Shown in pieces: positions 1-64,000 of a stretch of DNA of 64,000 nucleotides. Source of the stretch: Shewanella seohaensis. GTDB lineage: Bacteria; Pseudomonadota; Gammaproteobacteria; Enterobacterales; Shewanellaceae. Every line of letters begins with the position of its first letter. Position 1 is the stretch's first letter. The stretch spans positions 3,038,001 through 3,102,000 of the forward strand of contig NZ_CP104900.1 of assembly GCF_025449215.1 (NCBI RefSeq), written 5' to 3'. The translations under genes were made by a program, and so were the position numbers. Below the pieces are notes generated by a model. That model worked only from the letters and a program-made list of their open reading frames with translations, did no database searches and was not told the DNA's origin.

Positions 1-326
1 TTCGCAAAGATAGCAGTAAGAGTCCATATGCATCACGTTTGCCCCCTCACGAAACCAGGAACGATATTCCTCATAACGGCCAAAGGGCGCTAACACTCTG
101 GCGGCAATGGCGCCGGTTTCTTCCTGCAATTCGCGGATAAGTCCAACTTCGATACTCTCGCCCTTATCCACCCCACCGCCAGGCAAACCATAATCGCGAT
201 ATTTCTGGGTATAGAGCAGCAAAATATCTTCCCCGACAACACTATGGCACGGGCGGCTTGGCGATAAAAAATCTTCGCCTGTTTAAGATTGAGATTGGCA
301 GCTTGGGTGGACTTCAATAAACGCAT
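1..326 (-). CDS. Nudix hydrolase, C-terminally cut by window edge, frameshifted
   Basis: The reverse strand encodes an N-terminus beginning MRLLKSTQAANLNLKQAK. After a one-base shift it continues as GEDILLLYTQKYRDYGLPGG, then a Nudix box (GGGVDKGE followed by RELQEETGA). The Nudix box binds metal and hydrolyses nucleoside-diphosphate-linked substrates; the substrate here cannot be told. The frame breaks in the C4 run at 231-234, where one more base restores a continuous protein. The C-terminus lies outside the window. The start at 326 matches the usual start of this short Nudix family as I recall it. Confidence 0.75.
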
Positions 327-440
327 AATAAAACTCAAGATTAATGGCCTATTAGCATAAACCAACTCGGTGGATTTACAGAGCAAAACCGTTTTAACGC
401 CAAGATGTAGCGCTCAATGGGCGCATGTTGGCCTATGAGG

Positions 441-1286
441 TTAACAATTCAGTTGCTGCAAAATGTGCTGATAGGCCGCCACAATTTGGGGTTTGTTGGG
501 CATGCGATGCTCAGGAATACGCTGATAATGGCCGATGGTTTGGTCAAGATAACGCTTGGCCTGACGGGTTTTATCTGCATCTAACCCTTGCCACATGATT
601 GAGCCCGTCGCACTTAAGGGCACAGCTTCAGTTGTTTTTGAGCTGGCATTCGTCTTTGATCTAGCATTTGCCTGCGTTAAATGCAGTATCTCGTAGAAAC
701 GTTGGTTTTCTTCGAGTAAATATTCCTCTTTAAGGGATAAGCCCAATTCCGCCAACGCGCTGCGCACATGGTAATTATGATGCACGGGACACAAAATAAA
801 TTCGAGCTGGCAGGCGCCTTGACTAAGGTCATGATTGCTCGAATCATTTCCACTGTGAGCATTACTTTGACTTTGCTGATTCGCCACAATGCTGCGAACC
901 AATTCAACCAATAACTCACCACCGACACCCGCAATAATCACTAAGTGCTTGGCTTGCTTGCCGTATTGCGCCAGTGGCAAGGCCGCCACATCGAGGCAAT
1001 GCACTTGCCATTCACTTTGGGCATGGGTGGTTTGCTCAGTTGCGGTTTGCTCAGTTGCATTTTGAGGGTTTGAGATAGGCAGCATAGGGAAAAACCTTGC
1101 TAACTCATGGCTGAGTTGCTGCATCAAGGGCGCGACACAATCGACAAAATGTACCTTAGGTGCGGCATTTCTTTGCAGTAACAACATGCCGAGTAAACCA
1201 TGATCGCAGCAGCAGTCCCAGATATGATCGTATCCAGGCCCCACCATTCGATTGATCTGCTGTAATCGCTGACTGATTTTCACCAC
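441..1286 (-). CDS. trmK: TrmK-like tRNA (adenine-N1) methyltransferase, COG2384/DUF633 type
   Basis: A 281-residue class I SAM-dependent methyltransferase. An N-terminal helix precedes the SAM-binding motif around residues 23-33 (WDCCCDHGLLG), and an IAGVGGELLVELV strand lies near residue 120, matching the ISGMGG signature of TrmK proteins. The family methylates N1 of adenosine 22 in some bacterial tRNAs. Most of the characterised work is on Gram-positive enzymes, so the exact target in this organism is inferred. A polar, repetitive stretch (TEQTATEQT and an SQSNAHSGND-type loop) is inserted in the middle. It is divergent from the GH97 gene. Confidence 0.7.
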   Translation of the reverse strand: MVKISQRLQQINRMVGPGYDHIWDCCCDHGLLGMLLLQRNAAPKVHFVDCVAPLMQQLSHELARFFPMLPISNPQNATEQTATEQTTHAQSEWQVHCLDVAALPLAQYGKQAKHLVIIAGVGGELLVELVRSIVANQQSQSNAHSGNDSSNHDLSQGACQLEFILCPVHHNYHVRSALAELGLSLKEEYLLEENQRFYEILHLTQANARSKTNASSKTTEAVPLSATGSIMWQGLDADKTRQAKRYLDQTIGHYQRIPEHRMPNKPQIVAAYQHILQQLNC

Positions 1287-1323
1287 TCACTCCCCAACGC
1301 GTTGATATCGCTGCCCATATCGG

Positions 1324-1353
1324 CTTAAGTCTTAAGCCCCTTAAGCCCTTAAG
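1324..1353. repeat. Four CTTAAG palindromes in 30 bp
   Basis: CTTAAG occurs at 1324-1329, 1331-1336, 1340-1345 and 1348-1353 in the divergent intergenic region between the TrmK-like gene and the GH97 gene. No function is known. It could be a local slippage product or a protein-binding cluster. Confidence 0.5.
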
Positions 1354-1457
1354 CACAATAAGAAAGCCAAGAAAGTCGCGCATTCTACCCGAGTCAGCAG
1401 TTAAAACCCATCTCTTTACGCCTTGCGTTCGGCCTGCCGCCAACCCGCTCGCTATGG

Positions 1458-1475
1458 TGAATACGTATGCAAAGC
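1458..1475 (+). promoter_or_regulatory. Candidate LacI-family (MalR-like) operator
   Basis: TGAATACGTATGCAAAGC contains the CG-centred palindrome ATACGTAT at 1461-1468. It lies about 75 bp upstream of the GH97 start. The same 12-mer, TGAATACGTATG, occurs at 8255-8266 upstream of the MFS transporter. A CG-centred palindrome is typical of LacI-family operators. No regulator gene of that family lies in the window, so assignment to MalR is inference. Confidence 0.4.
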
Positions 1476-1545
1476 ATTGCGAGCAAAAAGCCATCGCCAC
1501 TAGTATGCATTGACCCATATACACTATAAAAACAAGGATCAGGGA

Positions 1546-3656
1546 ATGTTCAGCAATCCTCTTACCCACGCACGCCACATCAACTCGCCAACGCCAAATC
1601 GCCGCCCTTGGACCGCCAGCCTATTCACGCCTAGCTTGCTCGCACTCAGCATTGGCAGCCTGCTCAGCACCAGTGCCACAGCACAGACCCTCAACCTGAG
1701 CTCCCCCGATAAGCAAATCGTCTTGAGTCTGAGTGATGATACGGGCCGTCCCGAATACCAAGTCCATTTTCATGGCAAATCGATTATCGAACCGAGCCGC
1801 TTAGGGTTAGTCTTTGCCTCATTGGGCGAATTAGGCCAAGGTCTACGCATTAAATCGAGCCACACCGCCAGCGCCGATGAAAAATGGCAGCAACCTTGGG
1901 GTGAACAAGAGTGGATAAAGGATCAACACAATCAACTGAGCGTGGTATTAACCGACGGTAAAATCGACTTAAACCTCGAGTTTAAAGCCTTTGACGATGG
2001 CATCGGCTTTCGTTATCACTTAGCGCCCCAAAACGCACTGCCGACCAATACGCCACTTGCCATTACCGATGAGCTCACCGAATTTAATATTGGCCAAAGT
2101 GATAAGGCCACCGCTTGGTGGATCCCTTCTCGGGGATGGAACCGCTACGAATATCTGTATCGCACCAGCGCGCTCAATCAGGTCGACCGAGCCCACACCC
2201 CTTTTACCTTTAAACTGGTCGATGGCACCCATTTAAGCATTCACGAGGCGGCGTTAGTAGATTTTGCCTCGATGACCCTAGATCAGCAGCGTGATGGCAA
2301 GCTCAAGGCCGATCTTACTCCTTGGTCAGATGGTATTCGGGTTAAAACCCAAGCGGGCTTTTATACCCCATGGCGCACGATTCAAATCGCCGACAAGGCC
2401 ACGGGACTGCTTAATTCTCACCTTATACTCAACCTGAATGAACCCAATAAACTGGGGGATGTCTCTTGGGTTAAACCGGGCAAATATGTCGGCATTTGGT
2501 GGGGGATGCACCTCAATGAAAACACTTGGGGCTCGGGCCCAACACACGGCGCAACCACCAGCGAAACAGAGCGCTATATGGATTTCGCCGCCAAGTACCA
2601 GTTTGATGGCGTCTTGGTCGAAGGCTGGAACCAAGGTTGGGATGGCGATTGGTTCCATAATGGCGACCAATTCAGTTTTACCAAGGCCTATGATGATTTC
2701 GATTTACCCGCCATTACCGCCTACGGCGCGAAAAAGGCGTGCGCCTGATTGGTCACCATGAGACCGCAGGCTCAGTGACCCATTACCGTAATCAAATGGA
2801 TGATGCCTTCGCCCTGTATGAAAAACATGGCGTGACCCAAGTCAAAACCGGTTATGTGGCTGACGGCGGACAAATCAAACGCATCGATGAAAATGGCATC
2901 ACCCGTCACGAATGGCACGATGGACAGTTTATGGTCGGTGAATATCTGCACAGTGTCACCGAAGCCGCAAAGCACCATATCAGCATCAACAGCCATGAGC
3001 CAATTAAAGATACCGGACTTCGCCGCACCTATCCGAACTGGCTTGCCCGCGAAGGCGCACGCGGACAGGAATACAATGCCTGGGGCAGCCCACCAAATAA
3101 CCCAGAACACACTGCCATGCTGCCCTTTACCCGCATGCTGGCAGGGCCAATGGACTTTACCCCAGGGATTTTTGACTTAGCGCCTAAGGGTTTAGATACC
3201 GAAAACCGTGTGCAAACCACTTTGATGAAGCAGCTCGCCCTGTATGTGGTGCTCTATAGCCCAATCCAAATGGCCGCCGACTTGCCGCGCAATTACCAAA
3301 AACATCTAGATGCTTTCCAGTTTATCCGCAATGTACCAACAGACTGGTATCAAAGTATCGCACTGGCTGGCGAAGTGGGTGATTATGTGGTGTTTGCCCG
3401 TCAGGCCAAGGATCAACAGGATTGGTACTTAGGCGCGCTGACTGATGAAAATGCCCGTCAGGTTAAGGTCAAACTGGATTTCCTCGACCCAAATAAACGC
3501 TATCAAGCCCAGATTTATCGCGATGGTGCAAAAGCCGATTGGAAAACCAATCCCTATGATTATGTAATTGAAACCAAAGAGGTTAGCGCCAAGGATAGCC
3601 TGACATTACAGCTAGCCAACAGTGGCGGCACAGCGATCCGTTTTAAAGCGCTGTAA
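1546..3656 (+). CDS. GH97 alpha-glucosidase (SusB-like), frameshifted
   Basis: This is a secreted or periplasmic retaining/inverting-type GH97 glycosidase that would release glucose from maltodextrins. The start at 1546 is preceded by AAGGA; an export signal ends near STSATAQ. An N-terminal beta-sandwich (LNLSSPDKQIVLSLSDD) leads to the catalytic barrel with GIWWGMHLNENTWGSG, LVEGWNQGWDGDWF, HEPIKDTGLRRTYPN and REGARGQEYNAWG, all typical of the family. The frame breaks in the A5 run at 2731-2735; a sixth A joins YGAKK to GVRLIGHHETAGS. The joined protein is about 703 residues, close to the usual GH97 length. It probably works with the MFS transporter and GH15 enzyme downstream. Confidence 0.88.
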
Positions 3657-3693
3657 CGACAAGCACTAACATGAACGCTTAAAAAACCCGAGC

Positions 3694-3730
3694 AATAGTC
3701 ACCGAGAAGCCCTTCTTGGTGACTATTTTT
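3694..3730 (+). terminator. Rho-independent terminator after GH97 gene
   Basis: A stem of AATAGTCACC (3694-3703) pairs with GGTGACTATT (3718-3727). The loop can pair further and a T-tract follows. It lies 38 bp after the GH97 stop codon. Confidence 0.8.
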
Positions 3731-3941
3731 ATTATTGAGCCACTTCGTTACTTACTAAAGTTACTTGTTTAAGCTACTTTGTTTAAGTTCCTTTATTTTA
3801 GTCACTTAGTTTGCGTTACAGCGCCTAACAACCGTTGGCGGATTGCATGTGAGCTGTACCATTGCCCTCCACTACTGAGTCACACGCGACACGGATGCAA
3901 ATTGCATTAAGTTAGCTTAAGCTAAACTCCCCCAATGCTTA

Positions 3942-4826
3942 ATGGTGACGACCTTGCGATACACGGCTAATGAACTCGAAATGCGCAGTTTTAAGCGTTT
4001 CGAGACCCAATTTGCCCACTTAGGCTTTAATCATTTTCAAGCCATTGCCCCACTGCGCCCTTGGGTGCAGCGTTATTTTCATTTGCATGTCGCAGCGGAT
4101 TTACCACAGCCAATCGAACAATGCTTCTATCCTGACGGCGGCACAAGCCTGCATTTCTATTTACCATCACCCGGCACTGGCGATACGCCTTTAGCGTATT
4201 TTTACTCGGGGCAGCAGCGTCATTATCACAGCTTCGCACCGGGTACCGAGCAAATTACGGTGCGTTTTCAGCCCGGTGGCGCATTCCATTTATTGGGTGT
4301 TGAGCTTGCCGCTATTCGCGCCAATACGACAGCAAACGTTATCGATGTGACCCAGTGGCCCATCGTGGGTTTAACGGCGCTCTTATACCAACTCGTCGAC
4401 ACACCACAGCCCTGCGAGCGTATCGCCCTCGTGGAACACTGGCTATTGCAACGAGCGAAGCAATTAGACTTAAGCTTATCGACGCGAATGAGTCTAGTCC
4501 CCGCAACCTTGCCTCGACTCATCCACACCCAAGCCAATTTAGACACGTTTTACGAGCAACTCCCCATGAGTCGGCGCCAATTTGAACGTAAATTTAAGCA
4601 GGAAACGGGTTTATCACCCGCGCAATTATTGCAGCTGAATCGAGTCAAAATCGCCCGCAACTTATTGAGCCAATCGCCATCCCTTAGCCTAGCGCAGGTG
4701 GCCTTCGATTGTGGATTTTACGATCAAGCCCACCTACACCAGCATTTTTTGCGGGTAATGCAGCAAACACCGGGGCAATATAAAAAACGCAAGATGTCGC
4801 AAATCTCCAATAAAACGCCCGATTAA
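3942..4826 (+). CDS. AraC-family transcriptional regulator
   Basis: A 294-residue regulator with a C-terminal AraC helix-turn-helix domain. The segment from SRRQFERKFKQETGLSPAQ to LAQVAFDCGFYDQAHLHQHF contains both helix-turn-helix units. The N-terminal part (FYPDGGTSLHFYL, VRFQPGGAFHLLG) resembles the DUF6597 sensor domain of this regulator class. An in-frame ATG at 3981 is an alternative start. The AhpD-like gene begins 36 bp downstream on the same strand and is the likely operon partner. Confidence 0.85.
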   Translation: MVTTLRYTANELEMRSFKRFETQFAHLGFNHFQAIAPLRPWVQRYFHLHVAADLPQPIEQCFYPDGGTSLHFYLPSPGTGDTPLAYFYSGQQRHYHSFAPGTEQITVRFQPGGAFHLLGVELAAIRANTTANVIDVTQWPIVGLTALLYQLVDTPQPCERIALVEHWLLQRAKQLDLSLSTRMSLVPATLPRLIHTQANLDTFYEQLPMSRRQFERKFKQETGLSPAQLLQLNRVKIARNLLSQSPSLSLAQVAFDCGFYDQAHLHQHFLRVMQQTPGQYKKRKMSQISNKTPD

Positions 4827-4862
4827 GCCCTTAGATTGAAGCCTCAACTTACAGGAGGCTTT

Positions 4863-5312
4863 ATGTCTGAACGAATTGCACGCCAACAGATTTACCAACT
4901 CCAACCCGAACTCGCCAAAGCACTCATTAGCCTAGATAAAGCGGCGGCTGACTCGGCGTTTTCACCATTATTGGTACATTTAGTTAAGCTTAGGGCATCG
5001 CAGCTCAATGGCTGCGCGTTTTGTCAGCGAATGCACGCCGAGGAAGCCAGAAGTGACGGTGAAACCCAGCGACGTTTAGATTTACTGGCCGCTTGGCACG
5101 AAGTCGATGATCTCTTTGCTCCACGGGAGCAAGCGGCGCTGCGCTGGACCGAAACCTTAACCCGCGTCGCCCAATCGCCGGTGTACGACAGTGAATATGC
5201 TGCGCTCGCCGAGCATTATTCTGAGAAGGAGATTGTGGATCTCACCAGCCTCATCATTGCCATTAATGGTTGGAACCGCATCGCGATCGCCTTCCATTTA
5301 CAACCCATCTAG
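4863..5312 (+). CDS. AhpD-like carboxymuconolactone decarboxylase-family protein
   Basis: The 149-residue protein starts at 4863, with a strong AGGAGG at 4853-4858. It carries the alkylhydroperoxidase AhpD-core signature: helix LVHLVKLRASQLNGCAFC with a CxxC pair (CAFC) followed by HAEEAR. Family members act as peroxidases or as redox-linked enzymes of unknown substrate. The AraC gene just upstream suggests co-regulation. The C-terminal ALAEHYSEKEIVDLTSLI segment is typical of the YnjA/AhpD-like subgroup. Confidence 0.85.
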   Translation: MSERIARQQIYQLQPELAKALISLDKAAADSAFSPLLVHLVKLRASQLNGCAFCQRMHAEEARSDGETQRRLDLLAAWHEVDDLFAPREQAALRWTETLTRVAQSPVYDSEYAALAEHYSEKEIVDLTSLIIAINGWNRIAIAFHLQPI

Positions 5313-5335
5313 TGGCAGATAAATCGACAAATAAA

Positions 5336-5359
5336 CAGGGCACCGAATCGGGTGCCCTG
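5336..5359. terminator. Bidirectional terminator hairpin
   Basis: CAGGGCACC (5336-5344) pairs with GGTGCCCTG (5351-5359) between two convergent genes. Read on the minus strand the stem is followed by TTTATTT, so it mainly serves the methyltransferase gene side. Confidence 0.6.
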
Positions 5360-5380
5360 CTTGTTGATATCACTGTGTCG

Positions 5381-6388
5381 TTAGTTTAAGGTCAACGCGA
5401 CAATTTTAAGTGGATGATTATCATCGAATGACGGGAAATCCTCATGGGGATCGAGCCAAGTGTGCTCAGTCACACCTCGGCCTTGTTTTTCAACGCAGCG
5501 TACTAGGCTGTCAAACCAATCTTGTCGGTCTACTTTGGCGACATTATTGCAACACACGATTGTGCCACCGGCCCTAGTTGATAATAAGGCGGGTTTAAAT
5601 AACCCTTGGTAATCATTAACTAAATCGACAATTCCGAAGGCACTTTTGGCATAACGAGGAGGATCGAGGAACACCAGATCAAACTGGGTTTGCGGCAATT
5701 TAGGGTAACTCGGCAATTTTTGATTGCGACGTCCGCCCACATTTAAACCTGCTAATTGGCGCAGGGCCGGAAACGCATCGCTCTGCACAAATTCACATAC
5801 CTCTGACACTTGGTTTAACTCGGCATTGGTTCGCCCAGCGGCGAGTGCAAAGGAGGAAAAGTCAACATTCACAACCCGTTCTGCACCGCCCATCGCAGCT
5901 GCGGTTCCAATACCACAGGTATAAGAAAACAAATTCAGCACGGTTTTATCTTGGCTGTGTGCCCGCACATATTCACGACCAATACGCATATCAAGAAATA
6001 GCAGCGGATCCTGTCCTTCGTGGCGCAGCTTAGTGGTGAATTTGATCCCATTTTCCTGCATCACCAACTCCGCACAGGCAATATCATCCAGCTCAGGGCT
6101 TAATGCATTGAGCACGCGGGAATGACCAGCGGAGCGATCGTTATACACCACAGGCAGAGCCACTTCTTGGGTGAGCACTTCCACAATTTCAGCTAATTCC
6201 GCAGCGGTTAAGGTTTGGTGAAAACTCTGCACTAACCAATTATCGCCGTAGCGATCGACATTCAAGCCACTGACACCTTCGACTGTGCCATGGAATACCC
6301 GAAAACAATCGGTATGGTCTTGTTCTGCTTGCAGTAAAAAATCATGGCGCTTGGCCAGAGCCGTCGATAACAGCGTTTGAATAGACAT
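5381..6388 (-). CDS. Class I SAM-dependent methyltransferase, RlmI/RlmK-like
   Basis: A 335-residue protein resembling the catalytic half of the rRNA large-subunit methyltransferases. The region FHGTVEGVSGLNVDRYGDNWLVQSFHQ resembles the EEA/PUA-adjacent fold. FLDMRIGREYVRAHS and VLNLFSYTCGIGTAAAMGGAERVVNVD hold the SAM site, and FDLVFLDPPRYAKSAFG carries the DPPR catalytic motif. It probably modifies a base in 23S rRNA or another RNA. The exact position is not determinable here. No N-terminal PUA domain is seen. Confidence 0.8.
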   Translation of the reverse strand: MSIQTLLSTALAKRHDFLLQAEQDHTDCFRVFHGTVEGVSGLNVDRYGDNWLVQSFHQTLTAAELAEIVEVLTQEVALPVVYNDRSAGHSRVLNALSPELDDIACAELVMQENGIKFTTKLRHEGQDPLLFLDMRIGREYVRAHSQDKTVLNLFSYTCGIGTAAAMGGAERVVNVDFSSFALAAGRTNAELNQVSEVCEFVQSDAFPALRQLAGLNVGGRRNQKLPSYPKLPQTQFDLVFLDPPRYAKSAFGIVDLVNDYQGLFKPALLSTRAGGTIVCCNNVAKVDRQDWFDSLVRCVEKQGRGVTEHTWLDPHEDFPSFDDNHPLKIVALTLN

Positions 6389-6574
6389 AAAAAGTGGGAC
6401 TCATACAGCGGAAACCTGCGTAAGGTTTCGAGGGCAAAACGGCATAATACCAAACTAGGCCGCAGAATATCGGATAAATTCACCCTGCCTGTGCAAAAAA
6501 TAGCCTTTAGCATCTTGGCTCGCCGCGATTGTTAACCCGCCTTTTAGCTTTAGTCGTTACCGTTAAATGCATGC

Positions 6575-7456
6575 TCAGACTAATTTATACCTTCCGTTTC
6601 GATGCAATTCAGCGAGTCCACTTTGGATAAGGCTTAAGCAGGCAGAGGGATCTTCTAATGGCAGCAGATGTCCATATCGCTGATCTTCTAAAAACACTGT
6701 GTCTGGCGCTAGCTGTTGCCAGCGCTGCCAAGTCGCTTCAGAAAAGAAAACTGACGGTTTCCCTCGGATGGCGACGCAGGGAAGCTTTAGCTGTTGCAAT
6801 ATCGATAATACATTCGGCGGTTGAGTGTAATTATGCGCTTCCCACTGTTTAGGAAACTTCAACGTGAACTGTCCATCAGTGTTTTGATAAACCCCGAATT
6901 GGGCTAAGGCGGCAAACGCCTCATCATCAAAGCGTTTGTATAGCTTACTCATTTTGCAATATTCAAGAAAATGCTCACGGCTTTCCCACATATCGCGCTT
7001 CTTTAAGGTGTTTTTTGCGGGCGCAGTAAAATTCATTAGTGATTTAGGCATCAGTTTGGCAAACCAAGCGATAGAGCGCGATACCATTGCGGGTTCAATA
7101 AGGACCAATGCCTTAAACAAATCGGGTCTTTTGCTGGCGGCAAGAATAGTACTGGTTGCTCCCATCGAATGGCCTATTCCCACAATTGGCTCACTGCAAT
7201 GTTGTTCAATATGCGAGATCAAATCATCGGCATATAGCTGCCAATCTCGGCGCTTAGGCGGCAAACCAACATCGGGCCATGTCGGTCTTAACTCGAGTGC
7301 ACTCAGGCTGAATGCTTGCTGCAACTTTGCTAATAAGGGCGCATAAACACCCAATGGAAACCCATTCGCATGGTAAAAATGCGCACCTTCGCCAGAGTCA
7401 GAAAAGGTCTTAAAAACCTTTGCCTGTTGTAATTCATTGCCAATTTTATCCATCAA
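6575..7456 (-). CDS. Alpha/beta hydrolase
   Basis: A 293-residue alpha/beta-hydrolase fold protein. The oxyanion-hole region is FYHANGFPLGVYAPLL. The nucleophile elbow is GHSMGAT, with serine in the GxSxG motif, and the acid/His region is QRYGHLLPLEDP near the C-terminus. The substrate is unknown. It stands alone, with no obvious partner. Confidence 0.8.
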   Translation of the reverse strand: MMDKIGNELQQAKVFKTFSDSGEGAHFYHANGFPLGVYAPLLAKLQQAFSLSALELRPTWPDVGLPPKRRDWQLYADDLISHIEQHCSEPIVGIGHSMGATSTILAASKRPDLFKALVLIEPAMVSRSIAWFAKLMPKSLMNFTAPAKNTLKKRDMWESREHFLEYCKMSKLYKRFDDEAFAALAQFGVYQNTDGQFTLKFPKQWEAHNYTQPPNVLSILQQLKLPCVAIRGKPSVFFSEATWQRWQQLAPDTVFLEDQRYGHLLPLEDPSACLSLIQSGLAELHRNGRYKLV

Positions 7457-7587
7457 ATCCTACTTATTGCGTCCCGCTGTGCTAGTTAAGCGGGATGAAA
7501 TTACCAAATCTCAGCATTTGGCACCTCTCGCTAAAGCGACGAAATCTAGCCTGCCGATATCAGCCTCTATGACTGACTTAAAGGCCA

Positions 7588-7881
7588 TTAAATCACTTCA
7601 ATCAACGGCTCTAAACCAGCAGCGGCTCGAGTGGGGACAAACTCCACCACCTCAAATTCGGCCACCTCTTCGATATAGAAGGGGTCGAGTTTGACAATGG
7701 CTTCAAGCTCGGCGCGATTATCCGCTTTGGCAAGGATCACTCCGCCCGTGCGGGGTACCTTACGGCCAGAGGCGATAAAGGTACCCTTGGCATAATATTC
7801 ATCGAGATAGGCAATATGGGCCGCCAAATGAAGTTCCACATCGGCCAGCGGTTTTTTGTAGGTTAAGGTAATAACAAACAT
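7588..7881 (-). CDS. YciI-like protein
   Basis: The 97-residue protein starts at 7881 (MFVITLTYKKPL), preceded by AAGGAA on the minus strand. A longer reading frame upstream lacks a ribosome site. The domain is a ferredoxin-like YciI/DUF: HIAYLDEYYAKGTFIASGRKV, then GGVILAKADNR and DPFYIEEVAEFEVVEF. Family proteins are small and of unclear enzymatic role, related to muconolactone isomerase. Confidence 0.85.
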   Translation of the reverse strand: MFVITLTYKKPLADVELHLAAHIAYLDEYYAKGTFIASGRKVPRTGGVILAKADNRAELEAIVKLDPFYIEEVAEFEVVEFVPTRAAAGLEPLIEVI

Positions 7882-8253
7882 AGCGTTCCTTAAAGGCGTA
7901 ATAACAAGCCAGAATGAATACTCGATTGCTCTTGCCACACACGTCAATGGCGGCAAGTCGCCAATAGTCAGTAAAGTCTGGCGACATAGTGATGCATTAT
8001 GCGTTCGCTATCAATAGCCTATAAAGATGAGTCTGTTGATTAAACTGAAAGATGATCCATGTACTTACCCACTGATCTGAGTGGATTGAATGCATAGCCC
8101 CCATCACAGCGCGAGTGATCCATGGAGCAAGGTTCTGAACTCCCCCACCGATGTGAGAACTGGATAAATCGAGGGTTTAAACCCATCCACGCCTCACGTA
8201 AAATCCACACACTATTAGTTACAGGGCTGTTTCGATAGGGTTATCAAGGAATG

Positions 8254-8373
8254 ATGAATACGTATGTAAGCGGTTGTGCGTCAATCAGCGCTGCGGCTAC
8301 TATAAATTCGCTAGTTTCACCCTCTGCTTGTGGGGTTGAACACTGTGAGGTCGTTTCTGGTGGTTGCCTTTGA
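8254..8373 (+). CDS. Possible 39-residue leader/small ORF
   Basis: A short reading frame starts ATGAATACGTATG, overlapping the operator-like 12-mer, and ends in TGA at 8371-8373. It has four cysteines (ending EVVSGGCL). AAGGA lies at 8246-8250, so the spacing to the ATG is very short. A good terminator follows at 8445. It may be a leader peptide, the marker of a small RNA, or chance. No family is recognised. Confidence 0.25.
   Translation: MNTYVSGCASISAAATINSLVSPSACGVEHCEVVSGGCL
8255..8271 (+). promoter_or_regulatory. Candidate LacI-family (MalR-like) operator
   Basis: TGAATACGTATGTAAGC shares its first 12 bases exactly with the site at 1458 upstream of the GH97 gene. The CG-centred palindrome ATACGTAT is at 8258-8265. 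It is about 375 bp before the MFS transporter start. Confidence 0.4.
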
Positions 8374-8444
8374 GGATAGCTGTCAGGCTTAGGTTCTTTT
8401 CTGCTATTGAGCATTTGCATCATTGAGTATGAAAATGAATTTAT

Positions 8445-8487
8445 TGGCGAATATGCTTCTGAGGGAGAGGTATATTCGCCATTTTTT
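8445..8487 (+). terminator. Terminator/attenuator upstream of MFS transporter
   Basis: TGGCGAATAT (8445-8454) pairs perfectly with ATATTCGCCA (8472-8481), and six T residues follow (8482-8487). It lies about 145 bp before the MFS start, in the leader region. It therefore ends a separate small transcript or acts as an attenuator. Confidence 0.75.
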
Positions 8488-8630
8488 CACCCACACGGCC
8501 AAGCGCTGATGCACGTTTGGGAAGCTAGCACAACACGCGTAAAACTGAGCAAAGGCCATTGAATAGGCCACACATTATAACGATAAATGACTCAAGGCAG
8601 CCCCGCTGCCCGCTACTGAAGGGAAGTTGC

Positions 8631-10226
8631 ATGTCCGCGGATCAACAAACGGTTACCCCATTAGAGAATTTCTCGCCCAAGGTGGCGCAGCGCGCCGTGC
8701 ATAGGGTGCAACCCGAGCTGAATTTCTGGCAAATCTTCAATATGTGCTTCGGCTTTTTGGGGATCCAATTCGGTTTTGCGCTGCAAAATGCCAACGTCAG
8801 CCGAATTTTCCAAACCCTTGGCGCCTCTATCGATGATATTCCTATCCTGTGGATTGCCGCACCGTTAACCGGTCTGCTGGTTCAACCTATTATTGGTTAT
8901 CTGAGCGATAACACTTGGGGGCGCTTAGGTCGCCGCCGGCCGTATTTTTTAATCGGCGCCATTTGTACGACTCTCGCCATTTTTGTGATGCCGCATTCCC
9001 CTACGTTGTGGATTGCCGCGGGCATGCTGTGGATTATGGATGCCTCAATCAATATCGCCATGGAACCCTTCCGTGCCTTTGTGGGGGATAATTTACCTCC
9101 CAAGCAGCGCACCCAAGGCTATGCTATGCAAAGCTTTTTTATCGGCATCGGCGCGGTTGTGGCCTCGGCCCTGCCCTATATTCTCAGTAACTTCTTTGCT
9201 GTCGCCAATACCGCGCCCGCGGGCGAAATAGCCGACTCGGTGCGTTATGCCTTCTATTTTGGGGGCGCCGTGCTGTTTCTTAGCGTGGCTTGGACTGTTG
9301 TGTCCACCAAAGAATATTCCCCCGATGAACTTGCCGCCTTCCATGGCAATGCTGACGCAGGCATAGATGAGCAACAACATCGCACACGCACCCACAAGAA
9401 TTATCAATTTGCCGCTATCGTTTGGATGGCCGTAGGCGCACTACTGACGCTTGCGGTGTGGACACAGGATTTAGATAAGCAGCTGTATATTTTAACCTTA
9501 GGGATTTTTGCCTTTGGCCCATTGCAACTATACTGCGCCCTCCGTTTAGGCAAATCAGCGCCCTCACAGCGCGCGCAACTGGGCATTGTCTTTAATGTGG
9601 TCGATGATTTATTCCATATGCCTAAGGCCATGCATCAGTTAGCCATAGTGCAGTTTTTCTCTTGGTTCGCGCTCTTTGCGATGTGGATTTACACCACCTC
9701 AGCGGTGACGTCCTACCATTTTGGCAGCAGCGATGTGTTGTCTAAGGCCTATAACGATGGTGCCGATTGGGTGGGCGTACTGTTCGCCTCCTACAATGGA
9801 TTTTCGGCCATTGCGGCCCTGTTTATCCCACTGCTTGCTAAACGCATCGGCATCAAACTGACTCACACCTTTAATATGTTCTGCGGCGGGTTTGGGTTGA
9901 TCAGTTTCTATTTTATCAAAGATCCCAGTCTGTTATGGCTACCCATGATTGGCGTAGGTATCGCCTGGGCCTCGATTCTCTCCGTGCCCTACGCCATGTT
10001 ATCTGGCGCCTTGCCGCCGAAAAAGATGGGCGTGTATATGGGGATTTTTAACTTCTTTATCGTGATCCCACAGCTGCTCGCAGCCAGTGTTTTAGGCTTA
10101 ATTCTTAATGGATTATTTGATGGTCAGCCCATCTATGCCCTGATCACTGGCGGCGTCCTGATGCTCTGCGCTGGGATTGCCGTGCTCTTTGTTGAGCAAC
10201 CGAATACTCAGCACTCTCAAGCGTAA
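8631..10226 (+). CDS. MFS transporter, maltose/maltodextrin-type
   Basis: A 531-residue inner-membrane permease. The ATG at 8631 follows GAAGGGAAG. Twelve or so hydrophobic segments are visible, with the MFS loop signature SDNTWGRLGRRRPYFLIG after TM2 and PIIGYL before it. This form is typical of the glycoside-pentoside-hexuronide/sucrose-maltose transporter branch. It precedes the GH15 glucoamylase in the same direction, and the GH97 alpha-glucosidase lies 5 kb away. Maltose uptake is therefore the most likely role. Shewanella maltodextrin loci are known to use an MFS permease of this kind. Confidence 0.82.
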   Translation: MSADQQTVTPLENFSPKVAQRAVHRVQPELNFWQIFNMCFGFLGIQFGFALQNANVSRIFQTLGASIDDIPILWIAAPLTGLLVQPIIGYLSDNTWGRLGRRRPYFLIGAICTTLAIFVMPHSPTLWIAAGMLWIMDASINIAMEPFRAFVGDNLPPKQRTQGYAMQSFFIGIGAVVASALPYILSNFFAVANTAPAGEIADSVRYAFYFGGAVLFLSVAWTVVSTKEYSPDELAAFHGNADAGIDEQQHRTRTHKNYQFAAIVWMAVGALLTLAVWTQDLDKQLYILTLGIFAFGPLQLYCALRLGKSAPSQRAQLGIVFNVVDDLFHMPKAMHQLAIVQFFSWFALFAMWIYTTSAVTSYHFGSSDVLSKAYNDGADWVGVLFASYNGFSAIAALFIPLLAKRIGIKLTHTFNMFCGGFGLISFYFIKDPSLLWLPMIGVGIAWASILSVPYAMLSGALPPKKMGVYMGIFNFFIVIPQLLAASVLGLILNGLFDGQPIYALITGGVLMLCAGIAVLFVEQPNTQHSQA

Positions 10227-10251
10227 ATCGCAGATCCTACAACTCGGCCCC

Positions 10252-10279
10252 CTTGGCGTTTTAGCAACTAAACGCCAAG
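10252..10279. other. Perfect intergenic hairpin
   Basis: CTTGGCGTTT (10252-10261) pairs with AAACGCCAAG (10270-10279) across an 8-base loop, between the MFS and GH15 genes. No T-tract follows, so it more likely stabilises or processes the mRNA than terminates it. Confidence 0.55.
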
Positions 10280-10355
10280 ACGCATGGCCACATAGCTTAC
10301 AACAAGAATAAATCGCAATTAGCACCATCTATAGATTGGGGAGATTTTGATAAAT

Positions 10356-12871
10356 ATGGCATCGACAACAGTACCTTCGCAGCAAGCTCGCAGCTTTTCA
10401 GACCGCTGTAACTTAAGCCGTAAGCCGATTGCGCTCGCAATTGCCGCAAGCCTTATCGGCGTTGCCAGTTTAACGGGCTACTCACCCTCGGCCCCCAATG
10501 CAGATACATCAACACCAACCGTCACCAAAGCCACCGACGCACAAATAGCCCCCGGCGCCCCCGGCAAAGCCCCAACTTGGGCGTTTTCCGGCAAAACCGG
10601 TATCGGCACCTCCTATGAGCCTTATACTCAGGGGCAATACCAAGACAGCATCCAAAATCCCATTAGCCGAGTGTGGTTCTCCGTCGCACAGGGGATTTTA
10701 ACCGAGACCATGTACGGCCTTATTCACAACGCTCAGCTCAAAGAGTTGCAATTTGTGATCACAGGCAATGGCTTTGTCGATACCGAAAAAGACAACACTA
10801 TCAGTAGCATTGAATACTTAGATACCGATGCCAATGGCCGCCCACAATCCTTGGCCTATAAGATTATCAATCGCGATGTTGAAGGTAAGTATCAGATAGA
10901 AAAACATATCTTTACCGATCCCGACCGCGATACGCTGATGATGCGCGTGACGTTTACCGCCTTTGAAGCAGGCATCACACCGCATTTATACGTTAACCCC
11001 CATATCGATAATGCGGGCGCGAATGATATTGGCAGAATCGATCATCAAGCCCTTATCGCTCGCACCGCTGACCCACACAGCAGCGTAATGACAGTGAAAT
11101 CGGATATCGATTTTACGCAGGCGACTACGGGCTTTGTCGGTGTATCCGACGGTTTGACCGATTTAGCCGATAACGGCAAGCTCGATACCCTGTATCAGGC
11201 CACCAGCAGCGCCGAAAAGCCTACTCAAGGCAACATTGCTTTTACCGCCAGTTATCCTGCACTCCAAGCGAATCAACCTCTTAATGTGAATTTGGCGATT
11301 GGTTTTGGCCATGATGAAGCCAGCAGTTTAGCCAATGCCAACGCCAGCTTAACGGCGGGGTATGACGCTGTGCTGAGCCAATACAACGCCGGTTGGCACA
11401 GTTATTTACAATCGCTACCCGCGATGCCTGATATGGCGCAAAGCACCACAGATAATGGCAAGCTGCTGTATACCAGTGCCATGGTACTTAAGGCGCAGGA
11501 AGATAAAACCTACGCGGGCGCCCTTATCGCGTCGCTTTCTAATCCTTGGGGCGATACTGTCCCTGCTGTCACACCCAGCACGGGTTACAAAGCCGTTTGG
11601 CCCCGTGACTTTTACCAGTGCGCCATGGCATTTCTCGCCATGGGCGATACGCAAACGCCTAAAGTCGCCTTTGAGTACCTTAAAAAGGTGCAAGTGAGTG
11701 ACAAAACTCCAGGCTATAGCGGCACGCCCGGTTGGTTTTTACAAAAGACTCATGTGGATGGCCAAATCGAATGGGTGGGCGTACAGCTCGACCAAACGGC
11801 GATGCCGATCATGCTCGGCTGGAAACTCTGGCAGGCAGGCGTGCTGAGTCAAGCGGAACTGAGCCATTGGTATCAAGAGATGCTAAAAGCCGCGGCGGAC
11901 TTTTTAGTTAGCGGCGGTGAGGTGAATCTTGACTGGAATCACACGCAAATTACGCCACCGAAAACCCAGCAAGAACGTTGGGAAGAACAAGCTGGTTATT
12001 CGCCTTCCACCACGGCCGCAGTGATCGCAGGCTTAGTGGCCGCGAGTGATATTGCCAAGGCAGTAAACGATAGCGATGCCAGTCAGCGTTATCTCGCAAC
12101 CGCCAAAATGCTTAATCAACAACTTGAAAAACACTTAGTGACGACTCAAGGTTTGCTTACCGATAGCCAAGGCATTAAAGCGCCTTATTATCTGCGATTA
12201 AGCCCCAACGGTGAGCCAAACACCGCCGAGCAACTCGCCGCCAATAATGGTCGTGCGGGATTAGATCAACGTCAGATCCTCGATGGCGGCTTTTTAGAGT
12301 TGGTGCGCTACGGCGTGCGTGGCGCCACCGATAAGCTGATTAATCAAAGCCTAACGCTGGTGGATAATACTGAGCTTGAGGACAATTTACGCCTCAAATA
12401 CAACTTTACTGCAAAAGATGGCAGCAGTGTTCCTGGGTTTAGACGATACGGTAACGATGGCTACGGTGAAGATACCCTCACTGGTGCAAACTACGCCGAA
12501 TCAGGCAGTAATAGCGACAACCAACGCGGCCGCGTCTGGCCCTTCTTCACCGGTGAGCGTGGCCATTTTGAATTGGCCCTCGCCAGCGCGAAGGAGAGCT
12601 AAGCGGTGCTCACGCGCAGCAAACCAAACAGCAGCTTATCAATACCTATGTGCAAGGGATGGAAACCTTCGCCAACGCGGGTCTAATGCTCCCCGAACAA
12701 GCGTGGGACGGTGTGGGTAACGCCACACGTTACCAATATCAACTCGGCCAAGGCACTAACTCCGCCACCCCGCTCGCCTGGACCCACGCTGAATATATCA
12801 AGCTGGTGCGTTCAATGAGCGATGGTCGAGTCTGGGATAACTACCCTATCGTCCCAGAAGCGTTGAAATAG
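10356..12871 (+). CDS. GH15 glucoamylase (glucan 1,4-alpha-glucosidase), frameshifted
   Basis: An exported inverting glucoamylase that releases glucose from maltodextrin ends. It has an N-terminal beta-sandwich (TGIGTSYEPYTQGQYQDSIQNP region), then an (alpha/alpha)6 barrel with YKAVWPRDFYQCAMAFLAMGD, IEWVGVQLDQTAMPIMLGW and WEEQAGYSPSTTAAVIAGL, the last containing the catalytic glutamates. The frame breaks near 12592-12594; one added base joins ASAKGE to LSGAHAQQTKQQL, which runs to NYPIVPEALK. The joined length is about 838 residues. The signal segment ends SLTGYSP, so a tyrosine stands where a lipobox cysteine would be expected. An upstream TTG at 10347 is an alternative start. Confidence 0.87.
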
Positions 12872-12895
12872 TTTTTAAGGCTGATACCAATGAAT

Positions 12896-12927
12896 AAAGC
12901 CCGCAAAACCTCAGTTTTGCGGGCTTT
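12896..12927 (+). terminator. Terminator after glucoamylase gene
   Basis: AAAGCCCGCAAAAC (12896-12909) pairs with GTTTTGCGGGCTTT (12914-12927) across a CTCA loop, 25 bp after the glucoamylase stop. Confidence 0.85.
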
Positions 12928-13135
12928 ATGATCACAAGTGGCATATCATTCAGCACCGAATTAATTCCTTCAATTCGCCCACATCATCCATTTATGCACA
13001 GTAAAGGTATTCTCTGATTTTTACGTGAATACTTGTTTTTATTGCAGTTGTTTAAATAAAAAATTGACTTACAGAAGCTGGCTCAAATGTTAATCTATTT
13101 GCGATTTTGTTAATTTATCGAAAAGTGGAGTTTTG

Positions 13136-14278
13136 ATGAAACATTTAAAAACCGCAATCAAATGGATTTTGCTCACGCTATTCTTGGTGCCAGTGAGTCT
13201 TTATCTGATCCTTGTCGCCATCAACATGAAAGATAGCCCAGCTTCAGAGCAGGCTAAAGCCTACCTAGACGAAATTCAAAAGAGTGATAAGGCATTAGCG
13301 AATAACCAAGCTCAGAATGCCTATCTCTATGCGCTGGGCTTTGATGTGAATAGTGGTACCTCACCGATGGATGCCGGGATTTCTCGACTCAAAACCATAC
13401 AACAGCTTGGCATTTTGGAGCGTTCCCCAACGCTAAACACAACGCGTATAGATAAACCGCAAACACCATTCAACGAGTGCATTAATCGTGATGACTTTTT
13501 GTCCAGTTGTCTCCCTGTACTGACAGAACAAACGCCTTTTGACGAACTCCTCGTAACAAACGCCGAATTAATCGCGCGTTATAAAACATTAATTCAGTTA
13601 GATACTTGGCAAGAAGGCAGCCAATTTAATGTCTTTTTGTCTTCTCCGTCACTTTCACATCTGCTCACGGCACAAAAACTCTACTTCATCGATTTACTGG
13701 CTCACGCTCAAACCATGTCTGCGCAGCAGATTGCCGATGTGATTAATCAAGATATGTTGTTTTGGCAACGCGTAGCCGCCAACACCCATGTGCTGCTAAT
13801 AAAAACCGTTAGTCAAAACGGCATCACAACAAATATGAAATTTGGCGAATTAGTCTTGAAGCAATTACCACACGCTCAACTCAACAGCGCTATTCCCGTT
13901 AGCTGGCAAATGCCTATTCCGTCAGCGGTGATGTCGTTTGATAGCACGAAAGCGGGAGAATGGTATTACTTTACAGGCATGACCAAAGCATTACAGACAA
14001 TTGATGATGAAGATATCAGCACAACAGTGACGCAATGGTTACTGACGCCGTTAATGCAACCTCAAGACACAGCGAATCGCTACGCGGCAATTTTAGATGG
14101 TACAACACCTCTGCAAGATTGCCCCGCCCATTTGTCTATCGCTGTCGTCGGCCAGTTTATGTATAACCCGCTAGGTAAATTTGTCCTCTGCTCGAGCATT
14201 CCACCATTAGACCGCTATCAACAAGGTTTGAATGAGCTTGAGCCACAAAGAGTCCAACTCATCACTAGACTGCTGTAG
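13136..14278 (+). CDS. Membrane-anchored hypothetical protein
   Basis: A 380-residue protein of unknown function. The ATG at 13136 follows GTGGAG. Residues 8-30 (IKWILLTLFLVPVSLYLILV) form one N-terminal membrane anchor. The remainder is a large, mostly alpha-helical periplasmic domain with a few cysteines (NECINRDDFLSSCLP, LQDCPAH, FVLCSSIP). No domain is recognised. It has a lower GC content than the sugar genes. It is convergent with the AraC gene, with only 9 bp between them. Confidence 0.7.
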   Translation: MKHLKTAIKWILLTLFLVPVSLYLILVAINMKDSPASEQAKAYLDEIQKSDKALANNQAQNAYLYALGFDVNSGTSPMDAGISRLKTIQQLGILERSPTLNTTRIDKPQTPFNECINRDDFLSSCLPVLTEQTPFDELLVTNAELIARYKTLIQLDTWQEGSQFNVFLSSPSLSHLLTAQKLYFIDLLAHAQTMSAQQIADVINQDMLFWQRVAANTHVLLIKTVSQNGITTNMKFGELVLKQLPHAQLNSAIPVSWQMPIPSAVMSFDSTKAGEWYYFTGMTKALQTIDDEDISTTVTQWLLTPLMQPQDTANRYAAILDGTTPLQDCPAHLSIAVVGQFMYNPLGKFVLCSSIPPLDRYQQGLNELEPQRVQLITRLL

Positions 14279-14287
14279 GCCCGTGGC

Positions 14288-15100
14288 TTAGGGCTGTGGC
14301 TTGCACGCTTTTTGGGCGTATTCCTGAGGCGTGCAACCAAATAGGGCTTTAAATGCTGCGCTAAAGCTACTGACACTCAAATACCCCAGACTATGGGCCA
14401 CGCCCGTCGTGCTCTCCCCTTGGGTTAACCGCTCAAGGGAGTTGAGTAATCGGTACCTTTGGCGCCATTGTCTATAGGTCTGTCCGGTTTCGGCTTTAAA
14501 GAGTCGTTCTATGGTTCTGATACTCGCCCCCGCGCCTTGGGCTAATTCGGCCAAGGTATATTCCGCCTGCGGTTTTTTGATCAACAGTTGGATCACTCGG
14601 CCAAGACGCGGATCCGAGCCCGCATTCAAATAGGTATTCACACTGTCGAGTGTATCTAGCTCGTCAATGGCACTTAAACCCAAGCGGAAATACTTTGCGG
14701 GTTCCATCGAGGTGCTTTGACATAGCTTCAGCACCATTTCCCGCATTAGCGGCGTCATGGTAACCATCACCACCTGCGTGTCCTGCACTCTTACGCGATA
14801 ACTGGGATCAATATACAAGTTGCGAAGATGGGCATGGGTTTCACAGTTAATTTGATGCCGGCAACCACTGGGGAGCCACACGGCATGGGTCGATGGCACC
14901 ACCCAAACCGCATTGTCGCTCTGTACCCGTAAAATCCCTTTTGCCGCCCAAAGTAACTGCCCCCGAGGGTGAGAATGGGGTTCAACGCCCATTTCGGCCT
15001 CGAGATTGCGCGCATTACTCAATACGGGACGATTTGCGTCTAACGTGAACGCAAATTGGCTGGGCGCCAACATTGTCGCTTTGGAAATAACATCTGACAC
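14288..15100 (-). CDS. AraC-family regulator, NimR-like cupin type
   Basis: A 270-residue regulator. The N-terminal cupin (EAEMGVEPHSHPRGQLLWAA, WLPSGCRHQINC) senses an effector. The C-terminal AraC helix-turn-helix runs from YTLAELAQGAGASIRTIERLF to GVAHSLGYLSVSSFSAAFKALFG. It is divergent from the SLC13 permease with an 80-bp gap. E. coli NimR likewise lies divergent from the transporter it represses. Control of the permease is the likely role. Confidence 0.85.
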   Translation of the reverse strand: MSDVISKATMLAPSQFAFTLDANRPVLSNARNLEAEMGVEPHSHPRGQLLWAAKGILRVQSDNAVWVVPSTHAVWLPSGCRHQINCETHAHLRNLYIDPSYRVRVQDTQVVMVTMTPLMREMVLKLCQSTSMEPAKYFRLGLSAIDELDTLDSVNTYLNAGSDPRLGRVIQLLIKKPQAEYTLAELAQGAGASIRTIERLFKAETGQTYRQWRQRYRLLNSLERLTQGESTTGVAHSLGYLSVSSFSAAFKALFGCTPQEYAQKACKPQP

Positions 15101-15179
15101 GTTGCCACCTTAAAACGCCATATCAACTGGGCTATCTTAGGCCGCAATATCAATGCCCGCAATATTAAGGTGATCCCCT

Positions 15180-16567
15180 ATGGATAAGTTAAGTATTAAA
15201 AAATGGTTGATCTTTAGCGCCATGCTCGTCGCCGTTTTGTTGGCTATGTTTCCACTCAAGCAGCATCCCACCCTTTTTTCCTACAGCGCATCGGTCGTAC
15301 TCATCACCCTGCTGTTTTGGAGCACGGGTTTTATTCCGCCCTTTATGGCTGGGCTGATCTTTTTGCCCTGGCCACCATTTTCAAGCTGATCGATCCCAGT
15401 GCGTTGTTCTCGGGATTCGGTTCGGCGGCGGTGTGGTTAATTATCTCTGGCTTTGTCATTGGTAGCGCCATTTCAGAGTCGGGATTAAGTCGCCGCCTCG
15501 CCGCCCTTATCGCCCCCGCGTTAACCATGAGTTATCCACGCATGATTGCAGGATTGGTCATCAGCGCGATGCTATTGGGATTTGTGATGCCATCCTCCGT
15601 GGGGCGCGCGGTTGTGATGCTGCCCATCGGCATGGCCTTGGCCGAGCAGCTCGGGTTTAGCCGTGGCAGCAATGGTAGAATAGGCATAGCCACCGCCCTA
15701 GCACTCGCCTGTAATATGCCAAGCCTTGCGGTACTGCCCGCCAATATTCCAAATATGATTTTGGCTGGTGCGAGTGAAAATCTGTTTAACGTGCATTTTG
15801 GCTATGCAGAATATCTGTTTCTGCACTTTCCGATTTTGGGTCTGCTCAAATCGGCCATCATAGTGGCACTCGTGGTGTATTTGTTTCCGGCCAAGATAGA
15901 TAAAACCCAGATGGCGGCAGCGACGGATATCGAAGCGTATGACGTGGTCAAGCAAGTTAAACTCGGGGTGTTACTCATCATCACCCTGTTATTTTGGATA
16001 ACTGACTCATGGCACGGGATCAATCCTGCATGGGTGGGGCTAACGACCGCGATTATCCTCTTACTGCCGAAATGGGGCATTATTGAACCAAAGCGTTTTA
16101 ATCAGTCAGTTGATTTTTCAACGGTTATCTTTGTTGCCGCTGCACTCGGGCTAGGCGTCTTAGTCAATCAATCTGGGCTTGGCAGCGAACTCGGTCAAGT
16201 ATTCAGCCAATACCTTCCCTTGTCACAAGGCGCCTCTTTCCTCAACTTTATGTCCTTATCACTGATATCGACCTTAACCGGATTAGTGGCAACCGTGCCT
16301 GGTGTGCCTACGGTATTAACCCCGATGGCTGCCGACTTGGCGAATGCGACAGGGTTTTCTCTCCCTGCAGTTTTGATGACCCAAGTGATCGGCTTTTCGA
16401 CGGTGATTTTCCCCTATCAAGCGCCGCCGCTGATTTTGGCGATGCAATTATCTCAGGAGTCCCTCGCCCATCTGCTGAAAGTCACCTTACCCTTAGCGCT
16501 GATCACCTTACTAGTGCTGATGCCGCTGGACTACCTCTGGTGGCAGTTATTGGGCTGGATAAGCTAA
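15180..16567 (+). CDS. SLC13/DASS-family anion permease, frameshifted
   Basis: A multi-pass inner-membrane sodium/anion symporter of the divalent-anion family. Segments such as LIISGFVIGSAISESGLSRRLA, LGFVMPSSVGRAVVMLPIG and LVATVPGVPTVLTPMAADL match the two repeated transport hairpins of the family. The frame breaks in the T5 run at 15360-15364; a sixth T joins PPFMAGLIF to FALATIFKLIDP, giving about 462 residues. The substrate is unknown. The divergent AraC regulator next door suggests effector-controlled uptake or export. Confidence 0.85.
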
Positions 16568-16690
16568 CACGCATCAAACCCTAAGTTGCTGAACATTATT
16601 CGCAAAGGAATTCATACGGCGTGAGCGATGTAAACGCCTAAGCAGCACACAATAGTTAAACAGTTGAACAGATAACACCGCAGCCTACGC

Positions 16691-16728
16691 AAGGGCTTAC
16701 TGAGGATCCGCCCCTAAGTAAGCCCTTT
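16691..16728. terminator. Bidirectional terminator
   Basis: AAGGGCTTACT (16691-16701) pairs with AGTAAGCCCTT (16717-16727) between the convergent permease and LysR genes. Confidence 0.75.
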
Positions 16729-16764
16729 AGTCGTCTATTAACTGCGTGCATTATTAGTTACGAA

Positions 16765-17667
16765 CTAGGTTAAGTGATACTTTTTTACGTGATCGGCGAT
16801 GGCTTTGATGATTGAAGCCTTGATATTTTTCACGCTCTTTGAGTGTGGACACCAGAGTGAGATGGGTAACTTAAGCCCTTCAAACAACATGTCGGAGTTG
16901 ACGGGCACCACACCATCCAACGCGAACTGAGATTCTGACAGCGCCTTGGGTAGCCATGCCCAGCCGAGCCCTTCCTTGATCATCTTGATGATCAGCGCCA
17001 GTTGGTCAACCTGTTCGTTATTCGCCGACAATACAAATTTATCCCCTAGGCCCTCATCCACCAGCGACTTTAAAATAAATTGGCGCTCGGTTTTTAACAG
17101 ATCGCCGACGATTGCAGGTTCCATCGAGGCGAACTTTCCGCCTTCTTGTACGTAAGGCAGAAATTCCACATGACCAAGAAATGCCGTATCCATGCTATGA
17201 ATAGCCGTACTATCATGGATGTTCACTATGCCAAAGTGAATCGAACCATCCACAATGCCATGCTTGATCGCCGCACGGTCACGTACCAAAAACTCGACTC
17301 GCAATGTTGGGAAATCCTGCACTAACTGTTTACGGATAAGATAGAGCGCTTGATGGGGAATAAAGCTTGGGTAAGCAATCACCACTCGCTCAAGTTCACC
17401 GTATGACAAACTGAGCGCAATTTTATCGAACACTCTGGCCTGTTCAATCGCTTGCTTGGCGTAATGATACAGAAGATGGCCGTCTTCCGTCGGCTCAACG
17501 GAGCGGCCAATACGCTCGAACAAGGTCACGGCGAGCTGATCTTCAAGATTAGTGATCACCTGTCCTATCGTAGTTCTGTGCTTGTTGAGCTTTACCGCCG
17601 CTTTACTAAAGGATAAGTGTTCATACACAGTGACAAATGCCAGCAGTTGTTCAAGACTAAAATTCAT
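16765..17667 (-). CDS. LysR-family transcriptional regulator
   Basis: A 300-residue LysR-type regulator. An N-terminal winged helix-turn-helix (EQLLAFVTVYEHLSFSKAA, KHRTTIGQVITNLEDQL) is followed by a periplasmic-binding-like effector domain. No adjacent divergent target gene is obvious; the PdxY-like gene lies upstream in the same direction 82 bp away. The regulated pathway is not identifiable. Confidence 0.85.
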   Translation of the reverse strand: MNFSLEQLLAFVTVYEHLSFSKAAVKLNKHRTTIGQVITNLEDQLAVTLFERIGRSVEPTEDGHLLYHYAKQAIEQARVFDKIALSLSYGELERVVIAYPSFIPHQALYLIRKQLVQDFPTLRVEFLVRDRAAIKHGIVDGSIHFGIVNIHDSTAIHSMDTAFLGHVEFLPYVQEGGKFASMEPAIVGDLLKTERQFILKSLVDEGLGDKFVLSANNEQVDQLALIIKMIKEGLGWAWLPKALSESQFALDGVVPVNSDMLFEGLKLPISLWCPHSKSVKNIKASIIKAIADHVKKYHLT

Positions 17668-17749
17668 AGTGTTCCCTGCACCCTCATCAGTGAAATAAAG
17701 ATAGCACCGATAAAGATTGGTAAACCAGAGAAATCAACTAGATATCAGT

Positions 17750-18628
17750 TCAATTTTGTGAGTTAGACGAAAATTGCAATTTTTTCAGCGCGAAATCATG
17801 GGTTGGCTCAACAAACTCATACTGGCCACCGATGGTTTCAAGCTCCAGACTGCCATTATCCTGCGTGAGTTCCAGCACGCCGTAAACGGCATTATTGGTA
17901 TGTCGCAATGCCGCCGCGGGCGACATCTGTTTTACTAAACAAGCGGTAAAGATCGCCGTGAGCAATTCGCGGATCCCCGCAGGTATCACCTCAAACCTAA
18001 GCAAGGGCCGCTGGCTTAGATAGGCAGTTTTAGCCGTCACTAACATCATGCTATAACTCGTGTCATCGATAAATCTCAGGTTTTTCAGTAGCACCATCTT
18101 AGGCCCTAAAGCTAAAGCTTGTTTACAGGCATTCACCGCTTGCGCGACAGTCTCAATCTGACAATGGGTGAATTGCACCAGCTCAGAAAGATTAGCAACA
18201 ATCACGTCGGCCATCGGCATAAGCTCAGTTAACAGGTGCTGACTAACTGCTTGTTCGCTATCCATTTTCTGATAACTTTCATCTAGTGAGGGATCGCACA
18301 CATAAAGCGCCGCCGCACTTTGGGACTTTACCTGCATCACGGCTTCTTTGACCGCGATGCATTGCGCCACGCTCGCTTGATGGCCCGAGATAATGGCTTT
18401 GCAATGAGCCAGTAGCTCAATATTGCCCAGCCCATGCAGTAGTTCTCTGATATCGCTTGCAGGATAACAACGCCCGGTCCAACCTTGCTGGTATTGGCTA
18501 TGGTTAGAGTATTGCGCAGTATTGATTGGCCAGATCTCAAGCCCCATACGTTGAACAGGAAAAACCGCCGCGCTGTTGCCCCCGTGTCCGTAGACTAAGT
18601 TGGACTGAATAGAAATAATGCCTTCCAT
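17750..18628 (-). CDS. PdxY-like pyridoxal kinase homologue with degraded active site
   Basis: A 292-residue ribokinase-superfamily protein with clear PdxY character: ISIQSNLVYGHGGNSAAVFP, GLEIWPINTAQYSNHSQY and QGWTGRCYPASDIRELL. PdxY enzymes normally carry CDPVMG and a GxGD motif whose Asp is the catalytic base. Here these read CDPSLD and PAGIRELLTAIF, so Asp is replaced by Glu in an altered motif. The frame is intact, so this is substitution and not an indel. It may have lost kinase activity or use another role, such as vitamer binding. Confidence 0.7.
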   Translation of the reverse strand: MEGIISIQSNLVYGHGGNSAAVFPVQRMGLEIWPINTAQYSNHSQYQQGWTGRCYPASDIRELLHGLGNIELLAHCKAIISGHQASVAQCIAVKEAVMQVKSQSAAALYVCDPSLDESYQKMDSEQAVSQHLLTELMPMADVIVANLSELVQFTHCQIETVAQAVNACKQALALGPKMVLLKNLRFIDDTSYSMMLVTAKTAYLSQRPLLRFEVIPAGIRELLTAIFTACLVKQMSPAAALRHTNNAVYGVLELTQDNGSLELETIGGQYEFVEPTHDFALKKLQFSSNSQN

Positions 18629-18797
18629 CGAAAATCTTTTAACCTCTGAGAGTACACATCAAAAAATGGCTCGGGTTATTCGCTGCTCTATCCCAGTGGA
18701 TATTGTCTTGACGATAAACAGCACAATCGCGCCAGTAAACATTTGATAAGGCAAGAACGGGATTCAACACTCTCTCCCTCACCCATTTTAAGCTGTG

Positions 18798-19421
18798 TTA
18801 GTGATAATCAAGGATCGCCGTTGCATCTATCACATATCCAGCCTGCAACGCCTGATACCCATCGGACAGCGCAACCGAAGTATTGATAGGCTCGGCCCGA
18901 ATATTGCCCTTAACCCACACTGGCGTATAAAGGCCATGTAACTGATAGCCCTTAGGGATCTCAACCAATACCGTTTGATTTGCGGGTGGCGGCGGTGTAT
19001 GGGTGCAGGCACCGGCTGAAGGCACTAACACAAATTGATTGCCAATAAGGCCTTGATGTTCGAGTGGAATGAGATAACCGCGTAGCTGCATATCATTCAC
19101 TTCAAGCGCTGGGATCGCCGCGGTCGCATCTTGCTCACCGAGCACCATTTGCGCTACGGCTTCTTTAACATCTAGGCCTCGTTTTTCTGCCAGTGCTATC
19201 CGCTGAATATAGCCATCGTACTCGAGTTGGCTTAACTGGCGAGACTGCTGTGCAAGTTCATACAAATGGATCTCGCTGACCAAGGCTTTATCGCTCGCAG
19301 ATAAAGCTTGTTGCTGGGAAGGATTAGGCTTAAGCACATCCCACGTGAGGATTTCTGTGGCATTAACCCAGGATGATGTCAGGAGCGCCATCAATAAAAT
19401 GAAGTGTTTCATCGGTTTCAT
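18798..19421 (-). CDS. DUF3299 periplasmic protein
   Basis: A 207-residue exported protein with an N-terminal signal peptide (HFILLMALLTSSWVNA). The C-terminal DUF3299 domain contains MQLRGYLIPLEHQG, ACTHTPPPPANQTVLVE and LYTPVWVKGNI, the family signature with its conserved Cys and poly-Pro. The function is unknown; relatives often sit near ABC-type lipoprotein-release or metal-handling genes. It stands alone here. Confidence 0.85.
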   Translation of the reverse strand: MKPMKHFILLMALLTSSWVNATEILTWDVLKPNPSQQQALSASDKALVSEIHLYELAQQSRQLSQLEYDGYIQRIALAEKRGLDVKEAVAQMVLGEQDATAAIPALEVNDMQLRGYLIPLEHQGLIGNQFVLVPSAGACTHTPPPPANQTVLVEIPKGYQLHGLYTPVWVKGNIRAEPINTSVALSDGYQALQAGYVIDATAILDYH

Positions 19422-19530
19422 CTCCGAGAGGATGAGATTGTGCGGATCTTACGAAAGTACTTTAGCGAGTAAAAACAGTGGGTGGCTGCGTTGTTGTAGC
19501 CACCTCACTGTCTGGATGTGAGCTTGTGTC

Positions 19531-21048
19531 TTATAGGTTCGTTAAGTTATCCATCAGTTGGTAGAAGAAACCAATTGAGCGGCCATACTCTTCAACAAGA
19601 ATACGTTCGTTCACGCCATGGAAACCTTCAAACTCCTTAACGTTCTCCAACTGTAATGCGGTAATAGTGTACACATCTGGCGCAAAATCACGGGCTTGGA
19701 AGTGTTTAGAGTCCGAACCACCAATCACAAAGAAAGGTGACACAATCAGATCGTTACCCCAGGTTTGACGGATAGTCTTCTCAAGCAATTTATAACCACC
19801 ACCATTGGGATCCGCCACATTGGTTGCAGGTGTTGAGGCCGAAATATCACGAATGCTGATACGGTCATCGTTAATGGCTTTTTTCACGTGCTCGATAATC
19901 ACTTCAGGCGTATCCCCAGGCATAGGTCTAAAGTTCACAACCGCCGTTGCCGCTGGCGGCAACACGTTATCTTTAATCCCCGCGTTAAACATGGTCACGG
20001 CAGTCGTGGTATGCAGCATGGCGCGCGTCACTTGGTTTTGCGACATCACTTCCATAAACTTCTTCTCAAGTTCACTCACACTATCATTGTTACCATAAGC
20101 CACGGCCTTATACATGGGCTGCTGCGATTCGGGTAACTCAGGCCCCATAAAGCGATACTGGTAACGAATTGCATCATGTATCTTGTAGGGGAACTGCGCC
20201 GCCTCAACCTTCTCAACCGCTTTGGCCAGTGCCACAATATTCGACTCTACGGGTGGTTGTGATGAGTGCCCTCCCATACCATTAATGGCAATCTCAAGAC
20301 TGACATATCCCTTTTGGGCAATCCCAATCAGCGCGGTGTTTTCGCGAATACCTGGGAATACGCCGGGGATCAGCGGTGCAGATTCGTCAATCACAAAGGC
20401 AATTTTGTCATAACGTTGCTCAATAATATCCGCCGCATGTTTAGCGCCTTCGGGGCCACCCACCTCTTCATCATGACCGAAGACAAACAGGATAGTGCGA
20501 TCGGGTTGGAAGCCTTCTTTGATCTTCATTTCTGCCGCTTCTAAAATCGCTTGGATTTGGTTTTTGTCGTCTAATGAACCGCGGCCCCAAATATAACCAT
20601 CTTTAATGGCACCGGAGAACGGGTCAACTTTCCATTGATCACGCGACTCTGCCGCCACTGGAACCACATCTTGGTGCGCCATAAACACTGCTGGTGCTAA
20701 TGCAGGATTTTTACCTTCCCATGTGTAAATCAAGCTAAATGGACGGGGTGAGCCAACCAGCTCACGCTTTAAGGTTTTGTGCACTAATGGGTACGACTTA
20801 ACCAAAAAGTCGTGATAATCATTAAATGCTTTTTCATCAAAATCGCTGCGGTCTTGGTTAGAGATAGTTGGGAACTGCACCGCCTGTGAGAGACGCTGAG
20901 CCGCGCCGTCGAGATCGACTTTAACTTCGACCTTCTCAATGCCTTTCATCTGCATTGAACTGAAATCTTGGTTTTCTACTGCAAAAGTACTGGCTGACAG
21001 TGCAAGCGCAGAGGCGATACAGGTAAAGATGATTGATTGCTTTGTCAT
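19531..21048 (-). CDS. M20-family metallopeptidase (PM20D1-like)
   Basis: A 505-residue exported zinc peptidase with a signal peptide ending ASTFAVE. Metal-site motifs are visible: FMAHQDVVPV (His), IWGRGSLDDKNQ (bridging Asp), FGHDEEVGG (Glu pair) and, near the C-terminus, GGSDSKHF. Full length for carboxypeptidase S/PM20D1 relatives. These hydrolyse peptide or N-acyl-amino-acid bonds; the substrate is unknown. Confidence 0.88.
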   Translation of the reverse strand: MTKQSIIFTCIASALALSASTFAVENQDFSSMQMKGIEKVEVKVDLDGAAQRLSQAVQFPTISNQDRSDFDEKAFNDYHDFLVKSYPLVHKTLKRELVGSPRPFSLIYTWEGKNPALAPAVFMAHQDVVPVAAESRDQWKVDPFSGAIKDGYIWGRGSLDDKNQIQAILEAAEMKIKEGFQPDRTILFVFGHDEEVGGPEGAKHAADIIEQRYDKIAFVIDESAPLIPGVFPGIRENTALIGIAQKGYVSLEIAINGMGGHSSQPPVESNIVALAKAVEKVEAAQFPYKIHDAIRYQYRFMGPELPESQQPMYKAVAYGNNDSVSELEKKFMEVMSQNQVTRAMLHTTTAVTMFNAGIKDNVLPPAATAVVNFRPMPGDTPEVIIEHVKKAINDDRISIRDISASTPATNVADPNGGGYKLLEKTIRQTWGNDLIVSPFFVIGGSDSKHFQARDFAPDVYTITALQLENVKEFEGFHGVNERILVEEYGRSIGFFYQLMDNLTNL

Positions 21049-21397
21049 AACGAGTTTCCTTCATTAACGAGAGATTGGATTACATTTCGTGTTGATGGGC
21101 TCAGTATCATCAAAATTTTCACGTCAAACCAATCGCATTTGAAGGATTGCACCCTACATAGGCCACAGGCGATGATCCTTGGCTTGTTCCCCACACCCCA
21201 TCGAAACCGACACTTAATGACTTCTCCTTTAAGAGCGATTTTTCCTTGAGTAAAGGAATAATCCAAAAAAGTGCCCTTCTTCTCAGCACAAGACAGACTT
21301 AATCGGGTATTTGATGGGTGGCATCCTACATATGTGATTATTGATTCTGTTTTTGCCACTTTATCCTCTTAAGCAACAAACATTTAAGAGGTGCATT
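21049..21397. other. Intergenic region between M20 peptidase and efflux operon
   Basis: A 349-bp divergent promoter region. A small inverted repeat, TTCCTT (21242-21247) with AAGGAA (21253-21258), lies in it and could be an operator. No RNA gene or small gene is evident. Confidence 0.3.
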
Positions 21398-21610
21398 ATG
21401 TACACCGTACCCCACGAACTCGCGTTTGGCGAGATTTATCTCCCGCCGCTCCTCCTTGTCGTCACGCTCGCCTATGGTTTTACCCTATTGGTGACAAAAA
21501 TCATCGTCAAAACAGGTTTTTATCGTTACGTCGGTCATCCTGTGTTAGCCGAAATCAGCCTGACAATTATCTTCTGCGGCGCTATTAGCCAATTCATTTA
21601 TGTTTTTTAA
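21398..21610 (+). CDS. DUF1656 small inner-membrane protein (AaeX-like)
   Basis: A 70-residue protein starting at 21398 with AGAGGTGC upstream. It holds two hydrophobic segments (LLLVVTLAYGFTLLV and LAEISLTIIFCGAISQFIYVF), with ELAFGEIYLPP at the front as in DUF1656/AaeX. It precedes the membrane-fusion and FUSC genes by 11 bp, the standard order of an AaeXAB-type aromatic-acid efflux operon. Confidence 0.88.
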   Translation: MYTVPHELAFGEIYLPPLLLVVTLAYGFTLLVTKIIVKTGFYRYVGHPVLAEISLTIIFCGAISQFIYVF

Positions 21611-21621
21611 GGTAAGCCATC

Positions 21622-22497
21622 ATGTTTAAACGTTACTTCATCACATTACTGCTATTACTGGGTGCTGGCAGCGTCATCGCCCATTTTTACCAGATCTACA
21701 ATCAACATCCGTGGACGCGGGACGGTCGAGTGAACGCCCATATCATTTCCATTACACCTCGGGTCACAGGTCAAATCACTCATATCTATGTGGAAGACAA
21801 CAGCCATGTCAAAGAAGGCGAGCTACTGTTTGAAATCGACGATAGCCTCTATCAGGCGGCCTATCACAAAGCCATGGCTTCACAGTCGCAGGAACAGGCC
21901 GTGCTTGAAAGAGCCTTGAATGAGGACAAGCGCGCCAACGATTTGCAAAAGCGCACTCCCGGCTCAGTGCCAGTGCTCACACTCAATAATCTCAGTAATA
22001 CAGTGACATCGGCCCGGGCCAGCCTTGAACTGGCGCGAGCTGGTGTCGAAGAGGCAAAATTGAATTTACAGTACACCAAAGTGTATGCCCCGACCGATGG
22101 TTTCCTGACCAGCTTTAACCTTCGTATCGGCTCACATGCGATGGCCAATACGCCCGTGGTTGCGCTTATCGACGCGAATAGTTTTTGGGTAGAAGGCTAC
22201 TTTAAGGAAACCGATCTTGAAGGTGTTGCCCCCAATGATAAGGCCTTCGTGACGCTGTTGATGGATTCTGATCGGGTGTTTGACGCGCAAGTACAAAGCA
22301 TTGGCTTTGGTATTGCTAAACAAGATGGCCTGAAAGGCAACGAACTGTTACCTAACATCAATCCTAATTTCCAATGGATCCGTTTGGCACAGCGTATTCC
22401 GGTCAAGGTCACGTTCAAGGCGCTTCCCACCGATTTTCAACTGCGCGTAGGCATGACGGCCTCAATCAAAGTCATCAAACAATCAGTCGAGCATTAA
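21622..22497 (+). CDS. HlyD/AaeA-like membrane fusion protein
   Basis: A 291-residue periplasmic adaptor anchored by one N-terminal membrane helix (YFITLLLLLGAGSVIA). The lipoyl half-motif WTRDGRVNAHIISITPRVTG, an alpha-hairpin (SQEQAVLERALNEDKRANDL) and beta-barrel part VYAPTDGFLTSFNLRIGSHA follow in order. It links the FUSC pump to the outer membrane. The next gene starts 1 bp after its stop, so the two are translated together. Confidence 0.9.
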   Translation: MFKRYFITLLLLLGAGSVIAHFYQIYNQHPWTRDGRVNAHIISITPRVTGQITHIYVEDNSHVKEGELLFEIDDSLYQAAYHKAMASQSQEQAVLERALNEDKRANDLQKRTPGSVPVLTLNNLSNTVTSARASLELARAGVEEAKLNLQYTKVYAPTDGFLTSFNLRIGSHAMANTPVVALIDANSFWVEGYFKETDLEGVAPNDKAFVTLLMDSDRVFDAQVQSIGFGIAKQDGLKGNELLPNINPNFQWIRLAQRIPVKVTFKALPTDFQLRVGMTASIKVIKQSVEH

Positions 22498-22498
22498 T

Positions 22499-23907
22499 AT
22501 GTTAAAAGCCACCTCTAAAGAAGCCATTAAAGCGGCACTGGCAGTTGTTTGCTCGCTTTGCTTAGCGATTGGGTTTCAATGGGAAAAACCCTATTGGGCT
22601 GCGATAACAGTCGCGGTGATGGCACTGGACGAAACCTTTGCTCACGCGCTGCAAAAAGGCCAAAACCGCATCATCGGCGCGCTCTTGGGCGTAGGATATG
22701 CCCTATTTCTGATCGTCTTCTTTTCTCAGGAACGCTTTTTATTTTTCGCCTTTTACTCACTGTTTTTGGCCGCCAGCCTCTTTATGGCTAGTGATAAAAA
22801 ATACGGTTATATCTTCATTCAGGGTTTCTGTGTCTGCACCATCGTTTGCTGCATGGGGGATTCGATAACACTAATACCTTCCAAACGATTGTGTTACGGC
22901 TGCAAGAGACAATGTTAGGGATTGTGGTGTTCTCTTTGATCTATAAAGTGCTTTGGCCAGTCACGACTCAAAGTATCTTTGTGGGCAAGTATGAGGCACT
23001 GCGACACGCGCTATCCGAGGCAATCGATAAGCTGCAAAATGGCCAGTTACCACAAGATGAGATTTCACGCTTACAGCAAGACACCACTTCGCTTAATCAC
23101 CTGTTAGCGCTCCCCAATAGTGGCAGTTATGATTTGCAGTTTTATCAATCCCAGTGGCTGAATCGTATTCACGAGATGCATGTGATTATTCGCCTGCTTG
23201 ATAGCGCGCGCCACACCGCAAGCGAGTTAACCTGTTATCTTGATGAGATCCAACAAAAACTGATGCAGGCCGAAAGCAATGACCCCACTCAAGCCCTATT
23301 GCCACAAGCACTGATTGAGCGAACACAGCCCTACGCCACGCATCCAAGCTTTTCTTACTCTCGCAGCGTTAAGCAGCATCTAAAAGAGGATGGGATGAAA
23401 GTTGTACAAGGCGTGTTTACCTTTGTCGTTGCCATCATGATATGGATTTATCTGCCCGTTCCCGGCGGCTTTGTGTTCCCTATGCTTGCAGGCGTTATCG
23501 CAGCCAACGTTCCGCTACTGCTAAGCAGCATGATTAAAGATGCCTTTTGGGCTACAATCAGTTTAGGTGGTTTTTATCTCGCACAATTTGTTTTTATCAT
23601 GCCTGGATTTACAGAGCTGTGGCAGCTCGCCTGTTTCTACTTTATCAACGTGGTTGCTATCTGGAAGATCTTCGATACCCCAAGACTTGGGATATACAAG
23701 GTGCTGGGAGTCAATTTACTCTTGGTATTAACCTCTGGCGCATTAAACCTCACTCCCCGTTTTGACATCGTCATGCCCATGAGCATGATGACATATATTG
23801 TGATGGTGTTGATGATCGCAAAAATCTGCGCTGATGTGTTTCAACCTAATATCCTTGATACTCAGGCCAATATGCCCGCCAGTAACAAGGCCACGGCCAG
23901 TCACTAA
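22499..23907 (+). CDS. FUSC/AaeB-like efflux permease, frameshifted
   Basis: The inner-membrane pump subunit of the AaeXAB-like set. An N-terminal FUSC helix bundle (KAALAVVCSLCLAIGFQWEKPYW) is followed by a long cytoplasmic domain and a second bundle (GVFTFVVAIMIWIYLPVPGGFVF). The frame breaks in the G5 run at 22855-22859; a sixth G joins CTIVCCMGG to FDNTNTFQTIVLRL. The joined protein is about 469 residues. That is shorter than E. coli AaeB but within the range of FUSC proteins. Confidence 0.87.
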
Positions 23908-24458
23908 TACCTAAATACCTTTGCTCTAGGTAAATGCATCCATGGGGGACATCTCCCCCTCGAGGCATTTTGCGCGCCGGATAACATGTGTAACTGTATA
24001 GATCCATAACGACAGGTAAAAGTCCGTATCTTGTCCATTTTGCAGAGCGATTTGTTAAATCCCTAAAGCTGCGGCAATAATGCGCTATTTTTCAACAGTT
24101 AATAAGATACTTCCAATCCACCACTTTTATCCCACCTTGATTCAGCTCACAGAATCTAAAACTCAATCAAACTAAAGACCTAGGATATAAATTGACATTG
24201 TAAAGATAATGTTTCGTTACATTGAGATACAACCACGCCATAGCGCATACCGTTCCGTCACCCTTTATTTCCCCTCACGCTTAATTAGCCTCTCCGCTTT
24301 TACAAACGCAACATCCAGGCAGCATGCGAATAACAATTAAGCTGTTGATATTAAAGTTGTTAATGATAATTTTCCGACTATGGAGGGCAGTTGCAAATAA
24401 ATATAAGCCGTGATGAAACCCTTCCTGATCGTCATGGCATTGTTAAGGGAATGAAAAT
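23908..24458. other. 550-bp intergenic region before TonB-dependent receptor
   Basis: An AT-rich tract with a GGGGGA/TCCCCC hairpin at about 23943-23958, close after the FUSC gene, that could terminate it. The last 200 bp before the receptor presumably carry its promoter. No further gene or RNA is seen. Confidence 0.3.
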
Positions 24459-27131
24459 ATGACTACGCAAACAACCGTGGCGCGTGCGGTTCGTTTTAGT
24501 TTACTCGCTTTGGTCTCCGCCTCGGTGACACCGCAAGTATTTGCCGCCGATGAAGCGGCCGTTATCAATGATAAAGTGGAACGTATTGAGGTCACGGGTT
24601 CACGTATTAAACGTACCGATCTTGAAAATGCCTCGCCTATCGTGGTGGTGAGCGCCGCAGATATCGAAAAAGGCGGCTTTAACTCAGTGCAAGACGTGTT
24701 AGGCAACCTGTCGCAAAACTCCGGTGGGTCGATGACTCAACAGGAAGTGCACGGCTTTACCCCAGCAGCATCTGCCGTCAACCTTCGTGGTGTGGGCGCT
24801 GGACGTGTACTGACGCTGATCAACGGTAAACGTGTGCCTAAATATCCCTTTGGCGCTGGCGGCACTGATAGCTTTGTCGATACCGCCAACATTCCGTTAG
24901 GGGCGATTGAGCGTATTGAAATTTTAACCACGGGTGCCTCGGCCATTTACGGCTCCGATGCGATGGGCGGTGTAATCAACATCATCTTGAAAAAAGACGT
25001 TGAGCAAAGCACCTTCAAATACCGCCACTCAGATACCTTCGATGGCGGCCTGCAGAACAACCAGTTCTCCTTTATGACGGGTGTCAGCAGCGATAAAGCA
25101 AACCTGACCTTCTTCGCCGAATATGAAGATCGCCAAGCATTAAAAGCCTCAGACCGCCCTGAATGGGGCACTGATATAATCCCAGGTAACTATTATGCTG
25201 GTTACAGCTCCTATGGCGCCAACCTTGTGGATAGCAATGGCAAATTGCTCAAGAGCTTAAGCGCCGCCGAATGTGATGCACGCGGCTATGTGATGATGTC
25301 CAATGGCAAATGTGGTTTCGATCGCTCCGCACAGCGCGACTTTTCGCCTGAGCAAAAGCGCTACTCCACCATGATTAACCTCACCAAAGACTTAAACGAC
25401 AATCATCAGCTGTATTCGCGCCTCGATTACACCCATGCCTCGACCTACACAGAAATTGAATCGGCCACTGTGGGCGACGATTTTATGTTTAACGTGTCGG
25501 GCGATAACGTCACTATCGTCGATGAGCTCAATGGCTTATCTCAAGTGTTCGATAAAAATACCGCCTTCGGCGGAGATTTTGCCGGCGCGGCCGATGGAGA
25601 CTATTACTACACTCGCCGTATGTCTGAGTTAGGTCCACGCACCTCTGATTTTGAGACCAATAACTTCTCCTTCTTATTAGGCAGTAAAGGTTACCTCACG
25701 GATACTATCGAGTACGACACCTCGTGGTCGATTGCGCGCCAAACGGTAGACTCCACCACCGCAGGTTCGCCCACCTACCAAAGCATGTGGAATTACCTCA
25801 CCGCGGGCACAAACGGCAATTCTCTACTGGATGTGATTTCACCGGACGATGCCGCAATGCTAGATTTCCAAGGTGGCAAGAAGGGGCAATCTACCCTGTC
25901 GAGCTTTAACGCGGGGATCAGTGGCGAAGCCTTTGAATTACCAGCAGGTACAGTGGCTTATGCCGTGGGCGTCGAATACGGTAAAGAATGGTTCTACGAC
26001 AAGTCCGATAGCTTTACCAGCAATGGTGGCGTGATTGGTAAAGGCGGCAGCAGCGCTCAAGGTGAACGTGAGCAATACGCAGGTTATGCCGAAGTCGCCG
26101 TGCCCGTGATTGAAAACCTCACCGTCACCCTTGCGGGCCGTTACGACTACTATGACGATTTATCCGATGTGGGTGGTCAATTCAGTCCACAAGTCGCAGT
26201 CGAGTATCGCCCGATTGATAATCTGTTGTTACGCGGTCTGTATGCGGAAACCTTCCGAGCGCCAGATATGCAACGCTTATTTGGTGAACCAACGGCAGCC
26301 TATAGCACAGTGATCGACACTCCAACCTGTGAGGCCGCAGGTGGCACGGGCCCAGCCTGTGAGAAGATTGACTCACTGCCAATTACTATCGGTGCAAACC
26401 CAGAACTTGAAGCCGAAACCGGTAAAAACTATAACCTCGGCATGGTGTGGGATTATAACGATCTCAATTTAACCTTGGACTACTGGATTGTTGAAATCGA
26501 TAACCTAGTCAATAGCCCAAGCGCCCAGTATATCTTGGATCACTCTGACGCCTTCGCCGATAAGATTTTCCGCGATGCAAGCGGCAAGTTAATTCAAGTG
26601 AATACTCAAGCCATCAACATGTCATCCCAAGAAACTTCGGGTATCGACTTCTCGGTGGGCTATCGCTATGAGACTTCAGGCTACGGCGATGTCACCGCCC
26701 GCTTGGAAGGCACCTATTTGCTGAAGTGGGAGGAGCAATTAACTCCAGATTCTGAGCCTTTAGATCTGATCGATGGTGACGGCTCTGCCCCGCAAATCCG
26801 CGGTAACTTAAATCTGGGTTGGAACTACGATGACTTCGCTACCAACCTGCTGATCAAGTACACCGACAGCATGAATGGCCAGCGTAAAGAGGCATTCATT
26901 AACAATGGCTTGGCGGATAAATACGCCGTCACTATCGACAGCCATGTCGAAGTGAACTGGGCCGCCAGCTATATGTTAACCGATGCGATTAAGTTCTCCG
27001 GCGGGATTAATAATATCTTCGATGCAGGCCCTGAGATTGACGAAACCCAAAACTCTTGGCCGCATTACCCACGTTCTTACTACAACGTTGTTGGACGTGA
27101 ATATTATTTAGCGGTAGAGATGAACTTCTAA
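24459..27131 (+). CDS. TonB-dependent outer-membrane receptor
   Basis: An 890-residue outer-membrane transporter with a signal peptide ending VTPQVFAAD. A TonB-box-like segment, VERIEVTGSRIKR, precedes the plug domain (SPIVVVSAADIEKGG, AVNLRGVGAGRVLTLINGKR, IEILTTGASAIYGSDAMGGV). The long beta-barrel ends in LAVEMNF, with the terminal aromatic residue. The substrate is uncertain. It belongs to the large Oar/carbohydrate-or-peptide type abundant in Shewanella, and no specific partner lies beside it. Confidence 0.9.
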   Translation: MTTQTTVARAVRFSLLALVSASVTPQVFAADEAAVINDKVERIEVTGSRIKRTDLENASPIVVVSAADIEKGGFNSVQDVLGNLSQNSGGSMTQQEVHGFTPAASAVNLRGVGAGRVLTLINGKRVPKYPFGAGGTDSFVDTANIPLGAIERIEILTTGASAIYGSDAMGGVINIILKKDVEQSTFKYRHSDTFDGGLQNNQFSFMTGVSSDKANLTFFAEYEDRQALKASDRPEWGTDIIPGNYYAGYSSYGANLVDSNGKLLKSLSAAECDARGYVMMSNGKCGFDRSAQRDFSPEQKRYSTMINLTKDLNDNHQLYSRLDYTHASTYTEIESATVGDDFMFNVSGDNVTIVDELNGLSQVFDKNTAFGGDFAGAADGDYYYTRRMSELGPRTSDFETNNFSFLLGSKGYLTDTIEYDTSWSIARQTVDSTTAGSPTYQSMWNYLTAGTNGNSLLDVISPDDAAMLDFQGGKKGQSTLSSFNAGISGEAFELPAGTVAYAVGVEYGKEWFYDKSDSFTSNGGVIGKGGSSAQGEREQYAGYAEVAVPVIENLTVTLAGRYDYYDDLSDVGGQFSPQVAVEYRPIDNLLLRGLYAETFRAPDMQRLFGEPTAAYSTVIDTPTCEAAGGTGPACEKIDSLPITIGANPELEAETGKNYNLGMVWDYNDLNLTLDYWIVEIDNLVNSPSAQYILDHSDAFADKIFRDASGKLIQVNTQAINMSSQETSGIDFSVGYRYETSGYGDVTARLEGTYLLKWEEQLTPDSEPLDLIDGDGSAPQIRGNLNLGWNYDDFATNLLIKYTDSMNGQRKEAFINNGLADKYAVTIDSHVEVNWAASYMLTDAIKFSGGINNIFDAGPEIDETQNSWPHYPRSYYNVVGREYYLAVEMNF

Positions 27132-27170
27132 TCAACCTCATGTTTTGATTAGCATTGCTTCCTAAAACAC

Positions 27171-27195
27171 AAAGCCGAGCAACTGCTCGGCTTTT
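27171..27195. terminator. Terminator between receptor and small gene
   Basis: AAAGCCGAGC (27171-27180) pairs with GCTCGGCTTT (27185-27194), followed by T residues. Confidence 0.85.
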
Positions 27196-27216
27196 ATCTA
27201 TTGGCTTCACACTCAG

Positions 27217-27393
27217 TTACGCATAGGTATCAATCGATTCGCCTCTAGTTGCCTCACGGGCTCGCTCCTTGGCGGACTCGCTCACCTCTTCCACCTTGGC
27301 TGGCGCAGGCTGAGCGGGTAACGCTGTGGGTGAAGACGAACGGTTGGCAGCATAGCTATGCGCTAACATTGGGCTGCTTGCACTGATATTCAT
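27217..27393 (-). CDS. 58-residue small protein, unknown
   Basis: A short reverse-strand gene with a good ribosome site, AAGGGG, seven bases before ATG. The predicted protein begins MNISASSPMLAHSYAANR, has a Pro/Ala-rich centre (PAQPAPAKVEE) and ends with a charged stretch (SAKERAREATRGESIDTYA). No known domain. It is convergent with the TonB-dependent receptor gene, and the terminator at 27171 serves both. Codon use looks like that of genuine genes. Confidence 0.6.
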   Translation of the reverse strand: MNISASSPMLAHSYAANRSSSPTALPAQPAPAKVEEVSESAKERAREATRGESIDTYA

Positions 27394-27624
27394 AGCGATC
27401 CCCTTGTCGATTTAGGCTCAATGCTCAGGTTCAATACTTAGGCTAGAAGCCAATACTTAAGTGACGCTTAAGCACTTGCGCTGAAAAATCTTTTGCCATT
27501 GGCTGCATCGGCTGCAATTGATGACCACACAATACGATAACCCCCTTGTGGCATCTAACGCACAATGCCACAATGCGAGCAAAATCAATGCGTGCCAACG
27601 GCGCCCCTCGATAGGAGCATCATC

Positions 27625-29929
<2,305 letters not shown>

Positions 29930-29994
29930 GGTGTCGCCATTCGCACAACTTGATGGCGCCTTACACTCGGCGCTTATCTTTAAAAGTAGGTTTT

Positions 29995-30825
29995 ATGGAT
30001 TTTTCTTCACACAGAAAACAACTCAACATCGCCGGTAGCCAACTCAGTTACCTCGATATAGGTTCAGGCCCAGCGCTGTTATTTGGCCACAGTTACCTCT
30101 GGGATAGCGCCATGTGGGCGCCGCAAATTGCCAGCTTAAGTCAACACTACCGCTGCATCGTGCCCGAACTCTGGGGACACGGCCAATCGGGCGCCGTCCC
30201 AGAAAGCTGCAACAGCCTCTTAGACATCAGCGAGCATATGCTGACCCTGATGGATAGCCTCAATATCGAGCAATTTGCGGTTATCGGTTTATCCGTGGGT
30301 GCCATGTGGGGCGCCGAGCTCGTGCTTAAAGCCCCCGCGCGCGTCAATGCTCTGGTGATGCTCGACAGTTTTATCGGGTTTGAGCCCGAGATCACCCGCG
30401 CTAAATATTATGGCATGCTGGACATGATCCAAGCCGCCGGCAGCATTCCTGCGCCACTCATCAGCGCCATTTCGCCACTGTTTTTCGCCGATAATGCCAA
30501 ACAAAATAACCCCGAATTAGTACAGCGTTTTGAAGACTACTTGGCCGCGCAAACGCCAGAGACTATCCCGAGCATAGTTAAGCTTGGCCGAATGATTTTT
30601 GGCCGCCGCGATACCATGGAGTTTGCCGAGCAATTGACTCTGCCCTGTTTAGTCATGGTCGGAGTCGAAGACAAGGCCCGCAGCGTGCTCGAAAGTTACC
30701 TGATGAGCGATGCCATCGACGGCAGTCAATTAGTGCATATTCCTAACGCTGGGCATATTTCTAGCCTAGAGCAAGCCGAGTTTGTCACTGAGCATTTAAC
30801 TCGGTTTTTAGCGAAAGTATTGTAA
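29995..30825 (+). CDS. Alpha/beta hydrolase
   Basis: A 276-residue alpha/beta-hydrolase starting at 29995 (AGTAGG upstream). It has the oxyanion motif LLFGHSYLWDSAMW, the nucleophile elbow GLSVGAMWGAEL (Ser), a catalytic Asp in VGVEDKARS and His in PNAGHISSLEQ. It is haloperoxidase/esterase-like. The substrate is unknown. Confidence 0.85.
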   Translation: MDFSSHRKQLNIAGSQLSYLDIGSGPALLFGHSYLWDSAMWAPQIASLSQHYRCIVPELWGHGQSGAVPESCNSLLDISEHMLTLMDSLNIEQFAVIGLSVGAMWGAELVLKAPARVNALVMLDSFIGFEPEITRAKYYGMLDMIQAAGSIPAPLISAISPLFFADNAKQNNPELVQRFEDYLAAQTPETIPSIVKLGRMIFGRRDTMEFAEQLTLPCLVMVGVEDKARSVLESYLMSDAIDGSQLVHIPNAGHISSLEQAEFVTEHLTRFLAKVL

Positions 30826-30840
30826 CGGCGCACGTATCAG

Positions 30841-30868
30841 CAATGTGCCACCCAACCGTGGCACATTG
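30841..30868. terminator. Hairpin after hydrolase gene
   Basis: CAATGTGCCAC (30841-30851) pairs with GTGGCACATTG (30858-30868). It is a strong stem without a clear T-tract. Confidence 0.55.
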
Positions 30869-30978
30869 GATAGACCAGCAAGCGTAAATTAACTGGTATA
30901 CTCTTGCTAAAAATGTGCAGCTTGCATCACTTAGGGCAATAAAGACATTTTAATATGTCAATAAAACAATAGGTTAAA

Positions 30979-31584
30979 ATGAAACTACTCAAACCCTTAT
31001 TCGATAACAACCGCCGCTGGGCCGGACGCATTCGCCAAGAGCACCCTGATTTTTTTGAGCAGCTGGCGAAACAGCAGAACCCTGAATATCTTTGGATTGG
31101 TTGTTCCGACAGCCGAGTACCTTCAAACCAAATCATCGATTTAATGCCGGGCGAAGTCTTCGTTCACCGCAATATTGCCAACATGGTGATCCACACCGAT
31201 CTTAACTGCCTATCTGTTCTGCAATACGCCATCGATGTGCTTAAGGTGAAGCACATTATGGTAGTAGGCCATTACGGCTGTGGTGGTGTACGTGCGGCCA
31301 TGGGGAATCAACGCTTAGGGCTTATCGACAATTGGCTCGGTCATTTACGTGATGTTTACCGTCTTCATCAGGATGAATTAATGCAAATGGATGATGCCAA
31401 GCGTTTCGACCGTCTGTGTGAACTCAACGTAATTGAACAGGTTTCTAATGTCACCAGCAGCACAATCGTGCAGGAAGCTTGGTCTCGCGGCCAAGAACTG
31501 GCGATCCACGGCTGGATTTACGGTATTGATAATGGTCTATTAACCGACCTTGATGTGACTGTCGATCGCGCGCAAAAGATTTAA
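30979..31584 (+). CDS. can: Beta-class carbonic anhydrase
   Basis: A 201-residue cytoplasmic zinc enzyme interconverting CO2 and bicarbonate. Zinc ligands appear as CSDSRVPSN (Cys, with the Asp-Arg dyad) and VGHYGCGGVRAAM (His and Cys). VFVHRNIANMV is also typical. Full length for the E. coli Can type. Confidence 0.96.
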   Translation: MKLLKPLFDNNRRWAGRIRQEHPDFFEQLAKQQNPEYLWIGCSDSRVPSNQIIDLMPGEVFVHRNIANMVIHTDLNCLSVLQYAIDVLKVKHIMVVGHYGCGGVRAAMGNQRLGLIDNWLGHLRDVYRLHQDELMQMDDAKRFDRLCELNVIEQVSNVTSSTIVQEAWSRGQELAIHGWIYGIDNGLLTDLDVTVDRAQKI

Positions 31585-31619
31585 ATCGGTTTGCGTTAAA
31601 CGCGCCATAAGCGCCGCCA

Positions 31620-31644
31620 AAAACCTGCCCCGTGCAGGTTTTTT
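31620..31644 (+). terminator. Terminator after carbonic anhydrase gene
   Basis: AAAACCTGC (31620-31628) pairs with GCAGGTTTT (31634-31642), followed by TT. Confidence 0.88.
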
Positions 31645-33201
<1,557 letters not shown>

Positions 33202-33205
33202 TTAA

Positions 33206-34291
<1,086 letters not shown>

Positions 34292-34308
34292 GCTCTCAAG
34301 CAGATGAC

Positions 34309-34331
34309 AAGGGCTCGTTGTGAGCCCTTTT
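34309..34331 (+). terminator. Terminator between kdnB and kdsB
   Basis: AAGGGCTC (34309-34316) pairs with GAGCCCTT (34322-34329), followed by TT. kdsB may thus have its own promoter or depend on read-through. Confidence 0.75.
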
Positions 34332-34373
34332 GTCTATCTACACTGCATATCTTTGATAAATTAGGATAATTTA

Positions 34374-35111
34374 ATGAATGTGACTCTGTTAATCCCGGCG
34401 CGTTACGGTTCAAGCCGCTTCCCGGGCAAGCCCTTAGCCCCGATTAACGGCAAGCCGATGATCCAACACGTGTATGAACGCGCGTCGTTAGCCAAAGGCC
34501 TCACCAATATTTATGTTGCAACCGATGATGAGCGTATCAAAAGCGCCGTAGAAGGCTTCGGTGGCAAAGTGGTCATGACCAGCCCTGATGCGGCATCGGG
34601 CACAGACCGTATCAATGATGCGATTAACCAATTAGGTTTGAAGGATGACGATCTGGTCATCAACCTTCAAGGCGACCAACCCCTAATCGACCCGACTTCC
34701 ATCGAGCAAGTGATCAGCCTCTTCGAACGTCATCCAGGCGAGTTTGAAATGGCGACCCTCGGCTATGAAATTGTCAACAAAGCCGAGCTCGACGATCCAA
34801 TGCATGTGAAGATGGTGTTCGATAACGACTATTACGCGCTGTATTTCTCCCGCGCACGTATTCCCTTCGGCCGCGATACCAAAGATTATCCAGTTTACAA
34901 ACACTTAGGTGTGTATGCTTACACCCGCAGATTCGTGCAAGCCTTCGCTGCCCTCCCCTTAGGTCGTCTCGAAGATCTGGAAAAATTAGAGCAGCTACGT
35001 GCCCTAGAACATGGCCATAAGATCAAAGTCGCCATCAGCGCCTTCGACTCAATCGAAGTTGACACGCCGGAAGATATTCGTAAGTGTGAGCAGCGTTTAG
35101 CCGTTGATTAA
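34374..35111 (+). CDS. kdsB: CMP-Kdo/Kdo8N cytidylyltransferase
   Basis: A 245-residue cytoplasmic nucleotidyltransferase. Motifs: [20 protein letters not shown] (CTP binding), [18 protein letters not shown] (metal Asp), and [12 protein letters not shown]. In organisms with KdnA/KdnB this enzyme activates Kdo8N with CMP before transfer to lipid A. Confidence 0.94.
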
Positions 35112-35139
35112 TCAGGGCGTTGCTCAATAAGGAGTTGTC

Positions 35140-35376
35140 ATGTCGAGCTTAGAAGTGTGGATCATTATTATTTTGGTGGTCGGTGTGATTGCCAGCAATC
35201 TTGCCGCACTGAAATACAGTGCAAAATTCAAACTGCCACAGTTTGGTCAGCACGATAAAGAAAAGCAGTTAAAGACCGATAATCGCGCGAACTCCTCACC
35301 CGATGCCGATAAGTCTGCGGATACGGCGATTGAAAATCGCGATAAATCAACCCAAGTTGAGCAAGATAAACCCTAA
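35140..35376 (+). CDS. DUF2897 small membrane protein
   Basis: A 78-residue protein with one N-terminal membrane helix (VWIIIILVVGVIASNLAAL) and a charged, disordered tail (KEKQLKTDNRANSSPDADKS). It follows kdsB by 28 bp with AAGGAG upstream, so it is in the kdsB unit. Function unknown. Confidence 0.85.
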   Translation: MSSLEVWIIIILVVGVIASNLAALKYSAKFKLPQFGQHDKEKQLKTDNRANSSPDADKSADTAIENRDKSTQVEQDKP

Positions 35377-35408
35377 GCGAGTCGCTTTACTCCTCTGATT
35401 TATCAATC

Positions 35409-35433
35409 AAAAAGGCGCAATAGCGCCTTTTTT
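35409..35433 (+). terminator. Terminator at end of kdsB unit
   Basis: AAAAAGGCGC (35409-35418) pairs with GCGCCTTTTT (35423-35432), followed by T. It marks the end of the core gene block just before the cassette array. Confidence 0.9.
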
Positions 35434-35664
35434 GTGGGTGAGAAATAACGTTTCGGTATAGCTTTGCGTATACGCCCAATCTTTCAAAGCAAAGATGAAG
35501 TATTGAATTATCAAGAATAATACTCGCCACTAAAATGCGTCAGGATAAGAGCGGGCCTTACGTATTGAAGTTTCATAAAAGCCGAAGCAAGAGCGCGTGG
35601 AAAGGGACAAAAGCGTGTCAGGACGTCAGCTGTATCAAGTGAATTTCGGGTAAAAATATCTATG

Positions 35665-35755
35665 GGTTAACGCCCCAATTTAGCGAGGAAAGCCGCCCTG
35701 CGGGTTGACGTCACCGCCAGCGCTTTTGGCTGGCGATAAAATTTGATGGTTAGCA
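35665..35755 (-). repeat. attC site 7 (last of array)
   Basis: On the minus strand it opens with TGCTAAC, overlapping the stop codon of the GNAT cassette, and ends in GGGGCGTTAACC. Arms pair as TAAC..CAAATTTTATCG with TAAC..CCAATTTAGCG. An inner stem GCCAGC/GCTGGC sits in between. It closes the downstream end of the cassette array. The boxes are less canonical than in the other sites. Confidence 0.6.
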
Positions 35756-36172
35756 GACGGCACGGCTCATGTAGTAAAACCGCTCATATTCACTTGTTAA
35801 ACCAAACCCTTGTCTCTTATACAAATGAACGGCAGGGCTATTTTTAAACACTTTAAGCTTCAAAATGTGAGAGCTATGCTCTTTAGCCAGACGTTCTGCC
35901 TCAGCAATAGCAATTGAGCCAATCCCACGATTCTGGTAACTCTGATCCACTTGCAAATCTCGTAACCAGCACGCTTCAGTGTCAAAAGATAATCTAACGA
36001 CACCAACAAGCTTTTCTTCAAACAAAATATCAAAGTTCACAAGTTCTTGTGTCATTTGCTCAATCTGAGCTTCATCCCAATCTACAGAGTATTGTGCATA
36101 ATATGGCTGCATATTCGACAGAGTAAAATATGCTGCTTTTGCTAAATCCTTAGCTGGTCTAAATGTAACCAC
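35750..36172 (-). CDS. GNAT acetyltransferase gene cassette
   Basis: A 140-residue N-acetyltransferase. The acetyl-CoA motif is QVDQSYQNRGIGSIAI (QxRGxG), followed by AVHLYKRQGFGL. The N-terminus (MVTFRPAKDLAKAAYFTL) is typical for this fold. The stop codon lies inside the attC at 35749, and the start is close behind the preceding attC core, as in integron cassettes. The substrate is unknown. Such cassettes sometimes modify antibiotics or toxins, but nothing here shows that. Confidence 0.88.
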   Translation of the reverse strand: MVTFRPAKDLAKAAYFTLSNMQPYYAQYSVDWDEAQIEQMTQELVNFDILFEEKLVGVVRLSFDTEACWLRDLQVDQSYQNRGIGSIAIAEAERLAKEHSSHILKLKVFKNSPAVHLYKRQGFGLTSEYERFYYMSRAVC

Positions 36173-36292
36173 TAGTCTAGTCTCCTAACGCCCCAAGCAG
36201 GGGCAAATTTTAAACTGGCTAAATTTAAACTGGCTAAAGTTAGGAGCGAAACGACGGGAGCCAGCTTAAAATTGTCCCGTTAACTTGGCGCG

Positions 36293-37609
36293 CTGGGGGA
36301 TCCCCTCATAATTTAGGTCTTCCAGCGTCATGAACTAAGTTTATATATTCGACTAATGCCCAGCGAAAAATTGCCTCCTTTACCGGATATTTGTCTCTTT
36401 TACGTACTTCCTTTCCAAGTCTAACAATTGATAGCACTGCCCGCTGTCTCACGGTATTGGCTTGAAAATATCTTTGCCATCCAAGGTGTTGTGCCGCTAA
36501 CCCAATACACCATAACACGATTTCAGCTAGCATAGCGATGAGCAGCAATACATCATATCGCTTTGGACAACGGCTGCGGCTTTGTCTGAGGCCCATGCCA
36601 TATTGCGGACTTTTTAAATCGCGGAAGGTTTCTTCAATTTGCATTCGTTTAGCATACAAATCGACGACCTTCGAAGGGCCAAAGTAGTCCGGCGGTAAAT
36701 TGGTGGCGAGTAGCCAAGGCTCTTTACTCCCTAAGCTGTAACTCTTTTGTGCGGTGTGATTTCGCCCAGCCTTAGAAGAACGTTTATCCTTACGCAGCTT
36801 AGGTTTAGCTTTAAACAAGTGCAGGCAACATTGTAGTGGAGACTTGCGTGCTAACTTGACGCTACCTATGTATTTCGCGGTTGAATTCGCTTTAGGATAG
36901 AGGGATTTATTTGACTGCCATGATGTTTGGCCGTTGAGCATAAAACTGACGTCACCGCGAACTCTCCCTAGCCAAAACCAACCATGGCGTTCGACTTCCC
37001 TAAACCAAGTATTGCGATAACCTGCATCGGTGATGATGAGCGGGCAGCATCCTGGCGGCAATACGTTAGCAAGCTCAGCTAAGAAAGTGTTATGACTGCG
37101 TGGGGCATTGTAATCTTCAAACAGAAAAGTGCGTTCGTACAAAGTAATGGAGCGACCTTTAACACTGATTGATGCGCGTAAGGTCATCATTCGCAGTTGC
37201 TCGCGTACATCAGACCAATCCACAAGAATAATGGGCATCGGATTTGCGCCGCAGAGATATTGTGCATGCCATTGATAAATAGCGAACTTATCTTTGATAA
37301 CATGTAAATTTCCGAGCAGTCGGTCAATGCGCTTGATATTGTGTTTTGGTGCAACATTCCCCGTTATGTTCCGTCCTAACTGGGTTAACGAGAGTTGATT
37401 ACCATCGAGTAAAGACTCGGTAGCAACCATCAGAGAATTAAGGCGTTTTTGATGTATTTGAGGGCATTGTTTTTGAGTAAATCGTGTAATATGTCGATAT
37501 TACGCATGATGTTGGATCTAGTAGGTTTTTGGCGAAATTGATTAGATCAAACAGCATCATGCGTGTCTACTTATTTGAATCCCATCGAATTTATCTGGGG
37601 ATTCACTAG
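36293..37609 (-). mobile_element. IS10-like insertion sequence (IS4 family), 1317 bp
   Basis: Ends are imperfect inverted repeats: CTGGGGGATCCCCTCATAA at the left and, read inward, CTAGTGAATCCCCAGATAA at the right, resembling the IS10 ends. A perfect 9-bp duplication, CTTGGCGCG, flanks it (36284-36292 and 37610-37618), the size typical of IS10. The single transposase gene is inside. The duplicated bases are part of an attC site. Confidence 0.93.
36306..37507 (-). CDS. IS4-family (IS10 group) transposase, frameshifted
   Basis: A DDE transposase of about 400 residues. It shows LVDWSDVREQ, IITDAGYRNTWF (catalytic Asp) and the YREK signature YAKRMQIEETFRDLK (Glu). The N-terminus MRNIDILHDLL starts at 37507; the frame then breaks at the TT of 37438-37439, where one more base gives KNALNSLMVATESLLD. 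This matches the same stretch of IS10 transposase (LNSLTLACHALLD). If the break is genuine the copy is inactive. Confidence 0.88.
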
Positions 37610-37618
37610 CTTGGCGCG

Positions 37619-38235
37619 TTATATTTTGATAAACGCAGATATGGAGTTATCCCATGAATACTCATGCTCATAGTCTTCTATATCTAGTAATGAAATAAAC
37701 CTATCACATTGGTTTAAAACTGCACCTAGAGATACGTAATTCCAGTTTTCACCATTTTTTAGGTACTCTTCAGTTTCTAAACCAGAAAATAAAGTCCAGC
37801 CACTATAATTCTCTTCCTCTTCTGATGGGGGCTCGCGATACAATTGACCAACGGGTAACCCATCTTTTAATACTTGTGAAGTTACATAACATCTGGGTAG
37901 GTACTTTTCGACAATATCTTCTTCAGTTTCTTCTATGTCGGTTTGCATTATGTGCTTAGCTTCAAACTCAACTAGATCCTGATATTTAATATCTGGTATG
38001 TAACTTGGGTCATTGTCCAAGGTACCTTTATAGCAACCATTGTTAGCTTCAGTAATAATTACCCACATCCTTTCAGCCGTCCAACCATGCTCATTTTCAA
38101 CACCACATTTAAACATTAGCTTTACAATATTTCCTTCTTTCAGTTGCTTGATCACCGAACTTGAAGGTAAATAAAAAGTGTATGGAGCCCCTTACCGATA
38201 ATAGTAACATCTTCCAATGACCAAGTTTTACTCAC
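37619..38235 (-). CDS. DUF2314/DUF2185 protein gene cassette, frameshifted
   Basis: A cassette protein of about 205 residues. The GTG start at 38235 has GGAG upstream. A first half like DUF2314 (GAPYTFYLPSSSVIKQLK, TAERMWVIITEANNGCYKG, LDNDPSYI) is joined to a DUF2185/Imm33-like half (YVTSQVLKDGLPVGQLYREP, GWTLFSGLETEEYL, FISLLD). The frame breaks in the C4 run at 38188-38191; a fifth base joins TIIGKG to APYTFYLP. Imm33-like domains occur in contact-toxin immunity proteins, so a protective role is possible but unproven. Confidence 0.75.
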
Positions 38236-38242
38236 GATATCT

Positions 38243-38341
38243 CCATAACGCTTTGCTAATGGGCAGCCGAAACGCAGTGTAGGCTGTCCCGTGGAGGCCA
38301 CGCTTTTAGTGGCCGGAACGAAATTAAGCAACTTGTTATGA
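38243..38341 (-). repeat. attC site 5
   Basis: On the minus strand it begins TTCATAAC (overlapping the previous stop codon) and ends AAAGCGTTATGG. Arms pair as CATAAC..TTGCTTAAT with CATAAC..TTTGCTAAT. A GGCCACTAAAAGCGTGGCC stem lies inside. About 99 bp. Confidence 0.75.
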
Positions 38342-38671
38342 AGCATTTAATAGCTTCGCCATCTTGTTGATTTTTATAATGTCTATTTCTCCTACCAGAA
38401 CCGGATTGGCTAAGGCGTAAATATAGTCTTCGATCTCTGCATAATTTAGATCGTCCCTACACTCGATAAAATTAGCCCAAAGTTCTAGATCATCAGCCGT
38501 AATTTCGTTCAAGAGAAACTTATCTAATACATTGGCTAAATCTTCTTTTGTAACCTTAACCAACTCAACTTCACTGTCGAACGGGAAGCTTGCTAAAGCC
38601 GAATAAGCAAACTCTCTTTTGTCTCCGAATCTGACTATTTGTTTAAGAGCTTCAACTCGATCCATGTTCAT
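38336..38671 (-). CDS. Unknown cassette protein, 111 residues
   Basis: A small acidic, all-helical-looking protein (MNMDRVEALKQIVRFGDK, then DDLELWANFIECRDDLNY and ALANPVLVGEIDI). No Pfam family is firmly recognised. The pattern (W-A-x-x-I-E-x-R-D-D, then L-A-N-P) recurs in small immunity-like proteins I know from other genomes. It starts right behind one attC and its stop overlaps the next. Function unknown. Confidence 0.7.
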   Translation of the reverse strand: MNMDRVEALKQIVRFGDKREFAYSALASFPFDSEVELVKVTKEDLANVLDKFLLNEITADDLELWANFIECRDDLNYAEIEDYIYALANPVLVGEIDIIKINKMAKLLNAS

Positions 38672-38674
38672 GCT

Positions 38675-38802
38675 TCATAACGCCCAATTAAGGGGTGAAC
38701 AACGCCTCCACCCAACCTAAAGCATTGTGCCATAAACACTAAATTTGAAGTAAAAACAAAAATGCCAAGCGTTGTGAATCCCTCTTAAATTGCTTGTTAG
38801 GC
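38675..38802 (-). repeat. attC site 4, Vibrio-repeat (VCR)-like
   Basis: A 128-bp site. On the minus strand it opens GCCTAACAAGCAATTTAAG and closes CCCCTTAATTGGGCGTTATGA. Internal AGGGATTCACAACGC pairs with GCGTTGTTCACCCC. The layout and sequence are those of Vibrio super-integron repeats. The first box GCCTAAC fits the RYYYAAC consensus exactly. Confidence 0.93.
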
Positions 38803-38817
38803 TACCAGTTGGGAAAG

Positions 38818-39531
38818 TCACTTTTGTTCTGGTAATTGACCAATTCTATCTAAAAATTTGGCTAGTCCCGGCCATTCCACACTATTGATTCTGTTTTCTC
38901 TGTTCTTAAAGAATTCGTCAAAACTTTTTCGTTCTTTATTGGTCATTTCGGGAGTAAGTTCAGCTAATTTAGGTGAAAGTGAAAATCCACTTATATTCAA
39001 TCTTTTCCCTCTGACAGCATCATTGAAATCCAAAAATAGTTCATACGTAACTTCTAACTTGCCTGGTAGCAAATCCCACTCAAGTACCTCAAAAGCAATC
39101 CCATTATCTGGAACAATTGATTTATGGTGCAATATACAATGCCTTATTTTTCTAAGGTCTCCCATTAATGGACATTCGATATACCTTGCTTCATACCCCG
39201 TAACTTTGGCTACACGGTGGCGATATACCTCGTCCCATAATGAATACATTGTGCATAACAATGACTTTCTAATTTCATTGGAAAAGTGGCTATTTTTCCC
39301 ACTTTTCGTAATAAACTCTTTTGTGTTTACCCTAGCGTGCATCTTTGGATTATCTTCGCAATCAGAAGCAATCCAAGTTTGATGCCCTTCCGTGAGACTC
39401 TGCTTTGCTAGCTCTAAACCTGCCACCTCAATACCTTTGGTCGCAAAATGCATACAAGCAACAAATTCATCGAATGTATTTATGAACTCACTCATTACAT
39501 TGTTAACGTCTTCGCTCTGTCGCTTTGTCAC
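38818..39531 (-). CDS. Unknown cassette protein, 237 residues
   Basis: A soluble protein with no recognised family. Features: an N-terminal helical part (MTKRQSEDVNNVMSEF), TKSGKNSHFSNEIRKSL, LWDEVYRHRVAKVTGY and LRKIRHCILHHKSIV. The last stretch, with R..N/H-H residues, recalls HEPN or AbiV/RiboL-PSP-HEPN-like sequences, but the match is weak. It is flanked by VCR-like attC sites on both sides. Confidence 0.65.
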   Translation of the reverse strand: MTKRQSEDVNNVMSEFINTFDEFVACMHFATKGIEVAGLELAKQSLTEGHQTWIASDCEDNPKMHARVNTKEFITKSGKNSHFSNEIRKSLLCTMYSLWDEVYRHRVAKVTGYEARYIECPLMGDLRKIRHCILHHKSIVPDNGIAFEVLEWDLLPGKLEVTYELFLDFNDAVRGKRLNISGFSLSPKLAELTPEMTNKERKSFDEFFKNRENRINSVEWPGLAKFLDRIGQLPEQK

Positions 39532-39568
39532 TAAAACTATCCTTATTTTGCTATAAACTTCACAAGTA

Positions 39569-39695
39569 GCCTAACGCCGCGTTAAGTAGTGAGCAACGCT
39601 ACCACCGAACCTAAACCATTGTACCGTAAACACAAAAGCCAATTCATACCCAAAATGCCACGCGTTGCGAATCTGTCTTTAACGCTTTGTTATAA
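39569..39695 (-). repeat. attC site 3, VCR-like
   Basis: A 127-bp site. On the minus strand it opens TTATAACAAAGCGTTAAAG and closes CTACTTAACGCGGCGTTAGGC, a perfect GTTRRRY core. GATTCGCAACGC pairs with GCGTTGCTCAC inside. It closes the toxin-antitoxin cassette. Confidence 0.93.
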
Positions 39696-39702
39696 CACAG
39701 TT

Positions 39703-39990
39703 TTACACGTCATCTTCAGACAGTATTTGGCGACAATTACGAACTGTTAGCACGCGGATTTCGTGACTTAAGCTGTAGATAATCCGATAGTGACCAAAGA
39801 TGATTTCACGATAGTTCGTATGGGGCATTTCAGGAACAAAGCGCCCCATTTCAGGCATGCTTCCAAGTAGTTCGGTTTTATCAAAAACTTCATTTACCCA
39901 CTTTTCTGCCGCAGATGGATTATCCAAAGAAATAAACTCCGCTGCATCGCCTAGCTTCTGAAGCGCTAATGGAGACCAAACTACTTTCAT
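39703..39990 (-). CDS. ParE/RelE-superfamily toxin (cassette)
   Basis: A 95-residue type II toxin. It has MKVVWSPLALQKLGDAAEFI, PEMGRFVPEM, YREIIFGHYRIIYSL and VRNCRQIL, the standard ParE fold order. It follows the antitoxin gene with a 4-bp overlap (ATGA). ParE members poison gyrase and RelE members cleave mRNA; the ParE branch fits better. The stop codon is just before the attC. Confidence 0.9.
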   Translation of the reverse strand: MKVVWSPLALQKLGDAAEFISLDNPSAAEKWVNEVFDKTELLGSMPEMGRFVPEMPHTNYREIIFGHYRIIYSLSHEIRVLTVRNCRQILSEDDV

Positions 39991-40268
39991 TTCTTAATGC
40001 GCCCCAGTACTTGAGCACGAGCATCATCATTGGAAACACCAAGGCCTGAAGCTAATTGAGCTTCAGCTGTGCGCATTTCTTCTAGTAATTCGATTTTCTC
40101 TTGCATTGCTTCATACTCTGCAACATCAAGAACAACAGCAACACCTTTACCACGCTGTGTAATGACCAATGGACGGCGAGTCTCATTGATTTGTTTGATG
40201 TAAGAAGCAACACCTGCACGAAATTCAGATAACGGCTGAATATCTTGATCGAAATGAATACGACTCAT
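39987..40268 (-). CDS. Phd/YefM-family antitoxin (cassette)
   Basis: A 93-residue antitoxin starting at 40268 with GGAG upstream. The N-terminal Phd/YefM fold is seen as IQPLSEFRAGVASYIKQINE, RRPLVITQRGKGVAVVLD, AEYEAMQEKIELLEE. The C-terminal toxin-binding tail follows (AQLASGLGVSNDDARAQV). It overlaps and precedes the toxin gene. Such pairs stabilise large integron arrays by killing cells that lose them. Confidence 0.92.
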   Translation of the reverse strand: MSRIHFDQDIQPLSEFRAGVASYIKQINETRRPLVITQRGKGVAVVLDVAEYEAMQEKIELLEEMRTAEAQLASGLGVSNDDARAQVLGRIKK

Positions 40269-40345
40269 ATTGAACTCCAATTGGTACAAAATAACGTACA
40301 GATAATAGTTCAACTAACCGTTTTGAGCAAGAAGTTGATTCTGTG

Positions 40346-40417
40346 TTATAACGCCGCGCTCTGCGGAAATTTAGGAGCGCCAGCGAGTAAATTTTCCGTA
40401 GCAGCGCCTTGTTATAT
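40346..40417 (-). repeat. attC site 2
   Basis: A 72-bp site. On the minus strand it begins ATATAACAAGGCGCTGC and ends GCGGCGTTATAA. Arms GCTACGGAAAATTTACTCGC and GCGCTCCTAAATTTCCGCAG pair well. It lies immediately after the stop codon of the 486-residue cassette gene. Confidence 0.88.
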
Positions 40418-40418
40418 T

Positions 40419-41878
40419 TCATTTCCCTTTCGCTCTCGATATCACACCCATCATGGAGTGAGAAAATTGTCCAATTTCTGCTTTTTCATCGAGCTTATCG
40501 GAAATATATTTACCTGTTGCAGCCACCCCACCTAGGGGAAGTAATGCACCCAAGAAAGGGGCAAGAACTGGAAACATCGTTACAGCTAGTGTGCCACCAG
40601 CAATTAAAGCCGTGTATTTATGTTTGGCTTGATATTTATCATTAAGTGATGAAATCTGCTTCTCGTGTTTCGATATGGCTCTTTCAATGTGAGAGCACAC
40701 TTCGGCAGCAACATACCCTAAATCTTCGAGATTGGTATTAGGCAAACTGTTAACTAAATCTCTTAGCTCTCTCCTAAATTCAACATTCTCATCGGTCTTC
40801 CTCAATGCTACGAGCTGCGCGTCTTTGATATTGGCCAAATAATCAAGCCTTTTAGACGTAAGAGACTGTAGAATTGCTGAGGTAGATGGATCAAATGAGG
40901 CAACTTCACCAGCAGATGAATTTTTCATACTTGCGATAAGTTGGTAATAATGCGCCTGTGCGTTTACACACAGAAATGGATGACTTCTTAGCTCATCGGA
41001 ATTTTCCAGTAAATGGTAGTTTGGCATAATGCGCTCAAAAATAGCGTTGGTCACAACGCTAGCATCACCTTTCGAAAACAGCTCATTACACCAATCTTCT
41101 GACCTCCATTGCCTCATTTCTGCCTTGTAATTTTCTAACTCTACTTTTAGAGGCTCCCCAGGTTCAGATCCGGGTGAGACAAAGAGCCTCGCTCCTTCAA
41201 TTTTTTCAAAGTACAGGTCAGGGTATTTTGTAGCAAACTCCAAAATATCTTCAGGATGCGTTATACCTGAGTCTACATAATGCGAAAATACATCGGTGAT
41301 AAGCTGAATGCTATTTTCTTGCGTTTGCTGATCATATTCTTCAAGTGACTTCTCAAAACTTGGAAATACAAAAAATGGTGGGAGATCAAATTCATCTCCT
41401 TTTAGATCACACAAATGCAATATGAAAAATGCCATCTGAAGCGGGATAACATGACTAAACTTCTCTTCGTCTCGTTTTTCTCTAGCCATGGCATTACGGG
41501 GTCTGGAATTAAAACTGTATCGGAATATAGAAGTGATTTGCGTGTAGCATTTAACTGTGTTTCTAGGAAACGACTGCTTCCGCCCAAATTCAATTTACAT
41601 GCATCTAGTTTCTTAGCTGCGCTAAAGGCTTTTCCACCTTCTTCCGAATATAGTTTCTTAAGTTCCGTTTCGAGAGTTGAAAATGCCACCATAGCACTTT
41701 CAGCCCGGCTAGAGCTTTCTCTTAAACTAACAGCCATTCTTTGAATAGATTCCGAAAATCTATCCAGAGGTGAAAAGTCACGTGGCAGACGTCCTGTCAC
41801 GCTGAGGAAAAACTCGGTCAATATCTCAAAGTATCTATCTTGATAAATAATTAAGTCGTGTAATTCCTGCTGACTCAC
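40419..41878 (-). CDS. Unknown cassette protein (~486 residues) with hydrophobic C-terminal hairpin, frameshifted
   Basis: One protein split by a missing A in the run at 41475-41479; adding it joins VMPWLEKK to RDEEKFSHVIPLQM. The N-terminal part is mixed helical (LIIYQDRYFEILTEFFLSV). The middle is charged and largely helical. Close to the C-terminus a probable coiled coil (RAISKHEKQISSLNDK) precedes a glycine-rich hydrophobic hairpin (LAVTMFPVLAPFLGALLPLGG). No family is recognised. The layout suggests a membrane-associated or membrane-active protein. It has lower GC than neighbouring core genes, as cassettes usually do. Confidence 0.65.
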
Positions 41879-41896
41879 TTAAGTACTCCGATTGAA

Positions 41897-41956
41897 ATAT
41901 AACTTCTTAGTATTTATGCGCTGCGCTGTTTGCAGGGCATAAATCGCTTGTTGGAC
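41897..41956 (-). repeat. attC site 1 (first recognisable)
   Basis: A 60-bp site. On the minus strand it starts GTCCAAC (good RYYYAAC) and ends in GAAGTTATAT. CGATTTATGCCCTGC pairs with GCAGCGCATAAATAC. The next cassette gene begins 18 bp on. Confidence 0.8.
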
Positions 41957-42113
41957 TTGGCCGCTGCTGCCACATCCGTGTAAATGGGTATAAATGATGC
42001 TATAGGAATTTGCTTTTTTGCGGTAGCGGTTTTTATACAGTTTAATAGGTAATAGGTTGATATCGTTTTACCTTTCTCGTTCTTTCACGCTTATTTTTTA
42101 CTGATGAATTGCC
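41957..42113 (-). other. ORF-less segment between attC 1 and a possible eighth site
   Basis: 157 bp without a credible reading frame. At its upstream edge the minus strand reads TCGTTAGATGG, with GTTAGAT (42114-42120) matching GTTRRRY. It may be an ORF-less cassette or the remains of the attI side. No pairing partner is intact. Confidence 0.35.
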
Positions 42114-42207
42114 ATCTAACGACTCAAAGCTCCAAGGAATACACCTCCCCTCGGAGTTGCCGCAGGGCGAATAGACAAATTGCGTGAGTCTCGGCATGGA
42201 TAATGGA

Positions 42208-43570
42208 ATGGACCCATCCACTTTTAATCGGCCTCACAATGGGCCACGATGTAGTCGCTAAAACTCATCAGAAAGAGGACGGGTCCACCTATGAAGATTA
42301 CTACAATCGGTTTAGATATCGCAAAGTCTGTTTTTCATGCTGTTGGTGTCGATAAAGCTGGCAAGGTACTCAAAAAGAAAATGCTTAGACGCAAAGACTT
42401 GCTGCCCTTTCTCGCTCAAATTGAGCCTTGTCTGATTGTGATGGAAGCCTGTAGTGGCGCAAATTACTGGGCCAGAGAATTTGAGCTGTTGGGCCACAGC
42501 GTCAAGTTAATTGCTCCTCAATTTGTCGTGCCTTTTCGGCAAGGTAACAAAAATGACTATAACGATGCCTTAGCCATCGCTGAAGCTGCGCAGCGACCCA
42601 ACATGCGGTTTGTAAAACCTAAAAGCGTCGAGCAGCAAGATGTGCAATTGCTCCACCGTATGCGGGAACGATTAACTAAGCAATCAACAGCCTTAATCAA
42701 CCAAGTGCGAGGCATGTTAGCAGAATACGGCATCGTGATAGCCAAAAGTAAATCGGCTTTTAAAGTACAGTTCCCTGAGATTTTGGCTAACGAAACTAAT
42801 GCGCTGACTACCAAAGGTCGGGCCATTTTTTATCAGTTATATGAAGAGTTTAGTGATATAGAAAAACGGCTTAAGGGTTGTGATGCTCAAGTACTCACCG
42901 AAACGAAAAACAATGTGATTTGCCAGCGTTTAGAGACTATCCCTGGTATTGGTCCTGTCACTGCTACCGCCTTTTATGCCGCCGCTGATGATGGTAAAGA
43001 CTTCACTAATGGCAGGCACTTTTCAGCTTGGTGCGGCTTGGTTCCCAAGCAACACAGTAGCGGAGGTAAAGATAACCTCCTTGGGATAAGCAAGCGGGGA
43101 AATGCGTATTTACGCACCCTGTTCATTCACGGCGCCAGAGCGGTGTTGCAACACAGCCAGAATAAGCAAGATAAGTTTAGTTGCTGGGCAATCCAGTTAG
43201 CAGAGCGCCGAGGCTTTAACCGAGCTTGTGTGGCCGTCGCCAATAAACTCGCGAGAATGGCATGGGTTATCGCAGCGCATGACGAAGAATATCGACTTCC
43301 AGCATCGTGCTGAATAGATTCAATAAACGTTAATAATTAACCAACCAGCAAGTTGCTAAGACACTTGAATTGATGATGAGACAGTCAGACTGATCTACTG
43401 AAAACCTTAGCTCGGCATAGGCTCATAATAAAGCCGCAGGGATGATAAGGACAGTAGAAGCAGATATCCATCAGGGCCAGAGGAATCCCTCAATAACAGG
43501 CCGAATATATGGGTGCAATGAACTCTTCTCAAAATTGATATCGAATGTCTTGCAAACCGGATGGGTCCAT
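42208..43570 (+). mobile_element. IS1111-group insertion sequence (IS110 family)
   Basis: A 12-bp perfect subterminal inverted repeat, ATGGACCCATCC at 42208-42219 and GGATGGGTCCAT at 43559-43570, brackets a single intact transposase gene. Subterminal repeats are the mark of the IS1111 group. True ends lie a few bases outside. Just beyond, CTCGGCAT (42190-42197) and ATGCCGAG (43573-43580) suggest insertion in a palindromic target. Confidence 0.85.
42291..43313 (+). CDS. IS110/IS1111-family transposase
   Basis: A 340-residue DEDD transposase, intact. The N-terminal RuvC-like domain shows GLDIAKSVFHAVGVD and VMEACSGANYWAREF, with GNKNDYNDALAIAEAA as the third acidic motif. The C-terminal transposase-20 domain has LETIPGIGPVTATAFYAA and AWCGLVPKQHSSGGK with its conserved Ser. 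AAAGAGGACGGG precedes the start. Confidence 0.94.
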   Translation: MKITTIGLDIAKSVFHAVGVDKAGKVLKKKMLRRKDLLPFLAQIEPCLIVMEACSGANYWAREFELLGHSVKLIAPQFVVPFRQGNKNDYNDALAIAEAAQRPNMRFVKPKSVEQQDVQLLHRMRERLTKQSTALINQVRGMLAEYGIVIAKSKSAFKVQFPEILANETNALTTKGRAIFYQLYEEFSDIEKRLKGCDAQVLTETKNNVICQRLETIPGIGPVTATAFYAAADDGKDFTNGRHFSAWCGLVPKQHSSGGKDNLLGISKRGNAYLRTLFIHGARAVLQHSQNKQDKFSCWAIQLAERRGFNRACVAVANKLARMAWVIAAHDEEYRLPASC

Positions 43571-43941
43571 ATATGCCGAGCTAGCTTTCGCAGGTGCAGG
43601 GACGCATCCTTCGGAAGCGGTAGCAAATTTGTCAATGAGCCCAAGGGGCTTTCAACTCCGTTGGGGGCGTCTTGGTGCATCCAAGGAGGATAGGACGAGC
43701 AGTCCTCCTTGGTCGGGTGTGGGGTGAAGCCCCGCGACTTTGATTTTGATTAAGCATTGAAGCTACAAAAAGAAGGGATGCATAACTTCTAAGTCGAACC
43801 ATCAACTTTTCTATAGGCAGAGCTTTACTTGTCCAATTTCCCTTTAAACTGCGAAACACAATTTGGGGCTGAAGCGAGTCAGAAAGGCGATAGCGAACTA
43901 AACCCCGCCTATGCCACATACGGATTTATCTTCGTCATAAA

Positions 43942-43972
43942 AAAGGCCAAGTGTGGAGAGCACTTGGCCTTT
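43942..43972 (-). terminator. Terminator of the nap operon
   Basis: AAAGGCCAAGTG (43942-43953) pairs with CACTTGGCCTTT (43961-43972), 27 bp after the napC stop on the minus strand; T residues follow on that strand. Confidence 0.88.
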
Positions 43973-43998
43973 GGCTGGAGATGGAATGTGAGTCGAGT

Positions 43999-44585
43999 TT
44001 AGAAGCCTTCAACCCCTGCCATATCGGGAAGATGGTGAGCAATCCCTTTATGGCAATCGATACAGGTTTTCTCACCACTGGCCAAGGATGTCGAGTGCAT
44101 CTGGGCGGCGCGTGGCGACTGTCTGGTAAAGTCCATATAGGTAAAGTTATGGCAGTTGCGGCACTCAAGCGAGTCGTTTGCCTTTAACCGTTCCCATTCA
44201 TGTTCGGCCAGCTCGCGACGTTTGTTCTCAAACTTTTCGCGGGTATTGATGGTACCAAACACTTTACCCCACACTTCTTTCGATGCCTGCATCTTACGGG
44301 CAATCTTATCGGTCCAGTTGTGCGGCACATGGCAGTCAGGACAAGTCGCACGCACACCACTGCGGTTTGTGAAATGAATAGTCGACTGTAACTCTTGATA
44401 GACGTTATTTTCCATTTCGTGGCAACCGATACAGAAGGCTTCTTTGTTGGTGGCTTCAAGCGCGGTGTTAAAGCCCCCCAGAAGATCACCCCCGCCACAA
44501 AGCCACCTAAGGTTAAAAACCCTAAACTGTAGTGCACACTCGGACGATTGAGAACTTGCCAGATCTTTTTGAGTTTATCTAACAT
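43999..44585 (-). CDS. napC: NapC tetraheme quinol dehydrogenase, frameshifted
   Basis: A membrane-anchored c-type cytochrome of about 195 residues that passes electrons from menaquinol to NapB/NapA. An N-terminal membrane helix ([18 protein letters not shown]) precedes four CxxCH motifs: CIGCHE, CPDCHV, CRNCHN and CIDCHK. The frame breaks in the C6 run at 44474-44479; a seventh base joins FWGG to [18 protein letters not shown]. Last gene of the operon. Confidence 0.93.
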
Positions 44586-44593
44586 GCTGACTC

Positions 44594-45079
44594 CTAGTGT
44601 GTTTTCTGCTCAGTGTTGGCTTTAATCAGATGATCCATATCCACAAAGTCGTTCTCGACCAGTAATTTGGCATCCAGTTGCGGCACATGGCACTGAGTGC
44701 AGAAGTAACGTCTTGGCGAAAGCTCGGCTAAGAAGTTGTTATCCCTATCCATATAGTGCGTCACGCTGACCATAGGCGCTTGGGAATCCCCCGTGCGGTG
44801 TCTGGCATGGCATGACATACACTTGTTGACCTTAAGATCGAGCTGATAACCTTCGATCTTGTGCGGGATCACCGGTGGCTGCATCGGGTAGTTACGCATC
44901 TCTTTGATATCTTTGTTCAGCACCGCCTGCATGGCGGGCGGAGTAGGCTCAACGTTGATTGGCGCTTGGCGCAAAGTATCAATTCTGTCCTCAGGAATGC
45001 TCGCCGCCGTCACGCTGGTCATCATCAGGGTGGAGAAGGCAAGCGCACTGAATGCTGAGACTAATTTGAATGTTTTCAT
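44594..45079 (-). CDS. napB: NapB diheme cytochrome subunit
   Basis: A 161-residue periplasmic diheme cytochrome, partner of NapA. It has a signal peptide (FSTLMMTSVTAAS), two heme motifs (CMSCHARH and CTQCHV) and the conserved PPVIPHKI and YFCTQCHVPQ segments. Intact. It lies between napA and napC with short gaps. Confidence 0.95.
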   Translation of the reverse strand: MKTFKLVSAFSALAFSTLMMTSVTAASIPEDRIDTLRQAPINVEPTPPAMQAVLNKDIKEMRNYPMQPPVIPHKIEGYQLDLKVNKCMSCHARHRTGDSQAPMVSVTHYMDRDNNFLAELSPRRYFCTQCHVPQLDAKLLVENDFVDMDHLIKANTEQKTH

Positions 45080-45089
45080 CCTGTACTCC

Positions 45090-47584
45090 TTATACCTTGA
45101 CGATTTTCACGGCGCATTTCTTAAAGTCGGTTTGTTTTGACAGTGGATCTGTCGCATCCAAGGTGACTTTGTTAATGAGCTGACTGGCATCGAACCAAGG
45201 TACAAACACGAGTCCCACAGGTGGTTTGTTACGACCACGGGTTTCGACACGGGTTTTAATTTCACCGCGGCGAGACACCACGCGCACTTCATCCCCACGG
45301 CGTAAGCCGCGTTTTTCGCATCTTCTGGGTGCATAAAACACACAGCATCGGGGAAGGCACGATAAAGCTCTGGCACGCGTTGAGTCATCGAACCTGAATG
45401 CCAATGCTCGAGCACCCGTCCAGTGGATAACCACATATCGTATTCAGTGTCTGGCGACTCTGCAGGCGGCTCGAAGGGCAAGGCATAAATCACTGCGCGG
45501 CCATCGGGTTTACCGTAAAACTCAAAGCCTGAGCCTGGTTTCACATAAGGATCGCTACCTTCACGGAAACGCCACTTGGTTTCTTTACCATCGACCACCG
45601 GCCAGCGAATACCGTGGGCTTCGTGGTAGGCATCGAAAGGTGCTAAATCGTGACCATGGCCACGGCCAAAGGTGGCGTATTCTTCAAACAGGCCTTTTTG
45701 GACATAGAAGCCAAAATGTTTAGCCTCGTTGTTCAAATACTTAGGATCGGTATCGGCCAGCGGGAACTTATCGACGTTGCCGTTTTTGTACAGCACTTCA
45801 AATAAGGTTTTGCCCTTAAATTGTGGATTAGCCGCTAAGACTTCCTTAGACCAGACTTCGTCGGTAGTAAAGCGCTTAGAGAACTCCATCAACTGCCAGA
45901 GATCTGAGCGAGACTCGCCCGGCGCTTGCACCATCTGATGCCAGAACTGGGTACGACGCTCTGCGTTACCATAGGCGCCCTCTTTCTCCACCCACATAGC
46001 GGTAGGCAGAATTAAGTCCGCAGCTTGGGTCGTGACAGTGGGATACGCATCGGATACCACAATAAAGTTGGCAGGATTGCGATAGCCAGGTAAACCTTCC
46101 TCATTGATGTTTGGCCCCGCCTGCATATTGTTGTTCACTTGCACCCAATAGCAGTTCAAGTCGCCATCTTTTAAGCGGCGGTTTTGCTCGACGGCGTGAT
46201 AACCGGGTTTTGGCGGAATAATGCCACTGGGGATCTTCCAAATTTCTTCGGCGTGTTTTCTATGCTCAGGGTTTGTTACCACCATGTCGGCGGGTAAACG
46301 GTGGGAGAAGGTGCCCACTTCACGAGCGGTACCACAGGCTGAAGGTTGACCTGTCAACGAGAATGGGCTGTTACCCGGCGTTGAGATCTTACCTGTCAGT
46401 AAGTGGATGTTATAAATCAGGTTGTTACACCACACACCACGGGTATGTTGGTTAAAGCCCATGGTCCAGAAGGACGTGACTTTAGTCTCGGGATCAGCAT
46501 AGAGTTTGGCCAACTCAATCAATTTAGCCTCAGGCACACCCGACATCTTGCTGACCTTCTCCACCGTATATTCGGCGACAAAGGCCTTAAAGGTATCGAA
46601 ATCAATCGGAGTCGAATCCCCTGCCGTTTTCACGTTTTTGGCTTTCTGCTCCAGCGGATGGGTTGGACGTAAACCATAGCCGATATCCGTGGTACCTTGG
46701 CGGAAGTTCACGTGCTTCTTCACAAAGTCCCAGTTCACTTTATCGTTTTGAATGATGTAGTTCGCGATAAAGTTTAGGATGGCCAAGTCGGTTTGTGGCG
46801 TAAATACTATCGGTAAATCCGCGAGATCGAAGGAGCGATGCTCAAACGTCGAGAGAACTGCCACCTTCACATGGGATGCGCTTAAACGGCGATCGGTCAC
46901 TCGAGTCCATAAAATCGGGTGCATCTCGGCCATGTTAGAGCCCCAAAGCACAAAGGCATCGGCCGCTTCCATGTCATCATAACATCCCATAGGCTCATCG
47001 ATACCGAAGGTGCGCATAAAGCCGACAACGGCAGACGCCATACAGTGGCGCGCATTAGGGTCAATGTTGTTCGAGCCAAAGCCTGCCTTCATCAGCTTAA
47101 CCGCGGCATAACCTTCCCAAACTGTCCACTGGCCTGAGCCAAACATCCCAACTGCAGTCGGGCCTTTGGCTTTTAAGGTTTCTTTCCATTTTTGCGCCAT
47201 GATATCGAAGGCACTGTCCCAGCTGATGGGGGTAAACTCACCGTGCTTGTCATACTTGCCGTCGGTCATTCTCAGCATTGGCGTAGTCAAACGATCGCTG
47301 CCGTACATAATTTTCGACAGGAAGTAACCTTTAATACAGTTAAGGCCGCGGTTCACTTCACTGTTTGCATCGCCGTGGGTAGCAACTACTTTGCCCTCGC
47401 GGGTCGCGACAATCACAGAGCAGCCCGTACCACAGAAGCGGCATGGGGCTTTGTTCCACTCTAATTTGGTTTGTTCTGAGCTGGTGATTAAATTGCTCGC
47501 CGATGCCGGCAGCGCTAAGCCTGCGGCGCCCGCTGCTGCAATCACCGCATTGGCTTTGATAAAGTCACGTCTATTCATGTTCAT
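45090..47584 (-). CDS. napA: Periplasmic nitrate reductase catalytic subunit NapA, frameshifted
   Basis: A molybdenum bis-MGD enzyme of about 831 residues that reduces nitrate to nitrite. It has a twin-arginine signal ([16 protein letters not shown]), a [4Fe-4S] motif [10 protein letters not shown], and the Mo-ligand cysteine in [18 protein letters not shown]. The frame breaks in the T5 run at 45312-45316; a sixth base joins HPEDAKK to [16 protein letters not shown] and gives the normal C-terminus ([14 protein letters not shown]). It overlaps napD by ATGA. Confidence 0.95.
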
Positions 47585-47838
47585 TCTTCACCCTCTTCGA
47601 GCTCTTCACTCTGGTGGTAAACCATAGTGGCGGACAAGACGCCAGGAATGGCATTAATCTGTTCGATACCGTCCATCAAGGCACGTTGGGAGTCACCTTC
47701 AAGTACGACGACGAGTTTCACTTCGTTATTAACAGAGAGTTCGGCATTTTCAATCGCCATAATGTGTTGCCTAACATCCGCCATTTTGTGAGGCATGACT
47801 TGCACCACTAGACTCGTGATATGAAGCTCTTTGCTCAT
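47581..47838 (-). CDS. napD: NapD chaperone
   Basis: An 85-residue cytoplasmic protein that binds the NapA signal peptide and guards its cofactor loading before Tat export. [22 protein letters not shown] and the ferredoxin-like alternation of strands and helices fit. Overlaps napA by 4 bp. Confidence 0.92.
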
Positions 47839-47882
47839 CCGACACTCCGCTTATTCATGCTGTTGTTATTGTTCTTTAGGCC

Positions 47883-48040
47883 TCAACCTGCACCCGGTGG
47901 GCCGGTGAAGATTTGGCTAAACCATATGGCAAATCCCAATCCACTCACCAACAACACGGATAAGAGGGGGCGAGAAATACGGTTAAAAAGATAAAAATTT
48001 TCAGTTCTAAGGATTTTTCTGCTGCGCTGTTAGCACTCAT
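47883..48040 (-). CDS. napE: NapE small membrane subunit, frameshifted
   Basis: A 52-residue one-helix membrane protein heading the napEDABC operon. MSANSAAEKSLELKIFIFL continues, after a missing base in the G5 run at 47966-47970, as LAPLLSVLLVSGLGFAIWF and ends IFTGPPGAG. Function unknown in detail. Confidence 0.85.
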
Positions 48041-48190
48041 GCGTCCTCCAAGAGGTTCGTTCCTGTGATGGATTGCTCTGACCAATGCAGGATTTATAGG
48101 TATCTCAATTGCATCTTTGATCCACGAAATGATCATAGCGTTAAGGTGTTAACAAACTGTATACCTCCAAATCGGTAAACCCTTTGATGC

Positions 48191-48204
48191 TTGATCCAGA
48201 TCAT
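48191..48204. promoter_or_regulatory. FNR/EtrA-type box upstream of nap operon
   Basis: TTGATCCAGATCAT matches the FNR consensus TTGAT-N4-ATCAA at 9 of 10 positions. It lies about 150 bp before napE, where anaerobic activation would be expected in Shewanella. Confidence 0.6.
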
Positions 48205-48649
48205 CAATTTGGCGATAGATTTAGTTAGATCATGGTTTTTAAGCGTTTTTTTAGATTGTAAATAGATTGATTGGTTATGTTTTTTATTAACCAATTGCTA
48301 AAGCATGGAAAAAAGATAGGTGTTCAGCAAGTAAAGCGCACAAGATTTAAACAAAATATTCCTTAAGGAGTATTAGGGGATGGTAAAGGAAGGCGCGAAT
48401 GACCGATTATCAACGGTGAAATCGGCTTAACATCTTCGTCAACTTGTTAACTCACTCAAGAGACAGCCAAATCCCTTACCGTATTGGCTAACTAACAACG
48501 CAAATTTGAGGTTCTTAATATCACCATTAAGACCCATTTATTCGCCATCTACTTCGTCCTTTGGAGTTAGTGGCTTGCAATATCCCATAGCGAAAATCTA
48601 TGCAGTAAGGGGCAAGTCTGTCGCGGCTAATGGTAGTTGGGTGAAAATG
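48205..48649. other. Intergenic region between nap promoter and IS3 element
   Basis: 445 bp, AT-rich, without a credible reading frame, RNA or terminator. It may hold the remains of sequence displaced by the adjacent insertion sequence. Confidence 0.3.
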
Positions 48650-48678
48650 TGTCTCGTCCTAAGATAGGTTGACAGTTT

Positions 48679-49608
48679 TTAGGCCAGCTCCAGTAGCTGG
48701 CCTTTTCTATTGTGCACCTGATTAGGGGTTGCCATATTCAAACTCAGATGCGGTCTCATATCGTTGTATATTGCTATCGATTCTCTAACAAGTATTTTCA
48801 GCTCCGCAAATGTCCTACATCGGTGCAGTAAAAACTCCTGCTTCAGTATGCCATTCACTCTTTCTGCTAATGCATTTTGGTAGCAATCATAACCATCCGT
48901 CATTGACGGCTGGATTTGGCTCGCCTGAAGCGCATTCTGATAAACAGCTGAGCAGTACTGTAAACCTCTGTCTGAGTGATGCACCGCGTTGCCGATATAG
49001 CGTTTATCTTTGATGGCCATTTTTAACGCTTTCACCACACTCTCGGCTTTCATGTCTTTACTCACGTGATGACCGACTATCTTACGCGAACTCGCATCGG
49101 TGACCAGTGACAGGTAGTGCACACCTTGGTCTGACTCAAGATAGGTGATATCACTGACCAGTACATGCCCTGCATCATGCAGTCCTTCCTCTTTCAGCAG
49201 ATTAGGATGCTTCTTCATCCAGTGTTTGCTGAACGTGGTTTTTGTGTAGCTTTTCTTTGGTTTAAGCAGTAAACCTTCACTTCTCAAATAGGTAAAGAAC
49301 CCATCTCGCCCGAGTTTAATATCGTGCTCAACCAGCCTGGATTTTATCAACGTGTAGAGCTTACGGGCCCCTAACCTTGGCATATATTTACGCCAGTACT
49401 GGACCCAGTCTTGGATGACCGATAGCTCAGCTCTACGACTTTCCATTCGAGCAACTGCCTGATAAATACCTTGCCTCGACATACCCGCAGCACGACATGC
49501 GGCAGCGAGGTTTATTTCTCCGTTGCCTTTTGCTTGCCAGATGTACCGGATAAGTACTTTTTCTGAGGCCTGCTCCATATTCATTGTCCATGATATCAAC
49601 CATGCCAT
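48679..49608 (-). CDS. IS3 orfB transposase (DDE)
   Basis: A 309-residue rve-type integrase domain. The DDE triad lies in LVSDITYLESDQGVHYLSLV, HHSDRGLQYCSAVYQ and DCYQNALAERVNGILKQEF. It would be made as an OrfAB fusion by -1 frameshifting in the A-run near 49558-49562. Confidence 0.93.
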   Translation of the reverse strand: MAWLISWTMNMEQASEKVLIRYIWQAKGNGEINLAAACRAAGMSRQGIYQAVARMESRRAELSVIQDWVQYWRKYMPRLGARKLYTLIKSRLVEHDIKLGRDGFFTYLRSEGLLLKPKKSYTKTTFSKHWMKKHPNLLKEEGLHDAGHVLVSDITYLESDQGVHYLSLVTDASSRKIVGHHVSKDMKAESVVKALKMAIKDKRYIGNAVHHSDRGLQYCSAVYQNALQASQIQPSMTDGYDCYQNALAERVNGILKQEFLLHRCRTFAELKILVRESIAIYNDMRPHLSLNMATPNQVHNRKGQLLELA

Positions 49609-49906
49609 TGAGGATTTGGTTACGCAGTTTCTCTTCTGCTAACTCACGTTCAAGGCGCTTGATCGTTTCGGCAGGGGTTTCTTTTGACTTAGGCATAAGG
49701 GGATGCTGAAAAGGTTTCGACCAATCGAGTCTACCATGTTTTCTAAGCCAAACGAGTACCGTTGAACGGCCTTGAATACCAAAATGGGCTTGGGCTTGTT
49801 TGTACGTCATTTCGCCTTTTTCAACACGCTCTACAACGCCTAATTTAAAGGCTAAGGTGTAATCTCGTTGTGTGCGCTTACGGCTTGAGTTAATTGATGT
49901 TGTCAT
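49512..49906 (-). CDS. IS3 orfA, one base missing in slippery run
   Basis: A DNA-binding helix-turn-helix protein (RDYTLAFKLGVVERVEKGEM, YKQAQAHFGIQGRSTVLVW) with a leucine-zipper tail (IKRLERELAEEKLRNQI). As given, the frame continues wrongly past the T5 run at 49558-49562. With a sixth base it reads AGLRKKYLSGTSGKQKATEK and stops at 49512, and the A-AAA-AAG slippery motif of IS3 elements is restored. Confidence 0.85.
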
Positions 49907-49958
49907 AAAGAAATCCTCTTTATGTCAACGTATTTCAGGACGAGACAATGATCAATAA

Positions 49959-49986
49959 AAAAGCCGAACCCTAAGGTTCGGCTTTT
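49959..49986. terminator. Terminator between IS3 and hrpA
   Basis: AAAAGCCGAACC (49959-49970) pairs with GGTTCGGCTTTT (49975-49986), downstream of hrpA on the minus strand. Confidence 0.9.
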
Positions 49987-50056
49987 AATGCTAAAGATGA
50001 CGCGTTACGCTCAACTCACTGAATCTACAGATTCAATCCGTAATGTATCAACATCA

Positions 50057-53000
50057 TTAACTCAGCAGGATATGGTTTAAGATACGCTTCTCCGAGATCG
50101 GATAAGCCGTTCCTAGGGCCTGTGCAAAGCAAGACACCCGGTATTCTTCAATCATCCAACGGGCTTCAATCAGTGCCGCTGGCACGGGCTGTGAGCGCGG
50201 CACCTTGGCAAGTTGCGCCGCTAAGGCCTCCTGCACTTTCGTGATACTTTGCATATGCAAACGGTCACGGGTCGGATCCACGGGCAACTTATCGATACGG
50301 GTTTCAATCGCTTTTAAGTAACGCGCCACATCCGCTAAGCGATTCCAACCACAGGCTTCGACGAATCCCTTGAATACTAATTGGTCTAATTGGCTTTGAA
50401 TATCACTCATCGCAAAAGCGATATCTAAGCTAATTTTTCCCTTAGTCCGTTTTTTAATGCCCTGATAGAGCGTCAAAATCTGCTCCACTTTTAGGGCAAT
50501 TTGCTCAGCCGTTGGATTCAACTCTTGGCGCACCCAATCCTTGGCCTGCTCAAACTGGGCGGCATCGCGCACATCCAGCGCCTTTTCATCGAGTAATTGC
50601 TGCACCGCTGCGGCAATAATGTCATCAATCAGAATTTGCACTTGGCCAAATGGATTGAAATACATTGCTAATTTTGCCTTGTTCGGCAGCGCCTGTTGCA
50701 GGTGTTTTACCGGCGATGGAATATTGAGTAACAGCAAGCGACGTAGACCTTGACGATGCGCCGCCAGCGCCTCAAATTCATCATCAAATAATTTGATGGC
50801 AACTGAGTCTTTATTATCAATCAGCGCGGGGAAAGCCCGCACTTGATAGTTACCCTTACGCTGTTCAAATTGTTTCGGCAAGTCGCCAAAGGACCACTCG
50901 GTGAGCGCATCTTTCTCTATGCCCTTATCCGCCACTTGACGAATCGCCTTAGCGACCACGCCCTGTAACTCGGCCTTTAAGGTATCGAGTACTCGCCCCT
51001 GTGCGACTAACTTGCCCTTGTCGTCCTCAATCTTAAAGTTCATCTGCAAATGCGCTGGCATCTGCGTGACATCAAAATCTTCAGGATTGACGCGGGTGCC
51101 ACTCATACGCAAAAGCTGTTTGCACATGGCGTCGAGTAAACTGGCGCTAAAGGGCTGCATCGCCTGTACGCAGGCTCGGGCATAATCGGGCGCAGGCACA
51201 AAGTTACGTCTTAGTCCCTTAGGCAAAGACTTAATCAGAGCGACACATTTCTCCTCACGCATCCCCGCCACCAGCCAATCGAAATCTGTATCATCGATTT
51301 GATTGAGTAGCGCCACTGGGATATGCACAGAAACGCCATCATCACTCGCCGCAGGATCAAAGTGATAACTCAGTTGCAAGCGAATATTGCCCTTGTGCCA
51401 AGTGTCGGGGAAATCGAGCGCCGAGATGTGATCGGCACTGCGCTGCATCAATAGTGACTTATTAAAATCGAGTAAATCGGGCTGAGTTCGGCGCGCTTCT
51501 TTCCACCAGCTAAAGAACTTAGGCGCGTTATAGATGCCTTCGGGAATGCGCGGCTCGTAAAAGTCCATCAACACTTGTTCATCAACCAAAATATCGCGGC
51601 GACGGGACTTATGCTCGAGCGCTTCGACATCCTCCAATAACTTTTGGTTTGCGATAAAGAAGGCTTCTTTGGTCTGTAATTGCCCTTCGGCAAGTGCGCT
51701 ACGGATAAAGATTTCCCGCGCTTCAACAGGATTAATCGGCCCATATTGCACGCGGCGGCGATGCACCACGGTCAAACCGTAGAGTACTTGGTTTTCAAAG
51801 GCAATCACACTGCCCTGTTTTGCCTCAAAATGCGGCTCTAGGTGATTCTTTTTAATCAGATGCGCCGCTAACGGCTCAAGCCACTCAGGCTCAATTTTGG
51901 CGCAGCAGCGGGCAAATAGCTTAGAGGTTTCGGTCAGCTCCGCCGCCATGATCCATTTCGGGCCTTTTTTCGCCAGCGGTGAACCTGGGAACACAAAAAA
52001 CTTACGATTGCGCGCGCCTAAGTACTCGTTGTTATTGTCCTTAAAGCCGATATGACTCAGCAGACCCGATAACAACGCACGGTGCAGCGCATCGTAGTTG
52101 GCTGGCGTCTCGTTTAAGCGCCACTTTAAATCGTGAACCGCTTGTTTTAGCTGAGTATATAAATCCTGCCATTCACGTACACGCAGGTAGGCTAAGTACT
52201 CGTCGCGGCATTTTTTACGGAACTGGCTGGCGGATAATTCCTTTTGCTGCTCTTTTAAGTGCTGCCATAGGTTCACCCAACTGACAAAATCTGAATGGGG
52301 ATCGGCAAAACGGCGATGGGCCTCATCGGACGCCTGCTTTTTATCCATGGGACGCTCGCGGGGATCTTGAATCGACAGACCCGCGGCGATCACTAACACT
52401 TCCTGCAAACAGCCCAGCTGATGACTCTCCACCACCATACGCGCTAAACGCGGATCTACCGGGATCTGCGATAACTGTCGCCCAAGCGGCGTTAACACAA
52501 TATTGCCCTTCTGCTGCTTAACGGCTTGTAATTCCTCAAGCAGTAAGAAGCCATCGCGAATATGGCGCTGATCGGGCGGCTCAATAAAGGGGAACGCCGC
52601 AATATCGCCAAGTCCAATGGCGAGCATCTGCAAAATCACCGAGGCTAAGTTTGTGCGTAGGATTTCTGGATCGGTAAACGCGGGACGACTGTTAAAGTCC
52701 GCCTCATCGTATAAGCGAATACAAATACCCGGGCCAACGCGGCCACAGCGGCCTTGACGCTGATTGGCACTGGCCTGTGAAATGGGCTCGATGGGCAGGC
52801 GCTGCACCTTAGTGCGATAACTGTAGCGGCTGATCCGCGCTGTGCCTGGGTCAATGACATAACGAATACCAGGGACTGTCAGCGACGTTTCCGCCACGTT
52901 AGTGGCAAGCACGATGCGACGCCCAGTATGGCTGCTGAATACCTTGGACTGCTCGCCGTAGGAGAGGCGCGCATACAGCGGCAAAATCTCGGTATCGCGG

Positions 53001-53937
53001 TAATTGCGACGGTTAAGCTGCTCGGCGGTATCACGAATTTCCCGCTCGCCGTTCATAAAGATCAGAATATCGCCCAAGCCTTCGGCGACTAATTCGTCAA
53101 CGGCAGCAAAAATCCCTTCGATTTGGTCGAGATCCGCTTCGGTATCTTGCACCAGCGGGCGATAACGGGTTTCCACCGGATACGTCCGGCCAGAGACTTC
53201 GATAATAGGTGCATTATTGAAATGCTTAGAAAAACGCTCAACATCGATAGTCGCCGAGGTGATGATGATCTTAAGATCGGGGCGTTTTTTAAAATTTGCT
53301 TGAGGTAACCCAAGATAAAATCGATGTTGAGGCTGCGTTCGTGCGCCTCGTCGATAATGATAGTATCGTATTGATCTAAATAGCGGTCTGAGGTGAGCTC
53401 CGCCAGTAAAATCCCGTCAGTCATCAGCTTGATATAGGATTCACTCTTTAAGGCATCGGCAAAACGCACCTTAAAGCCCACCACTTCGCCGAGCGGACTT
53501 TGTAATTCTTCGGCAACACGTGTCGCCACGCTGCGCGCCGCTAACCGTCGCGGCTGGGTATGGCCAATAAAGCCGCGACTACCAAGGCCCAGTTCTAAAC
53601 AGATTTTCGGGAGCTGAGTGGTTTTACCCGAACCGGTTTCACCCGCGATGATCACCACTTGGTTTTCACTGATGGCTTTAGCGATCTCTTCGCGCATGCC
53701 GCTAACGGGCAGATTATCTGGATATTGGATTTTCGGGCGCGCCTTAAGGCGCTGCTCGACCTTTTCGAACGCTGCTTGCGCCTGCTCGGCAAGTTTGGCT
53801 AACTCTTGGGTTTTCTTATCAGAATCGGCTTCTTTATTGAGCTTAAATAAACGGCGGCGGATCCGCGAGGCATCACTTTGAAAGCACTGCTTGAGAAAGT
53901 CGCTCGATAGCGGATGTTTGTCAGAGTTCAAAACCAA
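50057..53937 (-). CDS. hrpA: ATP-dependent RNA helicase HrpA, frameshifted
   Basis: A DEAH-box RNA helicase of about 1293 residues, the usual HrpA length. The N-terminal part has Walker A GETGSGKTTQLPK and DEAH in IIIDEAHERSLN; then motif III ITSATIDVERFS and motif VI QRQGRCGRVGPG, then HA2, OB and the long DUF3418 C-terminal region. The frame breaks in the T6 run at 53285-53290; a seventh base joins QILKK to RPDLKIIITSATID. HrpA is linked to stalled-ribosome rescue and mRNA processing. Confidence 0.95.
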
Positions 53938-54065
53938 ATTCCATTGCTAGCATCGAAAACAGCGATCCTAGCAAGGAACGGAACGTATTGGTACGACTAA
54001 TTTGGCCTCAAAAGGATGAAAAATAGGCAAATTAATCACCTTTTGAAGGGCTTAGCGCTTAGAGC

Positions 54066-54482
54066 TTAGGCGGGTGCTAAGTAACATTGCTGCATATACA
54101 CATTCATGGCGCGCAGCACATTCGTGCGGTTAATGGTGCCGACGACTTTGCCCTGCTCAACCACGGGATAAATCTTAGGTTTAGAGCCAAGCATTTGCTC
54201 TGCTAATTGCAAAATGCTGTCATCGGGACCGACATACAAGACTTCGGTGCGCATACAATCTTTTACCACTGAGGTCATATCACAGTGATAACTGCTCTTT
54301 AGCATCACGGCTAAACAATCTTGCTGGGATAAAAAGCCCACTAAATCGCCGTTATCATCCACGACGGCGGCACCCATCTTGTTATTGTCTAACAGTTTTT
54401 CAACCGCAGTGGCCAGCGACATATTGGCGCGTAGCAATACGGGTTGACGATCCATATGGTCGCGTATTTTTATTGAATCCAT
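54066..54482 (-). CDS. CBS-domain pair protein
   Basis: A 138-residue protein of two CBS domains. The first is IRDHMDRQPVLLRANMSLATA with GAAVVDDNGDLVGFLSQQD; the second is VKDCMRTEVLYVGPDDSILQ with IYPVVEQGKVVGTINRTNV. Such pairs bind adenine nucleotides and sense energy state. No partner gene is attached. Confidence 0.9.
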   Translation of the reverse strand: MDSIKIRDHMDRQPVLLRANMSLATAVEKLLDNNKMGAAVVDDNGDLVGFLSQQDCLAVMLKSSYHCDMTSVVKDCMRTEVLYVGPDDSILQLAEQMLGSKPKIYPVVEQGKVVGTINRTNVLRAMNVYMQQCYLAPA

Positions 54483-54733
54483 AGCAATCTCCCCAATCTA
54501 TCCTTTACCAACTCAACTCGGCTTACGCTTTGAGTCTAGTCAAAATCTCGCAAGTGGTAAGCGATTAATATCGATTGGAGTTATCTATTTACTTAGCGGG
54601 AAGGAAATTGGGCGAATAAAAACGGTGATTTAGAGGGGTAACACTGGACCTACAAACGCCATTTTGAGTGGGATAGCTAAGAGATATTGCCTTAGCGCAT
54701 GTTAAGCACGCGCTAAGGCATTAGGCTGTAACC

Positions 54734-55765
54734 TTATTGGTCTTGCCAAATCATCACTTGGGCAGGCTCACCATTACTACGGGTGGCGCGGTACATGCCT
54801 TCGGTGTTAAATGGCGTAGCAATATTGCCCCTGTGGTCGACCGCTATCACACCACCAGAGCCGCCAGCGGTGATAAGGCGTTGATTAATCACTTCATCTG
54901 CCGCTTGAATAATGGATTTTTGCTGGTATTTCACCTTAGCGCAGATATCGCCCGCCACTTGGTAGCGAATAAAAAACTCGCCGTGGCCCGTGGCAGACAC
55001 AGCGCAAACGCCGTTTTCGGCATAGGTGCCAGCCCCAATCACGGGCGAGTCACCAATGCGACCAAAACGCTTAGCCGTCATACCACCAGTGGAAGTACCC
55101 GCCGCTAAGTTACCGTTTTTATCTAAGGCGACAGCTCCAACGGTACCAAATTTATAATCGAGATCTTTCATCTCAATACCCGCAATTTGATCTGATTTTT
55201 CAGCCGCCTGCAGTTTTTGTCTGGCATCGAGTAATTGCTGATAACGGGCATCGCTATCGAAATGGCTATTAGGTACCAGTTTAAAACCTTGGGTTAAGGC
55301 AAACTCCTCGGCGCCTGCGCCCGACAGCATGACATGCTCGGACTTATTCATTACGGCTAAGGCCAAATCGATGGGATTAGCGATATGGCGCACGCCTGCT
55401 ACGGCGCCCGCATTCATGGTTTTACCATCCATAATCGACGCATCTAACTCGTGGCCGCCATCATAGGTGTAAACCGAACCGACGCCGGCGTTAAACAGCG
55501 GACTATTTTCTAATACATTGATAGCGGTTTGCACCGCGACTAAGCTATCACCGCCCTGCTCGAGCACTTTTGAGCCTTTATCGACGGCCTCTTTAAGCTT
55601 GTCTTTGTAAGCCTGACGCAGCTCTGGCGTGAGGTTGGCCTTAGAAATCGTGCCAGCGCCACCGTGGATCGCAATGGCAAAAGGTTTTTCATTCGCTTGG
55701 GTATTTTGTGACATAAAAAGTGCACTCGAGAGAATTAAACTAAAGGTGGCTAATTTTATTTTCAT
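54734..55765 (-). CDS. Isoaspartyl peptidase / L-asparaginase (Ntn-hydrolase)
   Basis: A 343-residue exported precursor (signal ends SQNTQANE). It self-cleaves in front of the threonine of GTVGAVALDKNGNLAAGTSTGG to give two subunits. AIHGGAGTISKA and GVGSVYTYDGGHELDAS are typical N-terminal motifs. It removes isoaspartyl residues from peptides and hydrolyses asparagine. Related to E. coli IaaA, but with a signal peptide. Confidence 0.92.
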   Translation of the reverse strand: MKIKLATFSLILSSALFMSQNTQANEKPFAIAIHGGAGTISKANLTPELRQAYKDKLKEAVDKGSKVLEQGGDSLVAVQTAINVLENSPLFNAGVGSVYTYDGGHELDASIMDGKTMNAGAVAGVRHIANPIDLALAVMNKSEHVMLSGAGAEEFALTQGFKLVPNSHFDSDARYQQLLDARQKLQAAEKSDQIAGIEMKDLDYKFGTVGAVALDKNGNLAAGTSTGGMTAKRFGRIGDSPVIGAGTYAENGVCAVSATGHGEFFIRYQVAGDICAKVKYQQKSIIQAADEVINQRLITAGGSGGVIAVDHRGNIATPFNTEGMYRATRSNGEPAQVMIWQDQ

Positions 55766-55858
55766 TATTTACATCCCCTTAAACAGTAACGTCCTTTGTA
55801 ACCATTTCAATGACTAATTTCAATCATCTCCTTGCCTGTTGCGGCTATTCTGGCGACA

Positions 55859-57741
55859 ATGAACTCACATCACAGGGATTATAAAGTGCAGCGATACTTG
55901 CAAATAACGTCATTATCTTTTCGTCTTCATTTGCTACTTGGCCTGAGTTTAGTGACATCGGGGGCGATGGCCGCCGATAACTTGTTAACGCTTTCAGTGA
56001 ACGGGGTCGACGAAGCCCTAAAGCGTAATATTCTCGCCCACTTAGGTGCTATGCCCGACTCCGAAGTGCAGCGCCGAGCCTTCTTATTTAACGTGGAAGA
56101 CAATGTCTCCACCGCCCTCGAGTCCATGGGCTATTACCATGGTGAAGTGGAAGAACAGTTAGTCGAAAAAGAAAAAGGCCCGTGGGAATTAAAGCTCACG
56201 GTCAAAGCGGGCGAACCGGTAAAGATTCAATGGGTTGATATTAATTTCTCTGGTGAGATGCTCGACGATCGCGCCTTCGATAAGTGGCTTGCAGAGGTCA
56301 ACATCAAGCCTGGGGATACGCTCAACCATGGGGTGTATTCCGATGTTAAATCCCAACTGGTGACGCTTGCCTTGGCAAGGGGCTATTTCGATGGCGAATT
56401 CACTGAGTCGCAAATCAAAATCAACCGCGATTTAAACACTGCGCAAATTAGCCTGCATTTTAACTCAGGCGCACGTTACCATTTTGGACAAGTGAGCTTT
56501 GATGGGCAGACCTTAGAGCCGGATATTCTCACTAAACTTATCCCCTTCAAGGAAGATGCCGCCTATTCGACCCGTAGGGTCAGCGCTCTAAACCGCCAGT
56601 TGTTGGATACGGGTTATTTCGCCAATATCAAGGTCATACCACAAATCGATCAGGCAAAGGATAACCAGTTGCCCGTCAAGGTGGAACTCACCAATAAGGC
56701 CAGCCACTCAATTGAATTAGGTCTCGGTGGCGACATAGGTCAAAGCGCAGATAAAACCTTCGATCCGCGAGTACGGGTCACTTGGCGTACGCCACAAATC
56801 AATAAATACGGTCACTCCCAAGAGACCAGTTTAGAGTGGTCGCCTGACAGGCCTAAGTTTTTAACCACTTATACGATTCCGCTGACTCATCCCTTAGACG
56901 ATCAACTGAAAATTCGCCTAGGCTTGCTGCGGGATAAATACGGGGTAACCCAGATTTACGAGCCCGAGAACCGCGATTTTCGTAACACAGGACAATTGGA
57001 GTCGACTAAGTATTTGCTCGGGCTACTCAGGCAGCAACGCTTAGATAATCAATGGCTGATGACCTATTCCCTCGATGCGATTCGCGAGGAATATACTCAG
57101 TCCGATACTGATTACAGCCCCAGTTTTTATCTGGCGGGAATTAACTTTTCTAAAACGACCCGTGGGGATAACTCACTCGATCCTAAGTCCGGTTTCAGGC
57201 AAATGTATAGCCTAGATTATGCCGATCCTTATCTTGGCTCCGAGACACGCCTTGCCCGCTTACAGGCCAAGTTTAAGTGGATTGACACCTTTTTTGATAA
57301 CCACAGAATCGTGGCGCGTATGGATCTCGCCGCCAACCTAGCCAATGAAAATGAGCTGGCCTTTATCCCACCATCACTGCGCTATTTTGCCGGTGGCGAC
57401 CAAACCATACGTGGTTATGGCTACCAAGAACTTGGGCCTTATCTCGATTACATCGATGCCGATGGCAAAGTCAATCGTGAAGTTATCGGTGGTCGTTATC
57501 TCATGGTTGGCAGTTTGGAATATCAATATTACGTCACCCCAACTTGGCGTGTTGCTACCTTTGTGGATGCGGGTAACGCCTTTGATAACAATCAGTTTGA
57601 ACCCGTAGTCTCAGTGGGTGGTGGTATCCATTGGATCTCCCCATTGGCCCAATTAAGTTAGATTTAGGGGTTGGTTTGAAAGAGACAGACACCATTGACC
57701 GTTCATGGCGTATTCACTTAACCATGGGGACAGAGCTATGA
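55859..57741 (+). CDS. tamA: TamA outer-membrane translocation/assembly factor, frameshifted
   Basis: An Omp85-family outer-membrane protein of about 627 residues. A signal peptide (LLLGLSLVTSGAMAAD) precedes three POTRA domains (first: LLTLSVNGVDEALKRNILAH) and a beta-barrel with the conserved RYFAGGDQTIRGYGYQELGP. The frame breaks in the C4 run at 57639-57642; a fifth C gives SPIGPIKLDLGVGL and ends in HLTMGTEL. The stop then overlaps tamB by ATGA. A GTG at 55886 is another possible start. Confidence 0.93.
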
Positions 57742-60700
57742 GCAAGCCCCCTATTCATGAGCCTAATGCAACGGCTCAACAAGAGAATCAAACGCCTGAA
57801 CAATTGTCTTTGGAACAAAATCCAACGTGCGTGCAGCCCAAAACACTTAAGCTGCGCATTTGGCAAATATTTAAACTCTGCACGCGGATTATTGTTTACG
57901 TTCCCTTAAGTCTTTTGGTGTTAACTGCATTACTGCTCGGGACTGAAATTGGCTCTCGGATAACTGTGGGTTTAGCCGATAAGTTTGTGCCCGATCTGGC
58001 GCTCACCTACACCTCTGGCTCGTTAAATAAAGATCTCACCTTAGCCCACGCCAGTTGGTCGATGGATGGGATTAAGGTCGAGCTCAAGGATTTACATTTG
58101 GCATGGCAACCCACTTGCCTACTACAAAAGCAGCTGTGCGTGAATGCCTTAACGGCGAGCCAAATCGATGTCAATATCGATACCGAGGCCTTAAGCTCAG
58201 GTTCCACTGAAGTCGACGTAACCCCCGAAAATGATCAGCCGAGTGAACTGGTTCTGCCCTTTGGCATAAAGCTCGACAGCGCCGAACTGAACAACATCAA
58301 TATTGCGGTCGATAAGATGCGCTTTTCGGCCAATCATATTCAAACCGCTGCCACTTGGTTTGCCGAAGGACTGACGGTCGAGCAGCTTAGCAGTGAAGGC
58401 TTGGCTGTATTAATTCCTACCGACGACAGCCCTGCGCCAGACACACAGGCCACCGTTCCTCAAGTCGATAGCACACAAGTCACTGACACCAAGGCAGCCG
58501 AGACAGCTGCAACTTCTGCGGCAGAAACCACGACCGCAGCGGCGAGCACTCAGCCTGAGACCGAAAAATCAGCAACCATAGCGGCGACAGGAAGTGCTAA
58601 AGCTTCAGCGGACAAGCCAATTGTCGGTAATGACTCGGAAAAAACTGCCGCAAATCCTCAAGCAGATAAACAAACGGAAGAAAACGCCGATAAGCAAGCA
58701 TCTACAGAGGAATGGGCACTTGCCCATTTACCACAGGTTTTTATGCCTTTCCCGGTGGATGTCAAGCATCTCAGTTTAGACAACAGCCGTTTACAGATTG
58801 GTCCGCGCGAAGATCTGTTTAGCCATATCGAGCTTCAAGGTCAATTTGCCAAGTATCAGTTAACCCTAGAAAAACTGCTGCTTGCCCATCGTTATGGCGA
58901 AGTGTCTGTGGTGGGTCAACTCGCCCTCGAACAGGACTACCCGCTCGCGCTTGAGGTTCAGGCCAATGTCACTCAGGTTGCCGAGTTGCCAGAACTGACC
59001 CATCAACAATTAAGCCTAACCCTTAGCCAAAGCGTCGGACAACTCGGGCTCCATGCCCTTGCCAAAGGGGATGTGGATTTTAGTCTCAATGGACAATTGA
59101 CCCTCAAAGATCCCACGCTGCCCTACAAGGTCAAACTGGAAAAAGTGCGCGCACAGTGGCCGCTGCAACATGCCGAGTATCTCGTCAGCGACCTCAATCT
59201 CGACAGCCAAGGCTCCCTCACTCAACAGGCCGCGACGCTTAATGGAAATGTCATCACACCTTTCCATAAAGTGTTAGCCATTAGCAGTGAGCTTCATCAT
59301 CAGGATGCAAAGCTCGATATTAAGCAGTTTACTGCGAAGGGCGAACTAGGTTCGGTCGATGTGACTGGTGAGCTAGATTACGCTAAGGCGATCACTTGGA
59401 AAGCCAAGGTACTGCTCGATAACCTGAAATTACAGGAAATCACTCTGCCGGAAACTGCACAGACTCCAGAATCAACACCGACAAAGGACGCTAAAGCGCC
59501 GAGCACAAATACCGATAAGCCGGCGCCGGCAACTACAAATGCTCCAACCCCTGCTCCTGCGACAACAACTGCAACTACAAATGCAAAAGCAAGTGCAAGT
59601 GCAACGAGCAGCTTGCCAAACAGTTTAATCTCGGGCCAATTGCAGACCACTGGGCGCCTGTTAGATAAACAATGGCAAGTGGCGCTAACGGACACCCAAC
59701 TGTCAGGCACAATGCAGGGTTATCCGTTTGATATCACTGCCGATGTCAGCATCAACGATAAACTGTATATCAGCGCAAAAGGTGTCAATGCCAAGGTATT
59801 GGGTTCCACCTTAACCTTAGCGGGCGAAACCAACAAAACCTGGAACCTTGAGGGTAAACTGCAAGTCCCCGATTTCGGTTTATGGTTGCCCCAAGCCAGT
59901 GGTCAATTGCAGGCCGATATCAATGTCACTGGGGAAGAGAAACATCCACAAGTCGAGTTAACCGCGCAACTGGTCGATCTGGTGCATCAAAATATTAAGC
60001 TCAGGGAGTCAACACTCAAGGCTTACTATAAGCCTTTGGATGCCCATGAGTTTGCCCTATCACTCAAATCAAAGGCGCTGCAACTTGGCTCACAGAGTTT
60101 AGATACCGTAACCTTGGGCAGTAAGGGCGATATTCAAAACCAAAAACTCACCCTCAGTGCCACAGGGGATCTTGGGCTCGAGCTTGGCGTCACTAGCCAA
60201 TACGATATGAAAAAATCCCAACTGCAGGCGCAGGTGAATAAAATCAACTTGGCAACCCCCGTCGGACGTTGGGAGATTGATAAGGATATTCTTGTCGGCT
60301 GGGATCAAAATAAGTCCAAAGGTAATATCAGCCCTTTCTGTCTAGTGAATCCCAACAGTAAGGTTTGCCTCGACAATCAAGTGACCATTGGCAAAACTGG
60401 TGATGCTCAGCTCAGTTATGCGGGCAATCTAGGCAAACTATTAGTGCCTGTATTACCAAACAATATGCAGTGGGACGGCAGTTCTTCACTGTTGGCAAAC
60501 TTTGCTTGGGCGGCGGGACGTAAACCCACGGCCAATGTAGACTTTAATTTTACTCCCGGTAGCATCAAGCTTAAACGAGCCAAAAACCGTGAAGTCACCA
60601 TTAATTATCAACAGCTTGATTTCAAAGCTAACTTAGATGCTAAACGACTCCTCTCGTCAATTAGCTTTGAATCGGAAGATGTCGCCAGTTGGCAGAGTGA

Positions 60701-62018
60701 GGTCACGGTCAACGTGACGCCGGACAGAACCTTGTCGGGTTATGCCAATATCAAGCAAATTAACCTGCAACCTTTAGGCGAGTTTTTCCCACAGCTCAAT
60801 ACCCTCGAAGGCTTGCTAACCAGCAGATTAAACTTTGCTGGCACCTTGGATGCGCCAGAAGTGTCGGGCAATGTGTCCTTAACCCAAGGCGCCCTCGCAT
60901 TGACCGCCAACCCTACGCTTATCAATAAAATAGACATGTCGATGGACTTGGGTGGCCAACAGGCATCCCTCAAAGGCCGCTGGATGATGGGCAATGGTTT
61001 GGGGCGTGTTACAGGTGATATGCGCTGGCCTCAGGGACAATTCAGTGGCGAGCTTGCGATTAAGGGCGACAAATTAGCCGTAATCCAACCGCCACTTGCG
61101 CTACTTGATGTCTCGCCCGATCTCACCATCGCCTTTAGCAGTCAACAACTCGAAGTCAAAGGGGTTGTCGATGTGCCTTCGGGTAATATCAAGATAGTCC
61201 AGCTCGCCGAGGGCGGTGTTGCCCTGTCGGAAGATGTGGTCTTCGATGACTCTATTGCCGCGGCGCAACCTAAAGCAAGCCCCTATGCCATTGTGGCTGA
61301 TCTGAACATTAATGTCGGTAACGACTTAAAAGTAGATGGCATGGGCCTTAAAGGTAAACTGCAAGGAACCTTAAAACTGCAGCAACAGGCGTTCCGCCCA
61401 CCACTGCTGTTTGGCGATATTAAAGTCAAACAAGGCAGCTATAAGTTTATGGGACAAACCCTGAAAATCCGTACAGGTGAAGTGCAGTTTGTCGGCCCGA
61501 CCTCAGTGCCTAACTTAAATATCGAAGCTATTCGTGAAATTAAGAGTGAAGATCTGGTCGCAGGAGTCCGTGTCACAGGCACACCTGCCCGCCCAGTGGT
61601 GACCCTGTTCTCTAACCCTGCTAAGGAGCAAGCGGAGATCCTGTCTTACATTATCAAAGGCAGCGGTTTTAACAGCAGCAATAACGAGCAAAATAATTCG
61701 TTGATGATGGGGGCGGCGCTGGGCTTAGGTTCACAGGTCGGCGGCGGTGGCGCCATCAATAACATTGGCAGTACCGCCACGGGGATTATTGAAGAGTTTG
61801 GCTTCTCGAACGTACAACTGGACACCAACGATGAGGGCCGCGTGGCGATCAGTGGCTTTATCGGTGATAACCTGATGGTGAAATATGGCGTTGGAGTATT
61901 TAACCCAGGGTATGAGATGACGGTTAGATACTACCTGTTATCGCAACTCTATCTGGAAACAGTATCGGGCACCTTAGGCCAATCTCTCGATATCTATTAC
62001 AACTTCAATATCAAGTGA
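57738..62018 (+). CDS. tamB: TamB translocation/lipid-transport protein
   Basis: A 1426-residue AsmA-like/TamB protein spanning the periplasm, with an N-terminal anchor (IIVYVPLSLLVLTALLLG) and long repeated beta-structure. The C-terminal DUF490 region includes LLFGDIKVKQGSYKFMGQ, EILSYIIKGSG and FSNVQLDTNDEGRVAISGF. The start overlaps the tamA stop. Two low-complexity Ala/Thr/Pro/Ser-rich inserts at about residues 231-323 and 570-625 are not seen in E. coli TamB. TamB with TamA takes part in outer-membrane protein assembly and phospholipid transport. Confidence 0.92.
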   Translation: MSKPPIHEPNATAQQENQTPEQLSLEQNPTCVQPKTLKLRIWQIFKLCTRIIVYVPLSLLVLTALLLGTEIGSRITVGLADKFVPDLALTYTSGSLNKDLTLAHASWSMDGIKVELKDLHLAWQPTCLLQKQLCVNALTASQIDVNIDTEALSSGSTEVDVTPENDQPSELVLPFGIKLDSAELNNINIAVDKMRFSANHIQTAATWFAEGLTVEQLSSEGLAVLIPTDDSPAPDTQATVPQVDSTQVTDTKAAETAATSAAETTTAAASTQPETEKSATIAATGSAKASADKPIVGNDSEKTAANPQADKQTEENADKQASTEEWALAHLPQVFMPFPVDVKHLSLDNSRLQIGPREDLFSHIELQGQFAKYQLTLEKLLLAHRYGEVSVVGQLALEQDYPLALEVQANVTQVAELPELTHQQLSLTLSQSVGQLGLHALAKGDVDFSLNGQLTLKDPTLPYKVKLEKVRAQWPLQHAEYLVSDLNLDSQGSLTQQAATLNGNVITPFHKVLAISSELHHQDAKLDIKQFTAKGELGSVDVTGELDYAKAITWKAKVLLDNLKLQEITLPETAQTPESTPTKDAKAPSTNTDKPAPATTNAPTPAPATTTATTNAKASASATSSLPNSLISGQLQTTGRLLDKQWQVALTDTQLSGTMQGYPFDITADVSINDKLYISAKGVNAKVLGSTLTLAGETNKTWNLEGKLQVPDFGLWLPQASGQLQADINVTGEEKHPQVELTAQLVDLVHQNIKLRESTLKAYYKPLDAHEFALSLKSKALQLGSQSLDTVTLGSKGDIQNQKLTLSATGDLGLELGVTSQYDMKKSQLQAQVNKINLATPVGRWEIDKDILVGWDQNKSKGNISPFCLVNPNSKVCLDNQVTIGKTGDAQLSYAGNLGKLLVPVLPNNMQWDGSSSLLANFAWAAGRKPTANVDFNFTPGSIKLKRAKNREVTINYQQLDFKANLDAKRLLSSISFESEDVASWQSEVTVNVTPDRTLSGYANIKQINLQPLGEFFPQLNTLEGLLTSRLNFAGTLDAPEVSGNVSLTQGALALTANPTLINKIDMSMDLGGQQASLKGRWMMGNGLGRVTGDMRWPQGQFSGELAIKGDKLAVIQPPLALLDVSPDLTIAFSSQQLEVKGVVDVPSGNIKIVQLAEGGVALSEDVVFDDSIAAAQPKASPYAIVADLNINVGNDLKVDGMGLKGKLQGTLKLQQQAFRPPLLFGDIKVKQGSYKFMGQTLKIRTGEVQFVGPTSVPNLNIEAIREIKSEDLVAGVRVTGTPARPVVTLFSNPAKEQAEILSYIIKGSGFNSSNNEQNNSLMMGAALGLGSQVGGGGAINNIGSTATGIIEEFGFSNVQLDTNDEGRVAISGFIGDNLMVKYGVGVFNPGYEMTVRYYLLSQLYLETVSGTLGQSLDIYYNFNIK

Positions 62019-62084
62019 TGCTCCCCCGCGTAGCTAGGTTGCGCGGGGATACTTTTATGTTCTTGTTCGTTAAAAAACAGCCAC

Positions 62085-62112
62085 AAAAAAAGCGCCCTAT
62101 AGGCGCTTTTTT
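62085..62112. terminator. Bidirectional terminator between tamB and rplY
   Basis: AAAAAAAGCGCC (62085-62096) pairs with GGCGCTTTTTT (62102-62112); T and A tracts serve both strands. Confidence 0.92.
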
Positions 62113-62127
62113 GCTCCAATCACGCAA

Positions 62128-62415
62128 TTAAGCGTAAACGAAATCCACGTGCTCAATCATAGGCTTGAACGCGTGACGTTGCATAGCTTGTGCACGAACA
62201 CCAACTTCTTTGCCATCTAAAACGATAGTTACAACAGAAGTGTAGAAGTCTTCGTTAGTTTGAATGTTGATGATGTCTTTGTGATCAAAAACAATAGAAA
62301 CTGGCTCTTTGCCTGCGCCGTAGATAACAGCAGGAACTTTACCAGCATGACGTAGGCGGCGGCTCGAACCTTTCCCTATTTCAGTACGGGTTTGTGCTTG
62401 GATAGTGTAAGACAT
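62128..62415 (-). CDS. rplY: 50S ribosomal protein L25, short form
   Basis: A 95-residue protein that binds 5S rRNA. The start is at 62415 ([20 protein letters not shown]). [20 protein letters not shown] and EHVDFVYA end the protein. Matches the short gammaproteobacterial L25 length. Confidence 0.96.
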
Positions 62416-62631
62416 GTGTTTCTCACTTAAATTTAGAGTAAAAACCGTCACCATTTTCGACCAATGGTGACTCATATAAAGCGCGCGCATACTAACACAG
62501 TTACTCGGCAGGTACAAGAACAGCCCCACTCTTAAAGCTGAATGATACCGAGCGGCTATCGTTATAAATCACAAAGAGTATTTATTGAATTGGAAAACTT
62601 GTTTGTGGGCTGTTAAATAGCCGAAGCGGCT

Positions 62632-62645
62632 TTGATCTGAATCAA
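62632..62645. promoter_or_regulatory. Perfect FNR/EtrA-type box
   Basis: TTGATCTGAATCAA fits TTGAT-N4-ATCAA exactly. It lies 83 bp before the unknown gene at 62728 and 217 bp before rplY. Confidence 0.55.
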
Positions 62646-62651
62646 AAAACC

Positions 62652-62667
62652 CGCGATCTTGATCACA
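62652..62667. promoter_or_regulatory. CRP-like half-site
   Basis: CGCGATCTTGATCACA has the right half TCACA of the CRP consensus and a weak left half CGCGA, seven bases after the FNR box. Tentative. Confidence 0.3.
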
Positions 62668-62727
62668 CTTAAGCCAGTCGATGCCTGCTAAGCTCGGGCA
62701 AATTTTGTCACTTTAGTCTTGTCAAAC

Positions 62728-63162
62728 ATGCGTCACGAGCTGTATTTATTGCAACAAGAAAATCGTCTTTCATGCCAATTAGCCCGTGAACTCGTCACAC
62801 TTATCGAAACTGTACCCTATCAGCAGACCACGATCGAATTGAAACTGTTAGAGCTGCTCGCCTGCACTCAACAAAAAAATCGTAGCTTACTGATGTTGAT
62901 GCAGCTTTGTGAATCATCCGCCGTTGAAGGCCAACGACTCAGGCAATTTAAGTTTTCACAGTGCCTCAATCAGCATGTGAACGACTGGCAACAACACCGG
63001 GAAATGAACAAGCTTGGGCAACTCTTTTTGCCGCTGTTAAAACATTATTTGCAGGATATTCAAGCACTCGAGCTGCAGTTTTATCAGCAGCTCTCAGTGC
63101 AAAACGATAAGACTACCAGTGGCGGACTGGGCCACAGTCAACATGCACAAAACCTGACTTAG
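62728..63162 (+). CDS. Unknown protein, 144 residues
   Basis: An all-helical, Gln/Leu-rich protein (MRHELYLLQQENRLSCQ; LLMLMQLCESSAVEGQRLRQ; LLKHYLQDIQALELQFYQQL). No family recognised. The ATG at 62728 is chosen over an in-frame TTG at 62719; no clear ribosome site precedes either. Its 3' end runs 50 bp into the convergent DUF882 gene. A perfect FNR-type box upstream suggests anaerobic control. Confidence 0.6.
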   Translation: MRHELYLLQQENRLSCQLARELVTLIETVPYQQTTIELKLLELLACTQQKNRSLLMLMQLCESSAVEGQRLRQFKFSQCLNQHVNDWQQHREMNKLGQLFLPLLKHYLQDIQALELQFYQQLSVQNDKTTSGGLGHSQHAQNLT

Positions 63163-63691
63163 GGTAATAACCCACTCCTCCTAATTTAAGCGATAACGCC
63201 GCATCACGAAGGGTCTTTAGGTTCACACCCGGGATAGCGATGTCCATTGCCATGCCTTGCATGTGATAACTTTTCTTTGCCACCCCACTGCTCTTACCCG
63301 CCAACATGGCGTTGGTCTTAGGTGAACGATAGCCAGAAATCACATGGATCTCATTCTCCGTATTGAGGGTACTCTTGAGGGTGTAGAGCAGATCGAATAA
63401 GCGTTTATCCATGGGCGCCGCCACATTCTGGCGATGATCCCGCAGCAAGTGACTAAAATCATTCAACACTTCGCTCTGGTAATGGCCGTCAATCCAATAA
63501 CTGCCATTGTTATGCTCGCCCGTGTGGCGATTGTAGAGGCTGAGATCGCGAACCCCTTTGGTCGACCGACTTGCAAACGCTTTAGAAGGAATTAAAGAAC
63601 ACAATGCCACACCACTGAGGCCTAACAACAACTGCCTACGGGCAGGACAAAGTAACGTCACATCATCACCTTTTGTTCGTTTTTTGGACAC
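63113..63691 (-). CDS. DUF882 (YcbK-like) M15-type peptidase
   Basis: A 192-residue exported protein with a twin-arginine-like signal (ARRQLLLGLSGVALCSL). The M15A-type zinc site: SGYRSPKTNAMLAG, SYHMQGMAMDIAIPG and GFVHVDCGPVRHW. E. coli YcbK (MepK) cuts peptidoglycan 3-3 crosslinks. It lies next to the YcbB-like L,D-transpeptidase gene that makes such links; that pair is conserved. Confidence 0.9.
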   Translation of the reverse strand: MSKKRTKGDDVTLLCPARRQLLLGLSGVALCSLIPSKAFASRSTKGVRDLSLYNRHTGEHNNGSYWIDGHYQSEVLNDFSHLLRDHRQNVAAPMDKRLFDLLYTLKSTLNTENEIHVISGYRSPKTNAMLAGKSSGVAKKSYHMQGMAMDIAIPGVNLKTLRDAALSLKLGGVGYYPKSGFVHVDCGPVRHW

Positions 63692-63784
63692 TAAAACCGC
63701 AAATTATACTGAATCGCCATTCAGATCAAGCCTTGACTGGCTCACAAGATTTCAGATTTCAAAATCTCTTAAAAGTTCAGGTCG

Positions 63785-64000
63785 TTATAGAATGTAAAAA
63801 ATTGATGCTGGCACCGCCTGGGTAAACTCAGCTTCTAAGTGATAAATATCATTGCGATATTGAATTTGCCCAGCATCATCAAGCCATGCTGTCCAATAAA
63901 CCGTGTAGACAGGCATGGTATCTGACAGCGCGAACCATTGGGATTGAGTGGTATTAGGCGTTAATTTCTCCCAAAGGCGCGTATCTTTAACTAAGTGAGT
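63785..64000 (-). CDS. L,D-transpeptidase (YcbB/LdtD-like), C-terminal part only
   Basis: 71 residues from the window edge to the stop at 63785. TMPVYTVYWTAWLDDAGQ and IQYRNDIYHLEAEF match the C-terminus of YcbB-type L,D-transpeptidases. The catalytic Cys domain lies beyond the window. It forms 3-3 crosslinks in peptidoglycan and pairs with the DUF882 peptidase. Confidence 0.8.
   Translation of the reverse strand, partial: THLVKDTRLWEKLTPNTTQSQWFALSDTMPVYTVYWTAWLDDAGQIQYRNDIYHLEAEFTQAVPASIFYIL

Follow-up and report, generated by a model that had tools for sequence, protein, structure and literature searches.

A genuine gene-cassette array lies on the minus strand of a 64-kb stretch of Shewanella seohaensis DNA, the whole of which we analysed and refer to as the window. 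The array stands in the window without an integron integrase gene (intI), and its plan recurs elsewhere in the same genome, in relatives and on plasmids: an attI-type start (S2, or S1 by analogy), one to six cassettes, and a constant 70-bp end, A. We consider it probable that the array is an integrase-less integron unit, i.e. an intI-deleted copy of a mobile integron element, and not a random cluster of cassettes. This suggests that orphan arrays can be copies of whole integrons minus the integrase, rather than random debris.

An array of six attC sites without integrase

We scored attC sites with a position-and-pair script trained on 54 sites from the intI loci of other genomes of the genus, after removal of four of 58 candidates (three off-strand, the fourth with an unusual end). 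Leave-one-out scores of the training sites had a median of 47.5 bits and a 10th percentile of 21.1. The model found six sites in the window, all on the minus strand and spanning 35,665-40,417 (Table 1); elsewhere in the 64 kb, on either strand, nothing reached 14 bits, the next best match scoring 13.5. One match of at least 20 bits arose in 20 dinucleotide shuffles, and a second set of 60 shuffles gave one at this level and none at 28 bits or more. An intact copy of the attC that is split in the window by an insertion sequence (IS) is found in the relative G039 (L121 17501-17601, 54.9 bits), and a site related to the last, degenerate attC scores 32.9 bits (L063 7526-7616). Hairpin folding of five window sites (35665, 38243, 38675, 39569 and 40346) gave z values of -3.09 and -2.95 in two of them and of -1.13 to +0.15 in the other three. 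Given that folding energy was moderate only, and weak in three of five sites, it was rejected as proof of attC identity, and the match rests on the boxes and the pairing of the arms. A covariance model built from joined attC arms (R1), since superseded by the position-and-pair model, recovered one site of the array (E 0.033) and part of a second (E 0.66), a weakness that we think stems from the joined-arm build, which is unable to span long loops. Rfam gave no match in the window at gathering scores.

The first-pass annotation of this DNA had proposed seven attC sites. Six of these positions were matched by our model, while the seventh (41899-41958) was not: its best score is -6.1 bits, its hairpin has a z of -5.64, and it is the end of the ~590-bp conserved start sequence S1. 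The polarity and spacing that had been described for the cassette genes were confirmed in the window, as was the lack of any intI match. In IntegronFinder terms, a CALIN comprises at least two attC sites with no integrase close by. The array, with six sites of at least 20 bits inside 4.8 kb, on one strand throughout, deserves the CALIN label it had been given; it is not a complete integron, in which intI adjoins attI and the cassettes. A genome-wide search found no intI nearby, and the only match above the TIGR02249 cut-off, at 4,532,677, is ~1.45 Mb from the array. PADLOC gave only weak matches on the window (E 0.0016 and 0.014).

Table 1. Features of the array, in the direction of reading on the minus strand (window coordinates)
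Feature	Position	Strand	Evidence and remarks
S1, outer part	43567-43861	-	93.7% to L064 S1 (43567-43770); unit left edge at nap flank ~43855-43862 (TTTCAGCCCC)
IS110-family element inside S1	42202-43566	+	transposase ORF 42291-43313; NCBIfam NF033542, 362 bits
S1, inner part	41899-42201	-	88% to L064 S1; ends in core of the proposed seventh site; attI-like, not attC
Cassette 1, ORFs 41402-41878 and 40419-41489, overlapping in different frames	40419-41878	-	one broken gene or two; no Pfam/NCBIfam match at E 0.1
attC	40346-40417	-	48.4 bits; fold z -2.95
Cassette 2, antitoxin Phd/YefM	39987-40280	-	PF02604, 64 bits
Cassette 2, toxin ParE	39703-39990	-	PF05016, 59 bits
attC	39569-39695	-	51.5 bits; fold z 0.15
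Cassette 3, unknown protein, 237 aa	38818-39531	-	no Pfam/PADLOC match at E 0.1; one NCBIfam match far under cut-off
attC	38675-38802	-	61.8 bits; fold z -1.09
Cassette 4, unknown protein, 111 aa	38336-38671	-	no Pfam match above cut-off
attC	38243-38341	-	45.9 bits; fold z -3.09
Cassette 5, Imm33 / DUF2314 protein	37619-38155	-	PF09951, 60.9 bits
IS-split attC	arms 36183-36292 and 37610 to ~37627	-	28.3 bits, scored on one side of the IS only (36183-36298)
IS4-family IS, 1317 bp, within split attC	36293-37609	-	transposase NF033591, 408 bits; 9-bp duplication CTTGGCGCG at 36284 and 37610
Cassette 6, GNAT acetyltransferase	35750-36172	-	PF00583, 56.9 bits
Last attC, degenerate	35665-35755	-	21.5 bits with the 5' end set by the model (35665-35802); 18.6 with likely 5' end 35755
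End sequence A, ~70 bp, ends TTTTGTCCC	35604-35672	-	aligned with 11 other S. seohaensis genome places

Conserved start and end sequences

S1 is unbroken in L063 and L064 and interrupted in the window by an IS110-family element, whose limits we deduced from the interruption (the IS1111 group is the assignment of the first-pass annotation). The inner part of S1 is also present in L063, L038, L039, L042, L177, L202 and L204. At the opposite end of the array lies A, and in other genomes many of the alignments to it end at position 70 or 71 of the query. A is found downstream of 12 S. seohaensis arrays; nine of these are preceded by S1 or S2 in the same orientation, and no S1 or S2 was seen in units L085, L086 and L088. 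A scored attC abuts A in ten of the 12 places (L085 has no scored attC, and in L089 the scored site is not the one abutting A). These arrays were collected mostly through A or S1, and the intI array through intI, so that the sharing of A is partly by construction; as the genome was not scanned for attC as a whole, arrays without A may exist. A pattern search for A in this genome with up to three mismatches returned nine arrays and nine non-arrays (18 matches), and a control pattern also returned nine; with up to two mismatches, all seven matches were arrays. The presence of flank A at other places in the genome also led us to discard the idea that the window holds the ancestral distal end of an integron of the genus. 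Among 18 loci of relatives, selected because A matched, mostly with S2, S1 or S2 was present in 16 (all except L189 and L190) and a scored attC in 14 (all except these two, L203 and L204).

S2 belongs to an integron integrase lineage

S2 adjoins intI in seven of 13 intI loci (20 kb each). The intI genes of all seven are 74-98% identical to that of S. seohaensis, and S2 accompanies none of the six at 41-65%; in L014, whose intI is 76% identical, no S2 match was found in the 1.5 kb upstream. Its position next to intI identifies S2 as the attI region of one of the genus's intI lineages. S1 occupies at the head of the window array the position that S2 holds in other units and is beside intI in no locus seen; by analogy with S2, it may play the role of attI.

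The outer ends of the units are also found on several complete intI integrons. In three blocks, the intI integrons of S. seohaensis (L006 852-8662) and G015 (L047 9894-15080) share 98.9-99.7% identity; their chromosomal sites differ, and both integrons end at the same two motifs. The reading frame of the S. seohaensis intI is broken near the N-terminus, and its integrase is hence probably inactive now. At the site of this integron, S2-attC-A units that begin at the same left edge are present in G015, where intI would not fit, and in G024, for which no intI match is listed at this place: the same site holds forms with and without intI in different genomes. In G039 this site appears unoccupied: 11 kb of sequence contained neither A nor a scored attC, and the motif is present once; the site is clean on its left side only. 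Conversely, the G015 intI integron is absent from the orthologous place in S. seohaensis, where the shared flanks stop short of the unit edges, by ~180 and ~210 bp, and leave no clean empty site for it.

Reading by eye places the left motif ~100 bp past the intI stop in six of 12 intI loci, and two others show altered forms of it; a simple pattern detected it in five of 11 units checked. At the mrcB and nap sites the edge motif TTTTGYCCC is in direct orientation (read by eye), and not in the inverted repeats at both edges that characterize MITE-type elements.

The same locus in relatives

The kdsB-nap locus of G015, G039 and G024 contains different cassettes between the same ends as in S. seohaensis, with S2 as the attI-type start and no intI found in the stretch. 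The GNAT gene is the last cassette in all four genomes (93-95% identical in the three relatives), and the Imm33 / DUF2314 gene of cassette 5 has a 98.9% identical copy at this locus in G039. The nap-side flank is common to the four genomes up to the unit edge, and inside it the sequence differs. In eight other relatives, a search of the 19.5 kb beside kdsB found no array. The first-pass annotation had held that finding the same gene order in most Shewanella genomes would speak against a cassette array, and the comparison shows no such order. Its proposal that an integrase formerly lay at higher coordinates, in the place now taken by the IS1111 element, finds no support: the three relatives have S2 there, and the element lies within S1.

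Origin of the array

We propose that the units would derive from a complete integron through loss of intI. The whole unit would then move, or be copied, as a single block delimited by its ends (on the left TTTTGCCCC or a similar sequence, on the right TTTTGTCCC, in direct orientation), and cassettes would be inserted and swapped at the attI-type start by an integrase supplied in trans, whether resident or transient. Such exchange could explain the different cassettes of the kdsB-nap locus in the four genomes.

Spread might also require no dedicated mobility of the unit, if integron copies were disseminated by homologous recombination or segment duplication between repeats, be they IS or intergenic. 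Other intergenic repeats do adjoin many units (for example, the part of the A query beyond position 65 matches on its own), yet at unrelated sites in S. seohaensis, G015 and plasmids the edges coincide with similar motifs, and we regard this route as unlikely.

We see little chance that the array is an ordinary CALIN, that is, a remnant or by-product of the genome's integron, either split from intI by rearrangement or built up by stray insertion of cassettes, whose flanks mean nothing. Six genuine attC sites without intI would suit this reading, and so would the abundance of CALINs and single cassettes in Shewanella, as given in the part of PMC9229058 used here. Against it, a search of the S. 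seohaensis genome for S1, blind to A, gave four matches, all with A downstream in the same orientation (one is of 32 bp only, in L062, which also carries S2). In six complete relatives, at least 17 of 36 listed A matches are preceded on the same strand, at no more than 10 kb, by a listed S2, a lower bound among the matches listed (few S2 are listed for G061 and G042) that is far over chance, since random placement (n=2000) gave a mean of 0.29 and a maximum of 3. The same unit ends are moreover found on plasmids of other genera. S2 occurs in 25 plasmid records, of which we examined four sequences, plus five more plasmid stretches for flanks; the S2-cassettes-A order was seen on L179, L180 and L181, and the two examined on Enterobacterales plasmids carry resistance cassettes. 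Severance of the array from its own intI by rearrangement was rejected once the ends proved to be dispersed.

It is similarly improbable that the integrase inserted cassettes into a pre-existing dispersed repeat with an attG-like core, S and A being the halves of a repeat that was itself dispersed without being an integron. The cassettes do sit between constant halves at a core G/TTA, and the notion of insertion at attG is not new (the abstract of PMC12901181 names such sites). A chance repeat would not be expected, however, to include what is attI in complete intI integrons, several of which share the outer ends of the units, and a start joined directly to A was found in none of 97 genomes, using one pattern with up to three mismatches. 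Empty S2-A repeats as landing sites were likewise abandoned: four pattern matches in three of the 97 genomes included none with S directly on A.

Finally, repeats of the form GTTTCAAACTTTATTGTC, which presumably resemble Tn7 ends, lie outside the unit in L175, L180 and L186, and edges such as TGTCCTCCGACA occur (both by eye), but such repeats were not noticed by eye at the nap and mrcB chromosomal edges and the edge motif is direct rather than inverted. We regard it as improbable that the units lie within, or are cut-down forms of, a Tn7-like transposon with the conserved ends as its own.

A broader version of the integron-unit reading, which we put forward tentatively and with some doubt, would place the units in a family of elements that insert site-specifically, have ends resembling TTTTGCCCC and TTTTGTCCC, and carry the integron as just one kind of cargo. 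Similar edges were seen by eye beside umuDC on plasmids of Shewanella baltica and Providencia (L183, L184, L186 and L187), and the cargo within them includes AbiH, AbiGi and other defence-like genes, with no scored attC. If this were true, orphan arrays would add a second layer of mobility: cassettes would enter units, and entire units would move.

Significance and comparison with known systems

CALINs are common and often treated as debris. If integrase-less arrays move as units that retain fixed ends and an attI-type site of their own, they would be landing platforms for a passing integrase, and a broken or absent intI would say little on whether cassette exchange persists. No intI above the cut-off was found in 20 of 33 genomes with a listed A match, and the proposed units would help explain why arrays are retained in such genomes.

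Like the window array, CALINs and SALINs have several attC sites with cassettes and no intI, and they are frequent in Shewanella; in the part of PMC9229058 consulted, neither a common start nor a common end is described for CALINs. The S. seohaensis arrays with end A differ in that nine of the 12 have a start that is attI-type (S2) or putatively so (S1). Resemblance to the SonIntIA-type chromosomal integron of Shewanella (the name follows that same part of PMC9229058) lies in S2, the attI region of an intI lineage near that of S. seohaensis, and in the left motif of the units, which several of these integrons carry; the window unit departs from it in lacking intI and in starting with S1. With attG insertion, the units have in common the presence of cassettes at many genomic places without a local intI, but attG insertion, as far as we are aware, needs no constant start or end of tens to hundreds of bases. 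MITE units have transposon inverted repeats on both sides. In mobile integrons bounded by MITEs, as presented in the portion of PMC3934969 considered, an integron is moved between constant ends without a transposase of its own, as would be the case for the units described here. These have instead a short edge motif in direct orientation, and their ends are part of the integron itself.

The array and its attC sites

The first-pass annotation of the window (3,038,001-3,102,000 of the source genome) had described seven attC-like sites at 35,665-41,956 that alternate with genes on the minus strand, forming an integron cassette array (CALIN) next to the Kdo8N genes, with no integrase in the window. 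We scored attC sites with a position-and-pair model trained on sites from 12 loci of the integron integrase gene, intI, in other genomes of the genus. Of 58 candidates, 54 were retained (three off-strand candidates and one odd one were removed before training), and neither the source genome nor G015, a close relative, contributed sites. Six of the seven sites scored at least 20 bits (61.8, 51.5, 48.4, 45.9, 28.3, and 21.5), all on the minus strand and all inside the claimed array, and no other place in the 64-kb window reached 14 bits on either strand. The leave-one-out median of the training sites was 47.5, and 60 shuffled windows gave one match above 20 and none above 28. Folding of the recombining strand was convincing for two window sites (z of -3.09 and -2.95) and unremarkable for the remaining three of the five folded. 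The array's last attC is degenerate, with a clear relative in L063, another locus of the source genome. The array is real, and its six modelled attC sites bear out the CALIN label.

The seventh site scored -6.1 bits and is the terminal part of a conserved start sequence of ~590 bp, S1, which is continuous in the own-genome loci L063 and L064 and also present in loci of other genomes. Upstream, where an IS1111-group element had been noted, an IS110-family element is indeed present; its position is within S1. The first cassette contains two ORFs overlapping in different frames, possibly one broken gene, to which no function was assigned.

A 1317-bp IS4-family IS, with the 9-bp CTTGGCGCG duplicated at its two edges, splits the attC that belongs to the Imm33 cassette. 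Relative G039 has this cassette at the corresponding locus, with an uncut attC that scored 54.9 bits. The 2022 survey of Shewanella integrons reports having detected no attC disrupted by an IS (PMC9229058).

Coordinates of the features
Feature	Sequence	Position
kdsB-nap interval	window	35376-43862
Terminal part of S1 (seventh site)	window	41899-41958
First cassette	window	40419-41878
IS4-family IS in attC	window	36293-37609
Last attC of the array	window	35665-35755
Uncut Imm33-cassette attC	L121 (G039)	17501-17601
Own intI, IS element, and S2 region	L006 (own intI locus)	6286-8561
Left and right ends of own intI integron	L006	8662 and 852
Partial second S2 and ORF	L006	8813-9334
ABC-3C protein gene	L087	8883-9422
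Flank repeats outside units	L175	after 700
Flank repeats outside units	L180	~3700-3900, ~5480-5700
Flank repeats outside units	L186	~6000-6300
Places with end A (approx.)	own genome, Mb	0.78, 1.20, 1.39, 2.44, 2.59, 2.68, 3.07 (window), 3.34, 3.54, 4.18, 4.22, 4.53

Arrays with common ends in the source genome and its relatives

Directly after the last attC lies a constant sequence of ~70 bp, A, which terminates in TTTTGTCCC. An S1 query of the source genome (a single contig of 4.75 Mb), made independently of A, found four places, one match being only 32 bp, and A lies downstream in the same orientation in all four. Searches with A and alignment brought the total to twelve places, all sharing A partly by construction, given that most were collected through S1 or A. 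Two features were not selected for: a scored attC abuts A in 10/12 places, and S1 or a second start sequence, S2, lies upstream in the same orientation in 9/12. No start was found in L085, L086, and L088. L085 has no scored attC and L089 has one a gene away from A; by eye, an attC-like sequence precedes A in both.

Of 36 A matches taken from those listed for six complete relatives, at least 17 are preceded on their own strand by an S2 no more than 10 kb away; in 2000 trials of random placement such pairs averaged 0.29 and never exceeded 3. The A part was matched in at least 33 of 97 genomes of the genus (own included, among the matches listed), and intI exceeded the cut-off in 13 of these 33; a wider tally of 37 (15/37) also counts matches to a neighbouring repeat alone. 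Arrays ending in A therefore also persist where no intI exceeds the cut-off.

At the kdsB-nap locus, G015, G039, and G024 also carry arrays, with the same left chromosomal edge as in the source genome. The last cassette, GNAT, is common to all four (93-95% identical), and so is end A; the three relatives have S2 in place of S1 and other cassettes than our array, apart from Imm33, which G039 also has. In eight other relatives neither S, A, nor the nap flank was found within 19.5 kb beside kdsB; the nap flank is on another contig in five and at least ~26 kb off on the same contig in G042, G061, and G036. Among the source genome and the relatives compared (L120-L130), kdsB and nap adjoin only in the four array-bearing genomes, which may mean a rearrangement, and the array may mark its point.

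Cassette cargo includes a ParE/Phd pair, a protein with an ABC-three-component (ABC-3C) system domain (CTD9) in the unit of L087, and a NADAR protein in L066; the own intI integron carries a methyltransferase that matches a defence family below its cut-off. Many cassette proteins gave no informative match when scanned.

S2 and the intI lineage

Among 13 intI loci of 20 kb, S2 adjoins the integrase gene in seven: in 7/7 where intI is 74-98% identical to our own and in 0/6 where identity is 41-65%. By this distribution, S2 is the attI region of the intI lineage close to our own. A further set of 30 shorter intI loci, several of which cover the same places, includes ten with an intI at least 74% identical, and seven of these have S2; of the remaining three, L020 and L027 stop within ~200 bp of intI on that side, while L014 does not and is an exception. 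By eye, a CTG-N10-CAG motif that we take to be a LexA box stands upstream of S2 in intI locus L047 as well as in two units lacking intI, L065 and L066. S1 can be called attI-like by analogy, since it heads arrays as S2 does; no S1 copy was found adjoining intI.

The own intI scores 368 bits over positions 20-315 of TIGR02249, its frame being broken near the N-terminus; the intI match of G015 begins at model position 20 as well. An IS element, presumably ISL3-type, sits between the own intI and S2.

Integrons with and without intI share their ends

The left end is common to units and several complete intI integrons: among 12 loci read, TTTTGCCCC or a close form lies ~100 bp past the intI stop in six (L006, L015, L016, L022, L027, and L047), is altered in L011 and L020, and is missing there in L012, L013, L014, and L018. 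The own and G015 intI integrons align in three blocks of 99.7, 98.9, and 99.0% identity, separated in our copy by two IS insertions. Their chromosomal sites differ, and each has TGCCCC as its left end and TTTTGTCCC as its right end.

At the own intI site, beside mrcB and ppiC, G015 and G024 carry S2-attC-A units that share its left edge. In G015 there is no room for intI, because only ~230 bp separate the edge from S2; in G024 the gap is 1.1 kb, with no intI there among the matches listed. In G039 the sequence runs through one copy of the left motif and the right flank is different; neither A nor a scored attC was found in the 11 kb fetched. Conversely, the source genome has other sequence at the place of the G015 intI integron; this place is not a clean empty site, since the common flanks stop ~180 and ~210 bp away from the unit edges. 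Immediately next to the own intI integron, on its outer side, are a second, partial S2 and one unknown ORF, like two units in tandem; this partial S2 is also found in G015, G039, G024, and G045.

Units on plasmids

S2 occurs in 25 plasmid records (14 Shewanella, four Vibrio, two Pseudoalteromonas, two Citrobacter, and one each of Moellerella, Enterobacter, and E. coli), and the A query matched 13, 12 of them within the A part. Four records were opened for unit order. The order S2-cassettes-A, in one orientation, is found in an Enterobacter hormaechei IncC plasmid (with fosG and an acetyltransferase), a Moellerella plasmid (with dfrA1), and S. baltica pS19501; a S. xiamenensis plasmid has a partial S1 with attC and A and, separately, S2 with attC. 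None of the proteins there carries an integron integrase annotation, and the tyrosine recombinases of L179 and L181 gave only weak matches to integrase models.

The S. baltica plasmids L181, L183, and L184 share a right edge, TGTCC, and the flank that follows it, and differ in their interiors; A and scored attC were not found in L183 and L184, and L184 has two short S2-like matches. Beside umuDC in L183, L184, L186, and L187, similar edge motifs bound cargo without scored attC, annotated as AbiH, AbiGi, Abi, and HigA family. Repeats in the flanks outside units (L175, L180, and L186) appear to resemble Tn7-type end repeats.

Discussion

Forms with and without intI have common ends, and the order of start, cassettes, and constant end is dispersed. 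The integrase-less units probably arose when a complete integron lost its intI; the whole unit probably moved between its ends, with cassettes exchanged at the attI-type start by an integrase that probably acted in trans.

Among the titles and abstract openings found in open-licence PMC literature, none describes CALINs that combine a constant end with an attI-type start, nor were common ends of CALIN or SALIN arrays found in the available part of PMC9229058. That same part reports both classes as numerous in Shewanella (PMC9229058). The array between kdsB and nap belongs to a family of integron units that lack an integrase, have common ends, and are dispersed.
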